DNA of 64,000 nt from Dehalobacterium formicoaceticum (GCF_002224645.1 NZ_CP022121.1:1556501-1620500), one strand, 5' to 3'. Positions 1-64,000 are shown, counted from the first letter of the stretch. The notes: a model not told the origin generated them from the letters alone. Made by a program: numbers and translations.

Positions 1-152
1 AAAAGCTGTGCGAAAACATTAAGAAAACAGCGATTTGCGGATTGGGACAAACTGCGCCTAATCCGGTATTAAGTACCCTGAGATATTTCCGGGATGAATA
101 TGAAGAACACATTCAAAACAAACCATGCCGGGCAGGAGGTAACACGAAATGA
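1..152 (+). CDS. NuoF-like NADH-binding subunit, C-terminal end only
   Basis: The reading frame open from the window edge to TGA at 150-152 encodes about 49 residues containing [18 protein letters not shown]. This is the conserved end of the NuoF/HydB NADH:FMN subunit, just after its [4Fe-4S] cysteines. The second NuoF-like gene of this window (ending 11415) has nearly the same stretch, followed by an extra module that is absent here. The stop overlaps the ATG of the formate dehydrogenase gene (ATGA), so the two are translationally coupled. It is most likely the NAD(H)-linked subunit of a formate dehydrogenase complex. The bulk of the gene lies outside the window. Confidence 0.85.
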
Positions 153-3100
153 TAAATTTTGTACTGAACGATAAAAGAGTTACAGCTGAGCCGGGAATGA
201 CGATTTTACAGGCAGCCGAAATGAACGGGGTAGATATTCCTCATTTATGTTATTTGGAAGGATGTTCCGACATCACTTCCTGCCGCATTTGCGTAGTGGA
301 AGTTGTGGGCGCAAGGAACTTAGTGCCTTCCTGCTCCACCCCGGTGGCGGAGGATATGGTTGTCTACAGCCATTCGGATGCTGTGGTCTCTGCCAGAAAA
401 GATCTGCTGGAATTAATGCTGGCCGACCACATTGGGGATTGCAAACCCCCTTGCCATCAGGCTTGTCCGGCCAATACGGAATGTCAAAGATATGTCAGAC
501 TAATTGCCAAAGGAAACTATCAGGAAGCATTAGAACTGAATAAGGAAGTCAACCCTTTTCCCGCCAGTATCGGACGGGTATGTCCCCATCCTTGTGAAGA
601 GGCCTGCCGCAGACAACTGGTGGAGGAACCCATCTCCATTGCCTCATTAAAGCGATTTGTGGCTGACATTGATTTAAATTCAGGAAATGTATTTTTGCCT
701 GAAATGAAACCGGCTACCGGCAAAAAGGTAGCGGTGATCGGCGGCGGCCCAGGCGGTCTTACCGCAGCTTTTTTCCTGGCCAAAGATGGCCATCAGGTGG
801 TAGTCTTCGAAGCCATGCCCAAAGCGGGGGGCATGCTGAGATACGGGATTCCGGAATACCGTCTGCCCAAGGCTGTGCTGGATCAGGAAATCAGCGTCAT
901 CGAAAAAATGGGTGTGGAGATCAAGTGTAATATCCGCATCGGACAAGATGTTCAGTTCACAGACTTAAGAGAGGACTATGATGCCGTATATGTAGCCATC
1001 GGCGCTTGGGCCAGTTCTCCTATGCGTTGTCAGGGTGAAAACCTGGAAGGTGTCATCGGCGGGATTGATTTCCTGGAAAAAGTAGCGACCCAAAACCCGG
1101 TTCAATTGGGTAAAAAGGTTGCCGTCGTAGGCGGCGGTAATACAGCCATGGATGCTTGCCGTACGGCAGTCCGCATGGGAGCGGAGGAAGTATATCTGCT
1201 CTATCGCCGAACCCGGTCTGAAATGCCGGCAGAGGAAATTGAAATCATTGAAGCGGAAGAAGAAGGCGTTATTTTTAAATACCTGGTCGCCCCTACGGAA
1301 ATCTTGGGCGCAGACGGTAAAGTAAAACAGATCAAACTGCAAAAGATGGAACTGGGAGAACCGGACGCCAGCGGCCGGAGAAAACCGGTGCCCATTCCTG
1401 GAGCAGAAGAAATTATCGATGTGGACAATGTCATCGCTGCTATTGGACAGCAGGTGGTGCCCACAGGTCTGGACGAGTTGGAATTGACCAAATGGAATAC
1501 GATCCAAGCGGACAAGAACACCTTTGCCACCAATTTGCCCGGTGTTTTTGCCGGGGGAGACGGGACCAATGAGGGACCGGGCATTGCCATTCAAGCCATC
1601 GGAGATGCCACCAAAGCGGCGCCTTTTATCACTCGTTACCTGAACGGTGAAGAGATCTCCTACCAAAAACCTTTCTGGGTGAAAAGAGATGATCTGACGT
1701 CAGAGGATTTTCTGGACCGGGAGAAAAAATATCGCTCTCACATGAAACACTTATCTCCGGAAGAGCGGAAAACGAATTTCAAGGAAATCGGTTTCGGATT
1801 CACGGAGGAGGATGCCAAGAAAGAAGCTGCCCGTTGTTTGGAATGCGGCTGTGAAAAGGTATTCGATTGTGAATTGCTGCAATATTCCAATGAATACCAG
1901 GTGGATGGCCGTCTCTACCATACAGAAAAGAAACCGACGCCTATTGACTACACTAATGAAATGTATGTCAGTGACCATAATAAATGTATCATGTGCCGCA
2001 AATGCGTAAAAATGTGCTCTGAATTGCAATGCACCAACGCTATCGGCTTTAGCCAGAGGAGCTCTGAAATTCATGTTTCACCGCCCTTTGATCAGACCTT
2101 AGACACCAGCCGTTGCGTTTCCTGCGGTAACTGTGTTAATGTTTGCCCCGTGGGTGCACTGTTGCCTAAGGATAACAATCATTTTCTCTTTAATACTACC
2201 AGAAAGGTACAGACCACCTGCGCCTATTGCGGAGTAGGGTGTCAATTCAACTTCCTGGTAAGCGGTAACAAAATTACCGGGGTAGAACCTGTTAAGGGGC
2301 CTGCCAATGACGGTTTGCTTTGCGTCAAAGGGCGCTTTGCTTATAATTTCATTGATCATCCTGATCGCCTGACTAAGCCCTTACTGAAAAAGGACGGCCA
2401 GTTTGTGGAGATTTCCTGGGATGAAGCTTATCAAACCATTATTGATAAAATTACTGAAATAAAAGGAAAGTATGGTCCGGATGTTTTCGGTGGTTTATCA
2501 TCTTCCCGAACCACCAACGAAGACAATTATATGGTCCAAAAGTTTATGCGAGGGATCATCGGAACCAACAATGTGGATAATTGTGCCCGTGTCTGACACG
2601 CTCCTACTGTGGCAGGTCTTGCCACTACATTAGGCAGCGGAGCAATGACCAACAGCATTGCTGAGGTACTGGATACAAATGTGATTTTCATCGTCGGTTC
2701 TAATACCACGGAAGCCCATCCGGTGATTGGCGCCAGGATTCGTCAGGCAAAACTCCGGGGAGCCAAAATCATCGTTGCTGATCCCCGCAGGATTGATTTG
2801 GTAGAAGATGCAGAGATCTTCCTGCAGATCAAACCGGGAACGAACATTGCCCTCTTGAACGGGATGATGCATGTGATCATCAAGGAAGGACTGCAAGATA
2901 AGGAATATATTGCTGCCAGAACGGAAGGATTTGAGGAACTGGAAAAAGCAGTTCAGGATTATCCGCCGGAAGTAGCAGCGGAAATTTGCGGTATTAAGGC
3001 GGAAGATATTGTTAAAGCCGCCAGAATGTACGCCCAAGCAGAAAAAGGAGCGATCTTCTACTGTCTGGGTATTACAGAGCATGTTTCCGGGACGAGAAAT

Positions 3101-4222
3101 GTGATGAGTATATCCAACTTGGCCATGCTCTGCGGAAATATCGGGATTGAATCCGGCGGGGTGAATCCTCTGCGCGGACAAAACAACGTGCAGGGTGCCT
3201 GCGACATGGGCGCATTACCGGGAGATTATCCCGGTTATCAGAAGGTAAACAATCCTGAAGTGAGGGCAAAATTTGAAGCCGGTTGGGGTGTAAAATTATC
3301 TGATCAACCTGGGCATACGGTAACGGAAATGTTCCCCTTGGCGGAAAAAGGCGATATTAAGTTTATGTATATCGTCGGTGAGAATAACGTGAAGACGGAT
3401 CCGGATATTCATCATGTGACCAGAGCCTTGAACAATTTAGATTTTCTGGTGGTGCAGGATATCTTCCTGACGGAAACAGCTCAGCTGGCCGATTTGGTTC
3501 TGCCGGCAGCCTCCTTTGCTGAAAAAGACGGCACCTTTACCAATACGGAACGCAGGGTTCAGAGGGTGCGAAAGGCGGTAGATCCACCAGGAGAGGCGAA
3601 GCCTGATTGGCAGATTATCATGGAATTGATGAATCGTATGGGTTACGAGAAAAAATATAGCCATACTTCAGAAATCATGGAGGAAATCGCTTCTCTGACA
3701 CCCAGTTTCGCCGGGATACGTTATGAGCGCCTTGATAAGAAGGGCATCCAATGGCCTTGCACAGGAGCCGACCACGAGGGTACCATGTGCTTGCATCAAG
3801 GCTCCTTTACCAGGGGCAAAGGCTTGTTCCAGCCCTCCCCTCATATCACAAGTGCGGAGCTGCCTGATGGAGAATACCCTTATACCCTGGTAACAGGCAG
3901 ACATCTCTATCATTACAATGATGCGGGTATGACCGGTAGGACGGAAGGCTTGGACAATATTGGAGGAGAGTCCTATATTGAGATTAACCCGGCCACCGCT
4001 GCCAAACATGGCTTAGCTCACGGAGATGATGTGATTGTGACCTCCCGCCGGGGAGAAATCAAAACCAAGGTGCGAGCCACGGATATCGTGGAAGAGGATG
4101 TGTTATTTATGACCTTCCATTATTCCGACGGTGCTGCTAATTATCTCACCAGCAACCACTTGGATCCCACCAGCAAGACGCCGGAATTCAAAGTGGCAGC
4201 CATCAGGATCGCAAAAGCGTAA
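149..4222 (+). CDS. fdhA: Selenocysteine formate dehydrogenase with internal GltD/NfnB-like module
   Basis: Predicted molybdenum or tungsten bis-pterin formate dehydrogenase (formate to CO2), 1357 residues when TGA 2594-2596 is read as selenocysteine 816. Domain order: plant-type [2Fe-2S] domain (Cys34, 45, 48, 62); a GltD/NfnB-like region with N-terminal cysteine clusters, an FAD Rossmann motif GGGPGG near residue 197 and a second NAD(P) motif [10 protein letters not shown] near 327; two [4Fe-4S] ferredoxin motifs near 613 and 657; the CAYCGVGC [4Fe-4S] motif near 691; then the molybdopterin domains. The sequence around the TGA (NCARV[11 protein letters not shown]) is the FdhA active-site context, and a SECIS-like hairpin follows. 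Start ATG overlaps the stop of the NuoF-like gene. The GltD insertion is not part of ordinary FdhF. Whether it binds NADPH or bifurcates electrons is inference. Confidence 0.93.
2594..2640 (+). other. Selenocysteine UGA codon and SECIS-like hairpin
   Basis: TGA at 2594-2596 lies inside an otherwise open frame. Downstream, GTGGCA (2609-2614) pairs with TGCCAC (2620-2625) around the loop GGTCT. The loop and its distance from the UGA resemble the bacterial fdhF SECIS, whose apical loop is AGGUCU and binds SelB. The organism must therefore carry selABC/selD elsewhere. Confidence 0.85.
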
Positions 4223-4248
4223 TTAGTACTATATCTATATAAGTGCAT

Positions 4249-4280
4249 GATAGCCCCTGTTTCAGAGAACAGGGGCTATC
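4249..4280 (+). terminator. Hairpin after fdhA
   Basis: A perfect 12-bp inverted repeat (GATAGCCCCTGT / ACAGGGGCTATC) with an 8-base loop, 27 bases after the fdhA stop. There is no immediate T-run, so termination efficiency is uncertain. Confidence 0.6.
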
Positions 4281-4300
4281 TGCCTCAAAAGTAGTTTTTC

Positions 4301-4351
4301 TGTCATTCTGAATAAGCAACATTAGATCCTTCCCTAACCCTCAGGATGACA
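4301..4351. repeat. Imperfect palindrome, possible small dispersed repeat
   Basis: TGTCATTCTGA (4301-4311) is matched in inverted orientation by TCAGGATGACA (4341-4351) with one mismatch, around the core AGATCCTTCC. The form resembles small palindromic repeats common between genes in Clostridia. Only one copy is seen here, so the assignment is tentative. Confidence 0.35.
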
Positions 4352-4436
4352 TATGAATTATGATCATTAATGAGTCTGATTATTGAAAAGTAAAAGGGAT
4401 CTGGATAGGAGACCAGGACATAAGGGGTGGATATTG

Positions 4437-4778
4437 ATGGAACAATATTTTGAAAAGATGCAGGAATATCTAAAAATGGAAACGGAAATTTCCTATGAGG
4501 AATTTGCCGCTTATTACGCCGATTTTATGGAGTATTTAAACAAAAATTATGGGGATATGGATCAGGAGACCCTGCTTAAAGGACGCTTTATCTGCTTAAT
4601 TCTTGAGGCCAACAGCCAGGAACGGAGTCGGCGCAAATCACCGGAAGCAAAAAAGTTCAGGAAAATGATGGAGAAAAGCAACTTCTGGGCGGGGGCCATT
4701 AAACATCGCTTATTGAATGAAGGCATGACCGCCGGTGAAATTGATGAAGCGCAAGAGGCTTTACACCGTGCTGAGTAA
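4437..4778 (+). CDS. Hypothetical protein, 113 aa
   Basis: No family recognised. A 113-residue, acidic, mainly helical protein (MEQYFEKMQEYLKMETEISYEEF...) with a basic patch around SQERSRRKSPEAKK. It has no signal peptide, membrane segment or metal motif. ATG 4437 is chosen because AAGGGGTGG ends about 7 bases before it; the frame is open upstream to a TTG at 4383 that lacks a ribosome site. A strong terminator follows directly, so this is probably a single-gene unit between the formate dehydrogenase genes and the IS element. Confidence 0.6.
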   Translation: MEQYFEKMQEYLKMETEISYEEFAAYYADFMEYLNKNYGDMDQETLLKGRFICLILEANSQERSRRKSPEAKKFRKMMEKSNFWAGAIKHRLLNEGMTAGEIDEAQEALHRAE

Positions 4779-4790
4779 TAATCTTAATAA

Positions 4791-4830
4791 AAGAAGGATC
4801 ACCAGATAAGTATCTAGTGATCCTTCTTTA
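4791..4830 (+). terminator. Rho-independent terminator
   Basis: AAGAAGGATCAC and GTGATCCTTCTT form a 12-bp stem followed by TATT. It lies 13 bases after the stop of the 113-aa gene. Confidence 0.85.
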
Positions 4831-4975
4831 TTAACAAATATTACCTCTCCCAGTGATAACAATGTTAATCATATTATCTCTTTGTTCGCAAAAAGAAGGA
4901 ATTAAGAAACTGATGATGAATATTTGTGAATGGTAAAATAAAGTGCAATGATTTTGGCAAACAATAGTGCAGTGA

Positions 4976-5001
4976 TTTTGGCAAATAAAAATACAACTTT
5001 T
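4976..5001 (+). repeat. IS21 left inverted repeat (26 bp)
   Basis: Begins TTTTGGCAAATA and ends TACAACTTTT. Positions 7595-7620 are its exact reverse complement. Confidence 0.93.
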
Positions 5002-5033
5002 CAATCCGTCAAGTAACATCACCTAGGAGAAGA

Positions 5034-6620
5034 ATGGTACAATCTTCCTTGGGGGTGACAGAAAGGATGACAGATTGGAAAATGTATAGTGAAATTCAAC
5101 AAAAGAAAAAAGAGGGTTTTAAAAAGACCCAGGCAGCTAGAAAACTAGGCATTAATTTCAGAACAGTAAACAAATATTGGGACATGCCACCGGATGAGTA
5201 CGCGCTTACTCTAGAGGATACCCGTACAAGATGCAAAAAAGGCGATATTTATGAGGAAGAGCTTGTCAGTTGGCTAAAAGATAATCCTGATATGTCTTCA
5301 GCGCAGCTTTATGACTGGCTCAAAGAGCGGCATGGTGACGCGAAGCTTTCTGACAGAACATTAAGACTTTATGTAGCGCATTTAAGAATAGAGTACAACA
5401 TTCCAAAGAGGGCAAATTTCAGACAATATGAAGCGCTAGAAGACCCGCCAATGGGCTATCAAGCGCAGGTAGATATGGGCCAGATATGGTTAAAAAAGGC
5501 TGACGGAAAACGAACACAAGTATACTGCTTTGCAATGGTGCTGTCTCACTCACGGTACAAGTTTGTATACTGGACTGACCGGCCCTTTACTACACAGATG
5601 TTTGTGAATGCTCATAACAAAGCATTTGCCTACTTTGGGGGCAAGCCAAAAGAGATTGTATATGATCAGGATAAAGTGCTGGCAGTATCTGAAAATAGTG
5701 GTGATATCATCTACACCGAAGGATTTCAGCATTATACAAGTATAATGAAATTTAAGGTTTATTTGTGTAAGGGTGCTGATCCAGAGACCAAAGGACGAGT
5801 CGAAGCCGTTGTGAAATATGCAAAATATAATTTTGCCAAGCATCGCATATTTGATAATATAGATGACTTTAACCAGCTTTGTCTTGCTTGGCTTGAAAGA
5901 ACAGGCAATGCAAAGGTTCATGAAATTACAAAAAAGATACCAGCAGAAGTGTTCGCCCTTGAAAAACAACACCTGATGCCGGTACCTGCATATAAAAACA
6001 TATCTTCCAGTAAAAGTTTACCTTATATCGTCAGAAAAGACAATACAGTTTTATATAAGTCCAACCGATATAGGGTTCCAAAGGGAACATATAAACCTGG
6101 TCTAAAAGTAAATTTACTAATCGACAAGGGCAGTATGGTAATTGCAGATGTGGAAACGGGTGAAATATACGCAAGACATAAGATATCTATTGACAAGGGT
6201 AAATTAATTTCAATAAACCATCAGGAGAGAGATTTAAATAATAAACAGGAACTGCTCTATCAAAAAGCTTTTAAATCTCTGCTCTATCTTGATGAGGCAA
6301 GAGTACTGCTTGATGCTATAAAGAAAGATAAACCACGGTATTTTAAAGACCAATTAGGCGTAATACTGAGGATATGTGAAGAGATACTTGATCCTTATGT
6401 CATAAGACAGGCACTACATTACTGTGTTGAGAAAAAACTTTGGTCAGCGGGTGACTTTAGGTCAAGTATGGAATATTTTAAGGAATTGCAACAGGAGCCA
6501 CATAAAGCATCACCATTGAAGATATCCCAAATACCGTCAAAATATAAGGGCAACAATCCTAAGGTAAGGGATATCAATGAATACAAGAGAGCAATGAAGG
6601 GATGTGTGGCTGATGATTAA
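5034..6620 (+). CDS. istA: IS21-family transposase IstA
   Basis: A 528-residue DDE transposase. The N-terminal helix-turn-helix (about residues 20-50, KKTQAARKLGINFRTVNKYW) binds the ends. The integrase core shows the acidic triad in context: the first Asp in QAQVDMGQ, the second in VYDQDKV, and Glu in KGRVEAVVKYAK. The C-terminal beta domain is present. ATG 5034 is preceded by AGGAG at about 5 bases. The stop overlaps istB by 8 bases, as is usual for translational coupling in this family. Length is normal and no disruption is seen. Confidence 0.93.
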   Translation: MVQSSLGVTERMTDWKMYSEIQQKKKEGFKKTQAARKLGINFRTVNKYWDMPPDEYALTLEDTRTRCKKGDIYEEELVSWLKDNPDMSSAQLYDWLKERHGDAKLSDRTLRLYVAHLRIEYNIPKRANFRQYEALEDPPMGYQAQVDMGQIWLKKADGKRTQVYCFAMVLSHSRYKFVYWTDRPFTTQMFVNAHNKAFAYFGGKPKEIVYDQDKVLAVSENSGDIIYTEGFQHYTSIMKFKVYLCKGADPETKGRVEAVVKYAKYNFAKHRIFDNIDDFNQLCLAWLERTGNAKVHEITKKIPAEVFALEKQHLMPVPAYKNISSSKSLPYIVRKDNTVLYKSNRYRVPKGTYKPGLKVNLLIDKGSMVIADVETGEIYARHKISIDKGKLISINHQERDLNNKQELLYQKAFKSLLYLDEARVLLDAIKKDKPRYFKDQLGVILRICEEILDPYVIRQALHYCVEKKLWSAGDFRSSMEYFKELQQEPHKASPLKISQIPSKYKGNNPKVRDINEYKRAMKGCVADD

Positions 6621-7365
6621 CATGAAAGATATAAAAGCGGACGCGTACAGCCTAGGTTTAATCAATACGAGGGACAGCATCGATAAACTCATAAAAGTCG
6701 CAGAAGAAAAGAATCAGACTTATACCGAGCTTATTTCAGCTGTATTAACAGGAGAACTAAAATATAGAGTAAACAGAGCAAAGGAGAAACGAATCAAGGA
6801 GGCTGGTTTCCCCTACATAAAAAAACTGGAAGATTTTGACGTCAGTTTTCAGTATTCGATTACCGAGAAACAACTAAAGCAACTTGCTGAGCTTAAGTGG
6901 ATTGAACAAATGTATAATCTAATATTTTTAGGCCCTCCGGGTGTTGGAAAGTCGCATCTTAGCATAGCATTGGCCTATAAGGCAGCACAGGAAGGTTATA
7001 AGGTAAGTTTCACCACTATGAGTAACCTGGTACAGATACTAAGGACCCAGGAGATATCCAGAAGAAGCAAAACTAAGATTAACAGGATATATAAGTCCAG
7101 TCTTGTTGTAATTGATGAAGTTGGGTACCTTCCGATAGAAAGAACGGATGCAAACCTTTTTTTTCAGTTAATATCAGATTTGCATGAGCAGGCATCTATA
7201 ATCATAACATCAAACAAAGGTTTTGAGGAATGGACAGAGTTTTTAGGAGATGCGGCATTAGCTACCGCAATCTTGGACAGACTTACGTACCGTTGCGATA
7301 TGATTTCACTAGAAGGAAAAAGTTATCGATTAGAACACAGAAGTTCATTCTTAGGCAAAAATTAA
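6613..7365 (+). CDS. istB: IS21-family helper ATPase IstB
   Basis: A 250-residue AAA+ ATPase related to DnaC that assists IstA in target selection. Walker A GPPGVGKSHL lies near residue 110 and Walker B VVIDEVGYLP near 170. Start ATG 6613 is preferred (AAGGGATG upstream); a GTG at 6604 and an ATG at 6622 are alternatives. It overlaps the istA stop. Complete and normal in length. Confidence 0.92.
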   Translation: MINMKDIKADAYSLGLINTRDSIDKLIKVAEEKNQTYTELISAVLTGELKYRVNRAKEKRIKEAGFPYIKKLEDFDVSFQYSITEKQLKQLAELKWIEQMYNLIFLGPPGVGKSHLSIALAYKAAQEGYKVSFTTMSNLVQILRTQEISRRSKTKINRIYKSSLVVIDEVGYLPIERTDANLFFQLISDLHEQASIIITSNKGFEEWTEFLGDAALATAILDRLTYRCDMISLEGKSYRLEHRSSFLGKN

Positions 7366-7594
7366 AACTAGTTATAGAACTAGCCTGGATTAGTACTTCG
7401 AGCCTATGCTGGCAGTCAAGGGCTGGCGTTAGCCAGGCGCAGCTTTACCCTTTACTGCCCCCGTATAATACCCTATTGTTAGTTGGTCTTGCAAAGCATG
7501 ACCAACTGCCTACCGGCGAGGGCGGGTATGGGCAGAGCCCATAAAAAGTGAATGTATACGCAAACCTGAAGGGAAAGAATAAACGGGCGGATAA
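7366..7594 (+). other. Noncoding, highly structured tail of the IS element
   Basis: About 230 bases between the istB stop and the right inverted repeat, richer in G+C than istAB. GGCAGTCAAGGG (7411-7422) pairs with CCCTTTACTGCC (about 7449-7460), with CTGGC-GTTA-GCCAG nested inside. A second hairpin is AGTTGGTC...GACCAACT (about 7480-7505). No convincing gene is present. IS21 elements usually end soon after istB, so this is extra material of unknown role. Confidence 0.5.
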
Positions 7595-7620
7595 AAAAGT
7601 TGTATTTTTATTTGCCAAAA
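7595..7620 (-). repeat. IS21 right inverted repeat (26 bp)
   Basis: Exact reverse complement of 4976-5001. It is followed by a degenerate outer repeat ending GTAACA at 7647 and then the ATATT target duplication. Confidence 0.93.
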
Positions 7621-7781
7621 AACATGCAAAAGTACTTGCCAGTAACAATATTATAAATTATAATCATATTATTAGGATTAACGTTAAATTCGCTTATAAG
7701 TAATCCATTATATGTAAAAGGAGGTTGAGGTGTCTGCTAATATGCCATTTTCAAGAGATTTTTTGAAAGGAGGAGCGTTAA

Positions 7782-8261
7782 ATGACAGAGTGTTGCCAGC
7801 AGCAGTCGTGGAGCATGGAAGAGGTGGAACAGATATTAGATGCTTATCAGGGACAATCTTCGGCCTTAATTGAGGTTTTGCACCAGGTGCAGCATGTGGT
7901 GGGATACCTGCCCAGAGAGATTCAGGTAAAGATTGCCAAGGCCCTCGATGTTTCCTTGGGTGAGGTTTATAGTGTGATTTCTTTCTATTCAAATTTTAAC
8001 ATTAAACCGAAGGGCAAACATCAGATCTGTGTTTGTAAGGGGACAGCCTGTTATGTGAAAGGATCGCCGGAAATTTTACAAAGATTAGAGAAAGAATTGG
8101 ACATCGAGGCGGGAGATACCACAGACGACGGTAAATATTCTCTGGAAGTGGTGCGTTGCCTGGGAGCATGCGGATTAGGACCGGTGATGACGGTGGATGG
8201 GAATGCCCATGGTTCTCTTAAACCGGAAAAAGCGGTAGCCATCCTGCAAAAATACAACTAA
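7782..8261 (+). CDS. hydC: NuoE-like [2Fe-2S] subunit of NAD-linked hydrogenase
   Basis: A 159-residue thioredoxin-fold protein of the NuoE/HydC family, which passes electrons between the NADH:FMN subunit and the rest of the complex. The four [2Fe-2S] ligands are in CVCKGTACYVKGS and VVRCLGACGLGP (C-x4-C ... C-x3-C). A helical N-terminal region precedes them, as in NuoE. AAAGGAGG sits 7-8 bases before ATG 7782. First gene of a four-gene cluster with the Trx-like ferredoxin, NuoF-GltD and HydA. Assignment to a hydrogenase rather than to the formate dehydrogenase rests on the adjacent hydA. Confidence 0.9.
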   Translation: MTECCQQQSWSMEEVEQILDAYQGQSSALIEVLHQVQHVVGYLPREIQVKIAKALDVSLGEVYSVISFYSNFNIKPKGKHQICVCKGTACYVKGSPEILQRLEKELDIEAGDTTDDGKYSLEVVRCLGACGLGPVMTVDGNAHGSLKPEKAVAILQKYN

Positions 8262-8292
8262 GGTCTGGGAACAATAGTTGGAGGTGAATCAG

Positions 8293-8649
8293 TTGTCCAA
8301 AATCACATCCCTTTTAGAATTGGTGGATATTAAGAAAGCTATGCTTGCTCAGATGAAAGAAAGTGACCGTACCAAAATTGTGGTGGGCATGGGTACCTGC
8401 GGTATATCTGCCGGGGCCAAAGAGACGGCAATAGCCCTGCAAAAGGAAATCGGCGAGCGTTCTTTGGACCACATTCAAATGTCCATTACCGGCTGTATCG
8501 GTCTTTGTGTCCAGGAGCCTTTGGTGGAGGTTCAGAAACCGGGGCGGGAAGCGGTGGTTTTTAAATTGGTGGATGAGGAACGAGCCCGGCAAATTATTGA
8601 ACAGTATGTGGTGAATGATCTCCTGAATGAGGACTGGATTGTAAAATGA
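8293..8649 (+). CDS. Thioredoxin-like [2Fe-2S] ferredoxin, detached HydB N-terminal domain
   Basis: A 118-residue protein like the N-terminal thioredoxin-like ferredoxin domain of HydB/HndB subunits. Ligand cysteines are in GMGTCGISAGAK and SITGCIGLCVQEP. TTG 8293 is chosen because TTGGAGGTG precedes it by 6 bases; the TTG at 8278 lies inside that ribosome site. In bifurcating hydrogenases such as Thermotoga HydB this domain is fused to NuoF, but here it is its own gene and the NuoF-like protein next door lacks it. It probably supplies a [2Fe-2S] relay to the complex. Confidence 0.87.
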   Translation: MSKITSLLELVDIKKAMLAQMKESDRTKIVVGMGTCGISAGAKETAIALQKEIGERSLDHIQMSITGCIGLCVQEPLVEVQKPGREAVVFKLVDEERARQIIEQYVVNDLLNEDWIVK

Positions 8650-8688
8650 TCCCGAAAAAAGAAGAACCAGTAAAGGGAGGGAGTGTTA

Positions 8689-11415
8689 GTGGGTTCCTTG
8701 CGTGCATTAGACCAACAAAAACGAATTGCTTTGGCTAACTGTGGTCTTATTAACCCGGAGTCGCTGGAGGAGTATATTGCCTCTGAGGGATATTTTGCCT
8801 TGGGCAAGGTAATGGAATCCATGACCCCGGTGCAGGTGATTGAAGAAATCAAAAAATCCGGCCTGCGGGGTCGTGGGGGCGGCGGTTTTCCCACAGGGGT
8901 GAAGTGGGAATTGGCGCATAAATCTCCCGGCGAGATCAAGTACGTAATTTGTAATGCGGATGAAGGAGATCCCGGTGCCTTTATGGATCGAAGTATTCTG
9001 GAGGGTGATCCTCATAGTGTGATTGAAGGGATGGTGCTGGCCGGATATGCCATTGGGGCTCAAAAGGGCTATGTATATATTCGGGCAGAGTATCCTGTCG
9101 CTGTGGCAAGACTCAAAAAAGCCATTGAGCAAGCACAAGACAGGGGTCTTTTAGGAAAGAATATTTTCAACACCGGTTTTAATTTTGAACTGGAGATTCG
9201 ATTGGGAGCAGGAGCTTTCGTATGCGGCGAGGAGACGGCCCTTATTGCTTCGATTGAAGGGAAAAGAGGCGAACCTAATCCGAAACCGCCCTATCCGGCC
9301 CAGTCCGGTTTATGGGGTAAGCCCACCATTATCAATAATGTAGAGACCCTGGCCAACATCCCTGCGATCATCAGAAATGGCTGGTCATGGTTTCATAGCA
9401 TCGGTTCGGAGCATAGTGCCGGAACGAAGGTTTTTGCCCTGGCGGGGAAAATTGTCAATAATGGCTTGGTAGAAGTTCCCATGGGCACCAATTTAGGAGA
9501 TGTCATTTTTGACATCGGAGGAGGTGTGCCCGGGGGGAAAAAATTTAAAGCCGCGCAAACCGGCGGGCCTTCCGGGGGTTGTATTCCACCGGAGCATTTA
9601 AATGTACCCATAGATTATGAGTCTTTGTCAGCCTTAGGCACCATCATGGGCTCCGGCGGTTTGGTGATTATGGACGAAGACACCTGTATGGTGGACTTGG
9701 CCAAGTATTTCCTGGATTTCATCAAAGATGAATCCTGCGGAAAATGTACTGCTTGCCGGAGCGGCACCTTGCGCATGCTGGAGATCTTGGAGCGCATTAC
9801 CAGAGGGGAAGGCCGGGAAGGAGATATTGAATTATTAGAGGAATTGGGGCAAGGGATTAAGGATTCGGCTCTCTGCGGTTTGGGGCAAAGTGCCCCCAAT
9901 CCGGTGCTGAGCACCATCCGCTATTTCAGACATGAGTACGAGGAGCATATTAAGGAAAAATATTGCCGTGCCTCTGTTTGTGCTACCATGTTCCATTCTT
10001 CCTGCCATAACAGCTGCCCGGCGGGAATTGATATTCCCATTTATGTGGATTTAATCAGGCAAAAAAGGTATGTGGATGCTTATCGCTTCATCAAAAGAGA
10101 TAATCCCCTGCCCTTAATTTGCGGACGGGTTTGCAACCATCCCTGTGAGGGAAAATGCAATCGCTCAAAAATTGACGAAGCCATCTCCATCAGGGATTTG
10201 AAACGATTTGCTTCTGATTATGCCTTTGAATATGGGCCCTTGGAAGAATCCGTACCGGTAAGAAAGAAAAATATGAAGGTGGCCATTGTCGGTTCCGGAC
10301 CGGCCGGTCTTACCGCCGCTTATTATCTGGCCAAAAAAGGCTATTCCGTAACTGTTTTTGAGGAAAAAGGAATTTTAGGGGGCATGCTGGCCACGGTCAT
10401 TCCGGAATACCGGTTGCCGAAAGCAAAATTACAGGCAGAAATAGATACCATTAGAGCCTTGGGTGTGGAATTTAAAACCAATTGCGCCGTGGGCGTGGAC
10501 AAAGATGTCTCTTTGGAAGAATTAAAGGAGCAGGGCTATCAAGCCATTTTCATCGCGGTGGGAGCTCATTTGGAATTAAAATTAAATCAACCTGGAGAAG
10601 ATTTAGAGGGTGTGATTTCCGGTATTACCTTCCTGCAAAATGTCAATTTAGGCCCTGTACCGGACCTGACGGGGAAAAAGGTGACGGTGATCGGCGGGGG
10701 CAATGTGGCCATTGATACCGCTCGCTGCGCCCTAAGGCTGGGTGCCAGGGAAGTTCACATTGTCTATCGCCGCAAAAAAGAAGATATGCCGGCTTTGGTG
10801 GAAGAAGTCCGTGAAGCAGAGGTAGAGGGCGTTCAGATTCACACCATGATGAATTCCACCGAAATACTGGGACAAAACGGCAAGGTTAAGGCTTTGTTAG
10901 GGATCAAAATGCGAGGCGGTAACTTTGACTTAAGCGGCCGGAGAAGATCGGAACCTATTCCGGGCAGTGACTTTTGTATCCCGACGGATATTGTAATCAT
11001 TGCTGTGGGCCAGACTCTAAAACGAGACTTTCTCCTTGGTACCGGTGTCGATATCCTGGAACCGGGAATCATCGGTGTGGCTCCCAAAACTTATTTAACC
11101 TCTGTGGAGGGCATCTTTGCCGCCGGGGACTGTATTACCGGCCCCAGCACCGTGGTGGAGGCCGTGAAAGGGGGCAAGAAAGCGGCGGCTAATATTGACC
11201 GCTATTTGGGTGATGACGGCAACATCATTCCCAATATCCCGTTTGAAAGAAAACTTTCCGGCGAAATTATGGAAAGAGAGCAGCCCCGGGTTCACATGCA
11301 CAGTTTGCCTTTGGAGCAACGTTTTATTGGTTTTGATGAAGTGGAGCTGGGCTTTTCGGAAGAAGAAGCAGTGCGGGAAGCTAGCCGTTGTCTGAGATGC
11401 GATGTAAAAAAATAG
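8689..11415 (+). CDS. hydB: NuoF/HydB-like NADH:FMN subunit fused to GltD/NfnB-like flavoprotein
   Basis: About 908 residues. The N-terminal half is NuoF-like: [13 protein letters not shown] binds FMN/NADH, an SLBB region follows, and [13 protein letters not shown] ligates a [4Fe-4S] cluster. From about residue 425 it continues into a GltD/NfnB-like module: cysteine pattern [12 protein letters not shown] and [16 protein letters not shown] motif [19 protein letters not shown](P) motif [15 protein letters not shown], and a terminal CLRCD. Usual HydB proteins end instead in a 2[4Fe-4S] ferredoxin domain. GTG 8689 fits GGAGGG at 7-base spacing better than GTG 8683. A role in coupling NAD(H), NADP(H) and ferredoxin to H2 is inference from the domains. 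Confidence 0.92.
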
Positions 11416-11446
11416 CACGGAGTGAGTACATCGAGGAGGGGATCAA

Positions 11447-13171
11447 ATGGAACTGGTTACACTGAAGATAGATAACCAGGAGGTGCAAATTGAAAAAGGT
11501 AAAACAATTTTGGATGCAGCCAACCAAATCGGCATAAAAATTCCTACCCTTTGTTATTTAAAAGATCTCAATGCAATCGGCGCCTGCCGAGTTTGCTTGG
11601 TGGAAGTGGAGGGAGCCCGTACCTTGAATGCCTCTTGTGTCACTCCGGCATCAGAAGGGATGGTCGTCCACACCAATACACCCCGGGTGCAGCGAGCACG
11701 CAGGTTAAATCTGGAGCTCCTTTTAGGGGATCACAATTATAATTGTCCGGCCTGTGTGCGCAATCTGAATTGTGAACTTCAGGATGCCGCCCAGAGTTTA
11801 GGCATTCGGGAAATACGTTTTGAACGGCATCCGAGTAAACACGGTCAGGATACCTCCACGCCTGCCTTGGTGCGTGATCCGGAGAAATGTATCCTGTGCC
11901 GCCGTTGTGTCAGTGTCTGTGACAAGATTCAAACGGTAGAGGCGATCGTTCCTTTGGAAAGGGGTATGAAAACAGTGATTGGCCCGGCTTTTCATGACTC
12001 CATGGCTGATTCTGTCTGTATCCAATGCGGACAATGTGTCTTAGTCTGTCCTACCGGTGCTCTGCATGAAAAAGAGAATATTGACGAGGTCTGGGAAGCC
12101 CTAGGTGACCCTGATAAGCATGTCATTGTGCAAACCGCCCCTGCGATTCGCGTGGCGATCAGTGAGGAATTCGGCAGTGAACCCGGCAAGGTCAGTACCG
12201 GTAAGCTGGTGGCAGCTTTAAAACGCCTAGGGTTCGATAAGGTTTTTGATACGGATTTTACCGCGGATCTGACAATCATGGAAGAGGGTACGGAGTTTTT
12301 GACCCGATTAAAAGAAGGGGGAACATTGCCCCTGTTAACATCCTGCAGCCCGGGCTGGATCAATTTTATCGAAACCTTCTACCCGGAGCTTTTGGATAAC
12401 CTTTCCACCTGCAAATCACCCCAGCAGATGTTTGGAGCTTTGGCCAAAACTTATTACGCTGAAAAAGCGGGGATCGATCCGGCAGATATTGTCAGTGTCT
12501 CCATTATGCCTTGTGTTGCCAAGAAATTTGAAGCTCAAAGACCGGAGATGCGGGACAGCGGATACCAAGATGTGGACTATGTTCTGACCACCAGGGAATT
12601 AGCCCGCTTGATTAAGAGGTCAGGTATTTCCTTTGATCAGCTGGCAGATGAAGAATATGACGATCCTTTAGGTATCTCCACCGGAGCCGGCTTAATCTTT
12701 GGTGCCTCAGGGGGGGTGATGGAAGCGGCCCTGCGTACTGTTTATGAAATTGTGACCGGAGAAACTCTGGAGAATATTGATTTTACGGCTGTGCGGGGGC
12801 TGATCGGTGTCAAGGAGGCCTCTGTTCCCGTAGGGGATCTTGAGGTAAAAATTGCCGTTGCCAACGGTCTCTCCAATGCCCGGTTTCTAATGGAAAAAAT
12901 CAAGAAGGGCGAAGCAGACTATCACTTTGTGGAAATCATGGGTTGCCCCGGTGGTTGTATTGGCGGCGGCGGGCAGCCTATTCCCACCACCATGGAGATC
13001 AGGGAAAAGAGAATTGCCGGAATCTATGAGGGAGACTCGGCCATGTCTATCAGGAAGTCCCACGAGAATCCTGCCGTCCAGACCTTGTACCAAGAATTTC
13101 TGGGGAAACCCTTAGGGGAAAAGTCTCATCACCTGCTGCATACCCATTACACGCCGCAGAATAAATTTTAA
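11447..13171 (+). CDS. hydA: [FeFe]-hydrogenase catalytic subunit
   Basis: A 574-residue cytoplasmic [FeFe]-hydrogenase that reversibly makes H2. Order: [2Fe-2S] domain (Cys36, 47, 50, 64); His-Cys3 [4Fe-4S] motif in DHNYNCPACVRNLNC; two [4Fe-4S] motifs, CILCRRCVSVC and CIQCGQCVLVCPTGAL; then the H-cluster domain with L1 TSCSPGWINF (near 298), L2 MPCVAKKFE (near 355) and L3 MGCPGGCIGGGGQP (near 500). GAGGAGGGGATCAAATG places the start. Last gene of the cluster, closed by a terminator. The layout is that of group A3 (NAD-linked, often bifurcating) enzymes. No maturation genes are in the window. Confidence 0.95.
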   Translation: MELVTLKIDNQEVQIEKGKTILDAANQIGIKIPTLCYLKDLNAIGACRVCLVEVEGARTLNASCVTPASEGMVVHTNTPRVQRARRLNLELLLGDHNYNCPACVRNLNCELQDAAQSLGIREIRFERHPSKHGQDTSTPALVRDPEKCILCRRCVSVCDKIQTVEAIVPLERGMKTVIGPAFHDSMADSVCIQCGQCVLVCPTGALHEKENIDEVWEALGDPDKHVIVQTAPAIRVAISEEFGSEPGKVSTGKLVAALKRLGFDKVFDTDFTADLTIMEEGTEFLTRLKEGGTLPLLTSCSPGWINFIETFYPELLDNLSTCKSPQQMFGALAKTYYAEKAGIDPADIVSVSIMPCVAKKFEAQRPEMRDSGYQDVDYVLTTRELARLIKRSGISFDQLADEEYDDPLGISTGAGLIFGASGGVMEAALRTVYEIVTGETLENIDFTAVRGLIGVKEASVPVGDLEVKIAVANGLSNARFLMEKIKKGEADYHFVEIMGCPGGCIGGGGQPIPTTMEIREKRIAGIYEGDSAMSIRKSHENPAVQTLYQEFLGKPLGEKSHHLLHTHYTPQNKF

Positions 13172-13270
13172 CTTGATCGCCTTGGCATGAGTAAATTTGC
13201 AGTTCAAATAAAGTTTAAAATTTAGAAATTGCTTCAGGTTCGATTAAAGGTCAAGTAAAAATCTCAAATC

Positions 13271-13301
13271 AAAGGACGGTGCTATCTTAGCACCGTCCTT
13301 T
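13271..13301 (+). terminator. Terminator of the hydrogenase cluster
   Basis: AAAGGACGGTGCTA and TAGCACCGTCCTTT form a 14-bp perfect stem with a 3-base loop, about 100 bases after the hydA stop. Confidence 0.85.
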
Positions 13302-13406
13302 GTCTGTCCTATAATATTTTAGTGAAAGATTTCTATTCTACTTGTTTAATAGAAACCTTTTTCGGTATAATGTCAAGGAGATTAATTGTTAAGAGTAGGT
13401 GACAAA

Positions 13407-14573
13407 ATGGATAAGATTGAGATCATCGCCACAGCAACCTTTGGATTGGAAGCTGTGGTGGCAGATGAATTAAAAAACCTAGGCTATGAAAATTTAAAAG
13501 TGGAGAATGGCAGGGTCAGCTTTGCCGCAGGTATGGAAGCTCTTTGCCGCTGTAACCTGTGGCTGCGCACGGCTGATCGGGTGCGGGTGAAAATCGGAGA
13601 ATTTAAAGCGGAAACCTTCGATGAGTTATTTGAACAAACTAAGGCTCTGCCCTGGCATGATTGGTTGCCTGCCGATGCCGAATTTCCTGTCACAGGAAAG
13701 TCCGTTAAATCTAAGCTATTTAGTGTTTCCGACTGCCAGGCGATTGTGAAAAAAGCTGTGGTGGAAAAAATGAAACAAAAATATCAGGTGAGCTGGTTTG
13801 AAGAAAACGGCCCTCTGTATCCCATCGAAGTAGCCCTCTTAAACGATACCGCGACACTTACCATTGATACCAGCGGCTCCGGGCTGCACAAACGGGGCTA
13901 TCGTGTCACGGGCAGCTATGCGCCTTTAAAAGAAACCCTGGCTGCCGCCCTGGTTTTATTGTCCCGTTGGCGGCCGGATACGGAACTGATTGATCCTCTT
14001 TGCGGCTCCGGCACGATTCCCATTGAGGCCGCGCTGATCGGACAAAACATTGCACCAGGTATGAATCGGGAATTTATCTCGGAGCACTGGCCGGTAATTA
14101 CCCGTAAGGATTGGAGAAACGCCCGGAAAGAGACCCATGATGCAGCTCATTTTGATCTGCCCCTGCATATCAGGGGGACAGATATTGATGAACATGTTTT
14201 GAAAATTGCCCGGGAGAATAGTACGGAGGCAGGCTTTGAAGATCAAATACATTTTCAAAGGATGCCTTTAGCTGAATTGAGTTCAGCAAAGAAATACGGT
14301 AAAATTATCTGTAACCCGCCTTATGGCGAACGGTTAGGCAGCATGGAGGAAATAACTGCCCTCTACCGGGAAATGGGACAGGTTTTTACGAAGCTGGATA
14401 CCTGGTCGTTTTATATTTTAACAGCTTATGAAGGCTTTGAAAAACTCTTCGGCAAAAAGGCAAGCAAAAAAAGAAAGCTCTATAATGGGGATATCAAGGT
14501 GGATTATTACCAGTATTTTGGACCAAGGCCGCCGCGCAAAAAGGAGGGCTTGCCGGCCGCAGGGGATCTGTAA
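13407..14573 (+). CDS. THUMP-domain 23S rRNA (guanine-N2) methyltransferase, RlmL/YpsC type
   Basis: A 388-residue SAM-dependent methyltransferase. The N-terminal ferredoxin-like/THUMP region (about residues 1-155) binds RNA. The C-terminal UPF0020 domain shows DPLCGSGTIPIEAALIG (SAM loop) and the catalytic ICNPPYGERLG motif. The basic tail (RPPRKKEG) fits RNA binding. ATG 13407 follows AGTAGGTG; the TTG at 13386 has no ribosome site. The gene is followed closely by trmB, making an RNA-modification pair. Confidence 0.88.
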   Translation: MDKIEIIATATFGLEAVVADELKNLGYENLKVENGRVSFAAGMEALCRCNLWLRTADRVRVKIGEFKAETFDELFEQTKALPWHDWLPADAEFPVTGKSVKSKLFSVSDCQAIVKKAVVEKMKQKYQVSWFEENGPLYPIEVALLNDTATLTIDTSGSGLHKRGYRVTGSYAPLKETLAAALVLLSRWRPDTELIDPLCGSGTIPIEAALIGQNIAPGMNREFISEHWPVITRKDWRNARKETHDAAHFDLPLHIRGTDIDEHVLKIARENSTEAGFEDQIHFQRMPLAELSSAKKYGKIICNPPYGERLGSMEEITALYREMGQVFTKLDTWSFYILTAYEGFEKLFGKKASKKRKLYNGDIKVDYYQYFGPRPPRKKEGLPAAGDL

Positions 14574-14606
14574 AGAACAGAAAAAATTAGTTGCAAGGGG
14601 GTATAT

Positions 14607-15254
14607 ATGCGTTTAAGGAGAATTCCCGGGACGAAAGAAGCCCTGACCCGGTACCCGGATCTGGTGGTCTTTGAGCCTGCCCGTTATTATGGCTGCTGGA
14701 AAACATATTTTGGTCAGGAGCATCCCATTTACCTGGAGCTGGGCATGGGGAAAGGGAAATTTATCAGCACCATGGCAGGGGAAAACCCTCAGATTAATTT
14801 TATCGGGATGGAATTTCGGGAAGAAATGGTCTATAAAGCCATCGGCAAGGCAGGAGAAAGCAGAAGCAATATGCGCTTTCTATGGGCCGAGGCAGATGAT
14901 GTGGAAGAATATTTTGCCCCGGGAGAAATCCAGCGGATCTATCTGAATTTTTCCGATCCCTGGCCCAAAAAACGACATGGAAAACGGCGCCTGACCCATC
15001 AAAAATTTTTAAAAAAATACAAGCATATTTTATCCCCCGGTGGAGAAATTCATTTTAAAACAGACAATCAAGAGCTTTTTGAGTTTTCTTTAAATGAATT
15101 CGCCGGGGAAGGGTTTTTCCTGAAAAATATAACCTTCGATCTTCACCGGAGCCAATATCCGGGCAATATTACCACCGAATACGAAGAAAGGTATCGTCAG
15201 GAAAGGCCCATTTACCGATGTGAGGCTGCATTAATAGATCATTCACAAATTTGA
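14607..15254 (+). CDS. trmB: tRNA (guanine-46-N7) methyltransferase TrmB
   Basis: A 215-residue enzyme methylating N7 of G46 in tRNA. Family motifs: LELGMGKGKFI (SAM-binding), IGMEFREEMVYKA, the signature NFSDPWPKKRHGKRRL, and FKTDNQELFEFS. Length is normal. AAGGGGG precedes ATG 14607. It lies 33 bases after the rRNA methyltransferase and 20 bases before thrC, and is probably cotranscribed with both. Confidence 0.95.
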   Translation: MRLRRIPGTKEALTRYPDLVVFEPARYYGCWKTYFGQEHPIYLELGMGKGKFISTMAGENPQINFIGMEFREEMVYKAIGKAGESRSNMRFLWAEADDVEEYFAPGEIQRIYLNFSDPWPKKRHGKRRLTHQKFLKKYKHILSPGGEIHFKTDNQELFEFSLNEFAGEGFFLKNITFDLHRSQYPGNITTEYEERYRQERPIYRCEAALIDHSQI

Positions 15255-15274
15255 ACGAAGGGAAAGAGTAGAAT

Positions 15275-16771
15275 ATGTATATCAGTTCACGAGGAAATTT
15301 TCATCCCGTTACAGCATCGGAAGCCATCTGTTTAGGGATGGCACCGGGAGGAGGATTATTTGTTCCCGAAAAGGTACCCGTGCTGAATGAAAAGACGATA
15401 TCTGATATGGCGGGGCAAAGATATGGGGAAATAGCGCAAACAATTTTAGAACTTTATTTGGATGACTTTTCAGGTGAAGAAATTAAAGAAATCGTTGCCC
15501 AGTCATATAACCAGGAGAACTTTGATCATCCGGATATTGCCCCGGTGGTAAAATTAGATCAGCATACCTTTATTTTGGAGCTTTGGCATGGGCCTACGGC
15601 TGCCTTCAAGGATATGGCCTTGCAAATTATGCCTCGCTTGTTGGTAAAATCCGTCCAGAAAAGAGGCTCCGCCCAAGAGGTAATTATTCCTGTGGCCACA
15701 TCCGGTGATACCGGTAAAGCTGCTTTAGAGGGATTTAAGAATGTCCCCGGGGTAAAAATCATCGTTTTCTATCCCCACGGCGGGGTGAGCAGGGTTCAAG
15801 AGTTGCAAATGACAACTGCCGAGGGTGATAATGTAGCGGTGGTGGCGGTGAAGGGCAATTTTGATGATTGCCAAACAGCGGTGAAAAAACTGTTTACGGA
15901 TCCGGAGTTTAACTCCTTGTTTGCTGCCCATCAGATGACATTTTCTTCAGCCAATTCTATTAACTGGGGTCGCCTCTTGCCCCAAATCATCTATTATTTT
16001 TGGAGCTATAGCCAATTATTGCATCGGGGAGAAATATCTCAGGGAGAAAAAATCAATGTGGTGGTGCCCACAGGAAATTTCGGCAATATTTTAGCTTGCT
16101 ATTATGCCTTTTTAATGGGTCTTCCTGTGGACAAACTGATCTGCGCCTCCAATGAAAACAAGGTTTTGACCGATGTGATTGAGACGGGAACATACAACCG
16201 GCAGAGGACATTTTATAAAACCATCAGCCCCTCCATGGATATTTTAATCTCCAGTAACTTCGAACGCTTTTTATTCGAAATCACAGGTCATGATGAAGAT
16301 AAAATTTCTCTTTGGTATCAGCAATTGCAGGATCAAGGTGCCTTTCAAGTGGAGGATATTTACCGGGCAAAATGGCAGGAGTTCCTTCTGGGCGGTTTTG
16401 CGACGGATGAGGAAACAAAACGGGAGATTAAAACCACATTTACCGCATCAGGATATGTCCTGGATACCCATACGGGGGCAGGAGTGGCGGTTTATCGGGA
16501 CTATGTTGAGAAAAGCGGGGATCGCAGGAAAACAATTATTGATGCCACCGCCAATCCCTATAAATTTAACCGGGCTGTTCTTGAAGCCATTAGCGGGCAG
16601 GATTTATCCGGTCAGAAGGATGAATTTGCAATTTTAGAGGAGCTCCACCAGGTCACCAAGATGCCCATCCACTCAGCCCTAAAGGATTTGGACCAAAGGC
16701 CGGTTCGGCATCAAAGAGTGATTGAGAAGGATCAACTGGGGACAGCGGTAAGAGATATTTTGGGGATATAG
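15275..16771 (+). CDS. thrC: Threonine synthase
   Basis: A 498-residue PLP enzyme converting O-phosphohomoserine to threonine. The N-terminus MYISSRGNFHPVTASEAI... matches the longer thrC class. The PLP lysine lies in HGPTAAFKDMALQ near residue 112, and the phosphate-binding loop is VATSGDTGKAAL; NSINWGRLLPQI and VVVPTGNFGNILA are also typical. No other threonine genes are nearby. An inverted repeat after the stop (16788-16844) probably ends the transcript. Confidence 0.94.
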   Translation: MYISSRGNFHPVTASEAICLGMAPGGGLFVPEKVPVLNEKTISDMAGQRYGEIAQTILELYLDDFSGEEIKEIVAQSYNQENFDHPDIAPVVKLDQHTFILELWHGPTAAFKDMALQIMPRLLVKSVQKRGSAQEVIIPVATSGDTGKAALEGFKNVPGVKIIVFYPHGGVSRVQELQMTTAEGDNVAVVAVKGNFDDCQTAVKKLFTDPEFNSLFAAHQMTFSSANSINWGRLLPQIIYYFWSYSQLLHRGEISQGEKINVVVPTGNFGNILACYYAFLMGLPVDKLICASNENKVLTDVIETGTYNRQRTFYKTISPSMDILISSNFERFLFEITGHDEDKISLWYQQLQDQGAFQVEDIYRAKWQEFLLGGFATDEETKREIKTTFTASGYVLDTHTGAGVAVYRDYVEKSGDRRKTIIDATANPYKFNRAVLEAISGQDLSGQKDEFAILEELHQVTKMPIHSALKDLDQRPVRHQRVIEKDQLGTAVRDILGI

Positions 16772-16787
16772 GCTAGGAAGGAATTCG

Positions 16788-16844
16788 CATTTTGAGCCGG
16801 TTGGAAAAGTCTGAAGCAAAGATTTTTTCTAACGGCTCAAAATG
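16788..16844 (+). terminator. Long hairpin after thrC
   Basis: CATTTTGAGCCG (16788-16799) is perfectly complemented by CGGCTCAAAATG (16833-16844). The 33-base loop contains GATTTTTTCT, and ATTTTC follows the hairpin. The layout suits a terminator for the thrC transcript. Confidence 0.55.
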
Positions 16845-16853
16845 ATTTTCTCA

Positions 16854-16882
16854 GAATAAAAAAACAGCCCGAAGGCTGTTTT
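16854..16882 (-). terminator. Terminator of the zinc-ribbon gene
   Basis: On the minus strand, AACAGCC-TTCG-GGCTGTT is followed by a T-run, a textbook intrinsic terminator with a stable UUCG tetraloop. It lies about 32 bases after the stop of the minus-strand gene. Confidence 0.88.
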
Positions 16883-16913
16883 GCTTTGCACAATATGTAC
16901 AAATCAGGATATT

Positions 16914-17216
16914 TTAATAACTATATTCTCTTTGTTTCTGGTAACAATCTCGGCAGTATACCGGTCGATCATTATTGGGCTTGAAAGGAACCTGGGTTTC
17001 TACGCCGCATTCTGCACACGTAACAGTGAACATTTCTCTTTCACCCGTATTTCTTCCACCGCCATTGCGTTGGCGTTTACGAGCGGAACGACATTCGGGG
17101 CATCTGGCCGGATCGTTTTGGAAACCTTTTTCTGCATAGAATTCTTGTTCGGAAGCTGAGAATGTGAATTCAGCTCCACAGTCTTTGCAAGTGAGAGTTT
17201 TGTCTTCAAAAGACAT
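16914..17216 (-). CDS. Zinc-ribbon protein (CxxC-rich), 100 aa
   Basis: A 100-residue soluble protein with two zinc-ribbon halves: LTCKDCGAEFTFSASEQEFY...CPECRSARK and VTCAECGVETQVPF...YCRDCYQKQ. Eight cysteines form four CxxC pairs, enough for two zinc sites. Small proteins of this kind are widespread in Firmicutes with unproven roles; nucleic-acid or ribosome contact is a guess. AAGGAGGAATGTT places the start. It has its own promoter (17330-17358) and terminator, and is divergent from the cold-shock gene. Confidence 0.8.
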   Translation of the reverse strand: MSFEDKTLTCKDCGAEFTFSASEQEFYAEKGFQNDPARCPECRSARKRQRNGGGRNTGEREMFTVTCAECGVETQVPFKPNNDRPVYCRDCYQKQREYSY

Positions 17217-17329
17217 TTAACATTCCTCCTTCTTTGGGGTAGGTTTTCCTATGTTACTTTACGGGGTGATTTCTAATCCAAAGAAGGAATTGGGAAACGA
17301 CCTGGTAATAGCAAACATTAGGTAAGTTC

Positions 17330-17358
17330 ATTATACATAGTGATGCCCGAAAAAGCAA
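17330..17358 (-). promoter_or_regulatory. Promoter of the zinc-ribbon gene
   Basis: Reading the minus strand: TTGCTT, 17 bases, TATAAT. It lies about 114 bases upstream of the start codon, giving a leader of roughly 105 bases. Confidence 0.7.
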
Positions 17359-17439
17359 TCATTATTCGAGTAATTCTGTAAAAGATTGAAATAAATATGT
17401 GGATTTGAGGATTGGGACGGCAGATATTTTTTTAACCGA

Positions 17440-17468
17440 TTGAAAATTATTTTTATCCGTGTTATACT
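17440..17468 (+). promoter_or_regulatory. Promoter of the cold-shock gene
   Basis: TTGAAA, 17 bases, TATACT. The leader of about 40 bases contains the tandem repeat TAAGCTTAG and the ribosome site AGGAGGT. Confidence 0.8.
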
Positions 17469-17513
17469 AAATAAGCTTAGTAAGCTTAGTAATAATTTTT
17501 TAGGAGGTACCCC

Positions 17514-17711
17514 ATGATAGGCAAAGTAAAATGGTTCAACGCAGAAAAAGGATTTGGTTTTATTGAAAGAGAAGGCGGCAGTGACGTTTTTGTTCATTTC
17601 TCTGCTATCCAAAGCGAAGGCTTCAAATCCTTGGATGAAGGGCAAAGTGTCGAATTTGAAATCGTTGAAGGACCCCGCGGCCCACAGGCTGCAAATGTAA
17701 TCAAATTATAA
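17514..17711 (+). CDS. Cold-shock protein, CspA family
   Basis: A 65-residue OB-fold RNA/DNA-binding protein. It carries RNP1 KGFGFIE and RNP2 VFVHFSA, with the start [16 protein letters not shown] typical of Csp proteins. Length is normal. It has its own promoter and terminator. It could be a constitutive RNA chaperone rather than a truly cold-induced one; the short leader lacks the long folded 5-prime region of E. coli cspA. Confidence 0.95.
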
Positions 17712-17770
17712 TTGAACAAAAGCAACAGCTTATAATAGATGAGTTTTGTTTAGTTTAATGGTTTGATGGC

Positions 17771-17808
17771 AAAGCCCCGGTGAAAACCGGGGCTTCTGTT
17801 ATTTTTGG
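17771..17808 (+). terminator. Terminator after the cold-shock gene
   Basis: AAGCCCCGGT-GAAA-ACCGGGGCTT followed by CTGTTATTTTT. A GC-rich 10-bp stem closed by a GNRA tetraloop. Confidence 0.88.
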
Positions 17809-17833
17809 GCGGATACAAGGGGAGGTGTTGGTT

Positions 17834-19768
17834 TTGATTATTCTGCAAGTCAAAAATTTGAGTAAATCCTATGGCATTCATGAAATTTTTTCCGGATTGT
17901 CCTTTGCTCTTCATGAAGGGGAAAGGGTGGGCTTAATTGGCTCCAATGGAACAGGGAAATCAACCTTGTTTAAATGTCTCACCGGAGAAGAGTCCCCCGA
18001 TGGAGGTTCCATCATGATTAATGAACGGACGACGATCGGTTTTTTAGCTCAGCAAAATGATTGGAATGAACACATTTCTTTGTTTGATGAAATGCTGCAA
18101 GGATTTGAAGACACCATTGAAGATCGCAAAACCTTGAGAGAAATGGAAAAAAGGATGGCAAGCATTAGGGAAGATGATTTGCCGGATTTGATGCACCAAT
18201 ATGCCCAGGTTACGGAACGCTATGAAAGGGCAGGAGGATATGCCCTGGAGGCCACTGTCCGGAAGGTGATCAAAGGCTTGGGATTTACCGATGAAGATTT
18301 AAGTCAAACTGTATCGACCATGAGCGGCGGGCAAAAAACGAGAGCTGCTTTGGCCAAAGCTCTTTTACAACAGCCGGATATTCTTTTTTTGGATGAACCG
18401 ACCAATCATTTAGATATCAATGGGATTGAATGGCTGGAGGATTTTTTGGTCACCTATCCCAAAACCGTTTTTCTGGTATCTCATGACCGCTATTTTTTAG
18501 ATAAAACAGTAAATCGCATTATGGAGCTGGAGAGAGGAAAGATTACCTCCTATCAGGAAAACTATCAAGGCTATCTGAGAAGAAAAGGAGAATTTGAGGA
18601 AAGCTACCAAAGAGCTTATTTAAAACAGCAGCAGGTGATTGCTCAAACGGAATCTTTTATCCGACGCTATAAGGCAGGGGTGAAATCCAAGCAGGCACGG
18701 GGTCGGGAGACGATTCTGAAACGCATGGAGCGGATGGAGAAATTGACTGAACAAAAGATCATCCAGCCGCGCCTTTTGGCACCGGTCCCGGAATCAGGAT
18801 CTCAGGTGCTCCAATTGGAAACATTAGCTCATGGTTTTAAGGGTCAACCATTATTTCAGGATCTCAATGGAACAATTCATAATGGGGAAAAAGTGGCTTT
18901 GGTAGGGAATAACGGTACAGGGAAATCGACCATTTTAAAGATTATTATGGGGGAAATCATGCCCAACCAAGGAAGCGTCAAGTTTGGATCCCGGGTTGTT
19001 CCTGGGTATTATGCACAGGAACAAGAAACCTTGGATTGGAATCAAACCATTTTGCAGGAAATTATGAATACTATTAATAAAGGCCAGGAGGAAGCGCGCA
19101 GCTTATTGGCATCCTTCTTATTTCGCGGGGATGATGTGGAAAAAAAGATCGAATCCTTAAGCGGAGGCGAAAAGGCCCGCATCGCCCTTTTAAAATTGCT
19201 GCTCAAAGGTGCCAATCTTCTGGTACTGGACGAGCCGACCAACCATTTAGATATTGCTTCAAAACAGGTGGTAGAAGATTTTCTGGATGATTATCCGGGG
19301 ACAATTATCCTGGTTTCCCACGATCGTTATTTTTTGGATAAAGTAGTCGATCGAATCTGGGAATTGGAAGACGGACAAATTCATGATTACCCGGGCAATT
19401 ACACCTATTACCGTTATAAAAAGAAAGAAAACGCTGCTGCAGAAAATAAACCCGCTCCCAATACCCCGAAAGGGGATCATCTTGAGGCACGTATTCTGGC
19501 CAAAGAACAGAGCAAGAATTTAAAACAGCTGACGCGCAGGGTGGAGATTCTTGAGGATGAACTGGCAAAAATGGAACAGGAAAAAGAAGAAGTAGCCGGA
19601 ATGATGAGCAATCCGGAAATCTTTGGAGATGGGGAAGGGACAGAAATAAAAAGTCTTGTCGCACGTTATCAAGGATTGGAAGAAAATATCAGCCGCTCAT
19701 ATCAGGAATGGGAAGAGCTGATGGCAGAACAAGAAGAACTGGAAATGATCATGGCTGAACAGAATTAA
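17834..19768 (+). CDS. ABC-F family ATPase (translation factor type)
   Basis: A 644-residue soluble protein with two ABC cassettes and no membrane segments. Walker A GSNGTGKST (N) and GNNGTGKST (C); signatures TMSGGQKTR and SLSGGEKAR; Walker B ILFLDEPTNHLD and LLVLDEPTNHLD. A charged inter-domain linker (about residues 235-310) and a C-terminal coiled coil (about 560-644) are typical of Uup/YdiF/YfmR members acting on the ribosome or DNA. TTG 17834 has GGAGG 8 bases upstream; longer frames would start inside the preceding terminator. Subfamily, and any antibiotic resistance, cannot be decided by eye. Confidence 0.92.
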   Translation: MIILQVKNLSKSYGIHEIFSGLSFALHEGERVGLIGSNGTGKSTLFKCLTGEESPDGGSIMINERTTIGFLAQQNDWNEHISLFDEMLQGFEDTIEDRKTLREMEKRMASIREDDLPDLMHQYAQVTERYERAGGYALEATVRKVIKGLGFTDEDLSQTVSTMSGGQKTRAALAKALLQQPDILFLDEPTNHLDINGIEWLEDFLVTYPKTVFLVSHDRYFLDKTVNRIMELERGKITSYQENYQGYLRRKGEFEESYQRAYLKQQQVIAQTESFIRRYKAGVKSKQARGRETILKRMERMEKLTEQKIIQPRLLAPVPESGSQVLQLETLAHGFKGQPLFQDLNGTIHNGEKVALVGNNGTGKSTILKIIMGEIMPNQGSVKFGSRVVPGYYAQEQETLDWNQTILQEIMNTINKGQEEARSLLASFLFRGDDVEKKIESLSGGEKARIALLKLLLKGANLLVLDEPTNHLDIASKQVVEDFLDDYPGTIILVSHDRYFLDKVVDRIWELEDGQIHDYPGNYTYYRYKKKENAAAENKPAPNTPKGDHLEARILAKEQSKNLKQLTRRVEILEDELAKMEQEKEEVAGMMSNPEIFGDGEGTEIKSLVARYQGLEENISRSYQEWEELMAEQEELEMIMAEQN

Positions 19769-19812
19769 CCATTCCAAGTTACGCATCATGGCATCGGAGG
19801 TGTCAAAGCAGG

Positions 19813-20490
19813 ATGAATATTGATCCAAAAATAAATGAGCAGGCTGCGGCTGTGGAAAGAATCCATTTTGTCAAAACGGATCGGAAGCTCAATCCAAAGA
19901 AGACTAATCCTTTTCTTTATTTACCGGGGAAAATACCCATTCTGATCTCGGCGCCCCACTCCGTGCGCCATTTGCGGCATAAGCAAATAAAATCCTCGGA
20001 CGAATTTACCGGATCTTTGGTCTATTTACTGCAGCAGGTCACAGATTGTCATGCTCTGAGTGTGACGAAGTTTTATGGGGGAGACCCCAATTTCGATGAT
20101 CCTTGTATCTACAAGGATACCATCAAAGATATTGCCAGGAAGCACAAGATTAAAATGGTTCTGGATATTCATGGTGCGAAGCGGGAGCACGATTTTGATA
20201 TCGATCTTGGTACGATGCAGGGTAAATCTTTATTAGGCCGGGAACAAATATGCGTATGGTTTAAAAATAAACTCCTGGAAGAAGGCTTGACTGCCATTTC
20301 CTCAAACTTTTTTACGGTTGTGCAGCAAAATACAGTTACCCGTTTTGTCGCCGAGAAATTAAAGATTCCGAGCATGCAGTTGGAAATAAACCGCAAATAC
20401 CGCAGTCCCCACCAAAACGGATCAGATTATTTTCTTTTATTTCGTGCCTTGGCCCAGGCTATTATTTTGTTAGACGATCAATTAATTTAA
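19813..20490 (+). CDS. N-formylglutamate amidohydrolase-like protein
   Basis: A 225-residue protein resembling the N-formylglutamate amidohydrolase/zinc carboxypeptidase-like fold. Motifs are ILISAPHSVRHLR (metal site), KMVLDIHGAKREHDFDIDLG (Asp-x-His) and SMQLEINRKYRSP. The true substrate is unknown, as no histidine-degradation genes are nearby. ATG 19813 is preceded by GGAGGTG at some distance. The stop TAA at 20488-20490 overlaps the stop of the convergent mrpG gene. Confidence 0.72.
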   Translation: MNIDPKINEQAAAVERIHFVKTDRKLNPKKTNPFLYLPGKIPILISAPHSVRHLRHKQIKSSDEFTGSLVYLLQQVTDCHALSVTKFYGGDPNFDDPCIYKDTIKDIARKHKIKMVLDIHGAKREHDFDIDLGTMQGKSLLGREQICVWFKNKLLEEGLTAISSNFFTVVQQNTVTRFVAEKLKIPSMQLEINRKYRSPHQNGSDYFLLFRALAQAIILLDDQLI

Positions 20491-20831
20491 CCTGAAGTTT
20501 CTTCCTGATACTCAGGAGGTTGCTCATCTACTCCGATTCCGGAGCGGTAAGCAGCCCGGCACATCAGGTGCGTACCCACCGGGGTGGTGAGAAAGATAAA
20601 CGCCAGCGCTAAAAGAAGACGAATACTAATGAAACCATCCGCCAGCCAGAAATAGAAAAAGGTTCCGGTCAGAATGAGGAGCACACCGAGCGAAGAGCTT
20701 TTGGAAGCAGCATGGGCTCTGGTATAGACATCAGGAAAGCGGATGATACCGATGGCACTAAAAAAACTAAGTAAGGCGCCACCGAGGATCAGCAGAGCAC
20801 CTAAGAATTCACCGATCATGATCCCGTTCAA
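20487..20831 (-). CDS. mrpG: Na+/H+ antiporter subunit MrpG/MnhG
   Basis: A 114-residue membrane protein with three helices (GALLILGGALLSFFSAIGII, a middle LGVLLILTGTFFYFWL segment, and LLLALAFIFLTTPVGTHLM). The family signature is FPDVYTRAHAASKSSSLG. It starts at TTG 20831, 7 bases after GGGGG on the minus strand; the ATG four codons later lacks a site. Last gene of the mrp operon. It overlaps mrpF, and its stop overlaps the convergent amidohydrolase stop. Confidence 0.92.
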   Translation of the reverse strand: MNGIMIGEFLGALLILGGALLSFFSAIGIIRFPDVYTRAHAASKSSSLGVLLILTGTFFYFWLADGFISIRLLLALAFIFLTTPVGTHLMCRAAYRSGIGVDEQPPEYQEETSG

Positions 20832-21093
20832 TTAAATACCCCCTTTCCAGATAGCGAGAATAAGCGGTAGTTCCGATAAAGGATAAGATCCCTAATTGGA
20901 GCATCACATCAAAAAATGCGTGGGTGTTAAGCAAAACAGATAACATCGCCACCGCGGCGATCAGATAAATACCGATGGCATCCAAGGCCATGACCCGATC
21001 GGGAATGGTGGGCCCTTTGATGACACGGAAAAGAGCCAGGGAAATGGCAACGGATATTAAGATCAGGGACAAGGTTAAAATCGTTTTCAGCAC
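20809..21093 (-). CDS. mrpF: Na+/H+ antiporter subunit MrpF/MnhF
   Basis: A 94-residue protein with three membrane helices and the family motif GPTIPDRVMALDAIG. Start GTG 21093 with GGGGGTGA upstream. Overlaps mrpG by 23 bases and abuts mrpE. MrpF is one of the small subunits needed for the hetero-oligomeric antiporter. Confidence 0.93.
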   Translation of the reverse strand: MLKTILTLSLILISVAISLALFRVIKGPTIPDRVMALDAIGIYLIAAVAMLSVLLNTHAFFDVMLQLGILSFIGTTAYSRYLERGYLIERDHDR

Positions 21094-21569
21094 TAGCGCG
21101 TCACCCCCATAATAGCATGTTCAAAAGCATCCTTCGCCTTAATTACCGCATCCCGCATGTCCGGGATATCCACAGCATGGATGAAGAGATGGTCTTCTTC
21201 CGGGGAGATCCCAATGACCACAGAACCTGGGGTCAAGGTAATCAGCAGGGATAAGGTTGTCAGCTCCCAGCTGCCGCGCAGTTGGGTTTCCAGAGTGAAA
21301 AAGCCCGGATTGATGTTGATCTTAGGACTTAAAACGATGCGCAGGACAAAAATAGCAGAGGATACCAATTCCCGAATAAAAACATAAAGCAGATGAATCA
21401 TTGCACACAGCTTTTTTAAATAAAAGGGAGTGGGGAAATAACGGCGCATGAGAAAAATAAGCAGGAGCCCCACCAGGTAGCCCACGAAAAAGGTCAGACT
21501 GGTCCACGAATCCTGGAGCAAAACCCAAAGCACGGCAATAAAAATATTTAATAATAGTTGAATGGGCAA
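21093..21569 (-). CDS. mrpE: Na+/H+ antiporter subunit MrpE/MnhE
   Basis: About 158 residues, with an N-terminal membrane region (QLLLNIFIAVLWVLLQDSWTSLTFFVGYLVGLLLIF, two helices) and a soluble C-terminal part with TPGSVVIGISPEEDHLFIHAVD, the MrpE signature. TTG 21569 is favoured because AAGAGGTG precedes it by 6 bases; the GTG at 21578 sits within that ribosome site. Lies between mrpD and mrpF. Confidence 0.92.
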   Translation of the reverse strand: MPIQLLLNIFIAVLWVLLQDSWTSLTFFVGYLVGLLLIFLMRRYFPTPFYLKKLCAMIHLLYVFIRELVSSAIFVLRIVLSPKININPGFFTLETQLRGSWELTTLSLLITLTPGSVVIGISPEEDHLFIHAVDIPDMRDAVIKAKDAFEHAIMGVTR

Positions 21570-21610
21570 GAAAATCACCTCTTATCAATCATTAATGGTT
21601 CGCAAGTTTA

Positions 21611-23104
21611 TTATTTTAACACGGCTTCAATATAGATTTGGGGATTTAAGAGGGTTTCAGCAGCCGCGGCCAGATAAGGGTAAAGCACCTCGCCCCCCAA
21701 ACCTAAGAAAATACTGATTGCAGTTAAAAGCACACAAGGGAAAATCAAACCCTTTGTGCTTATTTTTTCCATATCCTTACTTAATAAGGTTTCACCCCAA
21801 AAACCATTGGTGAAAATTTTTACCACAGAATAAAGGGCCATCAGGCTGGATAATAAGCCCGCAGCGGCCAGAGCATAGAAGAAAGGATCTAAAGCTCCTT
21901 TTTCCAATATTCCCTGGGTAATAATCAGTTTACCGATAAAACCGCTTAAAGGCGGGATACCGCCTAAGGCCATGGCTCCAATGAAAAACATCCAGCCGAG
22001 CAAAGGATGATAGCGGATCAAACCGCTCATTTCTTTTAGCTTGCTGGTGCCTGTAATCCCGATCATAGCTCCGCCGATGAGAAAGAGGAGCGCTTTGACG
22101 ATCATATCATGCATCAGGTAATAAATAGCGCCGATGATTGCTTCCATGGAAAAGGCGGTAAAGCCTGCGATAATAAAACCAACTGAGATGATGACATTAT
22201 AGGATAAAATCTTATGGATATCCCAATAAGCCATTGCCCCCATGCCTCCTAAAAGCATGGTCAAGAGTGCCATCACGCCTAAGATCAAGTGGGTTGTTTC
22301 CGGTTGATGATAGAAAATCAGGGAAAAAACCCGAAAAATCGCGTAAATGCCCACCTTGGTCAAAAGGGCCCCAAAGACAGCCCGAACGGCTGCCGGAGGC
22401 GTACTATAGGATCCTGGCAGCCAGAAAAAGAGCAGCAGACCGGCTTTTAGGCTGAACACAATGATAAAGAGTAAGGATACCGTAGTGATCAGGCCATCCT
22501 GCCCCGCCTGGGCGATCAGCACTGAGAGATGGGCCATATTGACCGTTCCAGTGATGCGATAAAGATAAGCAATGGCAATGAGAAACAGGGAAGATGAAAT
22601 GGTATTAATCAGAATGTATTTAATGGATTCCCTAAGCTGGGGCTTGGTGCCCCCCAGGGAGAGCAGCACATAGGATGCCAGGAGCATGACTTCAAAGCAG
22701 ACAAAAAGATTGAAAAGGTCTCCGGTTAAAAAAGAGCCGTTTACCCCGACCATTAAGAACTGATATAAAGGGTAGAAATAATATCTCTCCCGCTCCTGAC
22801 CAATGGAAGGAATGGCAAACAAAAGACAAGCCAGGGAAACAAAGCTGGCGGTCAAAATAAGCAGTGCGGCAAACATATCTAAAGCAAAGGTGATGCCATA
22901 GGGAGCCGGCCAGCCGCCTAACTGTAAGGTTTGTATCCCCTGGGATGAAACCTGGCTGATCAGAAAAAAGGATGCGGCGCAGGTCAAAAGGACGGCCAAA
23001 ATACTGATTATTCTCTGAAAGAGGATGTTTTTGCGAAAAATTGCGGTCATCAAGCCTGCCCCCAGGGGGATCAGCAGCGGCAGAATAATCAAGTTATTCA
23101 TCAT
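21611..23104 (-). CDS. mrpD: Na+/H+ antiporter subunit MrpD/MnhD
   Basis: A 497-residue polytopic protein of the NuoN/NuoM/MrpD proton-translocating family, with about 14 membrane helices. The conserved glutamate and lysine are in FVCFEVMLLASYVLL and IVFSLKAGLLLFFWLPGSYS. The helix TPPAAVRAVFGALLTKVGIYAIFR is typical of the family. Overlaps mrpC by 11 bases. Full length. Confidence 0.94.
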   Translation of the reverse strand: MMNNLIILPLLIPLGAGLMTAIFRKNILFQRIISILAVLLTCAASFFLISQVSSQGIQTLQLGGWPAPYGITFALDMFAALLILTASFVSLACLLFAIPSIGQERERYYFYPLYQFLMVGVNGSFLTGDLFNLFVCFEVMLLASYVLLSLGGTKPQLRESIKYILINTISSSLFLIAIAYLYRITGTVNMAHLSVLIAQAGQDGLITTVSLLFIIVFSLKAGLLLFFWLPGSYSTPPAAVRAVFGALLTKVGIYAIFRVFSLIFYHQPETTHLILGVMALLTMLLGGMGAMAYWDIHKILSYNVIISVGFIIAGFTAFSMEAIIGAIYYLMHDMIVKALLFLIGGAMIGITGTSKLKEMSGLIRYHPLLGWMFFIGAMALGGIPPLSGFIGKLIITQGILEKGALDPFFYALAAAGLLSSLMALYSVVKIFTNGFWGETLLSKDMEKISTKGLIFPCVLLTAISIFLGLGGEVLYPYLAAAAETLLNPQIYIEAVLK

Positions 23105-23438
23105 TAACCCCCCTTAATTGATTCATATCGTTGGTGCCCAGGACATCATAGGACCGGTAAGCAAGCACCAGGAGAAAAGCAGTGACGGCAAAATTAATGA
23201 CGATGGCGGTCAGAATCAGTGACTGAGGAAGGGGATCCGCATAGGCAGCAGCATTTTCACTCACTAAAGGGGGTGCCCCTTTTTTTAATCCCCCCATCGT
23301 GATAATCAGTAAATGGGCTCCATGGGAAAGGATGGAGCTGCCGAAAATAATATGGAGCAGATTTTTTGACAATATTAAATATACTCCAATGGTAAAAAGA
23401 ATACCAATAAGTACCGATATTAATGTTTCCATGTGCAT
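23094..23438 (-). CDS. mrpC: Na+/H+ antiporter subunit MrpC/MnhC (NuoK-like)
   Basis: A 114-residue NuoK homologue with three helices: LISVLIGILFTIGVYLIL, IIFGSSILSHGAHLLII, and PQSLILTAIVINFAVTAFLLVL. The segment DPLPQSLILTAIVI is the MrpC signature. Overlaps both mrpB (19 bases) and mrpD (11 bases), indicating coupled translation. Confidence 0.94.
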   Translation of the reverse strand: MHMETLISVLIGILFTIGVYLILSKNLLHIIFGSSILSHGAHLLIITMGGLKKGAPPLVSENAAAYADPLPQSLILTAIVINFAVTAFLLVLAYRSYDVLGTNDMNQLRGVNDE

Positions 23439-23860
23439 TCATCCTCACTGATGGCAGTTATGATCGTCAGAGCAGTCCCGATCACGGCCAGAGCAACGCC
23501 GGTATCAAATAAAACGGCACTGGCTAATTCCGTTTCCCCAAAGATAGGGAGATCAAAATAACCAAAAGCTTGACTTAAAAAAGGCCGGCCCATAAACATG
23601 GGAATCATACCTGTAACCATGGCAATCGAGACCCCGATGGGCGCCAAGATTTTAAAATCAAAGGAAATGCCGGCAAGTACGCTCTTTAAGTCAAAGGCTA
23701 AATACATCAGGATTACAGCAGAGCTCACAATCAGGCCGCCGACAAAGCCACCCCCCGGTTGATGGTGTCCGCCCCAAAAAAGATAAACAGCAACGGTTAA
23801 AATGATAAAGGCAGCAATCTTGGCTACTGTCTGTAAAATCATATCTTCATGATGCTTCAA
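23420..23860 (-). CDS. mrpB: Na+/H+ antiporter subunit MrpB/MnhB
   Basis: A 146-residue protein with four helices and the diagnostic motif GGHHQPGGGFVGGLI plus a terminal FDTGVALAVIGTALTII. Here MrpB is a free protein; in several genomes it is fused to the MrpA C-terminus. Overlaps the downstream half of mrpA by 4 bases. Confidence 0.94.
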   Translation of the reverse strand: MKHHEDMILQTVAKIAAFIILTVAVYLFWGGHHQPGGGFVGGLIVSSAVILMYLAFDLKSVLAGISFDFKILAPIGVSIAMVTGMIPMFMGRPFLSQAFGYFDLPIFGETELASAVLFDTGVALAVIGTALTIITAISEDECTWKH

Positions 23861-24840
23861 TCCGAATCCCTCCTGGACATGCGTAGTTTAATTAAAGTGT
23901 AAACACCGATTCCGGCGATGGTGAAGACGGTAATTTCCAGCATGGTATCAAAGCCGCGGAAATCAACTAAAAGGGCATTGACCATGTTGTTTGCTCCTGC
24001 CAGCTCATAGGAATTTTCAAAAAAACCGGAAATAGGCGGGAAAAGCTGGTGCCCTTGAGCCGATAAAGCCATTGCGGTAACAATCAGGCCCACACCCAGA
24101 GATATTGCTAAATTGGTGATTTTAAATGAAAGGCGGACGACCTCTTTTTTGATTTTGGGCAAATGATAAAAACAGAGGAGAAAAAGGGCGGTAGTTACTG
24201 TTTCTACCACCAGCTGGGTCAAAGCCAGATCGGGGGCACGAAAAATCACAAAGAAGATAGCAATAACATAACCCATTACACCTAAAGCAATAATGCTGGT
24301 TAATCGGTTGGCGGCAAGGGCCACAGTAAGGGCGGCGCTGATCATGACCAGCACCAGGATCACTTCGTAGAATTCGATGGGACTGTTACCGGTAGGGTCA
24401 AAGGAAAAATTTTGTTGGCCAAAAAGGCCGCCGCCCAGTAACAGAATCATGAATAGGAAAATATAGGCCAAATAATCCCGGGTAAAACCGGTCATATAAG
24501 CTTTGGTGGTGGTAAGTGAAATTTTTTCGCCAAGAGACAGGAAACGGTCGTGGGCATGATTTAAGGTAAGCCAATGAGGCAGCTGATGATAAATCCTGGA
24601 CCATTTGGGGAAGGTAAGATAAAGAAGAGTACCCAAAAGCACCACTCCTATGGTCATCATCAGTTCCGGTGTCCAGCCGTGCCAAGCCAGGATAGGTTCA
24701 ATACCAAAGTCTGCAGCTGCCATATTGGGCAAAACAGCGGCTAAAGCCGGAAGCAGCAGGTAATCGGCCAGGACATTGGGGTAAAAGAAAAAAAGGATCG
24801 TCAAAACAGCCAGCACCAAAGGGGGAGCAACATGCCCCAA
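23857..24840 (-). CDS. mrpA: MrpA C-terminal half (out of frame with the N-terminal half)
   Basis: About 327 residues covering the C-terminal part of MrpA, including the MbhD/NuoJ-like helices (LTSIIALGVMGYVIAIFFVIFRAPDLALTQLVVETVTTALF) and the last region before MrpB (LLVDFRGFDTMLEITVFTIAGIGVYTLI). Its frame overlaps that of the N-terminal half (24801-24840). A one-base shift at the C5 run (GGGGG 24821-24825 on the plus strand) would join them as ...GMLLPPLVLAVL..., the normal MrpA sequence. It could be a separate protein from TTG 24840, a frameshift product, or the result of a sequencing error. Confidence 0.82.
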   Translation of the reverse strand: MGHVAPPLVLAVLTILFFFYPNVLADYLLLPALAAVLPNMAAADFGIEPILAWHGWTPELMMTIGVVLLGTLLYLTFPKWSRIYHQLPHWLTLNHAHDRFLSLGEKISLTTTKAYMTGFTRDYLAYIFLFMILLLGGGLFGQQNFSFDPTGNSPIEFYEVILVLVMISAALTVALAANRLTSIIALGVMGYVIAIFFVIFRAPDLALTQLVVETVTTALFLLCFYHLPKIKKEVVRLSFKITNLAISLGVGLIVTAMALSAQGHQLFPPISGFFENSYELAGANNMVNALLVDFRGFDTMLEITVFTIAGIGVYTLIKLRMSRRDSD

Positions 24841-26258
24841 CTGCTTTCATAAGCCTCCCTCTCCAATTTTTGCGGTTGATATTTACCCAGAAAGGTTTGG
24901 AAGACCAAAATCATGCAGTAAACGAAGGTAAAAATACTGGCTACCCAAGCAACGACAGGGAATAGGACACCCCAGGTTTCCAAGCGGAAGATATCCAGGC
25001 GGGCAATGTGCAGCACACTTGTAAAGAAAAGCTCTTTGCTTAAGAATCCGCTGAAGGGAGGCAAGCCGGCCATCGAAAAGCTGCCGATCATCATCATGGT
25101 AAAGGAGAGGGGCATCAACCGGATCAGACCGCCTAATTTTCGGATATCCCGGGTGCCGGTATTATGGTCGATTATCCCTACCACCATAAAAAGGCAGCCT
25201 TTAAAAGTAGAATGATTCACCAGATGGAAAATTGCTGTGAGCATAGCGGCAGGATAAAGGGAACTCATAATATTCAGCGGTTCTGCCAGAGCGGCGGATC
25301 CCAGTCCTAAAAGACACATAATCATGCCCAATTGGCTGACTGTAGAAAAGGCTAACATCGCTTTTAAATCCGTCTGCTTAACCGCGGAAAAGGAGCCCCA
25401 AAACAAGGTGACCAGCCCCACCAGAGAAACAAGCCAAAACCAGGGCATGGTGCCGCCAAAGATTGGGGTCAAGCGGGCTACCAGATAAATACCCGCTTTC
25501 ACCATCGTGGCTGAATGAAGATAGGCACTGATCGGAGTGGGTGCTTCCATGGCATCCGGCAGCCAGATATGAAAGGGGAATTGGGCCGACTTGGTAAAAG
25601 CCCCCAGTAAAATAAGCAGCATGGCAGGGAAAAATTGGGGTAGTAGGGTCACTTCTTTTCCGGAGCCGATGATTTCCCGGATACTGTACGTGCCCATGCC
25701 GGAAGAAAGCAGGATGAAACCTGCCAACATGCTTAAGCCGCCGAAAATGGTAATAAAGAGTGCCTTGAGAGCACCGGCGCGGGACTTCTTTCTTTGGTAC
25801 CAATAGGCAATTAATAAAAAGGAGGAAACACTGGTTAGTTCCCAGAAGGCATAGAGGAGCATGAGGTGATCGGAAAAGACCAAACCCAGCATGGCACCCA
25901 TAAAAATCAATAAGTAAAGATAAAAGTTACCTAAAGCTTCATGTTCTTTGTCTAAATAAAAAATGGAATAGAGCACCACCAGAGTGCCGATACCTAAAAT
26001 AAGCAGACTGAAGAGCAGGGATAAACCGTCCAGACAAACGGCAAGATTAATGTCCAGGGAAGGGATCCAGGGCATGGTGTGCATGAAAATTTCTCCCTGA
26101 GCGACTAAAGGTACCTCAGCGGCCAGACGGACAAATAACACAGCCGGAATCGGCAGGACAAACCAGCCGGTATGGATCCGAGATAAATATTTATAAAAAA
26201 AAGGGATCAAGAGCGCAGCAACAAATGGGATAAAAATAATCAGATGAACAAAGGACAA
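24801..26258 (-). CDS. mrpA: MrpA N-terminal half (NuoL-like), ends early by frame change
   Basis: About 485 residues of the NuoL-like part of MrpA with around 14 helices. The conserved glutamate is in LYAFWELTSVSSFLLIAYW, and lysine/histidine motifs are in LGAFTKSAQFPFHIWLPDAMEAPTPISAYLHSATMVKAGIYL. TTG 26258 is chosen because AGGGAGG lies 7 bases upstream. The frame ends in PLWCWLF, where family members continue with PPxxLA, so about 300 residues are displaced into the next frame. First gene of the mrp operon. Confidence 0.85.
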   Translation of the reverse strand: MSFVHLIIFIPFVAALLIPFFYKYLSRIHTGWFVLPIPAVLFVRLAAEVPLVAQGEIFMHTMPWIPSLDINLAVCLDGLSLLFSLLILGIGTLVVLYSIFYLDKEHEALGNFYLYLLIFMGAMLGLVFSDHLMLLYAFWELTSVSSFLLIAYWYQRKKSRAGALKALFITIFGGLSMLAGFILLSSGMGTYSIREIIGSGKEVTLLPQFFPAMLLILLGAFTKSAQFPFHIWLPDAMEAPTPISAYLHSATMVKAGIYLVARLTPIFGGTMPWFWLVSLVGLVTLFWGSFSAVKQTDLKAMLAFSTVSQLGMIMCLLGLGSAALAEPLNIMSSLYPAAMLTAIFHLVNHSTFKGCLFMVVGIIDHNTGTRDIRKLGGLIRLMPLSFTMMMIGSFSMAGLPPFSGFLSKELFFTSVLHIARLDIFRLETWGVLFPVVAWVASIFTFVYCMILVFQTFLGKYQPQKLEREAYESSWGMLLPLWCWLF

Positions 26259-26390
26259 AATTGTACCTCCCTGACCGAGTCTCCAAAAAAATACTTTGGC
26301 GGGTCGGACCAAAGTTCACTTCTATTATATACTAAAATTAGAAATCATGCACTACCGGGAAAGGAACGGATGCTTTCCATTTAATTATGA

Positions 26391-26419
26391 TTGAAAAAAA
26401 CTTTCCCATACTATATGAT
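26391..26419 (+). promoter_or_regulatory. Promoter of the universal-stress gene
   Basis: TTGAAA, 17 bases, TATGAT, about 57 bases before ATG 26476. The rest of 26259-26475 is the divergent control region for mrp; on the minus strand TATAAT (ATTATA at 26325-26330) is a possible -10 without a good -35. Confidence 0.6.
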
Positions 26420-26475
26420 ATTAGGCGAAATACATAATACGATATCCGGTTCGAAAAATCCGGAGGGAGGAAAAA

Positions 26476-27153
26476 ATGAAGAAATGTAAAACGCGGATGG
26501 ATGAAAGCATTCTTGTCTGCGTAGCGTATGGTCCCAATGGGGAACGTTTGATTCGTCGGGGATCAAAAATTGCCAATATGCTGGACTGCCCACTTTATAT
26601 TTTAACCATTGATCCACTGCCTTTTGAAGAACTCGACGGTGAACGCACCGCTTATATAGAATTTTGGAGAAAATTAGCGGAAGAAAGTGATGCTGATGGA
26701 TTTATTCTGATGGATAACGAAAAACGTCCTGTAGCTAAGGTGATTGCCCAGGTGGCCCGGGAGAAGCACACGACCCAGATCATTATCGGTCAAACAGCCC
26801 AAAGCCGTTGGCGGGAGATCACTAAAGGATCAATTGTCAATGTTCTGTTGCGGGAAATTCCTTTTATTGATCTGCACATTATTTCTGTGGCCCGGGCTTT
26901 GGTGGACCGGGAAGACCATTACGAGAAAGGAGTGCGGGCTTATTTGATCCCGGAAGGGGACGGGTACCGGGTAAGCTTTCATCATGAAGCCAATGCGGCT
27001 TATGAAGGTATTTTCTTTAAAGAAATCGGTACGGATTTTGATAATGGGATTTTTAAATTCCTGAGCAATCAAGAAATCATGCATGTTCACGTCACCGATG
27101 ATTTTGTCAAAGAATTGAAGAATGTCTCCATGACGGAATGCGAATGGGATTAA
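26476..27153 (+). CDS. Universal-stress/KdpD-like protein
   Basis: 225 residues. The first 140 form a UspA-type nucleotide-binding fold like the Usp domain of sensor kinase KdpD: ILVCVAYGPNGERLIRRGSKIANML at the start and IIIGQTAQSRWREITKGSIVNVLLRE as the ATP-binding signature (G-x2-x-SRW). The C-terminal 80 residues are not recognised. No kinase domain is attached. Its position divergent from mrp suggests a role in cation or osmotic sensing, which is inference. GGAGGGAGG precedes the ATG. Confidence 0.8.
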   Translation: MKKCKTRMDESILVCVAYGPNGERLIRRGSKIANMLDCPLYILTIDPLPFEELDGERTAYIEFWRKLAEESDADGFILMDNEKRPVAKVIAQVAREKHTTQIIIGQTAQSRWREITKGSIVNVLLREIPFIDLHIISVARALVDREDHYEKGVRAYLIPEGDGYRVSFHHEANAAYEGIFFKEIGTDFDNGIFKFLSNQEIMHVHVTDDFVKELKNVSMTECEWD

Positions 27154-27158
27154 GAAAA

Positions 27159-27213
27159 AACGCGGGGACGGTCTGCAACCAGGTTTACCTGGTTTCGGAC
27201 CGTCCCCTGCGTT
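27159..27213 (+). repeat. GGGGACGG palindromic repeat, copy 1 (also likely terminator)
   Basis: AACGCGGGGACGGTC (27159-27173) is nearly complemented by GACCGTCCCCTGCGTT (27198-27213), with AACCAGG-TTTA-CCTGGTT nested inside. It starts 6 bases after the stop of the stress-protein gene, so it can act as a terminator. Related sequence lies at 40047-40141 and 55618-55632, which marks it as a dispersed element. Confidence 0.7.
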
Positions 27214-27229
27214 ATTTGGAGGATTGACA

Positions 27230-28747
27230 ATGAAAAGAGATGACATCGGCGAATTGGAATTGCTAAGACAAGAAATTGAGATCCTGAAAAAGACAAATAT
27301 TCAGCTTCAGGAGGTAGGAGATGATCTGGAGCGAGAGAATCAGTTGTTAAAAACAATCCTTGATAGCATTCACGAGGGCGTTTATGCTACCGATGAAAAG
27401 GGGAAAATTATTTTATATAATCGGGAGGTGGAAAAAACAGAAGGGCTAAAAAGATCCGATGTTTTAGGAAAAAAAGAAACCGATGTCTATTCCTATATTA
27501 GTGAAAACAACTTTTATGAAGCCGTTACTGAGAAGGTTATGAAGACTGTAAAGCCCTTGATTGAGCATCATTATAAGTATTATCTGCCAAACGGGAAACG
27601 AAACGATATATTAATCAATGCTTTTCCTTTCTTTTATCAAGAAAAACTTGCCGGTGTTTATACTGTCGGACGTGATGTTAAAACCATCGGCGAATTTATA
27701 TCCAATACCCTTGTGATGCAAAGAAAACTGACCATGGAAGAAAATAATCCCGCAAATGTGAAGGGAGCTAGATATCTCTTGGATCACATTATTGGTGACA
27801 GCAAGGAAATGAAGGAAACAGTTGCTTTGGCTCGAAAGGTGGCCGGACATAGTTCTCCCATATTAATTGTTGGGGAAACAGGAACGGGCAAAGAACTTTT
27901 TGCTCAAGGAATTCATAACGCCAGTTTATTTGCCAAGGGCCCTTTTGTACCGGTCAATTGTGCTGCTATTCCCGATTCCCTGCTGGAAAGCATATTATTT
28001 GGTACGGTAAAAGGAGCCTTTACCGGAGCGGTTGATATTCCCGGATTATTTGAACAAGCGGAGAACGGTACGATTTTTTTGGATGAAATCAATTCCATGC
28101 CTTTCTCCCTGCAGGCGAAATTGTTAAGAGTGCTGCAGGACAAAGTGGTCAGGAGAATTGGCAGCAAAACGGAAACGCCCATTAACACCAGGATTATTAG
28201 TGCCACCAATGTGGATCCTTTTGTGGCAGTGCAAGAGCAGGTGATTAGGTCGGATTTGTTTTTTCGCTTGGCAACGGTCACAATAGATATCCCTCCGCTC
28301 CGTGAAAGGAAAAATGATATTCATGTTCTCGGCCACTATTTTATCAGAAAATTTAATGACAAATTCGGAATATTTGTCAAAGGAATTTCCCGTGATCTGA
28401 TTAAGCCATTTGAACATTATTATTGGCCGGGAAATGTCAGGGAATTAGAAAATATCATTGAAAGCGGCATGAATTTTGTTGAGCATCAAGACGACGAGTT
28501 GGATTTGGAGCATTTGCCCATGTATTTTCAAGAGCGTTTACTTAAGACGAAGGAGATATCCAAATATATGCCTGGAATTCAAGGTACGTTGCGCAGCAAT
28601 TTACAGGAGTTTGAAAAAAGATTGATTTATGATGCCCTTCTGCGCAATAGCTGGAATATTACGAGAACAGCTCAAGAGTTAGGCATTTTAAGACAAAACT
28701 TACAGCATAAAATTAAGGTGTTGAATTTGCAAAAAGAAAACCGGTAA
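27230..28747 (+). CDS. PAS-domain sigma54-dependent activator
   Basis: A 505-residue enhancer-binding protein. An N-terminal coiled coil (about 5-40) and PAS domain (about 42-150, LDSIHEGVYATDEKGKIILY) sense an unknown signal. The AAA+ domain has Walker A GETGTGKE near 215, the sigma54-contact loop GAFTGA near 262, and Walker B GTIFLDE near 280. The C-terminal Fis-type helix-turn-helix is NITRTAQELGILRQNLQHKIK. ATG 27230 has GGAGG 7 bases upstream. It directly precedes a -24/-12 promoter and two palindromes in front of mttB, so it very probably switches on the mttB-MFS-mttB genes in response to their substrate. Confidence 0.93.
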   Translation: MKRDDIGELELLRQEIEILKKTNIQLQEVGDDLERENQLLKTILDSIHEGVYATDEKGKIILYNREVEKTEGLKRSDVLGKKETDVYSYISENNFYEAVTEKVMKTVKPLIEHHYKYYLPNGKRNDILINAFPFFYQEKLAGVYTVGRDVKTIGEFISNTLVMQRKLTMEENNPANVKGARYLLDHIIGDSKEMKETVALARKVAGHSSPILIVGETGTGKELFAQGIHNASLFAKGPFVPVNCAAIPDSLLESILFGTVKGAFTGAVDIPGLFEQAENGTIFLDEINSMPFSLQAKLLRVLQDKVVRRIGSKTETPINTRIISATNVDPFVAVQEQVIRSDLFFRLATVTIDIPPLRERKNDIHVLGHYFIRKFNDKFGIFVKGISRDLIKPFEHYYWPGNVRELENIIESGMNFVEHQDDELDLEHLPMYFQERLLKTKEISKYMPGIQGTLRSNLQEFEKRLIYDALLRNSWNITRTAQELGILRQNLQHKIKVLNLQKENR

Positions 28748-28758
28748 GACTTAACAGG

Positions 28759-28776
28759 TGCATTTTATATTTGCAT
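28759..28776 (+). promoter_or_regulatory. Upstream activator site 1 (candidate)
   Basis: TGCATTTTATATTTGCAT, a near-palindrome whose reverse complement recurs, with two differences, at 28822-28839. It lies 165 bases before the -24/-12 promoter, typical for a sigma54 enhancer. Assignment to the adjacent activator is inference. Confidence 0.6.
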
Positions 28777-28821
28777 GCATTTAAGATTTGCGGTCTACAC
28801 TTATCGTGAATTTTTGATGTG

Positions 28822-28839
28822 ATGCAAAAATAACATGCA
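28822..28839 (-). promoter_or_regulatory. Upstream activator site 2 (candidate)
   Basis: ATGCAAAAATAACATGCA on the plus strand. Its reverse complement matches site 1 at 16 of 18 positions. It lies about 85 bases upstream of the -24/-12 promoter, with centre-to-centre spacing to site 1 of 63 bases, close to six helical turns. Confidence 0.6.
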
Positions 28840-28874
28840 CTAAGCCTCTTGGTGCTGGAAATTCAATTTTCATA

Positions 28875-28911
28875 AAATCCTTGAAACCCTTTGGTATCAA
28901 GGATTTTTTAT
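28875..28911 (+). terminator. Terminator of the sigma54-activator gene
   Basis: AAATCCTTGA and TCAAGGATTTTTT form a 10-bp stem with a T-run. It separates the regulator transcript from the mttB promoter 13 bases further on. Confidence 0.8.
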
Positions 28912-28923
28912 TTTGTTCATTTT

Positions 28924-28939
28924 TGGCATAGGTCTTGCA
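28924..28939 (+). promoter_or_regulatory. Sigma54 (-24/-12) promoter of the mttB operon
   Basis: TGGCATAGGTCTTGCA: GG and GC are separated by exactly 10 bases, matching TGGCAC-N5-TTGCW. Transcription would begin near 28951, leaving a leader of about 185 bases to mttB1. Confidence 0.85.
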
Positions 28940-29134
28940 ATAATAGTTCGAAGAATTCAATCATCTGATTTATTGAATGATCCCATCAAAACAACAATCA
29001 TATCTTGAGAAAAGGATAACAAAAGGAGGCTGGGAAAAAATAATAATCATTTTCGAACTATAGGATATTAATGGATGATTGATCTAAAGTTGAGACGGGT
29101 TTTAGAAAACAGATTATTACAGGAGGTGTCTTCG

Positions 29135-30610
29135 TTGATTCGTAATAATGCGGCGGGATATAACACTTTTGTTGGCTGCGGTCTTCAATTATTCTCTGAT
29201 CATGATTTGGAAGCGGTGCATTCCAATACCATAGAGATCATGGAAAAAAACGGAATTAATGTTCAGAGCGAAAAGGCTATGGATATTTTTGAAAAAGGCG
29301 GAGCTAAAGTAGACAGAGAGAAGAAAAATGTAAAAATTCCCGGTCACATGGTGGAAGAGGCGGTCCGAACCGCCCCGGGAAAAGTATTGATGGCCGGGAG
29401 AGATCCGAAAAACGATGTTATTTTGGAAGATGGTCGGGTGAATTTTATTCCCTTTGGAACCGGCGTTAATGTGATCGATCCTTATACCGGAGATTACAGA
29501 AAATCCACAAAAAAAGATATTGAACAGCTGGCTACTATTACCGATGCCTTGGATCAAATGGATTTCTGCTTTGACACGGTTATCCCCAGGGATGTTGATC
29601 CCCGGACTGTCTGTTACCATTCATTTGAAGGGCATATCAATAATTCATCAAAACACCTGTTTACCAGCCCGGAAGATACTTATTCGGCACAAATGCTGAT
29701 TGAGATGGCGGGAAAAGTTGTCGGCGGCAGAGAAAAATTAAAGGAACGTCCCATTATTACCGGGGGCGGCTGTCCCATCAGTCCTTTAACCTACTCCGAT
29801 GCTTTATGTGAAAGTATGATTGAATACGCTGAGGCAGAACTTCCTTTTCTTTGTCTTTCCATGGCTATGGCAGGGGGGACTGCGCCGGTAACTCTGGCCG
29901 GGACATTAGTGACACATAATGCGGAAGTATTGACAGGTGTCGTCCTAAGCCAATTGGTCAAGAAAGGCACTCCCATCATTTACGGCAGCTCTACGACCAA
30001 CCTTGATTTGAGAAAAGCTGTTGCTACTGTGGGAAGTCCGGAGCTTGCCCTCATTAGTGCAGGGGTAGCAAAGTTAGCTCGATTTTATAATCTGCCCAGT
30101 TTTGTTGCCGGTGGGTAGGCAGACAGCAAAGAATCCGACGTGCAAGCTGGTCATGAAAAAACCTTGACCTATCTGTTGCCAATGTTAGCAGGCGCTAATA
30201 TTATTTACGGATCAGGTATGCTGGATATGGGTATGACCTTTAGCTATGAACAATATGTCGTGGACAATGAATTTGTCCGGATGATGCGGGGCCTACTTCC
30301 GGGAATTCCTGTCCATGAGCAGAGTATGGCCGTTGATGTGATCCAAAAGGTAGGTGCCGGAGGACACTTCTTAATGGAAGAGCATACCATGGAAAACATG
30401 AAAACTGCTCAGGTATATCCCAAATTTATGAACCGTGATTCCAGAGACGTATGGGCGGCGAGTGAAACTGCCAGCTTGATCTCAAGAGGACGTCAAGATG
30501 CGATTAATATCTTGGAAACGCATCAAACAAAACCCCTTCCGGAAAAGGCGGCGTCAGAAATAAGGTCAACCATTGAAGAAATTGAAAAGGAACTGGGAAT
30601 TAGAAAGTAA
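29135..30610 (+). CDS. mttB: Trimethylamine methyltransferase family protein with in-frame UAG (pyrrolysine), copy 1
   Basis: A 491-residue MttB-family corrinoid-dependent methyltransferase when TAG 30116-30118 is read as pyrrolysine 328. The sequence flows across the codon (SFVAGG-O-ADSKESDVQAGHEK), matching the conserved MttB active-site loop. Downstream residues (LLPMLAGANIIYGSGMLDMG) are as expected of the barrel. TTG 29135 follows ACAGGAGGTG at 6 bases, and its N-terminus aligns with that of copy 2; ATG 29075 has no ribosome site. Substrate is probably a methylamine or quaternary amine; specificity cannot be read from sequence. No corrinoid protein gene is adjacent. Confidence 0.9.
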
Positions 30611-30645
30611 GTCGGGGTTCTCAGATTATTATGGCCAGGCAGGTA

Positions 30646-30681
30646 GAGTCCAGGCGGACTCTGCCTGAACCAGCATCTTAA
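30646..30681 (+). repeat. Hairpin between mttB1 and the MFS gene
   Basis: CAGGCAGGTAGAGTCC and GGACTCTGCCTG pair with a 2-base bulge. No T-run follows, so it may be an RNA-processing or stability element rather than a terminator. Confidence 0.45.
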
Positions 30682-30744
30682 CCGGACGAAATGGAGGGTT
30701 ACAGAAAACAGATAAGCATTAAGGAAAAAACGAGGAGGATATGG

Positions 30745-31977
30745 ATGAAAGGGAAAATATCGATTTTAATAGCTATTGTATTAATTTGTGTTGCTCCGAT
30801 GGCAGATACTTATATCTTAATTCCCGATATGTCAGGCATTGTCAATGCCTTGCCTCCAACTAATTCTACGTTAATCAGCTTCATCCTGACCATATCATCG
30901 TTATTTGTCATTCCCTCCAGCTTAATTGCAGGTAAATTGGTTGAACAGAACAAATTAAGCAAAAAAGGTGCGCTGTTGATTGGATTCACTCTTTTTACCA
31001 TTGGGGGAGCAGCTGGGGGTTTATTCGCCAATATCAACTATATTTTGTTTACCCGAGCTATTGTCGGGATCGGTAACGGATTTGCTACCGCGATGGTAGC
31101 ATCTATTGTAGCCGATTATTTCTCTGGTCAGGCCAGAGCAAACGTGATGGGCTTGTATAATGCGCTGGGAAGTTTGCTTGCCATTGGGCTGACGGTTCTG
31201 GCGGGATATTTAGCTGTGATTAGCTGGCGCCTGCCTTTTGCTGTGTATCTTTTATGTGCTCTGATTGTAGTCTATCATGCCATCGTATTGAAAAAGAACC
31301 CGCCTAAATCTGAAGAGCTGCTTGCAGAAGAAGAGGAGCAGGCAATGCAGGAAGCAAACGCAACTGCATTAGGACAAAAACCTCGTTTAGGAAAAGCAGT
31401 GTGGGTTTTGGTAGTGATTACGATCCTTTCCCAAGTAGTTGGAAATACCCTATATCTTTTCTTATCCATATTTATTGAAGGGGAAGGCATTGGCAACGCT
31501 GCTGCCACGGGAATGGTCAATGGTTTACTTACGGCCTCTATTGTTGTGGTAAGCCTTGTATTCGGATTCCTTTACAGCAAATTTAATAAATATACTTCCA
31601 CGCTGTTTTTCCTTGCTTTCGGTGTTGGTTATCTGATGTTGGCTCGATCACATAGCTTATCAATGGTCATTCTATCAACGGTTGTTTGGGGGATTGGCTT
31701 TGGGCTATCGGTGCCTTATCTCTATCAGGAAGCAACTATGGCTCCGCCAAAAGTCTTGATTACCTTCACCGGTGCCCTTATTAACAGCACGATCTTCTTT
31801 TCCTATGTACTTTCTACCTTTGTCCAACCCTTAATAGCCGGTATCTTTAACAACGATTCCTTGCGCTTTATGTTTGATGTATTGGGCATCGTGATGATTA
31901 TATGTGCTATCGGGGTGGGAATCTATTTTAAAATAAGCGGCAGCGAACCGGTGCCAAACAAAGGAGCAGTTATCTAA
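30745..31977 (+). CDS. MFS transporter
   Basis: A 410-residue major-facilitator permease with about 12 helices. Between helices 2 and 3 the motif is LVEQNKLSKKGALLIG, a diverged GXXXDRXGRR loop. A charged cytoplasmic loop (PPKSEELLAEEEEQAMQEANA) lies between the two halves. ATG 30745 has GAGGAGG at 5 bases; the ATG at 30691 lacks a site. Placed between two mttB genes under one sigma54 promoter, it probably imports the methylated amine or exports the demethylated product. The direction is not shown by the sequence. Confidence 0.87.
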   Translation: MKGKISILIAIVLICVAPMADTYILIPDMSGIVNALPPTNSTLISFILTISSLFVIPSSLIAGKLVEQNKLSKKGALLIGFTLFTIGGAAGGLFANINYILFTRAIVGIGNGFATAMVASIVADYFSGQARANVMGLYNALGSLLAIGLTVLAGYLAVISWRLPFAVYLLCALIVVYHAIVLKKNPPKSEELLAEEEEQAMQEANATALGQKPRLGKAVWVLVVITILSQVVGNTLYLFLSIFIEGEGIGNAAATGMVNGLLTASIVVVSLVFGFLYSKFNKYTSTLFFLAFGVGYLMLARSHSLSMVILSTVVWGIGFGLSVPYLYQEATMAPPKVLITFTGALINSTIFFSYVLSTFVQPLIAGIFNNDSLRFMFDVLGIVMIICAIGVGIYFKISGSEPVPNKGAVI

Positions 31978-32136
31978 CCGCAGACAGATATGAGAAAAAG
32001 ATTTTAGTCGAGCGATAGAATTAGGATATAAGATGTTAAAAGCATTTTCAATGAACAATAAATGAGGGAAGGAGATAATAAAGGGAGGGTTACAAAAAGT
32101 ATTGCTAATTGAAATTAGAGAAGGGGAGGATTGATT

Positions 32137-33618
32137 ATGAAACGAAATAAGAATGCCGGATATGCTTCTTTTAGCGGAGCAAGCTTGCAATTATTCTCAG
32201 AAAACGATCTGCACTTTTTGCATTTAGGCACATTAGAAGTGTTGGAGAGAACCGGATTACATGTTACCGATGAAGAAGCCCTGGAATATTTTGAAAAAGG
32301 GGGCGCCCTCGTTGACCGTAAAAGCAATGTTGTGAAAATTCCTGCTTACATGGTGGAAGATGCTATTAAAAGTGCTCCTGCCAGTGTATTTTTGGCAGGT
32401 AAGGATCCTCAATATGATATCATCCTGGAAGAGGGCCGGGTTTATGTCTGTCCCTTTGGATTGGGCATTTTGATTGTCGATCCTTATACAGGCGAACTGC
32501 GAAATACTACCAAACAAGATATTGCTGATTGTGCCAGAATAGTGGATTACATTGATGAATACGATTTCGTCTTTGATACCATGGTAGCCAGAGATGTTGA
32601 TCCTGCCGTAGCATGTATTCATGGCTTTGAGGCGCCATTGGTCAATACCAAAAAGCCGGTTTTAGCCAGTCCGGAAGACAAAAGAACCGCTGAAATCTTA
32701 CTGGAAATGGGTGCTGTTGCTGCCGGCGGAATGGATCAATTGAAGGATCGTCCCATCATGATGCTGGGTGGGTGCACAATCAGTCCGTTAACGATTCCTG
32801 ACAGCACGGTAGCCGCCGTGATTGAAGGGGCAAAAGCCCGTGTCCCGGTGATGATTCTTTCCATGGCCATGTCTAGCGGCATGGGTCCTGTAACCTTAGC
32901 CGGAACATTAGTTGTCATGAACGCAGAAATATTGGGAGCCCTAACCCTTTCCCAGTTGGTTAATAAGGGAACTTCTTTTATATATGGATCTTCTACCGGT
33001 ACCCTGGATATGAGGCATAATGCTGCTGCCATGGTAGGATGCCCGGAATTAGGGTTAATCAGTGCCGGGGTAGCCAGTATTGCCAGAATGTATAATATCC
33101 CAACTTTAGTTGCCGGTGGGTAGACTGACAGCAAGGTTCCCGATATGCAGGCCGGACACGAAAAGACTCTCACCGCCCTCCTTCCCATGTTAGCAGGTGC
33201 TAATATGATCTATGGACCGGGCATGTTGGAGAGTGGGATTACTATGAGTCTCGGCCAAGTGGTTGCCGATGCTGATTTTGTGCGGATGATTAAGATGGTT
33301 TTGGAGGGTGTTCCGGTTAATGAAGAGACCCTCGCATTGGATGTCATCCATAATGTAGGCATTAAAGGACAATATCTGGGAGAAGAACACACATTCCAGC
33401 TCTTTAAAGAACTGCAGTCCGCACCCAAAATTATGGACCGCCATAACCGTGAGGAATGGAGCACAATGGGTGCCAAGGATATGGCGCTAAAGGCGGATGA
33501 AGAAGCACGCCGCATTATGGAAACCCATAATCCTCAAGTATTGTCGGATGCACAAAAAGAGATGATCCATCAAATTGTCCAAGATGCAGAGAAAGAACTG
33601 ATTGTAAAGAAAAAATAA
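32137..33618 (+). CDS. mttB: Trimethylamine methyltransferase family protein with in-frame UAG (pyrrolysine), copy 2
   Basis: 493 residues with TAG 33121-33123 read as pyrrolysine 329. The codon is in the same place and context as in copy 1 (TLVAGG-O-TDSKVPDMQAGHEK). The protein aligns with copy 1 along its whole length (for example GLGILIVDPYTGELRNTTKQDI beside GTGVNVIDPYTGDYRKSTKKDI) but is clearly diverged, so the two probably act on different substrates or partner proteins. ATG 32137 follows AAGGGGAGGA at 7 bases. No insertion or other stop disturbs the frame. Confidence 0.9.
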
Positions 33619-33632
33619 ACCAGGATTCAAAT

Positions 33633-33687
33633 AGGCTGTGTTATCCGGCATAATGGGCAGGGTTCCATTCTTCGGGCAACACAGCTT
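33633..33687 (+). terminator. Hairpin after mttB2
   Basis: AGGCTGTGTT and AACACAGCTT pair (one mismatch) around a 35-base loop. No strong T-run follows (ACTACTTAAATTTT). Probably a weak or partial terminator before the EamA gene. Confidence 0.4.
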
Positions 33688-33744
33688 ACTACTTAAATTT
33701 TCCCATTTGACAAAAGTGAAATAATAAAGTAGGGGGAATTATCC

Positions 33745-34708
33745 ATGACGAATACCATGAGAGGGTTTGTGTTTGCAACATTGGCAGGTGTGTGTTGGGG
33801 TACCTTTGGCACCTTCGTCGGAATTTTTAAGTAGTTTTGGTTTCAGTGAAACAGCTATTGGCATCTTAGGTCCCGGGTTAATGGTCATCTTTTTTTTAAC
33901 CAGAATTTTAATTCGTAAACCCCAGGTATTAAAGGTCGATGTCAGAAGGTTAGTTTTGTATATTTCAGTGGGTGTTGTTGGTGTTGTTGGTGTTTTAGGT
34001 TCAACCTGGTGCTATGCGGTGGCACTAAGTAAAGGAGTGCCTTTGGGAGTCACTTCAATTTTAACTTTCCTAAATTATTTTATTGTTGTGCTCTTCTCGC
34101 GTATTATCTGGAAAAATAAAATTACCCCTATCAAAATTGTCTCAGGGATTGCTACAATTATTGGTATTGCTTTTATTCTGAATGTGTTTGGTACACTTGC
34201 CGCCCCGGCCGAAGGGCTTTTTTGGATGGCAATCGTGGTCCTTTCCTTTGCCGGTGGGTTTCTTCTTTGCAAATATGCCGTGGATTTGGGATATGATTAT
34301 GATGCATATTTAATGTATACTAATTTGTTTGCCGTGATAATTTTATCCTTTATCAATCCCCCCTGGGCTGTGGTCAGCGAAATTCAAATCAACGTGGGGG
34401 TGCATGGAATCCCGGCAGTTATGGCAATTTTGGGGTTTGGACTGATTCCTATGGTGTCAAGCTACTATTTCCTGATGACTGCTTATAGTTATTTGGAAGC
34501 TCCATTGGTGATCATTATGTACAGTCTTGACCCGGTGGTTGCCTCTATTTTAGGATTTTTGATATTTGGGCAAAGTCTGGTTCCTTTTCAAATCTTCGGG
34601 ATCTTCCTTGTTTTAGCTGCCCTCGTTTGGCTGCAGCTAACAGAACGGGCTTTGGAAAGAAAACAGTTCAGGGAACATCAAGATCCCGTCAAGATGATTG
34701 TCACTTAA
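33745..34708 (+). pseudogene. EamA/DMT-family transporter, frame-disrupted
   Basis: ATG 33745 opens MTNTMRGFVFATLAGVCWGT..., the usual first helix of an EamA (drug/metabolite) permease, but hits TAG after ...TFVGIFK (stop 33832-33834). The rest of the protein, about 300 residues with nine further helices (from LSSFGFSETAIGILGPG), is intact in another frame. One extra T in the T5 run at 33824-33828 restores GIFLSSFGF. It is either a young pseudogene or an assembly error. Its place after mttB2 suggests export of a small amine or amino-acid product, which is inference. Confidence 0.8.
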
Positions 34709-34749
34709 TTTTTTGCCTCTTTCCCTCCTGATACGCATGGATAGAACAA

Positions 34750-34796
34750 AAAAACAGCTCAACAACCAGCAATTTTCTGATTGTTGAGCTGTTTTG
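34750..34796. terminator. Bidirectional terminator
   Basis: AAAACAGCTCAACAA and TTGTTGAGCTGTTTT form a 15-bp perfect stem with T- and A-rich flanks. It ends the mttB/EamA transcript and the convergent sigma-factor fragment. Confidence 0.88.
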
Positions 34797-34826
34797 TGTT
34801 TGGTACTAAACTTCCCATTGATCCCT

Positions 34827-35060
34827 TTAAAAACCGTATCCTCTATACTTTTTTAATTGCTCCATTTTCATTTTTTTGATATAACAAGGCTTTATATACT
34901 TAGGCATTTGCAACTGATTTATTGATTTTATTGCCTTGACAACACTTTCATTCACGATATCTTCCGCATCCTCCCGGTTTTTTGCGTAAGTGTAGGCAAA
35001 ACGATAAGCGCTATCGATATTTTCCATTAAGTAATTTTCAAACAGCTGTTTTTTGTTCAT
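34827..35060 (-). pseudogene. Truncated ECF-type sigma factor (region 2 only)
   Basis: 77 residues: MNKKQLFENYLMENIDSAYR then FAYTYAKNREDAEDIVNESVVKAIKSIN, the region 2 helix that binds core polymerase and the -10 element. After PKYIKPCYIKKMKMEQLKKYRGYGF it stops at a terminator, and region 4 is absent. ECF factors are usually 160-190 residues, so this is a remnant or a deliberately short protein. GAGGAG precedes its ATG. Confidence 0.6.
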
Positions 35061-35276
35061 CTATGCTCCTCCTCACATATGCTTAGACTAATGAAGCAGG
35101 AAATAAGTTTTGCTTTTTATTAGGTTTTCTATTATGACCGGGTGAAAGGGCACATATGAAAATATAATTTGCTGTTTTTACATTGTACCGGGTAAAAACA
35201 AATCGTCGTACTACAATGTGATTATAATCGAAAGGAAGAAGAGCAATAATTTAGAAATAATTAGTAGATAATTAGG

Positions 35277-35305
35277 TTGACATTTGATTATTATGGCAGT
35301 AGACT
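35277..35305 (+). promoter_or_regulatory. Promoter of the cobalamin-riboswitch operon
   Basis: TTGACA, 17 bases, TAGACT. Transcription would begin near 35312, about 30 bases before the riboswitch. Confidence 0.75.
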
Positions 35306-35342
35306 ATTGTTGTATTGTAAAACATTTTTAATTTAATATTTT

Positions 35343-35476
35343 ATTTAAATCATGGAATCAGGTGCAAATCCTGAACAATCTGGTTACTGTAATGCGGAGC
35401 AACTCCATTATGCCACTGCTGAATGCGGGAAGGCGGAGAAAGCGATGAAGCAAAGTCAGGATACATGTTTAAATAA
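35343..35476 (+). promoter_or_regulatory. Cobalamin (B12) riboswitch aptamer
   Basis: Contains the conserved elements in order: GGAATCAGGTGCAAATCCTG (35353-35372), GGTTACTGTAATGCGGAGCAA (split here as GGTTACTG and GCGGAGCAA), the B12 box core GCCACTG (35412-35418), and GGGAAGGCGG...GTCAGGATAC. ATTTAAAT and ATGTTTAAAT close the outer stem. It is followed by a terminator hairpin, implying transcriptional shut-off by corrinoid. Confidence 0.93.
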
Positions 35477-35556
35477 TGATGTATTATTATTTTCCAATGA
35501 AAAATAATGTACAGGATAAAGCCATATATCGGCTAAAGATTGATTGAGACATAGCA

Positions 35557-35596
35557 CACCTGTATTTTCATGTAGAAAATGCAGGTGTTTTTTTAT
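35557..35596 (+). terminator. Riboswitch-controlled terminator
   Basis: CACCTGTATTTTC and GAAAATGCAGGTG pair over 13 bp (one G-U), followed by seven Ts. The expression platform of the cobalamin riboswitch. Confidence 0.88.
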
Positions 35597-35683
35597 GCTC
35601 AGTATATTTTTTTCAACTCAAAAGAGTATGCAATGTTGGCAGGATGGAGGTGAAGAATTAAAAATAAAAGGAAAACATACTCA

Positions 35684-35779
35684 ATGAGAAGGAAGAAAAA
35701 TAGAAAAATTACTAAGATTAGTAAAGAAATAGCTCAAAACAATGATAGAGCTATTCTTAGAAAGGTGGGGCTAAAATGA
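35684..35779 (+). CDS. Possible small leader ORF (31 aa) before the binding-protein gene
   Basis: ATG 35684 to TGA 35777-35779 encodes MRRKKNRKITKISKEIAQNN and 11 more residues, a basic peptide. Its stop overlaps the ATG of the binding-protein gene (ATGA), and AAAGGA lies about 13 bases upstream, so it could couple translation. AATAGCTC...GAGCTATT inside it can form a hairpin just before the next ribosome site. No homology is recognised, and it may be chance. Confidence 0.3.
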   Translation: MRRKKNRKITKISKEIAQNNDRAILRKVGLK

Positions 35780-36924
35780 AGAGGAAAATCGGATTAATTT
35801 TAATGTCGGTGCTTTTGATATTTTCACTATCTGCATGTGGAACAGATACTAAAGAAACAGGAAAGGCAGGAGGGCAAGAAACAGAGGGAGGGGAAAGCTC
35901 TGAAATTACGGTTACAGATATGTTGGGGAGGGAAATTAGTATTAAAAAACCCATTGAAAGAGTAGTAGTAAATTATTGGGAAGCACTAGAATTCTGTATC
36001 GCTGTTGTGGGAGAAGATTTTATTGATATGCCGGTAGGAGTTGGATTTTCCGGTACCGGGGAACAATTTCAAAGAATATACGAAGAAAAATATCCACAAC
36101 TCCAAGATCTGCCTTTAGTAGGCGGAGGTGGTCAAAATGAATATGATATTGAAAAGATAATTTCATTAAAACCAGATCTTTTTATTGCCAATGTATTTGG
36201 TCATTTATCGGAAATAGCCTTAGATGCTGCAGAAAAACTAGAGAGAGCAGGGATTCCTACTTTAATTTTAACCAGATCAGAAGATCCATCTACTTCGCCC
36301 CAAGAAGCCGTATTGCTCGTTGGTAAAATCTTCGGAACAGAAGATCGGGCACGAGAAATGGCAGGTTTTTTAGATGAACAATTTGCAATCATAAAAAGTA
36401 AAAACCTATCTCAGAAAACAGATAAACCAACAGTTTATGAGGAAATGGGTTGGGGTACCAGAGAAGAATATAGTTCAACCGGAATAACTGATGGCTGGGC
36501 TGCTTTGATAGAGCTGGCCGGCGGAGAAAATATTGCAGTTGGCAATGTGGGTGATAATAGTAAAATAGATCCTGAATATTTGCTAACAACAAATCCCGAC
36601 TATATCTTTGTGACATATTTATTAGGATATTACACTCCTGAAGAAGCTCAAGAAAATATGGATGCCACTGTAGGAGAATATGTTCAAAGAAAAGGTTGGG
36701 ACAAGCTAAATGCCGTTCAAAATAACAATGTCTTCTCATTTTTTCACAATCAAGCACAAAATCAATGTGGATTCTATCCTGCATTAAAAATGGCAAAGCT
36801 TTTCTATCCCGGTGAATTTGAAGATATCAACCCTGATGAGCGATTAAAAGAATTCTTTGACCGCTTTATGCTTACAGAGTATGAAGATGGAATTTGGTTT
36901 TATCAATTAGGAGAACAACTTTAG
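35776..36924 (+). CDS. ABC importer substrate-binding lipoprotein (corrinoid/siderophore type)
   Basis: 382 residues. The N-terminal lipoprotein signal is MKRKIGLILMSVLLIFSLSAC, with Cys21 as lipid anchor. The FecB/BtuF-type fold starts at ITVTDMLGREISIKKPIERVVV, the usual opening of this class, and ends in a C-terminal lobe with KGWDKLNAVQNNNVFSF. With the cobalamin riboswitch upstream and a FecCD permease and ATPase downstream, it most likely binds cobalamin or another corrinoid. A shortened copy lies at 39609-40019. Confidence 0.88.
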   Translation: MKRKIGLILMSVLLIFSLSACGTDTKETGKAGGQETEGGESSEITVTDMLGREISIKKPIERVVVNYWEALEFCIAVVGEDFIDMPVGVGFSGTGEQFQRIYEEKYPQLQDLPLVGGGGQNEYDIEKIISLKPDLFIANVFGHLSEIALDAAEKLERAGIPTLILTRSEDPSTSPQEAVLLVGKIFGTEDRAREMAGFLDEQFAIIKSKNLSQKTDKPTVYEEMGWGTREEYSSTGITDGWAALIELAGGENIAVGNVGDNSKIDPEYLLTTNPDYIFVTYLLGYYTPEEAQENMDATVGEYVQRKGWDKLNAVQNNNVFSFFHNQAQNQCGFYPALKMAKLFYPGEFEDINPDERLKEFFDRFMLTEYEDGIWFYQLGEQL

Positions 36925-36936
36925 GAGAACAACCAA

Positions 36937-37989
36937 ATGAGCGAGAGTAATTTAAAAAGCACTTTAAAAGCCAGACAAATTTATGCAGGTATCATTAAGA
37001 AAAAATCATTGATTATTTTCCCTTTGATAGCTCTTATCCTGATCAGCATAGTTGTCAATTTATTTGTGGGAAGTGCAGATTATAATTTTACAGAAACAAT
37101 AGATGCACTTTTGGGAACTACAGAAGATGAGGTTTCAATGTTTGTGATTTGGGGGCTGCGTATGCCGGTGGCGCTATCGGCGGTCGTGATCGGTGCTGCA
37201 TTAGGGATGGGCGGATGTGAGATGCAGACAGTTTTAAGAAATCCCATGGCAAGCCCTTATACATTGGGATTATCTTCAGCAGCATCATTGGGCGCCGCGA
37301 TCGCGATTATATTAAAGCTTTCCATCGTTCCAGGTGTCGGTACATTTTTGATAACCATAAATTCCTTTATATTTTCTTTACTGGCGGCAGGGATGCTCTA
37401 TCTGTTTTCAAAAAGGGAAGACGCAGATCGGAATACTTTAATATTATTCGGTATCGTGATGAACTTTTTATTTAGCTCTTTAACCCAATTATTACAATTT
37501 GTTGCTGACGCATCAGATTTACAATCTTTAGTATTTTGGAGCTTTGGCAGCCTGAACAAGATTGATTGGATTAAACTGTTAATTATCACAATCGTGACGA
37601 TACTTTGCGCATTTGTTTTTAGCCGGAATATTTGGAAATTGACTGCCATGTCATTATCCGATGAATCAGCGATAAGCCTGGGTGTTGATGTCAAAAAAAC
37701 GCGCAGAAATATTATTTTTATCGTGGCCTTGCTGACGGCAACTGCCGTAAGTTTCGCCGGAACGATCGGCTTTGTCGGTTTGGTAGCGCCCCATATTGCC
37801 AGAATACTTTGCGGAGAAGAACAGAGATATTTCTTGACTGCATCAGCATTGATAGGTGCCTTGCTGCTATCCGTTGCTTCGATTGTCAGTAAATCCCTTG
37901 TTCCTGGCGTTATAATTCCCATTGGATTGGTGACTTCCCTTATTGGGATACCATTCTTTGCCCTCTTAATTTTAAAAAGAAAGGGATGA
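36937..37989 (+). CDS. FecCD/BtuC-family ABC permease
   Basis: A 350-residue inner-membrane permease with about 9-10 helices. Typical motifs are LRMPVALSAVVIGAALGMGGCEMQ, LRNPMASPYTLGLSSAASLGAA and GTIGFVGLVAPHIARI (the ATPase-coupling region). It probably forms a homodimeric corrinoid channel. ATG 36937 lies 12 bases after the binding-protein stop, and the stop overlaps an in-frame ATG of the ATPase gene. Confidence 0.9.
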   Translation: MSESNLKSTLKARQIYAGIIKKKSLIIFPLIALILISIVVNLFVGSADYNFTETIDALLGTTEDEVSMFVIWGLRMPVALSAVVIGAALGMGGCEMQTVLRNPMASPYTLGLSSAASLGAAIAIILKLSIVPGVGTFLITINSFIFSLLAAGMLYLFSKREDADRNTLILFGIVMNFLFSSLTQLLQFVADASDLQSLVFWSFGSLNKIDWIKLLIITIVTILCAFVFSRNIWKLTAMSLSDESAISLGVDVKKTRRNIIFIVALLTATAVSFAGTIGFVGLVAPHIARILCGEEQRYFLTASALIGALLLSVASIVSKSLVPGVIIPIGLVTSLIGIPFFALLILKRKG

Positions 37990-37994
37990 TATCT

Positions 37995-38777
37995 ATGATA
38001 ACAATTGAAAACCTTTATTTTAAATACGATAAAAATCCAATATTCACAGATTTATCCTTATCATTAAAAGATAAAGTAAATATAATCGTCGGACCTAATG
38101 CCGCAGGAAAATCCACCCTATTAAAGTGCATTTTTGGCTTGCTTCCTGCTAAAGGGGAAATTCTTTGGGACGATAAGCGGCTATCAGAAATCCCCAGAAA
38201 AGAAAAAATGAATCTAATGGTTTATCTTCCTCAACAAGACATGGCCGAAACAACTTTGACTGTTTTTGAGACCGTTTTATTAGGAAGATTAGAATCTTTA
38301 GCATGGAAGGTAGGTGATGATGATTTAGAAAAGGCTTTAACAGCTTTAGAAGCCTTAAATATTGATAGCATTGCACGCCGGAAAATGAATCAACTTTCTG
38401 GAGGACAAAGAAAATTAGTATCAATTGCTCAGACCTTGGTCAGGGATCCGAAGATGATCTTGATGGACGAACCGACAAATAGTCTGGACATGCAAAAGCA
38501 ATTAGAATTATTCTCGATCATAGAAGAAGTGTCTATTAAAAAAGATATGATGTTTATTATTGTGATGCACGATATTAATCTTTCCAGTCGCTATGCCGAT
38601 TCTTTGGTCGTCTTAAAAAGCGGCGGGGAATTTTATTCCCAGGGAAATCCGAAAGAAATTGTAACAGAAGAAATGCTGAAAGAAGTTTATGGCATCGAAG
38701 CTTATGTGATGTTAAACGAAAATGATATTCCCGTAGTATCACCGATTCGTTCAGTAAAAGATACGATTGCACAATAG
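37995..38777 (+). CDS. ABC importer ATPase (BtuD/FecE type)
   Basis: About 260 residues. Walker A GPNAAGKSTLLK, signature LSGGQRKLVSIAQ, Walker B MILMDEPTNSLD, and the switch histidine in IIVMHDINLSS. The Walker A variant GPNAAGKS has Ala in place of the common Gly but is still functional in form. ATG 37995 is favoured over 37986 because GGG lies 9 bases upstream. It energises the permease encoded just before it. Confidence 0.9.
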   Translation: MITIENLYFKYDKNPIFTDLSLSLKDKVNIIVGPNAAGKSTLLKCIFGLLPAKGEILWDDKRLSEIPRKEKMNLMVYLPQQDMAETTLTVFETVLLGRLESLAWKVGDDDLEKALTALEALNIDSIARRKMNQLSGGQRKLVSIAQTLVRDPKMILMDEPTNSLDMQKQLELFSIIEEVSIKKDMMFIIVMHDINLSSRYADSLVVLKSGGEFYSQGNPKEIVTEEMLKEVYGIEAYVMLNENDIPVVSPIRSVKDTIAQ

Positions 38778-38796
38778 GGGAGAAGGGAGAAGAGAT

Positions 38797-39570
38797 ATGG
38801 AAACAAAGGTATTTATCGTGGCGGGAGGTCCGGGGGATGCTGAGCTTATGACGTTGAAAGGACAAAGAATTATTGACAGCGCCGATCGTATTTTTTTCAG
38901 TACCCGTTTTACTCCGCAAGAGATGTTCAGCAATACTAAGAGTAGTTGCAAATTTTATGATAGCTTTGCTTATTCTTATGATGAAAAATTACAATTAGTC
39001 AAGGAGGCAGTCAGCAAAAAACAAATCACGGCTTTCGTAACCATGGGAGATCCTTGCCTGTATGGGATGATCGGCGGTCTAACAGATCGTTTTGAAAATG
39101 AACAGATCGATTATGAAGTCATCCCTGGTGTTAGTTCCTTCAATGCTGCTACAGCTTTGCTTAAAAGAGGCATGACGGGGTTGGGACTTCCCAATACGGC
39201 AATTTGTACCACCTTACGAGATAGAGAAGATGGAGAGGAATATTTTAACCTGGTTGCCGCCCTTGGTGCGAGTCTGGCGATCTTTATGTCCGTAGAGCTC
39301 CTTGACCGGGTAATCCACGTGCTGAAGAAATACTATCCCATGACTACACCGGTTGTTGTCATTTGCCGTGCCACTTGGCCGGAACAGCAAATTGCCCAAG
39401 GTAATTTGCTGACGATTAGTGATTTAGTTTCAGAGCAAAAAATTACCGACGGACTCATTTTGGTCGGTGAATTCATTGATAAGGAATACGACTATGTTTT
39501 GGAGAAGGAGTTTACGGAAAGGAAGAAAAAGGAGGCAGCAGAGCGTGAGGCGGCAGGCAAAAATAAATAA
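38797..39570 (+). CDS. Precorrin-4/cobalt-precorrin-4 C11-methyltransferase-like protein
   Basis: 257 residues of the tetrapyrrole methylase family, closest by eye to CbiF/CobM. It opens FIVAGGPGDAELMTLKG, with MGDPCLYGMIGGL as the SAM loop and VIPGVSSFNAATALL. The usual CbiF ELTxP segment is replaced by GMTGLGLPN, so its exact reaction is uncertain. A charged Lys/Glu/Ala tail ends the protein. Position in a B12-controlled uptake operon supports corrinoid synthesis or remodelling. ATG 38797 follows AAGGGAG. Confidence 0.75.
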   Translation: METKVFIVAGGPGDAELMTLKGQRIIDSADRIFFSTRFTPQEMFSNTKSSCKFYDSFAYSYDEKLQLVKEAVSKKQITAFVTMGDPCLYGMIGGLTDRFENEQIDYEVIPGVSSFNAATALLKRGMTGLGLPNTAICTTLRDREDGEEYFNLVAALGASLAIFMSVELLDRVIHVLKKYYPMTTPVVVICRATWPEQQIAQGNLLTISDLVSEQKITDGLILVGEFIDKEYDYVLEKEFTERKKKEAAEREAAGKNK

Positions 39571-39608
39571 TGGTATCAAGTAAAAATCTTTAAGGAAGAA
39601 GGGCTAAA

Positions 39609-40019
39609 ATGAAGAAAAAAATTGGATTAATTCTCATGTCGCTGTTATTGATATTTTCACTATCTGCATGTGGTACTACAGATTCTGTAGAAACAGGAAA
39701 CGCAGGAGAGCAAGAAATGGGATATTACTCTCCTGAAGAGGCTCAAGAAAAGATGGATTCCACTGTAGGGGAATATGTTCAAAGAAAAGGTTGGGACAAG
39801 CTGAAAGCTGTTCAAAATAATAATGTATTCGCATTTTTTCACAATCAAGCACAAAATCAATTTGGATTCTATCCTACATTAAAAATGGCTAAGATTTTTT
39901 ATCCAAATGAATTTGAAGATATCAACCCTGATGAGAGATTAAAAGAATTCTATGATCGCTTTCTGCCGATAGGGTATGACGATGGAGTTTGGTTTTATCA
40001 ATTAGGGGAACAATTTTAA
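39609..40019 (+). CDS. Internally deleted copy of the corrinoid-binding lipoprotein
   Basis: 136 residues. The first 37 (lipoprotein signal MKKKIGLILMSLLLIFSLSAC and spacer) and the last 100 (GYYSPEEAQEKMDSTVGEYV to YQLGEQF) closely match the binding protein at 35776-36924, while about 246 central residues are missing in frame. The upstream sequence GGGCTAAAATGAAG is also shared. The result is a lipid-anchored C-terminal lobe fragment. Frame and identity are well kept, so it may be either a young degenerate duplicate or an expressed small lipoprotein. Confidence 0.75.
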   Translation: MKKKIGLILMSLLLIFSLSACGTTDSVETGNAGEQEMGYYSPEEAQEKMDSTVGEYVQRKGWDKLKAVQNNNVFAFFHNQAQNQFGFYPTLKMAKIFYPNEFEDINPDERLKEFYDRFLPIGYDDGVWFYQLGEQF

Positions 40020-40046
40020 TGAGGGAGTGATTCAATAGCAATGAAA

Positions 40047-40141
40047 AACAGGGGATGTTCCTTGTTCGAGGCAGATATCCAGACTTAACAGTTTTACTGT
40101 GATAAGATCTATCAGTGACAGAATAGAGAACCGTCCCCTGT
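40047..40141 (-). repeat. GGGGACGG palindromic repeat, copy 2
   Basis: AACAGGGGATGTTC near the left end is nearly complemented by GAACCGTCCCCTGTT on the right. The right arm shares the CCGTCCCC core with copies at 27159-27213 and 55618-55632. It lies between the shortened lipoprotein gene and the nucleotidyltransferase gene. Confidence 0.6.
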
Positions 40142-40237
40142 TCTACCCAGAACACTCTAAATGCTAAGTTTAGGGAATTTTTTTGTTAAAGAATTTGGTA
40201 TAATATAATTGTCTAATAGTGGAAGGGAGGGATTTAA

Positions 40238-40549
40238 ATGAATAACATCTTAGATGAAGGCTTAATTTCCAATATAAAAAAACTTGGGAAAAAATATCAA
40301 ATAGATAAAATTGTATTGTTCGGCTCCCGTGCAAGAGGGGATAATAGATTTAATAGTGATATCGACCTTGCAATTTTCACATTGCCGGGGTTTTCTGACA
40401 AAGGATATTTGACTAGTGACATAGATGATCTTAATACGCTTCTTAAAATAGATGTTGTATTTATTAATAAAGATACAGATATAAAACTACTGAAAAATAT
40501 TGAAAAAGAAGGAGTACTATTATATGAGCAAGCATCGAACCAAATTTGA
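40238..40549 (+). CDS. mntA: Minimal nucleotidyltransferase (MNT type)
   Basis: A 103-residue polymerase-beta-like nucleotidyltransferase. The signature GSRARGDNRFNSDIDLAIF carries the two metal-binding aspartates (DID), and the third acidic residue is in KIDVVFI. AGGGAGG precedes the ATG. It overlaps the next gene by 26 bases. Proteins of this type pair with HEPN-like partners as toxin-antitoxin modules, the MNT AMPylating the partner, and that role is likely here. Confidence 0.85.
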   Translation: MNNILDEGLISNIKKLGKKYQIDKIVLFGSRARGDNRFNSDIDLAIFTLPGFSDKGYLTSDIDDLNTLLKIDVVFINKDTDIKLLKNIEKEGVLLYEQASNQI

Positions 40550-40922
40550 TAATTTTACATACGCAATTAAACAACTAAAAAATGGGGTTTCAATGTTTAG
40601 TGCGGAAAATGACCTGTTAAGGGATGGATTGATTCAGAGATTCGAATTTACCTTTGAACTTGCGTGGAAAACCCTTAAAGTATGTTTTGAAGATGAAGGA
40701 CTACTAGGAATTAACTCTCCTAAATCTGTATTACGGGAAGCTTTTTCAACAGGTCTTTTAGATGATGATAAACTATGGCTAGAAATGTTAAATGACAGAA
40801 ATTCTACCTCTCATATATATAGCGAATCATTGGCGATTGAAATCTGTAATAAAATTATTGAGAAATATGCAGATGCTTTTGAAAGTCTAGCATCAAAAAT
40901 TAGAATTAGGTATTTTGAATAG
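40524..40922 (+). CDS. HI0074-type nucleotidyltransferase-substrate-binding (HEPN-like) protein
   Basis: A 132-residue helical protein of the HI0074/KNTase-C family (RFEFTFELAWKTLKVCFEDEG and LWLEMLNDRNSTSHIYSESLA). The RN...H motif common to HEPN RNases appears as RNSTSH. ATG 40524 follows AAGGAG at 9 bases. It forms a two-gene module with the minimal nucleotidyltransferase. Confidence 0.85.
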   Translation: MSKHRTKFDNFTYAIKQLKNGVSMFSAENDLLRDGLIQRFEFTFELAWKTLKVCFEDEGLLGINSPKSVLREAFSTGLLDDDKLWLEMLNDRNSTSHIYSESLAIEICNKIIEKYADAFESLASKIRIRYFE

Positions 40923-41100
40923 TGGTGCAGGTAATTCAAATGCAACAGTATTTTTCTGGCAAAGGGTAATCAACCGAATATTACCGGACAACACATCCAT
41001 AGATCATTATTGGAATCCATGGTATAATTACCGCAAACAATGAAAATTTTGTCAGAAATACGCGGTGAAATTTTCCTAAACATAAGGAGGAGGGAGAAGG

Positions 41101-42933
41101 ATGAAAAGGTGGATTTGTAAGGTTTGTGGGTATATCCATATGGGTGAAGAGCCACCAGAGAAGTGTCCCCAATGTGGTGCGCCAAAAACAGAGTTCCAGC
41201 TTATGGAGGATCAAGGTTTGAAAGACGGTAAACTGGTGGCGCAAGCAACGAAAAGGGAGCTGTTACCGGCCACGATTCCAAATAATGAGGGAAAAGGTCA
41301 CGGGACTGCAGATACAGCGGCAGATGTCATTGTTGTAGGTTCCGGTGCCGCAGCCTTTGCCGCAGCCATCACAGCAAAAAACGAAGGCTGCTCGGTTATT
41401 ATGCTGGAGAAAGCAGGCGAGATCGGCGGCACGACAAAGCGTTCCGGCGGCGGATTCTGGACACCCAACAATCGATTTCAAAAAGCTTGGGGCATCAAAG
41501 AAGATCGGGAACAAACCCTGAGATATATGGCTCGTTATTCCTATCCCCATCTCTACCAGCCCGAGGGTGAACGCTACGGGGTTCCGGAGAATGAATTCCA
41601 GCTGATGGAGGCCATGGTCGATCATGCGGCCGAAATGACTGAATATTTGGAGAATCTTGGTGTATTTGAGCTGACGGAGCAAATCAACTGGACAGGCCAG
41701 ATGCATCTTGATTATCAGGATCATCTCCCGGAGAATAAATCCCTGCGCGGACGGCTTCTTTTCACCAAGGATGATCAGGGCGAAGTGGGCTATGGTTTTA
41801 ACCTGATCAACCGCTTTAAAGCTTGGGCGGAAGATCACAACATTCCCATGCTGGTCAATCATGAGGTGGTCCGGATTCGCAAAGATGACCGGGGTAGGGT
41901 CATTGGTGTGGAAGCAAAATCTGGTGATCAGACAATTTCCTATACCGCATACCAGGGTGTGATCTTCGGCAGCGGTGGTTTTTCCCACAATCCTGAGTTG
42001 ATGCTGCATTTTGGAAAAGGCCCCATCTTCGGCGGTTGCTCTGCTCCCTCTAATACCGGGGACTTTATTACCCTGGCAGGAGAGATCGGTGCAAAGTTAG
42101 GCAATATGGGCGGTGCTTTTCGAGCGCAGAGTGTCTTTGAAAGTGTCCTGGAAAATCCGGGAGGTTCCAATAATCTCTTTTTTATTCCGGGAGACAGTGT
42201 GCTGGAGGTTAATCGCTACGGCCATCGGGTGATGAATGAAAAGCGGAACTATTCGGATCGGGGTATGGTTCATTTCGTTTGGGATCCAAACCGGGCCGAA
42301 TGGACCAATATGCTTCTCTTCATGATTTTTGATGCAAGAACGGCTGATCTCTGGCAGGGCATGCCCCCTTACCCGGCAGAAGGCCAGGAGGCTTCCTATA
42401 TGATCAAGGGAGATAGCTTGGAAGAGCTGGGAAATGCCATCGGAGAGCGTTTGTCCAAACTAAAAGATCATACCGGCGGCTTTATGCTGGATGAGCATTT
42501 TAATGAAAACTTTGCAGTCACGGTAGAGCGGTTCAACGGTTTTGCAAGGGCAGGCCGGGATGAGGATTTTCAGCGGGGTGAATTTGCCTACGACAGAGAA
42601 TGGACCACCTTTCCTCCTACCAAACCGGATGCCGGCAAATGGCCTGAGGATATGACTAAAAACTATACCTTAGCTCCCCTCCGTGAGGAAGGTCCATATT
42701 ATTGCGTGATTTTGGCTTCCAGCACCCTTGATACCAACGGCGGCCCGATGATTAACAGAAATAGCCAAGTGCTGGATGTGCGAAGTCAGGTTATTGAAGG
42801 ATTATACGGTGCGGGAAATTGTATCGCATCACCCACAGCCAATGCTTATTGGGGTGGGGGCAGCACTATTGGACCTGCTATGACATTTGGTTACATCGCT
42901 GCTCAGCATATCGCGGGGAATACAGATAAATAA
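41101..42933 (+). CDS. Rubredoxin-domain FAD oxidoreductase (fumarate reductase/ketosteroid dehydrogenase-like)
   Basis: 610 residues. An N-terminal rubredoxin-like zinc or iron domain (WICKVCGYIHMGEEPPEKCPQCGAP, residues 4-28; four cysteines) joins an FAD-binding-2 flavoprotein starting near residue 78 (VIVVGSGAAAFAAAITAKNEG). The C-terminus is GNCIASPTANAYWGGGSTIGPA, as in flavocytochrome/fumarate reductase-like proteins. It has no signal peptide, so it is cytoplasmic. Electrons would pass from rubredoxin to FAD for reduction of an unknown double bond. GGAGGAGGGAG precedes the ATG; TATAAT at 41023-41028 is a possible -10. Confidence 0.87.
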   Translation: MKRWICKVCGYIHMGEEPPEKCPQCGAPKTEFQLMEDQGLKDGKLVAQATKRELLPATIPNNEGKGHGTADTAADVIVVGSGAAAFAAAITAKNEGCSVIMLEKAGEIGGTTKRSGGGFWTPNNRFQKAWGIKEDREQTLRYMARYSYPHLYQPEGERYGVPENEFQLMEAMVDHAAEMTEYLENLGVFELTEQINWTGQMHLDYQDHLPENKSLRGRLLFTKDDQGEVGYGFNLINRFKAWAEDHNIPMLVNHEVVRIRKDDRGRVIGVEAKSGDQTISYTAYQGVIFGSGGFSHNPELMLHFGKGPIFGGCSAPSNTGDFITLAGEIGAKLGNMGGAFRAQSVFESVLENPGGSNNLFFIPGDSVLEVNRYGHRVMNEKRNYSDRGMVHFVWDPNRAEWTNMLLFMIFDARTADLWQGMPPYPAEGQEASYMIKGDSLEELGNAIGERLSKLKDHTGGFMLDEHFNENFAVTVERFNGFARAGRDEDFQRGEFAYDREWTTFPPTKPDAGKWPEDMTKNYTLAPLREEGPYYCVILASSTLDTNGGPMINRNSQVLDVRSQVIEGLYGAGNCIASPTANAYWGGGSTIGPAMTFGYIAAQHIAGNTDK

Positions 42934-42942
42934 CGATTATTG

Positions 42943-42985
42943 TTGATTCTGCTGCAAAAACTTCATTTTTTGCAGCAGAATCATT
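42943..42985 (+). terminator. Terminator of the flavoprotein gene
   Basis: TGATTCTGCTGCAAAAA and TTTTTGCAGCAGAATCA form a 17-bp stem around a short loop, 12 bases after the stop. Confidence 0.85.
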
Positions 42986-43156
42986 GTTATTTAACATGAT
43001 TAGGTTGTGTTACTGCTTAATTTTAGTATAAGTTTAGCATTATTTTCTTTCCTAATATTATAGAGACGATTGAAAAAGATGATTTGTTACAGAAAAATAA
43101 AGTTCCTGCAAATTATTTTTAAATGAGGGCAGTCTTGTGCCGCGAAATTTTTCCTC

Positions 43157-43185
43157 TTGACACATTTCTTTCTCTTTTATATACT
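43157..43185 (+). promoter_or_regulatory. Promoter of the ilv-leu operon
   Basis: TTGACA, 17 bases, TATACT, a near-consensus sigma-A promoter. The start site near 43192 gives a T-box leader of about 300 bases. A weaker candidate (TTGTGT-16-TATAAG) lies at 43005-43032. Confidence 0.85.
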
Positions 43186-43191
43186 TAAGTT

Positions 43192-43489
43192 TAATTATTG
43201 CTAATAGCCTTATAAAAACGATGACGCAGACATGTTGCCTGATTTGGGCGGATTCAGAGAGCCGGAGATGCTGAGAACCGGTTTCGGCCAATCTTGTAAC
43301 CTCACTGAAGAGTTGCCCCCTTGAAAGAATTTTAATTTGAGTAGAAAGGGGCCGGCGAAGACCGTTATCTTCTTTGTTTAACACAACAAGCGGCTGCATA
43401 TAAAATATGCAGCAAGCAGGGTGGTACCGCGGAAATCCCTTTCGTCCCTGACAGACTGATCTTTGCCTGTCGTACGAAAGGGTTTTTTT
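43192..43489 (+). promoter_or_regulatory. T-box riboswitch leader of the branched-chain operon
   Basis: The T-box sequence AGGGTGGTACCGCGG is at 43418-43432 and a terminator (43436-43489) follows. Stem I contains AGAGAGCCGGAGATGCTGAGAACCGG (distal region, written here only as AGAGAGCCGG...GAACCGG). The likely specifier is CTC at 43301-43303, followed by A, reading leucine as in the B. subtilis ilv-leu operon. Uncharged leucyl-tRNA would favour the antiterminator and allow ilvD onward. Confidence 0.9.
43436..43489 (+). terminator. T-box terminator
   Basis: TCCCTTTCGT and ACGAAAGGGTTTTTTT pair, with CTGACAG...CTGTCG nested between. The competing form is the antiterminator made with the T-box sequence just upstream. 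Confidence 0.88.
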
Positions 43490-43544
43490 AAATCTTTAAA
43501 AAATTTTTAAAATTAAAATCATAGAAAATGCAGGGGTGAAAATC

Positions 43545-45206
43545 ATGAGAAGTGATCAAATGAAAACAGGTTTGGAAAAATCCCCCCATCGCTCTCTCTT
43601 AAAAGCTTTGGGATTAACAAATGAAGAAATGAACCGTCCCATGATCGGAGTGGTGAATTCTTTTAATGAAGTGGTACCGGGACATATGCATTTGCGCAAT
43701 ATTTCCGAGGCGGTGAAAACCGGTGTGCGAATCGCTGGAGGAACACCTCTGGAATTTCCCGCAATTGCTGTGTGCGATGGCATTGCCATGGGCCATCAAG
43801 GTATGAAATACTCCTTGGCCAGCCGGGAACTGATTGCGGATTCCATCGAGGTTATGGCTTTAGCTCATGCTTTTGATGCCTTGGTTTTTATCCCCAATTG
43901 CGATAAGGTGGTTCCGGGGATGCTAATGGCTGCCGCCCGGATCAATATCCCCTCCATCTTTGTCAGCGGCGGACCGATGATGACCGGACGTCTTCGCGGC
44001 AAAGAGCTGGACTTAAATTCAGCTTTTGAAGCTGTAGGGGCTGTCCGGGCCGGTAAGATGACTGATGAGGAACTGGAGGAAATCGAAAACAATTGCTGCC
44101 CGGGCTGCGGTTCCTGTTCCGGAATGTTTACCGCCAATTCCATGAACTGTCTTACGGAAGTGCTGGGGATGGGACTACCGGGTAACGGTACCATTCCGGC
44201 TGTACAGTCGGCACGTATTCGTCTGGCAAAACAAGCGGGCATGAGGATAATGGAGTTGCTGGAGATGGATCTTAAACCTGCTCAAATGATGACGGACAAA
44301 GGTTTTCATAATGCCCTGACCGTAGATATGGCCCTAGGCTGTTCCACCAATACCATTTTGCATTTACCGGCTATTGCCTATGAAGCCGGCGTGAAATTAA
44401 ATTTAGATCTGGTCAATGAGATCAGTGAACGAACACCCCATTTATGTAAACTGGCTCCCGCCGGATTCCATCATATCCAGGATTTACATGAGGCCGGGGG
44501 ATTGCCCGCGCTCCTTGCGGAACTGGCTTCCCATGGCCTGATTCATACGGATGTACCCACCGTGACCGGAAAAACCATGGGAGAAAACATTAAAGGGAAA
44601 AAGATTTTAAACCCGGATGTGATTCATAGTAAGGAAACAGCTTACAGCGATAAAGGGGGTCTGGCTGTTTTAAGAGGAAATCTGGCTCCGGATGGTGCCG
44701 TGGTCAAAAAAGCGGCGGTGGCGCCGGAAATGATGCAGCATCAGGGACCAGCCCGGGTTTTTAACAGCGAAGAAGAAGCATCAAAAGCCATCTATGGGGG
44801 CAAAATTAACCCGGGAGATGTGATTGTGATTCGTTATGAGGGCCCCAAAGGGGGCCCCGGCATGAGGGAAATGCTGGCGCCTACTTCCGCCATCCAGGGG
44901 ATGGGGTTGGGTGCAGCGGTGGCTTTGATCACCGATGGACGGTTTTCCGGAGCAACCCGGGGTGCTGCCATCGGACATGTATCTCCGGAGGCGGCCGAGG
45001 GCGGTTTGATTGGCCTGGTAGAAGAGGGCGATCTTATTCGCATTGATATTCCCGGCGGCAAACTGGAGCTTGTTTTAGATGAAGCAATTATTGAAAAAAG
45101 AAGATCGGCCTGGGTCAAACCTGAACCGAAGATTACCACCGGATATCTGGCAAAATATAGCCAGCGTGTGACTTCAGCCGCTACAGGAGCTGTGATTGTG
45201 CGTTAG
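43545..45206 (+). CDS. ilvD: Dihydroxy-acid dehydratase
   Basis: A 553-residue Fe-S dehydratase giving 2-ketoisovalerate and 2-keto-3-methylvalerate. Cluster cysteines are in [12 protein letters not shown] and [20 protein letters not shown]; further signatures are [13 protein letters not shown] and [24 protein letters not shown] 43545 follows CAGGGGTG; the GTG at 43536 is part of that site. First gene of the T-box operon. Confidence 0.96.
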
Positions 45207-45287
45207 CATTTTTGGAACCTGTATTTAGGATCAGGATAAACCGAGGAAATATGTGATGCTGGGACAGTTTGCGGTATCAGTGAACTC

Positions 45288-45376
45288 GTTCAGCTAAAGC
45301 TGAACATCGGGGCTTCAGATGGGGAATCTACCCCACCTGAAGTGAAAATAGGAGCTCCCACTTATAGAAGTGGGAG
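45288..45376 (+). repeat. Three-hairpin element between ilvD and ilvN
   Basis: Three successive perfect or near-perfect hairpins: GTTCAGC-TAAA-GCTGAAC (45288-45305), CTTCAG-(A)TGGGG...CCCCA-(C)CTGAAG (45313-45342), and CTCCCACTT-ATAG-AAGTGGGAG (45355-45376). The 198-base gap has no ORF. Such hairpin strings resemble IS200/IS605-type ends or small derivatives of them; alternatively it tunes expression between ilvD and ilvN. No T-run follows, so it should not block the operon. Confidence 0.5.
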
Positions 45377-45410
45377 TCTTGGAATTTGATAAACGATAGG
45401 GGGGATGATC

Positions 45411-45902
45411 ATGCGACATGTACTGTCTGTGATGGTAGAAAACCAGGCTGGGGTTTTGACCCGGGTAGCTGGAATGTTCAGCCGCAGGGGTTATAATATT
45501 GAAAGCTTAACTGTGGGAACTACAGAAAATCCAAAAATCTCCCGGATGACCATTGTGGTGGAGGGGGATGCTCATGTTATTGAACAGGTTGCGAAACAGC
45601 TCCATAAGCTGATTGAAGTCATTAAAGTGAGCGACATTACCAAAGAAGAATATATTGACCGAGAACTGGTTTTAATCAAAGTACATGCCGAACTCTCACA
45701 GCGAGGAGAAATCATGCAGATTGTGGATATTTTCCGGGCGCGCATTGTGGATCTGGGAGCGAAGTCTTTGGTGGTTGAAGCCACCGGTGATCAAGGGAAA
45801 ATATCCGCAATTGAAGCATCCCTGAAACCTTTTGGCATTAAGGAAATGGTGCGCTGCGGCAAAGTAGCCATGGTGCGGGGGGTAAAATCGAAGGTAGAAT
45901 AA
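45411..45902 (+). CDS. ilvN: Acetolactate synthase small (regulatory) subunit
   Basis: 163 residues. The N-terminal ACT domain is RHVLSVMVENQAGVLTRVAGMFSRRGYNIESLTVG, which carries valine feedback control, and the C-terminal ALS-SS domain follows (ELVLIKVHAELSQRGEIMQIVDIFRARIVDL). ATG 45411 lies 6 bases after AGGGGGG. Here the small subunit precedes the large one, the reverse of the usual ilvB-ilvN/H order. Confidence 0.95.
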   Translation: MRHVLSVMVENQAGVLTRVAGMFSRRGYNIESLTVGTTENPKISRMTIVVEGDAHVIEQVAKQLHKLIEVIKVSDITKEEYIDRELVLIKVHAELSQRGEIMQIVDIFRARIVDLGAKSLVVEATGDQGKISAIEASLKPFGIKEMVRCGKVAMVRGVKSKVE

Positions 45903-45916
45903 GGGAGGGGACCAAA

Positions 45917-47599
45917 TTGACAATAACAGGTGCGGAAGCATTGGTGCAAGGGCTGGTATCGGAAGGGGTCAGTATTGTGTTTGGTTACCCCGGGGGAGCC
46001 ATTCTGCCTGTATATGATGCTTTAAGAAATTCAAAAATTAAACACGTCCTGGTGCGTCAGGAACAAGGGGGCGTTCATGCCGCCAGCGGGTATGCCCGGG
46101 TGGGCGGTAAAACAGGAGTCTGTATGGCTACTTCCGGTCCCGGTGCGACCAATTTGGTGACGGGGCTGGCCAATGCTTATATGGATTCCACTCCCCTGGT
46201 GGCGATTACCGGTCAGGTAGCCCGTTCCATGGTAGGAACAGATGCTTTTCAGGAGGTAGATATTACCGGCATTACTCATCCCATTACCAAACACAGCTAT
46301 TTGGTACAGAAAGCCGATGATATCCCCCGCATTATAAAAGAAGCTTTTCATATCGCTTCGACAGGACGTCCGGGACCGGTACTTATCGACGTGCCCAGAG
46401 ATGTGGCAGAGGAGATCTGTAAAGGAAAAGTACCGGATAAAGTTAACCTGCCCGGTTATAAGCCAACGATGCAGGGTCATAGCGCTCAGGTAAAGACGGC
46501 GGCTCAAATGATGATAGCAGCCAAAAGACCTGTGCTTGCTGCCGGAGGCGGGGTGATCCTGGCTAATGCGGCAGAGGAATTGGTGCAGCTGGCAGAAATG
46601 ATTCAGGCTCCCGTGATGACCACCTTAATGGGCTTGGGTTCCATTCCTACTGTCCATGATTTATATTTAGGCATGCCGGGTATGCATGGTCATCCATCGG
46701 CGAACAAGGCCATTATGGAGTGTGACTTGCTAGTTACCGTGGGCATGCGTTTTGATGACCGGCTAACGGGAGCAGTCGGGAAATTTGCCCCCCATGCGAA
46801 AATTATTCATATTGATATTGACCCGGCGGAAATCGGGAAGAATGTCCGGGTAAATATACCTATTGTGGGTCATGTTAAACTGGTACTCCAGTCCATCATT
46901 GAACGGTTAGAACCGGTACAGCATCAGGAATGGTTTGATAAGATCCGTCAGTGGAAGACGGAAGATCCTCCTTTGTACCTGGCAGATGAAGAGCAATTAA
47001 CAACTCCCATGGTGCTGCAAAGACTAAATCAATTAACCTCGGGTGACATGATCGTAACTACCGATGTGGGGCAGCATCAGATGTTTGCCGCTCAGCTGAT
47101 CCGTTTAAAGCACCCTAAAAGCTTTATTACTTCCGGCGGATTAGGTACCATGGGTTACGGCTTTCCCGCAGCGATTGGCGTGCAAATGGCCAAACCTGAA
47201 GCGCGAGTTGTCTGTGTTACCGGGGATGGCAGCTTTCAAATGAGCATGAGTGAATTGGCTACCGCCCGGGAACAGGGTTTACCCATTATCATTCTTCTTT
47301 TTAATAATCATTGCTTAGGGCTGGTACGCCAGCTGCAGCATTTTTATTGCGACCGGCGTCAGATGGCGGTGGATATTACGGGAAGTCCGGATTTCGTTAA
47401 ATTAGCCGAAGCCTATGGCATCAAAGGATATCGGATCAGTCATCCCAGGGAGATCGATCAGGTATTACAACAAGCCCTTGCTCAGGATGAATTGACCATC
47501 GTGGAATGTGAGATTCGACATGAGGAGTATGTGAATCCTAATGTACTGGCAGGAAAAGGACTGGATGAAATGGTTCTGGGAAAAGGAGGAAATTCATGA
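45917..47599 (+). CDS. ilvB: Acetolactate synthase large (catalytic) subunit
   Basis: A 560-residue TPP enzyme making acetolactate or acetohydroxybutyrate from pyruvate. The catalytic Glu is in [21 protein letters not shown]-binding and middle domains are present, and the TPP motif is [29 protein letters not shown]. Start TTG 45917 follows GGGAGGGG. The stop overlaps leuA by ATGA. Confidence 0.96.
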
Positions 47600-49128
47600 A
47601 CAACAGAGTTATAATTTTTGATACGACTTTACGTGATGGAGAACAGTCTCCGGGGATTAGTTTAAATGCAAAAGAGAAATTGGACATTGCCATGCAATTG
47701 GCAAAGTTAGGGGTGGATGTGATTGAAGCAGGCTTCCCCATTGCTTCCCCCGGGGATTTTGAGGCGGTAAAGACCATTGCCAAGAATGTAAAAGGGCCTG
47801 TGATCTGCGCCTTGGCCAGAATCGGTGCCGGAGATATTGACCGGGCCTGGGAAGCCGTGCAGTATGCGGAACGTCCCCGGATTCATACCTTTGTAGCTAC
47901 TTCAGACATACATCTGAAGCATAAGTTGAATAAAACCCGGGCAGAAGTTTTGGCCATGGTAGAAACAGGAGTTAAGCGGGCGAAAGGATATACTTCCGAT
48001 GTGGAATTTTCGGCGGAGGATGCTTTCCGCAGTGACCTGGACTTTTTGTGTCAGGTGCTGGAAACGGCCATTGCTGCCGGAGCGACTACGGTCAACGTGC
48101 CTGATACGGTAGGTTATGCCACGCCGGAAGAATATGGCAAATTTATTGCCGATATTAATGATAAGGTGCCTAATATTGATCAAGCAGTGATTTCAGTGCA
48201 TTGTCATAATGACCTGGGTTTGGCTGTGGCTAACTCTTTAGCAGCCGTCAGAAACGGAGCCCGCCAAGTGGAATGCGCCGTAAACGGTTTAGGAGAACGG
48301 GCCGGAAATGCCTCTTTAGAGGAGATTGTGATGAGCTTGTATACGAGACGGGATTCCTTTGGTTACGAAACCGGCATCAATTATCAGGAAATCTATCGCA
48401 CGAGCCGTTTAGTTTCCAACCTCACCGGGATTGCAGTGCAGCCCAACAAGGCCATTGTGGGCAAGAATGCCTTTGCCCATGAGTCCGGCATTCATCAGGA
48501 CGGGGTGATTAAGGAACGGACTACTTATGAAATTATGAATCCCCAAATGTTGGGTATCGTTCAGAGCAATCTGGTTTTTGGCAAGCATTCAGGACGCCAT
48601 GGTTTTAAACAGCGTTTGGAGGAATTAGGTTATCAGCTCACTGATGAAGAGATAGATAAGGCTTTTAAGCAGTTCAAAGATTTAGCGGATAAAAAGAAGC
48701 AGATTACTGATGCAGATTTGGAGGCTTTGGTAGAAAACGAGATTCGTAAAATCCCGGAAAAATGGACTTTGGAATATCTTCACATCTGCAGTGGCACCGG
48801 GGTGACACCTACCGCTACTGTGCGGGTGGTCAGCGAGGACGAGGTGGTGGAAGAAGCGTCCTGCGGAGACGGTCCTATTAATGCCGCCTTTAGGAGTTTG
48901 GAAAGGGTTACCGGAATCGAAGCCAAATTACAACAATATTCCATTAACGCCGTCACCGGCGGAATAGACGCCATCGGAGAGGTTTCAGTGCTGGTGGAAT
49001 ACAACCATCGGGTTTTTTCCGGACATGGTATCAGCACCGACATCTTAGAGGCCTCGGCCTTGGCTTATCTTAATGCCATCAACAAGATTATTTATGAAAA
49101 TCAGGTCAATGCCGGATTGGTTGGCTAG
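47596..49128 (+). CDS. leuA: 2-isopropylmalate synthase
   Basis: 510 residues. The TIM-barrel catalytic domain starts [18 protein letters not shown], with the metal histidines in [16 protein letters not shown]. The linker ends [12 protein letters not shown], and the C-terminal LeuA allosteric domain spans about residues 385-510. Start ATG follows AAAGGAGG and overlaps the ilvB stop. It commits ketoisovalerate to leucine. Confidence 0.96.
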
Positions 49129-49152
49129 TCAAAAAAAACGGAGGTTTGAATT

Positions 49153-50418
49153 ATGGGAATGACAATCACAGAAAAAATTCTCGCCGCGCACGCGGGAGAA
49201 GAGAAGGTCACGCCGGGTCAGTTTATCAATGCCCGCTTAGATGTGGTGCTGGGTAATGATGTAACCGGCCCTGTGGCCATCAATGAATTTAATAAATTAG
49301 GCTTTCAGGAAGTTTTTGATCGGGATCGTATTATGTTGGTACCGGATCATTTTACCCCCAATAAGGATATTAAATCGGCAGAACTGTCCAAAACTCTGAG
49401 AGAATTTGCTCAAAATCATGAGATCACCAATTATTTTGAAATCGGGCGCATGGGGGTAGAGCATTGTCTGCTGCCGGAAGCAGGTTTGGTCTTACCGGGA
49501 GATGTCATTATCGGGGCCGATTCTCATACCTGTACCTACGGCGCCTTGGGCGCTTTTGCCACGGGAGTAGGGAGCACCGATATGGCGGCAGGTATGGCCA
49601 CGGGAGAAGCCTGGTTTAAGGTTCCTTCTTCTATCAAGTTTGTCTTTAAGGGCACAGATTTTAATCCCTGGGTGAGCGGCAAAGATTTAATCCTTTATGC
49701 CATCGGACAAATTGGTGTGGATGGCGCCCTCTACCAAGCCATGGAATTTACCGGGGACGGGATCGGTGCCTTAAGCATGGACAGCCGTTTCTCCATGTGC
49801 AATATGGCCATTGAAGCCGGCGGTAAGAACGGCATTATCGCCCCGGATGAAACCACTCTGGCTTACGTAAGAGGCCGGGCGACGAGAGAATTTAAAGTTT
49901 ATCAAAGTGATCCCGATGCCGAATATACTCAGGTGTTAGAATACCAGGTAAAAGATATCCAGCCCCAAGTGGCATTTCCCCATTTGCCGGAGAATGCCCG
50001 TAATGTTACTGATGCTGGTGAGGTCTGGTTAAATCAAGTGGTCATCGGATCCTGTACCAACGGACGCTTGGAAGATTTAAGGGTGGCTGCATCCCTACTG
50101 GAAGGGAAAAAGGTTCATCCGGATGTGCGCTGCATCATCATTCCCGGCACCCAGGAAATTTATCGTCAGGCCATGAAAGAAGGTTTAATGGATATCTTTA
50201 TCGATGCCCAGGCGGCGGTGAGTACCCCCACCTGCGGACCTTGTCTGGGAGGACACATGGGAATCCTGGCCAAAGGGGAACGTGCTCTTGCCACCACCAA
50301 CAGAAACTTTGTCGGCCGTATGGGTCATCCGGAAAGTGAAGTTTATCTGTCCAATCCGGCAGTAGCTGCTGCTTCTGCTATTATGGGGCGTATTGCTCAT
50401 CCTCAGGAGGTAATGTAA
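49153..50418 (+). CDS. leuC: 3-isopropylmalate dehydratase large subunit
   Basis: A 421-residue aconitase-family subunit of the shorter (LeuC2/HacA-like) class. [4Fe-4S] cysteines are in [13 protein letters not shown] and [14 protein letters not shown], and the signature [23 protein letters not shown] is present. It works with LeuD, and in this operon probably also isomerises citramalate for isoleucine. Confidence 0.95.
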
Positions 50419-50922
50419 ATGATCATCAAAGGTAAAGTATGGAGATTTGGCGCAAATGTAGATACGGATGCAATTATACCTGCCCGTTATATGAATACCT
50501 CTGTACCTGAGGAATTGGCCAAACACGTGATGGAAGATGCGGATCCCCAATTTCCGCAAAAGGTCGGCCAGGGGGATATCATTGTCGCCGACAAAAATTT
50601 TGGCTGCGGCAGTTCCCGGGAACATGCCCCCATTGCCATCAAAGCAGCCGGAGTTGCTGCTGTTATCGCCCCCACCTTTGCACGAATTTTTAATCGCAAT
50701 GCCATTAATATCGGCCTGCCCATTCTGGAATCCCCGGAAGCAGCCGCTGGTATTAAAGAAGGCGATATCGTCGAGATCAATACGGATACCGGTGTGATTA
50801 AGAATATCACTACCGGTGCTGAATTTCAGGCTCAGCCGTTCCCCGAGTTTATGCAAAAGCTGATCGCAGCCGGCGGACTGATGGCCTATGTCAAAGAAAG
50901 GAAGAAAGAAAATCATGCGTAA
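50419..50922 (+). CDS. leuD: 3-isopropylmalate dehydratase small subunit
   Basis: A 167-residue swivel-domain partner of LeuC. Signatures are [17 protein letters not shown] and [24 protein letters not shown] 50419 directly follows the leuC stop, with GGAGGT upstream inside leuC. It overlaps leuB by 8 bases. Confidence 0.95.
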
Positions 50923-51985
50923 GTATCAGATTGCCGTATTGCCGGGAGACGGGATCGGCGTGGAAATTGTTCCTCCAGCCGTGGAAATACTGAAAAAGGT
51001 GGGCACACAGTTGGACCTGGGATTTACATTTCAGGAGGCTTTAATTGGCGGTGCTGCCATTGATGAAACGGGCGTTCCTTTGCCTAAAGAAACCCTGGAT
51101 CTTTGTAAGAAAAGTGATGCTGTGCTCTTAGGCGCTATTGGCGGCCCGAAGTGGGATCATATTCCCACCCATTTGAGGCCGGAGGTAGGAGCGCTTCTGC
51201 CTCTAAGAAAAGAGCTGGCACTTTTCGCCAATATCCGACCGGTGATTTTATATGACGAACTGGTTTCCGCTTCTACTTTAAAAGAAGAAGTGGTCACAGG
51301 AACCGACATGGTCGTGATTCGGGAATTGACCGGTGGCCTCTATTTCGGAGAAAAGAAACGGGAAAAAACAGCTATCGGTGAAAGAGCGGTAGATACCCTG
51401 GTCTATACCACTGAGGAAATTGAACGCATTGCCCGCCTGGCTTTTGAAAACGCTCAAAACAGAAGAAAAAAGCTTACCTCGGTGGATAAGGCTAATGTTT
51501 TGGAAAGCGGCCGGTTGTGGCGGGAAACGGTGACTCGTCTGGCCCAGGAGTATCCTGATGTGGAAGTCGAGCATATGTATGTGGATAATTGCGCCATGCA
51601 ATTGGTGCGCGCCCCGAAGCAATTTGATGTTATTGTGACGGAGAATACCTTTGGTGATATCCTGACAGATCAGGCCTCGATGATTTCCGGTTCCATCGGT
51701 ATGCTGCCGTCAGCCAGTATTGGGGGCAAAGTTGGTCTCTATGAACCTTCCCATGGTTCGGCCCCTGATATCGCAGGTATGGACAGAGCCAATCCTTTGG
51801 CAACGATTCTCTCTGCCGCCATGATGCTGGAGTATAGTTTTAAAGAACTTCAAGGTGCGGGAAAAATCAAAAATGCGGTGGCGAAGGTTTTAAAACAAGG
51901 GTATCGAACCGGAGATTTAGCCCAGGAGGGTACAAAAGTTGTGGGCACTAAAGAGATGGGTGCTTTGGTTTTAGCTGAAATCTAA
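50915..51985 (+). CDS. leuB: 3-isopropylmalate dehydrogenase
   Basis: A 356-residue NAD-dependent decarboxylating dehydrogenase. Motifs are [68 protein letters not shown] and [23 protein letters not shown] 50915 follows AAAGGAAG and overlaps the leuD end. It probably also handles methylmalate in the citramalate route. Confidence 0.96.
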
Positions 51986-52017
51986 GGCCGGGAGAAGAGA
52001 GAGGAGGAATGGGCGGC

Positions 52018-53598
52018 ATGGAGAAAATTGTCGTTTTGGACACGACATTAAGAGATGGCACCCAAGGGGAAGGAATCTCCTTGTCGGTGGAAGATAAATT
52101 AAAAATCACGGTTAAACTTGATGCCTTGGGGATTCCCTATATTGAAGGAGGCTGGCCGGGCTCCAATCCCAAGGATATTGAATATTTTCAGCGGGTACAA
52201 AAGCTTTCATTGCAGCAAGCAAAAATTACAGCCTTTAGCAGTACCCGCAGGCCAGGGGTCCAAGTGGAGGAAGACATTAATATTCAGGAATTATTAAAGG
52301 CGGGCACCCCGGCGGTGACGCTCTTTGGCAAATCATGGGATCTCCATGTTGTCCAGGCCTTAAACACCACGCTGGAAGAAAACTTAGCCATGATCAAAGA
52401 TACGGTTTCTTTTTTCAAGGCAGCAGGCCGGGAAGTAATCTATGATGCGGAACATTTTTTTGATGGCTACAAAAGCAATTCTCAGTATGCCCTGACCACA
52501 ATTCGGGCTGCAGCGGACGCCGGTGCCGATTGGGTGGTTTTATGTGATACCAACGGAGGAATGCTCCCTTCTGAAATTGGGGAAATTGTTACTGTGGCAG
52601 GGGAAAATGTATCGGTGCCTCTGGGTATCCACGCCCATAATGACGGAGACCTGGCGGTGGCTAATTCTTTGCAGGCTGTGGCAAGCGGGGCGCAGATGGT
52701 GCAAGGGACGATCAATGGCTTGGGGGAAAGATGCGGTAATGCCAATCTTTGCTCCATCATCCCCAACCTGGAATTAAAGATGGGTGATTCCTGTCTGCCG
52801 GAAAATAACTTAAGCTTACTGACTGAGACCGCCCACTATGTCAGTGAGCTGGCCAATGTAGCGCAGCAGTCCCAACAGCCCTTCGTGGGTATGAGTGCTT
52901 TTGCCCATAAAGGTGGGATTCATGTCAGTGCAGTGACAAAGAATCCAGCTACGTATGAACATATGGATCCTCAATTGGTGGGTAACAAACGCCGGGTACT
53001 GGTATCTGAATTATCCGGTGTCAGCAATCTAAAATATAAGGCGCAGGAACTGAATATTGAATTGCCCCTGGAAACACCGGAAAGCAGGGAAATTATCAAA
53101 CGCATTAAGGAATTGGAACACAAAGGTTTCCAGTACGAAGGGGCAGAGGCTTCTTTAGAGCTTTTATTAAGAAAAGCATTGAATCAATATCAGGATTATT
53201 TTCAGCTGGAATCATTAAAGGTGATTATGGAAAAAAGGGAAAACATGGGCATAACTTCCGAAGCTATGATTAAGCTGAAGGTAGGAACAGAAACGGTGCA
53301 TACAGCTGCTGAAGGGAACGGTCCTGTCAATGCTCTGGATAATGCCTTAAGAAAAGCACTGGAAGAGTTTTATCCGGACATCAAAAACATCCATCTTTCC
53401 GACTATAAGGTGCGGGTGCTGGATGAAAAGGATGCCACCGGAGCCACGGTGCGGGTCTTAATCGAAACCATGGATCAGGAATCCAGCTGGAATACGGTGG
53501 GTGTCCACGAAAATATTATTGAGGCCAGCTGGCAGGCTTTGACCGATGGTATTACCTACGCTTTGTATAAAAAAGATCATCAACAATCTACACAATAG
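52018..53598 (+). CDS. cimA: Citramalate synthase
   Basis: A 526-residue LeuA-like enzyme condensing pyruvate and acetyl-CoA to (R)-citramalate for threonine-independent isoleucine synthesis. It is CimA-type rather than LeuA-type: [22 protein letters not shown] at the start, [32 protein letters not shown], and a C-terminal allosteric domain. ATG 52018 has GAGGAGG at 10 bases; ATG 52009 is too close to that site. Last gene of the operon. ilvC is not present in the operon. Confidence 0.92.
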
Positions 53599-53659
53599 AT
53601 CAACTTGGCTAAAAGTATTGCACCCCAGGTTGCTTTTGAATATAATAATATTAACAGAT

Positions 53660-53715
53660 CCCGCCCACACCTCTTAACAATGTGTCCCAGGGTGGGTCGT
53701 TTTATTTTTAAGGGT
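53660..53715 (+). terminator. Probable terminator of the ilv-leu operon
   Basis: GATCCCGCCCACAC pairs imperfectly (bulges and G-U) with TGTGTCCCAGGGTGGGTC, followed by GTTTTATTTTTA. Placed about 60 bases after the cimA stop. Confidence 0.6.
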
Positions 53716-53810
53716 ATGGAGCACTTGACAAGAACAGACATTTTCCGGCATGATAGGATATAATACAGTCTTATGTTAAGGCATCTGATCTCAACCCTAA
53801 AAGGCTGATC

Positions 53811-55598
53811 ATGATTATTGGAGTGTGCCGGCTTATGACGATCCTAAAAAGATTCATCTCTTATTATAAACCATACCGTTTGCTGTTTTTTGCTGATATG
53901 TTCTGTGCAGTGCTGGTATCCGCCGTTGATTTGGCGTTTCCTCAAGTGCTTAATTTCCTAAGCAAGAATGTCTTTACTCAGAGCCGGGATATAATTCTCA
54001 GCAACATCGGGTATGCGGGTCTGGTGCTGTTGGCACTCTATATTCTAAAATATTTCTGTCAGTATTTCATTACGTCCTGGGGGCACATCATGGGAGCCAG
54101 GATGGAAGCGGATATGCGCTTGGATTTGTTCGATCATTATCAGCGGCTTTCCTTTTCTTATTATGATAAAAATAATACGGGGGAGATGATGTCCCGGCTG
54201 GTGAACGATTTGTTTGATGTCACTGAGCTTGCTCATCACGGTCCGGAAAATATCTTTATCTCCGTGCTTAAGATTGCCGGTTCTTTTATCCTGCTGCTGA
54301 TGATCAATGTGGAAATGACATTGCTGCTTTTCCTGGTCACCTTGATTATGGTTGGTTTCAGCATTGAACGCAACTTCAGAATGAAAGCGGTATTTATGGA
54401 TAACCGGGTTAAAATTGCCAAGGTCAATGCCAGCCTGCAGGATAGTTTGGCCGGGATCCGGGTAGTCAAATCCTTTGCCAATGAAGAAGTAGAAAGAGGA
54501 AAATTTCGCAAAAGTAATCAAGATTTCCTCGCATCCAAAACGAGAAGCTATAAGATGATGGGGGGTTATCATGCCTGGAATTCCCTGTTTACAGGTTTGT
54601 TATATATTGTCGTCATTGTCTCGGGGGGTTATTTTATTGCAGAAGGGACACTGCGCGTTACCGAACTGGTCATTTATATCCTGTATATTAATATCTATGT
54701 CAATCCCCTGGAGGTCTTGATTAACTTTACCGAACAGTTCCAAAAAGGATTTTCCGGTTTTAAGCGGCTTACAGACATCCTGGAAACTCAGCCTGAAATC
54801 GTTGATAAACCCGATGCTGTTCCCTTGGATGAGGTCCGAGGGGAGATTGAATTTCATAATGTTTCTTTCCGCTATAACAATGAAGATGATGTCCTGCATG
54901 ATGTCAGCATCCGGATTCCCGCCGGGAAAAATATCGCTCTGGTGGGGCCATCCGGCGGCGGCAAGACAACCCTTTGCTCTCTCCTGCCTCGTTTCTATGA
55001 TGTGACAGCCGGTTCGATTACCATTGACGGCCAGGATATCCGGGATCTGACTCTGAAATCCCTGCGCTGTGCTATTGGTATCGTCCAACAGGATATCTAT
55101 ATGTTCAGCGGGACGATCAAAGAAAATATCGCTTTTGGCAAAAGGGGAGCAACCGATGAAGAGATTATGGAGGCTGCCCGTAATGCCAATATTCATGATT
55201 TCATCATGTCCCTGGAGGAAGGTTATGAGACCTTCGTCGGGGAACGGGGAGCACGTCTTTCAGGCGGGCAGAAGCAAAGACTAGCTATCGCCCGGGTCTT
55301 TTTGAAGAACCCGCCTATCCTGATCTTAGATGAGGCAACTTCAGCCCTGGATAATGAAAGCGAACGCTACATCCAGAAATCCTTGGAGAAACTATCCTCC
55401 GGCAGGACGACCATTGTTATCGCCCATCGTTTAAGTACCATCAGGAACGCAGATGAAATCATTGTCATCACCGACGAGGGAATCAAGGAGAGGGGAACCC
55501 ACCGGGAGCTTATCTTCGAAAACGGCATCTATTCCAGGTATTACCACATGCAATTCGAAGGGCTGGAGAATACGACACCTGACTTTGACCAATATTAA
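53811..55598 (+). CDS. ABC exporter, fused membrane and ATPase domains
   Basis: A 595-residue half-transporter of the MsbA/LmrA/YfiBC type. Six helices occupy about residues 15-320. The ATPase domain has Walker A GPSGGGKTTL near 385, signature RLSGGQKQRLAIARV, Walker B PILILDEATSALD, and the switch His in IVIAHRLST. It would act as a homodimer; cargo is unknown. ATG 53811 has AAGG upstream, and ATG 53835 is an equally possible start. It stands alone, with a dispersed repeat just downstream. Confidence 0.92.
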   Translation: MIIGVCRLMTILKRFISYYKPYRLLFFADMFCAVLVSAVDLAFPQVLNFLSKNVFTQSRDIILSNIGYAGLVLLALYILKYFCQYFITSWGHIMGARMEADMRLDLFDHYQRLSFSYYDKNNTGEMMSRLVNDLFDVTELAHHGPENIFISVLKIAGSFILLLMINVEMTLLLFLVTLIMVGFSIERNFRMKAVFMDNRVKIAKVNASLQDSLAGIRVVKSFANEEVERGKFRKSNQDFLASKTRSYKMMGGYHAWNSLFTGLLYIVVIVSGGYFIAEGTLRVTELVIYILYINIYVNPLEVLINFTEQFQKGFSGFKRLTDILETQPEIVDKPDAVPLDEVRGEIEFHNVSFRYNNEDDVLHDVSIRIPAGKNIALVGPSGGGKTTLCSLLPRFYDVTAGSITIDGQDIRDLTLKSLRCAIGIVQQDIYMFSGTIKENIAFGKRGATDEEIMEAARNANIHDFIMSLEEGYETFVGERGARLSGGQKQRLAIARVFLKNPPILILDEATSALDNESERYIQKSLEKLSSGRTTIVIAHRLSTIRNADEIIVITDEGIKERGTHRELIFENGIYSRYYHMQFEGLENTTPDFDQY

Positions 55599-55617
55599 AA
55601 TAATGCGAAGAGAAAAT

Positions 55618-55632
55618 AACGCGGGGACGGTC
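55618..55632 (+). repeat. GGGGACGG repeat, copy 3 (left arm)
   Basis: AACGCGGGGACGGTC is identical to the left arm of the copy at 27159-27173. The matching right arm is absent, so this is a half or decayed copy, 20 bases after the exporter stop. Confidence 0.6.
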
Positions 55633-55697
55633 CTGGTGTTACCGTGTTACCCTAGCAACCATTTATAATTGCGCCTGCCATAAATGATGCGGCGGAT

Positions 55698-55952
55698 TTA
55701 TACTGTATCAGACTTAATAACAAAGAACACGATATAGTTCTCTACAATCAAGTATCGGTAGCCTTTAGCCTTCAGAACGATATCTCGTACAAATGGACAT
55801 CGTCCGGGCATTTCAGAGAGACTACCGATTTTTTCAACAATCAAGTCATAGTATCTGATTGCAGCCTGTGGTGACATTGTATTGAGGTAGCTGACAATAT
55901 CATTTAAGTCCGTTTTGGCATGTGAATATATTCTGATTTTATACTTGCCCAT
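55698..55952 (-). CDS. RelE/ParE-family toxin
   Basis: 84 residues with the ParE/RelE fold: YKIRIYSHAKTDLNDIVSYL, a middle GSLSEMPGRCPFVRD segment, and the end GYRYLIVENYIVFFVIK. RelE-type members are ribosome-dependent RNases and ParE-type ones poison gyrase; which applies cannot be told here. Its start lies within the antitoxin gene (14-base overlap), so it is cotranslated after the antitoxin. Confidence 0.88.
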   Translation of the reverse strand: MGKYKIRIYSHAKTDLNDIVSYLNTMSPQAAIRYYDLIVEKIGSLSEMPGRCPFVRDIVLKAKGYRYLIVENYIVFFVIKSDTV

Positions 55953-56211
55953 GCACGCTGTTCCTCAACTGTTTTGCAAACTCCAAAAAATCTTCACCCT
56001 CTGCACCGTTTGCAATTTCTTCTTCTGCCTCGGCAAGTTTAATATACAGGTTTATGCGTGCTTGCTGCCTCTCGTAGGTTTCAATACTCATCACAACCAT
56101 ATCACCGACACCGTTTTTTGTAATAAAAACCGGTTCTCGTGATGTATGGCAAAATTCTGAAATGTCATTGGCGTTATTTCTTAGGTCAGAAATCGGTCTA
56201 ATATTCGGCAT
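55939..56211 (-). CDS. Phd/YefM-family antitoxin
   Basis: 90 residues starting MPNIRPISDLRNNANDISEF, the Phd/YefM DNA-binding domain, with EPVFITKNGVGDMVVMSIETYERQ. The acidic C-terminal part (AEAEEEIANGAEGEDFLEFAKQL) would wrap the toxin. ATG 56211 has AAGGGGG 9 bases upstream; a longer frame reaches 56247. It probably represses its own promoter. Confidence 0.88.
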   Translation of the reverse strand: MPNIRPISDLRNNANDISEFCHTSREPVFITKNGVGDMVVMSIETYERQQARINLYIKLAEAEEEIANGAEGEDFLEFAKQLRNSVHGQV

Positions 56212-56360
56212 ATTTAAATGCCCCCTTGTATCAATATTTATACCCATATTATATCAACATATTGAGAACATAGTCAACATAATGGATTAAACGACGGCTG
56301 AGGAATTGAAAAACGTGAAAAACGCCCAAAATCTACTAACCTTTCACAATAATTCTGACC

Positions 56361-56389
56361 TTGACAGGGATGGTTGAATGGTTTATTCT
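56361..56389 (+). promoter_or_regulatory. Promoter of the second FecBCD-type importer
   Basis: TTGACA, 17 bases, TATTCT. The start site near 56396 leaves a leader of about 225 bases before the binding-protein ATG. Confidence 0.8.
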
Positions 56390-56395
56390 TAAAGC

Positions 56396-56545
56396 ATAAA
56401 GTACTCTGCAGAAGCAGAGAAATGCAATAAATATTGAGATTTAACTTTTTGAAATATTATTAAAACTTGATAAATAAATTTTAACCATGAAGGTTAATGG
56501 CGGGATGAACCCGGCTGTTTTCTTCATGGTTTTTTATTTTAAGAG
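56396..56545 (+). promoter_or_regulatory. Structured leader RNA, candidate riboswitch or attenuator
   Basis: CTCTGC-AGAA-GCAGAG forms an early hairpin (56404-56419). An A/T-rich linker follows, then AACCATGAAG and CTTCATGGTTTTTTATTTT close a terminator (about 56490-56540). Its 29-base loop holds CGGG-ATGAA-CCCG. The terminator precedes the transporter genes, which implies regulated read-through. It matches no riboswitch class I can recognise; it is not a cobalamin aptamer. Confidence 0.55.
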
Positions 56546-56621
56546 GTAGAGTCAAAAAGATTAAATATTGTTTAACAAGTATCAGCTGCCGAAATTAAAG
56601 CTAAAAAAGGGGGTACCCATA

Positions 56622-57745
56622 ATGAAGAAGGCTAATCGCCTTGTGTTTTTCTTGCTTGCAGCAATGCTGATGATTTGTCTTGCTGCCTGCGGTAGTGAAG
56701 CCAATAACTCTCAAGAGAGCGAAGGCGTACCGGAAACGGACGGGAAGCGCACGATCACAGACAGTTTAGGGCGTGAGGTGGAAATACCGGCGACAGTTGA
56801 AACCATCGTTCCCCTCGGTAACACTCCGCGCATGATTACATATCTGGGACTGGCGGACAAGGTTGTAGGAATTGGATCATGTGAGATTGCAGAAAGTCCT
56901 GTTATGGCCTATGCCTATATAAATATTGACAAATGGAAAGGTCTTCCTAATGTCGGTACAGATGCCATGGGTGAGACATCTTATTACCCGGAAGCTATCA
57001 TCGAGGCTAATCCGGATGTCATTCTGTGTACCTATACTCTGGATGTGGTTGAAGATCTTGAAAGACAAACCGGCCTGCCCGTGGTAGCGGTTGCACCAAG
57101 CACTTTATTCGATGAAGATTTTAATCAGTCCTTGCGTATTTTGGGTGAAGTATGCCATGTTTCTGACAGAGCAGAAGAAATTATTAGTTTTATCGATCAA
57201 TGTCTTAATGATCTACAAAGGAGAACTGCTGATATTCCGGATGATAAAAAGCCAACTGTTCTTGCTGCCGCAGCAACTTTTGCAGGCAGCCATGGGATTG
57301 AGGGCATTTATGCAAACTACCCTGTTTTTAAAACAATCGCCGCAAAGGATGTTGCTATAGGTGTTACTGATAAAGTTGGCGGTGTTTTGGTTGACAAAGA
57401 GAAAATTATCGATTGGAATCCGGATATGATTTTTTGGATTTCAGCGGTGTTGAACTGGTCAAAAACGATTATGCTGAGAACCCTGATTATTACGCACAAC
57501 TGAAAGCAGTAACGAACGGAAATGTATACCAATGGCCTAACTCAACATGGCACTGGTCAAATGTGGAGATTCCCCTGGTCAGCGCATATTATCTATCTTT
57601 TATGCTCTATCCGGAAGCATTTTCCGATATTGTTTTTGAGGAAAAAGCAAGGGAAATTTTTGAATTTTTCCTCGGGGAGGCAGATTATCTCAGTACACTG
57701 GAGTCGGTAGGAGCAGGCTATGGCAAAGTTGTACTTGGAGAATAA
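56622..57745 (+). pseudogene. Second ABC importer binding lipoprotein, frame-disrupted
   Basis: ATG 56622 begins a lipoprotein signal (MKKANRLVFFLLAAMLMICLAAC) and a FecB-type fold (ITDSLGREVEIPATVETIVPLG). The frame runs to ...IIDWNPDMIFWISAVLNWS and ends at 57503. The rest (LDFSGVELVKNDYAENPDYY to KVVLGE, ending 57745) is open in the overlapping frame. One extra T in the T6 run at 57430-57435 joins both parts into a normal protein of about 374 residues. It is either inactivated or carries a sequence error; the permease and ATPase genes downstream are intact. Substrate is unknown (iron complex, heme, corrinoid or oxyanion). Confidence 0.82.
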
Positions 57746-57746
57746 C

Positions 57747-58826
57747 ATGAAGCATGAAAGCCAGGATCAATTTCAAAAATATAATCAATTTGTGCGCAGA
57801 AAAAAAATCGTGCTGATTCTGCTTACTCTGATAACTTTGGTGGTGGCGTTATTTTCTGTTGGTGTTGGTTCAATTAACATTTCGATTACAGAAATACTGA
57901 AAACCATTTTTGGATACGGCGATGCCCAATCAAAAACAGTGATTATGGGCATCAGGCTGCCTAGAGTAATTGCCGCTGTTCTTGTGGGTGCACTGCTTTC
58001 AACCTCGGGAGCCGTGATGCAGTGTGTATTGCAGAACCCACTGGCATCAGCATCAACATTAGGCGTTTCTCAGGGAGCAGCCTTTGGCGCAGCTCTGGGG
58101 ATCATTGCATTTGGAGGAGGAGTAGTCAATTCTGCGTCCGCGGCATCGGCTGTTACCATAAATAACCCTTATATCGTAACATTGTGCGCCTTTGTCTTTG
58201 GCGCCATTTCCACGATTGTGATCATTGCTATTTCTCAGCTTAAGAAAGACATCGGTCCCAGCGGCTTGATACTGGCCGGTGTCGCCCTTAGCTCTCTTTT
58301 TTCCGGCGGAAGCACACTTTTACAATATTTTTCTGATGAACAGAAAATCGGGGCTGTTGTTTTTTGGACATTCGGTAATCTTGGAGGTGCTAACTGGAAG
58401 GAAATTCTTATTCTCGCGGTGGTGTTTGCCGCCTCAATGGTATACTTCATCTGGAATCGCTGGAATTATAACGCCATGGAAAGCGGCGCGGATACAGCGC
58501 AAAGCCTGGGCATCAATACAAGAAGAACCATGATGATCAGTATGGGAATATCTTCTCTTTCAGCGGCTGTGGCAGTTTCCTTTGTTGGTATTATTGGTTT
58601 TGTCGGGCTGGTCGCGCCTCACATCATGCGTCTGTTTGTGGGCAACGATTACCGTTATTTGGTGCCTTCCTCAGCCGTAGCAGGAGCACTGCTGCTTGTT
58701 GTGGCTGATACTTTCGGCAAATCTGTGATTGCTCCCGTGATATTGCCCATCGGCGCAATCACCTCTTTTCTAGGTGCTCCAATGTTTCTTTTTCTACTTT
58801 TTAGGGGAGGTAAAAAATATGGTTAA
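57747..58826 (+). CDS. FecCD-family ABC permease
   Basis: About 359 residues with about 9-10 helices. Motifs are IRLPRVIAAVLVGALLSTSGAVMQ, LQNPLASASTLGVSQGAAFGAA and GIIGFVGLVAPHIMRL. ATG 57747 has TTGGAG 6 bases upstream; the ATG at 57720 lies further inside the binding-protein gene. Its stop overlaps the ATPase start by 8 bases. It pairs with the binding protein just before it. Confidence 0.9.
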   Translation: MKHESQDQFQKYNQFVRRKKIVLILLTLITLVVALFSVGVGSINISITEILKTIFGYGDAQSKTVIMGIRLPRVIAAVLVGALLSTSGAVMQCVLQNPLASASTLGVSQGAAFGAALGIIAFGGGVVNSASAASAVTINNPYIVTLCAFVFGAISTIVIIAISQLKKDIGPSGLILAGVALSSLFSGGSTLLQYFSDEQKIGAVVFWTFGNLGGANWKEILILAVVFAASMVYFIWNRWNYNAMESGADTAQSLGINTRRTMMISMGISSLSAAVAVSFVGIIGFVGLVAPHIMRLFVGNDYRYLVPSSAVAGALLLVVADTFGKSVIAPVILPIGAITSFLGAPMFLFLLFRGGKKYG

Positions 58827-59637
58827 GGTTGATGGCATCACCTATATGTATAACCGCGCTGTCGGAAACGTGCTGGAAGAAGTCGGTTTTGATGTCGATG
58901 AAGGTCAATGCATCGCAGTCCTGGGGAATAATGGCTGCGGAAAAAGTACGCTTTTGAAATGCATTGACCGTATACTTCCGGTGCAAAACGGTGCTGTGTT
59001 TGTTGAAGATTCCAATGTTTTTACCCTTTCAGGTTCCTCATTGGCCCAAAATATTGCTTATGTACCGCAAAACACCAGATCGGCAAATATGACGGTGTAT
59101 GATGCCGTGCTCCTGGGCCGGAAGCCATATATCAAATGGGATGTGTCCTCTAAAGACAGGGAAATCGTGCGTGATATCATCCATCAATTACATCTTGACA
59201 ATTATATCCTGCGGAATGTATCGGAGCTTTCCGGCGGGGAGGCGCAAAAAGTAGCTCTTGCCAGAGCCTTGGTCCAGGAACCCAGGTTGCTTTTGCTCGA
59301 CGAACCCACAAGTAATCTTGACCCATACAATCAACATGAAATGCTGAGAATTGTACGAAACATTGCCCGGGAGAAAAATATTTGTGTGGCGATCGTGATT
59401 CACGATCTCAATCTCGCCATACGTTTTTGTGACCGTTTCCTGTTCTTAAAGGATGCTCAGGTCTTTTCTTACGGAGGTCTGGAAAGCGTTACACCTGAAA
59501 TTATTGAAGCGGTCTACCGTATTCATGTCCACATCATTGAACACAAGGGTATTCCTGTTATTGTGCCCTTTCCCGACGAGAAAGTGAAAGAGGAGCACAG
59601 AGAACAATTCTTTGACAAGCAAAGGAAAGTTATATAA
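58819..59637 (+). CDS. FecE-type ABC importer ATPase
   Basis: 272 residues. Walker A GNNGCGKSTLLK, signature LSGGEAQKVALARAL, Walker B LLLLDEPTSNLD, switch His in IVIHDLNLAI. ATG 58819 follows GGGAGG and overlaps the permease stop. A terminator follows, closing the operon. Confidence 0.9.
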   Translation: MVKVDGITYMYNRAVGNVLEEVGFDVDEGQCIAVLGNNGCGKSTLLKCIDRILPVQNGAVFVEDSNVFTLSGSSLAQNIAYVPQNTRSANMTVYDAVLLGRKPYIKWDVSSKDREIVRDIIHQLHLDNYILRNVSELSGGEAQKVALARALVQEPRLLLLDEPTSNLDPYNQHEMLRIVRNIAREKNICVAIVIHDLNLAIRFCDRFLFLKDAQVFSYGGLESVTPEIIEAVYRIHVHIIEHKGIPVIVPFPDEKVKEEHREQFFDKQRKVI

Positions 59638-59673
59638 TATCTGTTAAAATTTATCCTTGATGAAAGTATAAAT

Positions 59674-59716
59674 TAAAAGGGATAAGAACAGTTACGGTTC
59701 TTATCCCTTTTAAAAT
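59674..59716 (+). terminator. Terminator of the second importer operon
   Basis: AAAAGGGATAAGAAC and GTTCTTATCCCTTTT form a 15-bp stem with a short loop, followed by AAAATTTCTTTTTT. It may also serve the convergent DUF881 gene. Confidence 0.88.
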
Positions 59717-59809
59717 TTCTTTTTTCCTATTCATATCCAATTCATATCCAAGGATATCAACAATTTATTTTGTTTTTATGGGCCCAGCTATTGTCTTGAT
59801 ACAAGAAAT

Positions 59810-60511
59810 TTAAGCTGCTTCCTTTAAATGACTAAAGTTTTTTGGAGGGGCGGCGGCGGGAATTACCACATCCTCCTGTTTCTTTATCACCGGAAATACC
59901 TGAAATAGGGTGTTGAAATTATCAATAATACCTCCGGTAAAAGTCAGCCCTTTTTCCAATGTATCGGGGTCGCCGATGACCTTGACAATGACTGGACTTA
60001 AAAGTGGCTTATTGTCGACAGTAATAACTAAATTGCCATTTTCATCTGTTCCTTGGGAGATCAGAGTATGATACAGGATCCGGTGTTCGTTGATTGCCAC
60101 CGCTTCGGCACCACTAACCCACAGTTCATTTACCAGATCAATTAAATCATAATCGATGAGATTGGAATCCCCGGTGATGGAGATCACCAAACCGGGTCCG
60201 TGCAAAGGTACGGTTCCGCTTACGACCCCAAAACGGGAGAGCTCGGTTGTTAAACTGCTGGCCAGGTTAGAACCCGCCGTTGCTTTTTCAACTAAAGAAC
60301 GTTTTGTACTTGATAATTCTGCATAATCTGTTTCCAGCTGAACCCTTTTTTCATTAAGACTTTTGACTAATGTTACCAGGTCTGCTTCGGACTGAGAGGC
60401 TAAAGAGTTCTCCAAGGCTTGGTTGGTGCTGTATTGAGTGGAAACCAACAACCCGAACATAAGAAGTGCGATAAACAACGGAATGCGCCATTCTTTTTTA
60501 ATCAATTTCAT
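59810..60511 (-). CDS. DUF881 membrane-anchored protein (YlxW/YlxX type), copy 1
   Basis: 233 residues: an N-terminal helix (PLFIALLMFGLLVSTQYS), a coiled coil (about 30-80) and the DUF881 domain (GPGLVISITGDSNLIDYDLIDLVNELWVSGAEAVAINEHRI). ATG 60511 follows AAAGGAG on the minus strand. It overlaps sbp. In Bacillus the related ylxW/ylxX genes flank sbp next to division genes; the molecular role is unknown. It faces outside by topology. Confidence 0.85.
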   Translation of the reverse strand: MKLIKKEWRIPLFIALLMFGLLVSTQYSTNQALENSLASQSEADLVTLVKSLNEKRVQLETDYAELSSTKRSLVEKATAGSNLASSLTTELSRFGVVSGTVPLHGPGLVISITGDSNLIDYDLIDLVNELWVSGAEAVAINEHRILYHTLISQGTDENGNLVITVDNKPLLSPVIVKVIGDPDTLEKGLTFTGGIIDNFNTLFQVFPVIKKQEDVVIPAAAPPKNFSHLKEAA

Positions 60512-60872
60512 CTGCAGCACTCCTTTCTCGTTGTCTTTTCTTGTAACGATTGAGCAGATCTCTGCGGATAAAGCCCAGGTTATTAAAAAGACGGATCCCA
60601 AAAGCGACCACAGCTGCCAAATATAGATCTACGCCTAAGTGATCACCCATGTAAGCGAGGAGAACCGCCAGCAACGCATTGGTAAAAAAACCGGACAGAA
60701 GAATGGTGCCGTCAAAAGATTCTTCTAAAATTCCCCGGATACCTCCCAGAATTGAATCCAAGGCTGCCAGTACCGCAATGGATAAATATTTTGCGAATAC
60801 AATCGGTACATGTAAGGTGAAAACAGAGCCAATGATCAGTCCGACAAGCAGCCCCAAAATTGGAAACCACAT
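60498..60872 (-). CDS. sbp: Small basic protein Sbp (DUF1290)
   Basis: A 124-residue membrane protein with about three helices (WFPILGLLVGLIIGSVFTL, YLSIAVLAALDSILGGIRG, FFTNALLAVLLAYMGDHLGV) and a basic cytoplasmic tail (RRDLLNRYKKRQRERSA). This is the conserved Sbp of Firmicutes, always between two DUF881 genes, as here. No biochemical role is established. Confidence 0.88.
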   Translation of the reverse strand: MWFPILGLLVGLIIGSVFTLHVPIVFAKYLSIAVLAALDSILGGIRGILEESFDGTILLSGFFTNALLAVLLAYMGDHLGVDLYLAAVVAFGIRLFNNLGFIRRDLLNRYKKRQRERSAADEID

Positions 60873-61616
60873 TTATGAATCCCCTTTCTCAACTTTTACA
60901 GGTTGGGCAAAATTCACAGTATTACTTCCTTTATATGCTGATATGGAAACATCCTCTCCTTTAATAAGGGAAAAGGGCATATCCTTGCTTTTCAAATAAT
61001 CATATTCTTCACAATTTTTTACGGCAGCTTCCAAACGATCCGGATCACCGATCGCCTTAATTTCAAAAGGGGGTGCTAATCGGCTGGAATTTACCATGAT
61101 CACGGTGCCCACACAGCGAATATCGGAGGTGGATACGATTCTTTGGTTATTCACGGAAATGGCTTCCGCTTGTCCCCGGAGGGCACTGACCAGATAGAGA
61201 ATGTTTTTATCATGAACGATAAATTCCTCCGGATTATACAGACCGGGATTTTTTGATTTCGCAGCCTCGGCCCCGGCTAGATTATCATCCAATTCAATAG
61301 TAATACCCGGACCGTTTACATCAGAACGCCCTGAATATAATTCCAGTTGATCAATCTCATCCTGCATTTGAACGATTTGGTCCCGATCAGGGGCTTCCTT
61401 TTTTTGAATTTCTTCAATTTCATCCCTGAGATCAGTAATTGATGTTTCTAAGATATTGGTTTCTGCCTCTAAATTGTCTATAATATCAATGAGGGTTTTA
61501 TTCTGCACGATTTCAGGATCTTCCTGACCGGCACTCTGGTTCTGCAATGCTGTAGATAAAAGAAATCCTGTGAGCAAACAGGCAATGGTAATGGGAAGAT
61601 ATTTTTTCCAGATCAT
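60873..61616 (-). CDS. DUF881 membrane-anchored protein, copy 2
   Basis: 247 residues with an N-terminal helix (YLPITIACLLTGFLLSTAL), a long coiled coil (about 40-90, IIDNLEAETNILETSITDLRDEIEEIQKK) and the DUF881 domain (GPGITIELDDNLAG...VSALRGQAEAISVNNQRIV). First gene of the minus-strand trio, abutting sbp. It is divergent from cdaA across a 227-base gap in which no strong promoter could be fixed. Confidence 0.87.
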   Translation of the reverse strand: MIWKKYLPITIACLLTGFLLSTALQNQSAGQEDPEIVQNKTLIDIIDNLEAETNILETSITDLRDEIEEIQKKEAPDRDQIVQMQDEIDQLELYSGRSDVNGPGITIELDDNLAGAEAAKSKNPGLYNPEEFIVHDKNILYLVSALRGQAEAISVNNQRIVSTSDIRCVGTVIMVNSSRLAPPFEIKAIGDPDRLEAAVKNCEEYDYLKSKDMPFSLIKGEDVSISAYKGSNTVNFAQPVKVEKGDS

Positions 61617-61843
61617 CTTGATTCCACCCTTTTTTCAGGATATGCTATAATTACTTATTGTACTATAAAGTTCTCATTGTTGCTAGGTGGTAAATCTGAT
61701 CGGGCTCAAATAAACATGGAAATTTTTTAAAATAAGAGGATTAAAGGAGTATTTTTGGAGGTTTTTTCAATTTGTGCGTCGAAGATTTTTAGATATTTCT
61801 TTTTCGTTTCTATCATAAGTTATTGGGGAAGAAGGTGAATAGG

Positions 61844-62665
61844 ATGAAGGATTTTTTGCTGAATGTTGATTACTTATATGTGTTTACCGAAATTATTGAT
61901 GTTTTAATTGTCTCTTATGTGATCTATAAACTTTTAATGTTAATTCAAGGCACCAGGGCAGTGCAGCTTATTAAAGGCATTATTATGCTTTTGATAGCTT
62001 TAAATGTCAGCGATATCCTTCGGTTATTTACTATTAAGTGGATATTGGATCAAATCTGGGCGACAATTTTCGTAGCTTTGGCTGTTATTTTTCAGCCTGA
62101 ATTAAGAAGAGCTTTGGAACAGCTGGGCCGGGGGCAATTTTTTCTGCGCACCAATTCAGAAATGGGCACCGGGGACCGCCTGCGTCTTGTGGATGAATTG
62201 ACCCGCTGCGCTTTGAAATTGGCGAAAACAAAGACAGGTACTTTAATTGTAGTGGAACGGGAAACAGGAATCAATGATTACATAGAAACAGGCATTAAAG
62301 TAGAAGGCATCGTTTCTGCCGAATTATTAATGAACATTTTTGTCCCCAATACCCCCCTCCATGATGGTGCTGTGATCATTCGCGGGGATCGGGTGGTGGC
62401 AGCAGGATGTTTTCTACCCTTAAGTGATAATCCTTACCTAGACAGCAGTTTAGGAACCAGGCATCGGGCGGCCTTGGGGATTTCAGAGATTTCTGATGCG
62501 GTGGTGTTGATTGTTTCTGAAGAAACCGGTACCATCTCTGTTGCTTATGGGGGGAAACTGGTGCGCTACCTGGAAGAAAAAACTCTGCGAGACAAGCTGC
62601 AGGATCTTCTCATTCCCAAACCTGCCGACAATTCCCGCTTTTGGAGTAGGAGGGTACCATCATGA
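61844..62665 (+). CDS. cdaA: Diadenylate cyclase CdaA
   Basis: A 273-residue membrane c-di-AMP synthase (2 ATP to c-di-AMP). Three N-terminal helices (YLYVFTEIIDVLIVSYVIYKLL, LIKGIIMLLIALNVSDIL, ILDQIWATIFVALAVIF) precede the DAC domain with catalytic motifs PLHDGAVII and GTRHRAALGISE. ATG 61844 is chosen at the conserved start. It is coupled to cdaR by a 4-base overlap. c-di-AMP commonly governs potassium and osmotic balance, which fits the nearby mrp and Usp genes only loosely. Confidence 0.95.
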   Translation: MKDFLLNVDYLYVFTEIIDVLIVSYVIYKLLMLIQGTRAVQLIKGIIMLLIALNVSDILRLFTIKWILDQIWATIFVALAVIFQPELRRALEQLGRGQFFLRTNSEMGTGDRLRLVDELTRCALKLAKTKTGTLIVVERETGINDYIETGIKVEGIVSAELLMNIFVPNTPLHDGAVIIRGDRVVAAGCFLPLSDNPYLDSSLGTRHRAALGISEISDAVVLIVSEETGTISVAYGGKLVRYLEEKTLRDKLQDLLIPKPADNSRFWSRRVPS

Positions 62666-63864
62666 AGAGACTACTGACAGTAAATAATCTCCTTTATAAA
62701 ATTATTGCCGTTGTTCTGGCTCTTCTGCTTTGGCTATATGTAAACCATCAGGAAAATCCTGTGACCGACCAAATTTTTACCATCCCCCTGGAGGTGCGAG
62801 GCCTGGAACAAAATTTGACCATTTCGGAACGACCTTCTTTTGTGAAGGTCCGCTTACAGGGTCAAAGAAGGCTCCTCGATGAGGTGACAGCTCGAGACAT
62901 CCAGGCATTTCTTGAAATGAGCGGCTTGGATGTAGGGCAGCATATGGCGGAGGTGCATGTTTCAGTTCCGCAAAAAACACAGCTGGTTTCTGTGACACCC
63001 GGCAGCGTAAATTTGGATGTTGAGGTACTGACAACAAGTCAATTTTCCGTTAATGTGACCTATAAGGATAATACACCGGCCGCAGGATTTATGGCCTTAG
63101 AACCGGTGCTCACCCCTTCCCAGGTCATTCTTTCCGGACCGGAAGAAAAATTAAAAGAAGTGAAACAAGTGTATGTAGAGGTTGATTTGGGGGATTATAC
63201 CTTTAATTATAATCAGAAACTCCCGGTTAAAATTGAGGATGATAAGGGCAATCTATTGCTGGATTGGATTACAGTGACCCCTTCACAGGTGGATGTTTTG
63301 GTGCCGGTAATTTCCGAGCTTCCTACGAAAACCGTTCCGGTCAAGGTTCCTATTGAAGGAGAGGTCGCCCTCGGCTATGTGATGGCCAGAACCGTGACAG
63401 CACCGGAATTAATTGGCATCATGGGTGATGAAAAAGTCCTGCAAGGCATTCAAAGCCTGACCACCCAGCCCGTAAGAATAAACGGTGCGACTCAGGATGT
63501 GGTGAAAACAGTGGAACTGATTCTCCCGGAGGGTGTTCGCCTGACCCAGGGAGCAAAGGTGACCGCCATTGTACGTGTTGAAAAAATTATGGAGAAGACC
63601 TTTACCGGACCAATGGTGGTACCCCATAACCTGGGGGAGAACTTAACCATGGAAATCCTTGATCCTGCAATGGAACTCACTGTCTCCGGGGCAGAGTCCC
63701 TGATGGAAAAATTATTGACAGCAGACATAACTGTATCTGTAGATTTATCAGGTTTAACTGCCGGGGAGCATCAGGTGCCGGTACAGTTGAATTTGCCCCC
63801 CGGTGTGAACTTGGGAGAGGTGAATCCTTCTGAAATAAAAGTTTTATTAAAACAGGAGCCGTAA
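62662..63864 (+). CDS. cdaR: CdaA regulator CdaR (YbbR-domain protein)
   Basis: 400 residues: one N-terminal membrane helix (YKIIAVVLALLLWLYVN) and four extracellular YbbR repeats (about 30-110, 115-205, 210-300, 310-395), the last ending GVNLGEVNPSEIKVLL. It binds CdaA at the membrane and modulates its activity. The ATG overlaps the cdaA stop. glmM, often next, is replaced here by a FAD dehydrogenase gene. Confidence 0.93.
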   Translation: MKRLLTVNNLLYKIIAVVLALLLWLYVNHQENPVTDQIFTIPLEVRGLEQNLTISERPSFVKVRLQGQRRLLDEVTARDIQAFLEMSGLDVGQHMAEVHVSVPQKTQLVSVTPGSVNLDVEVLTTSQFSVNVTYKDNTPAAGFMALEPVLTPSQVILSGPEEKLKEVKQVYVEVDLGDYTFNYNQKLPVKIEDDKGNLLLDWITVTPSQVDVLVPVISELPTKTVPVKVPIEGEVALGYVMARTVTAPELIGIMGDEKVLQGIQSLTTQPVRINGATQDVVKTVELILPEGVRLTQGAKVTAIVRVEKIMEKTFTGPMVVPHNLGENLTMEILDPAMELTVSGAESLMEKLLTADITVSVDLSGLTAGEHQVPVQLNLPPGVNLGEVNPSEIKVLLKQEP

Positions 63865-63867
63865 TAC

Positions 63868-64000
63868 ATGAAATTAAGATTAACGAATTTGCGCTTAGAT
63901 CTGAATATGAATGAGGAAGCATTGGCTACCCTTGCAGCCAGGAAAATTAGGGTCGCCCCAGGGAAAATCACTTCTTTACATATTATCAAAAAGGCACTGG
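63868..64000 (+). CDS. FAD-dependent dehydrogenase (COG2509-like), start only
   Basis: From ATG 63868, 44 codons run to the window edge: MKLRLTNLRLDLNMNEEALA then LAARKIRVAPGKITSLHIIKKAL. This is the N-terminal extension typical of uncharacterised FAD-dependent dehydrogenases often found in the cdaA-cdaR-glmM neighbourhood of Clostridia. AGGAG lies 10 bases upstream. The FAD motif is beyond the window, so the call rests on the N-terminal pattern and position. Confidence 0.65.
   Translation, partial: MKLRLTNLRLDLNMNEEALATLAARKIRVAPGKITSLHIIKKAL

Follow-up and report, generated by a model that had tools for sequence, protein, structure and literature searches.

In the methanogen paradigm, tertiary amines are served by enzymes that carry pyrrolysine (Pyl) and quaternary amines by their relatives without it. 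The trimethylamine:corrinoid methyltransferase MttB of Methanosarcina barkeri (7xcm/7xcl), for which the residues Gly110, Met249, Pyl334, Tyr364 and Gly372 have been described, acts with the corrinoid protein MttC (PMC9842639). A different layout is known from Eubacterium limosum (MtpB/MtcB/MtyB-MtqC-MtqA-RamQ), in which substrate-induced MttB-family enzymes share MtqC from another cluster, and it has been proposed that substrate-specific MT1 genes are combined in this way with generally induced shared parts (PMC8604678). The E. limosum enzymes differ from those described here in having no pyrrolysine and in using quaternary amines, yet the logic of a shared, separately encoded corrinoid protein is the same. 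The closest gene order is that of DCMF ('Ca. Formimonas warabiya'), where an activator, mttB1(UAG), mttB2(UAG), an intact EamA gene, pylB, a pylC remnant (157 aa), mttC and mtgA follow one another on one strand (minus strand, 1,669,206-1,659,943).

The window, meaning the whole 64-kb stretch of DNA that was analysed, spans 1,556,501-1,620,500 in the single-contig genome (3,766,545 bp) of the dichloromethane-consuming bacterium Dehalobacterium formicoaceticum DMC, whose growth is so far known only on DCM and on serine (PMC10327494). It holds the following features, numbered from its first nucleotide.

27224-28747, plus strand: activator with PAS, sigma54 (AAA+) and Fis HTH regions (Pfam Sigma54_activat E 1e-61, PAS, AAA lid, HTH_8)
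28874-28909, plus strand: intrinsic terminator for the activator gene (a stem with 11 pairs plus 3, then a run of T; -15.8 kcal/mol, z -4.1)
28924-28939, plus strand: -24/-12 sigma54 promoter TGGCATAGGTCTTGCA, an exact consensus match
29135-30610, plus strand: mttB1 (Pyl)
30116-30118, plus strand: in-frame UAG of mttB1, pyrrolysine codon
30691-31977, plus strand: MFS permease between mttB1 and mttB2 (MFS_1 E 1e-32)
32137-33618, plus strand: mttB2 (Pyl)
33121-33123, plus strand: in-frame UAG of mttB2, pyrrolysine codon
33745-34708, plus strand: EamA/DMT-family transporter gene, frameshifted at about 33825-33835 (EamA E 6e-21)
34751-34795: strong two-way terminator hairpin between the block and the next operon (-24.8 kcal/mol, z -6.1)
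35317-35486, plus strand: cobalamin riboswitch (RF00174, 75 bits) of a downstream corrinoid-type ABC uptake operon

A sequence-only reading had listed the block from activator to EamA; every element of it is present, although the frameshift in EamA had been missed and the span given, 28759-34708, leaves the activator outside. The design of the locus is mostly familiar, and it is one more case of a known corrinoid-dependent methyl-transfer system. With a probability of about 0.7, we interpret it as a sigma54-inducible MT1 module for corrinoid-dependent methylamine:tetrahydrofolate methyl transfer, with MttC encoded elsewhere.

The two MttB enzymes and their UAG codons

Both mttB genes carry a single in-frame UAG and, when read through it, pass the curated TIGR02369 cut-off of 525 bits, with 675 bits for mttB1 and 646 bits for mttB2. 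Judged by ribosome-binding site and homology, translation of mttB1 probably begins at TTG 29135, with AGGAGGT upstream, and that of mttB2 at ATG 32137, with GGGGAGG upstream; the longest frames open at ATG 29075 and TTG 32131, respectively. Over 483 positions MttB1 is 41% and MttB2 40% identical to M. barkeri MttB, and the two share 51% identity with each other. Identity to the DCMF orthologs is 79% for MttB1 and 83% for MttB2, and in the tree each was joined with its ortholog at full support. Gly110, Met249, Tyr364 and Gly372 of the M. barkeri enzyme are kept in both proteins, and both UAG codons align with its Pyl334.

Reading these UAG codons as stops, so that each mttB gene yields two fragments, seems to us very improbable. 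Nothing direct speaks for it, although UAG does serve as an ordinary stop elsewhere in the genome, where an mttB-like open reading frame (L043:9411-10883) ends in it. Against it stand the placement of UAG exactly at Pyl334, not only in both genes but also in the UAG-mttB genes of relatives, the detection of Pyl-MttB proteins in DCMF (PMC9768040), and a complete pyl gene set. The last of these was a check put forward with the sequence-only reading, and the genome search returned pylT (tRNA-Pyl), pylSn, pylSc, pylB and pylC at 3.66 Mb and pylD at 1.2046 Mb, a system that would read the UAG as pyrrolysine. PYLIS_3 matches were also obtained at the UAG of mttB1 (77.7 bits) and of mttB2 (83.8 bits), but we discarded them as a sign of a needed RNA element, since a conserved stretch of coding sequence falls under the model.

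The pair belongs to a family of 17 mttB genes in D. formicoaceticum, six of which have UAG at the Pyl position. This count omits one wrong call, a gene at 1,275 kb that was rejected as a UAG gene on the basis of a 490-aa frame aligning across the whole family without an internal stop. DCMF carries 13 UAG-mttB genes, the orthologous pair included.

Regulation, permeases and the integrity of the locus

The components of a sigma54-dependent operon are all found: rpoN in the genome, an activator with a sigma54-interaction domain and a GAFTGA motif that can be read directly from the sequence, and the -24/-12 element. The activator is a weak relative of PrdR (NCBIfam PrdR 408 bits, under the cut-off of 795). 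It shares 59% identity with the activator that immediately precedes the orthologous mttB pair in DCMF, but 63% with another one encoded there some genes further on, and activator orthology is therefore not certainly one-to-one. PAS-sigma54 activators adjoin most mttB loci in D. formicoaceticum.

Matches to the -24/-12 consensus are expected by chance at 0.21 per 64-kb window, counting both strands. The DCMF counterpart, TGGCAAACCTTTTGCT, has one mismatch; it sits in the corresponding intergenic region and follows a hairpin that resembles a terminator. Across two species, exact sites precede 8 of 41 mttB genes, compared with 0.021 expected from dinucleotide shuffles and with 8 of 262 other open reading frames in the same stretches. 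These results lend support to the earlier proposal of sigma54-type inducible control, in which the PAS-sigma54 activator would sense a signal and open the -24/-12 promoter.

The two permeases, proposed earlier to provide import and product export, could move the amine or its product, in either direction. MFS genes occur near several other UAG-mttB genes, and 18 of 25 UAG-mttB genes have a permease from one of six families no more than 5 kb away; in the orthologous DCMF cluster, by contrast, there is no MFS gene between mttB1 and mttB2. The EamA gene had been taken to run from 33767 to 34708. Its family assignment holds, but that frame lacks the true N-terminus: the intact DCMF protein matches two different reading frames of the window, with MTNTMRGFVFATLAGVCWGTFGTFV read from ATG 33745 and the remainder, 71% identical to the DCMF ortholog over 294 aa, in the next frame. 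Thus either the EamA gene of the window is disrupted by a frame shift or the assembly is wrong here. Operon decay may be the cause, or an assembly error, since the change may be a single-base indel beside a T run. A programmed frameshift was considered, and nothing beyond the sequence itself favours one.

If the frameshift is real, the locus could be viewed as a decaying leftover, with EamA broken, the corrinoid partner separated and the genes unused, and it would fit such decay that methylamine growth is not known for D. formicoaceticum. We regard this as unlikely. The activator, mttB1, mttB2 and the MFS gene are intact, the mttB genes retain their catalytic residues at 79-83% identity to DCMF, the promoter is conserved there as well, and the EamA indel, next to its T run, may not exist in the organism.

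Downstream, the hairpin at 34751-34795 and the riboswitch at 35317 set the next operon apart as a separate unit. It encodes a binding protein, a permease and an ATPase 3′ of the riboswitch.

The probable corrinoid partner

We found no corrinoid-protein gene and no RACo/RamA gene in the 64-kb window, nor within about 165 kb of the locus. From the locus it is about 179 kb to the closest B12-binding_2 gene (1,769,459) and about 167 kb to the closest RACo gene (1,418,692), which bears out the earlier remark that both were missing from the locus. It is therefore not a linked mttB-mttC(-ramA) operon, having neither a corrinoid gene nor a RamA-type activase in the cluster, whereas the DCMF ortholog does have a corrinoid gene in the same cluster. 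A mis-assembly hiding mttC next door is unlikely, given a single-contig genome and the same gene order in DCMF.

It is important to note that such absence, which had been presented as unusual, is ordinary in this class. We counted 26 UAG-mttB genes flanked on each side by 4.5 kb or more of sequence; these genes are mutually related, one belongs to a different class of the same phylum (G053), several of the relatives are fragmented assemblies, and the neighbourhoods were annotated with profiles built from the D. formicoaceticum genome. Within this set, 15 of 26 are without a corrinoid gene inside 5 kb and 25 of 26 without RamA, while a sigma54 activator stands beside 18 of 26. A missing mttC beside mttB thus says little in this class. 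Nor do the transporters stand in for the corrinoid protein, as had been suggested, because DCMF has EamA and mttC in one gene string.

With the pyl set and rpoN, the genome contains 15 genes with a B12-binding domain and seven RACo genes, which makes it feasible for the locus to draw on a corrinoid protein from another part of the genome. The comparison with relatives proposed earlier also nominates a partner. In DCMF, the orthologs of the activator, mttB1, mttB2 and EamA are continued by pylB, the pylC remnant, mttC and mtgA, and the DCMF MttC shares 84.1% and 83.6% identity with two D. formicoaceticum copies; the next best copy in D. formicoaceticum reaches 49.5%. These two copies, at 3,660,033-3,660,659 in the pyl cluster and at 3,706,773-3,707,399 beside mtgA, are from gene neighbourhood the most likely corrinoid partner. 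The idea of a borrowed, shared corrinoid protein thereby gains support, at the level of gene content and order. MttB1 and MttB2 would hold a small tertiary methylamine at their pyrrolysine and transfer one of its methyl groups to the Co(I) of a separately encoded corrinoid protein, most likely one of these MttC copies. The methyl sink would presumably be tetrahydrofolate and acetate, where M. barkeri has coenzyme M and methane.

Substrate and significance

By family, trimethylamine is the default reading of the substrate, and another tertiary amine is possible. DCMF weighs against trimethylamine: it carries the orthologous mttB pair and was unable to use this compound, whereas it grew on glycine betaine and choline, with dimethylglycine also supportive (PMC8163858). 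Seven Pyl-MttB proteins were detected in DCMF, the breakdown of glycine betaine and dimethylglycine was ascribed to MttB proteins without pyrrolysine, and the authors raised a novel role for Pyl-MttB (PMC9768040). We do not claim that the orthologous pair is among those seven, as 16S-anchored linear interpolation gave no clear match and the spacing of the detected genes agrees better with an mttB near 1,519.7 kb than with the orthologs at 1,664-1,667 kb.

MttB1 and MttB2 may, as a tentative alternative, be Pyl enzymes whose substrates are tertiary amines but not trimethylamine, such as dimethylglycine-like or dimethylethanolamine-like compounds. The mechanism would be the same as in our preferred interpretation and only the substrate would differ, and the confidences given to the two overlap. 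A distinct substrate would account for each locus having its own activator and permease, and the six permease families found near UAG-mttB genes point the same way, as do the 13 UAG-mttB genes of DCMF, a culture that grows on dimethylglycine and not on trimethylamine, and the novel role suggested for its Pyl-MttB proteins. The pair also falls in a different Pyl-MttB clade from M. barkeri MttB, and position 111, at the rim of the pocket, is variable: the Thr of M. barkeri is kept in MttB1 but is Leu in MttB2 and its DCMF ortholog, and 23 of 44 sequences have E. Set against this, the core catalytic residues are unchanged, failure to grow on trimethylamine does not demonstrate that activity is absent, and in DCMF it is MttB proteins lacking pyrrolysine to which dimethylglycine and glycine betaine breakdown has been ascribed.

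For the sigma54-inducible MT1 module that we favour, the wider interest lies in the still unsettled physiological role of bacterial pyrrolysine enzymes: DCMF does not grow on trimethylamine, although Pyl-MttB proteins have been detected in it. The pair is conserved in two genera and comes with its own activator, a permease and a nominated partner, so that MttB1, MttB2, MttC, MtgA and RamA form a small, testable set for finding the true substrate. It is conceivable, though we hold it with less than even confidence, that this pair, along with much of the wider Pyl-MttB radiation of the Dehalobacteriia, demethylates tertiary amines that are not trimethylamine and is served by substrate-specific activators and permeases. 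If true, bacterial pyrrolysine chemistry would be broader than the methanogen paradigm.

Genes and regulatory elements around the mttB block

The following features were observed in the window outside the mttB block:
22883-22898 (-), another exact match to TGGCAY-N5-TTGCW
26476-27153, stand-alone USP-domain protein, directly 5′ of the PAS-sigma54 activator
40238-40922, Polbeta-type nucleotidyltransferase gene overlapping an NTase_sub_bind protein gene
43212-43452, T-box leader 5′ of a branched-chain amino-acid-type biosynthesis cluster

The USP-domain protein is similar to the central part of KdpD, and it scored 122 bits against the KdpD_non_kinase model, well under the cut-off of that model. 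The overlapping nucleotidyltransferase pair is MNT/HEPN-like and is possibly a toxin-antitoxin system.

Duplication among the uptake genes

An ORF of 136 aa (39609-40019) retains the signal-peptide start and the final 100 residues of the binding protein (35776-36924) from the cobalamin-riboswitch uptake operon, with the middle absent. The C-terminal 100 residues of the two proteins are 82% identical, and the ORF is a duplicate of the binding protein that carries an internal deletion. Further downstream is another binding protein/permease/ATPase cluster (56568-59637), which is FecCD-like based on ORF translations.

Distribution of the pyl genes

In the D. formicoaceticum genome, pylD (G000:C1:1204569-1205288) is close to an mttB(UAG)-mttC locus at 1.215 Mb, and the remaining pyl genes are apart from it, at 3.66 Mb. 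In the twin-mttB cluster of the relative 'Ca. Formimonas warabiya' DCMF, pylB is present as an additional full-length copy and pylC as a remnant of 157 aa (L093 16611-18193), with a fuller pyl set elsewhere in that genome at 6.24 Mb (stretch L104) and more pylB/pylC-like genes on stretches L097 and L105. Judging by these genes, pyl genes have been copied repeatedly in DCMF.
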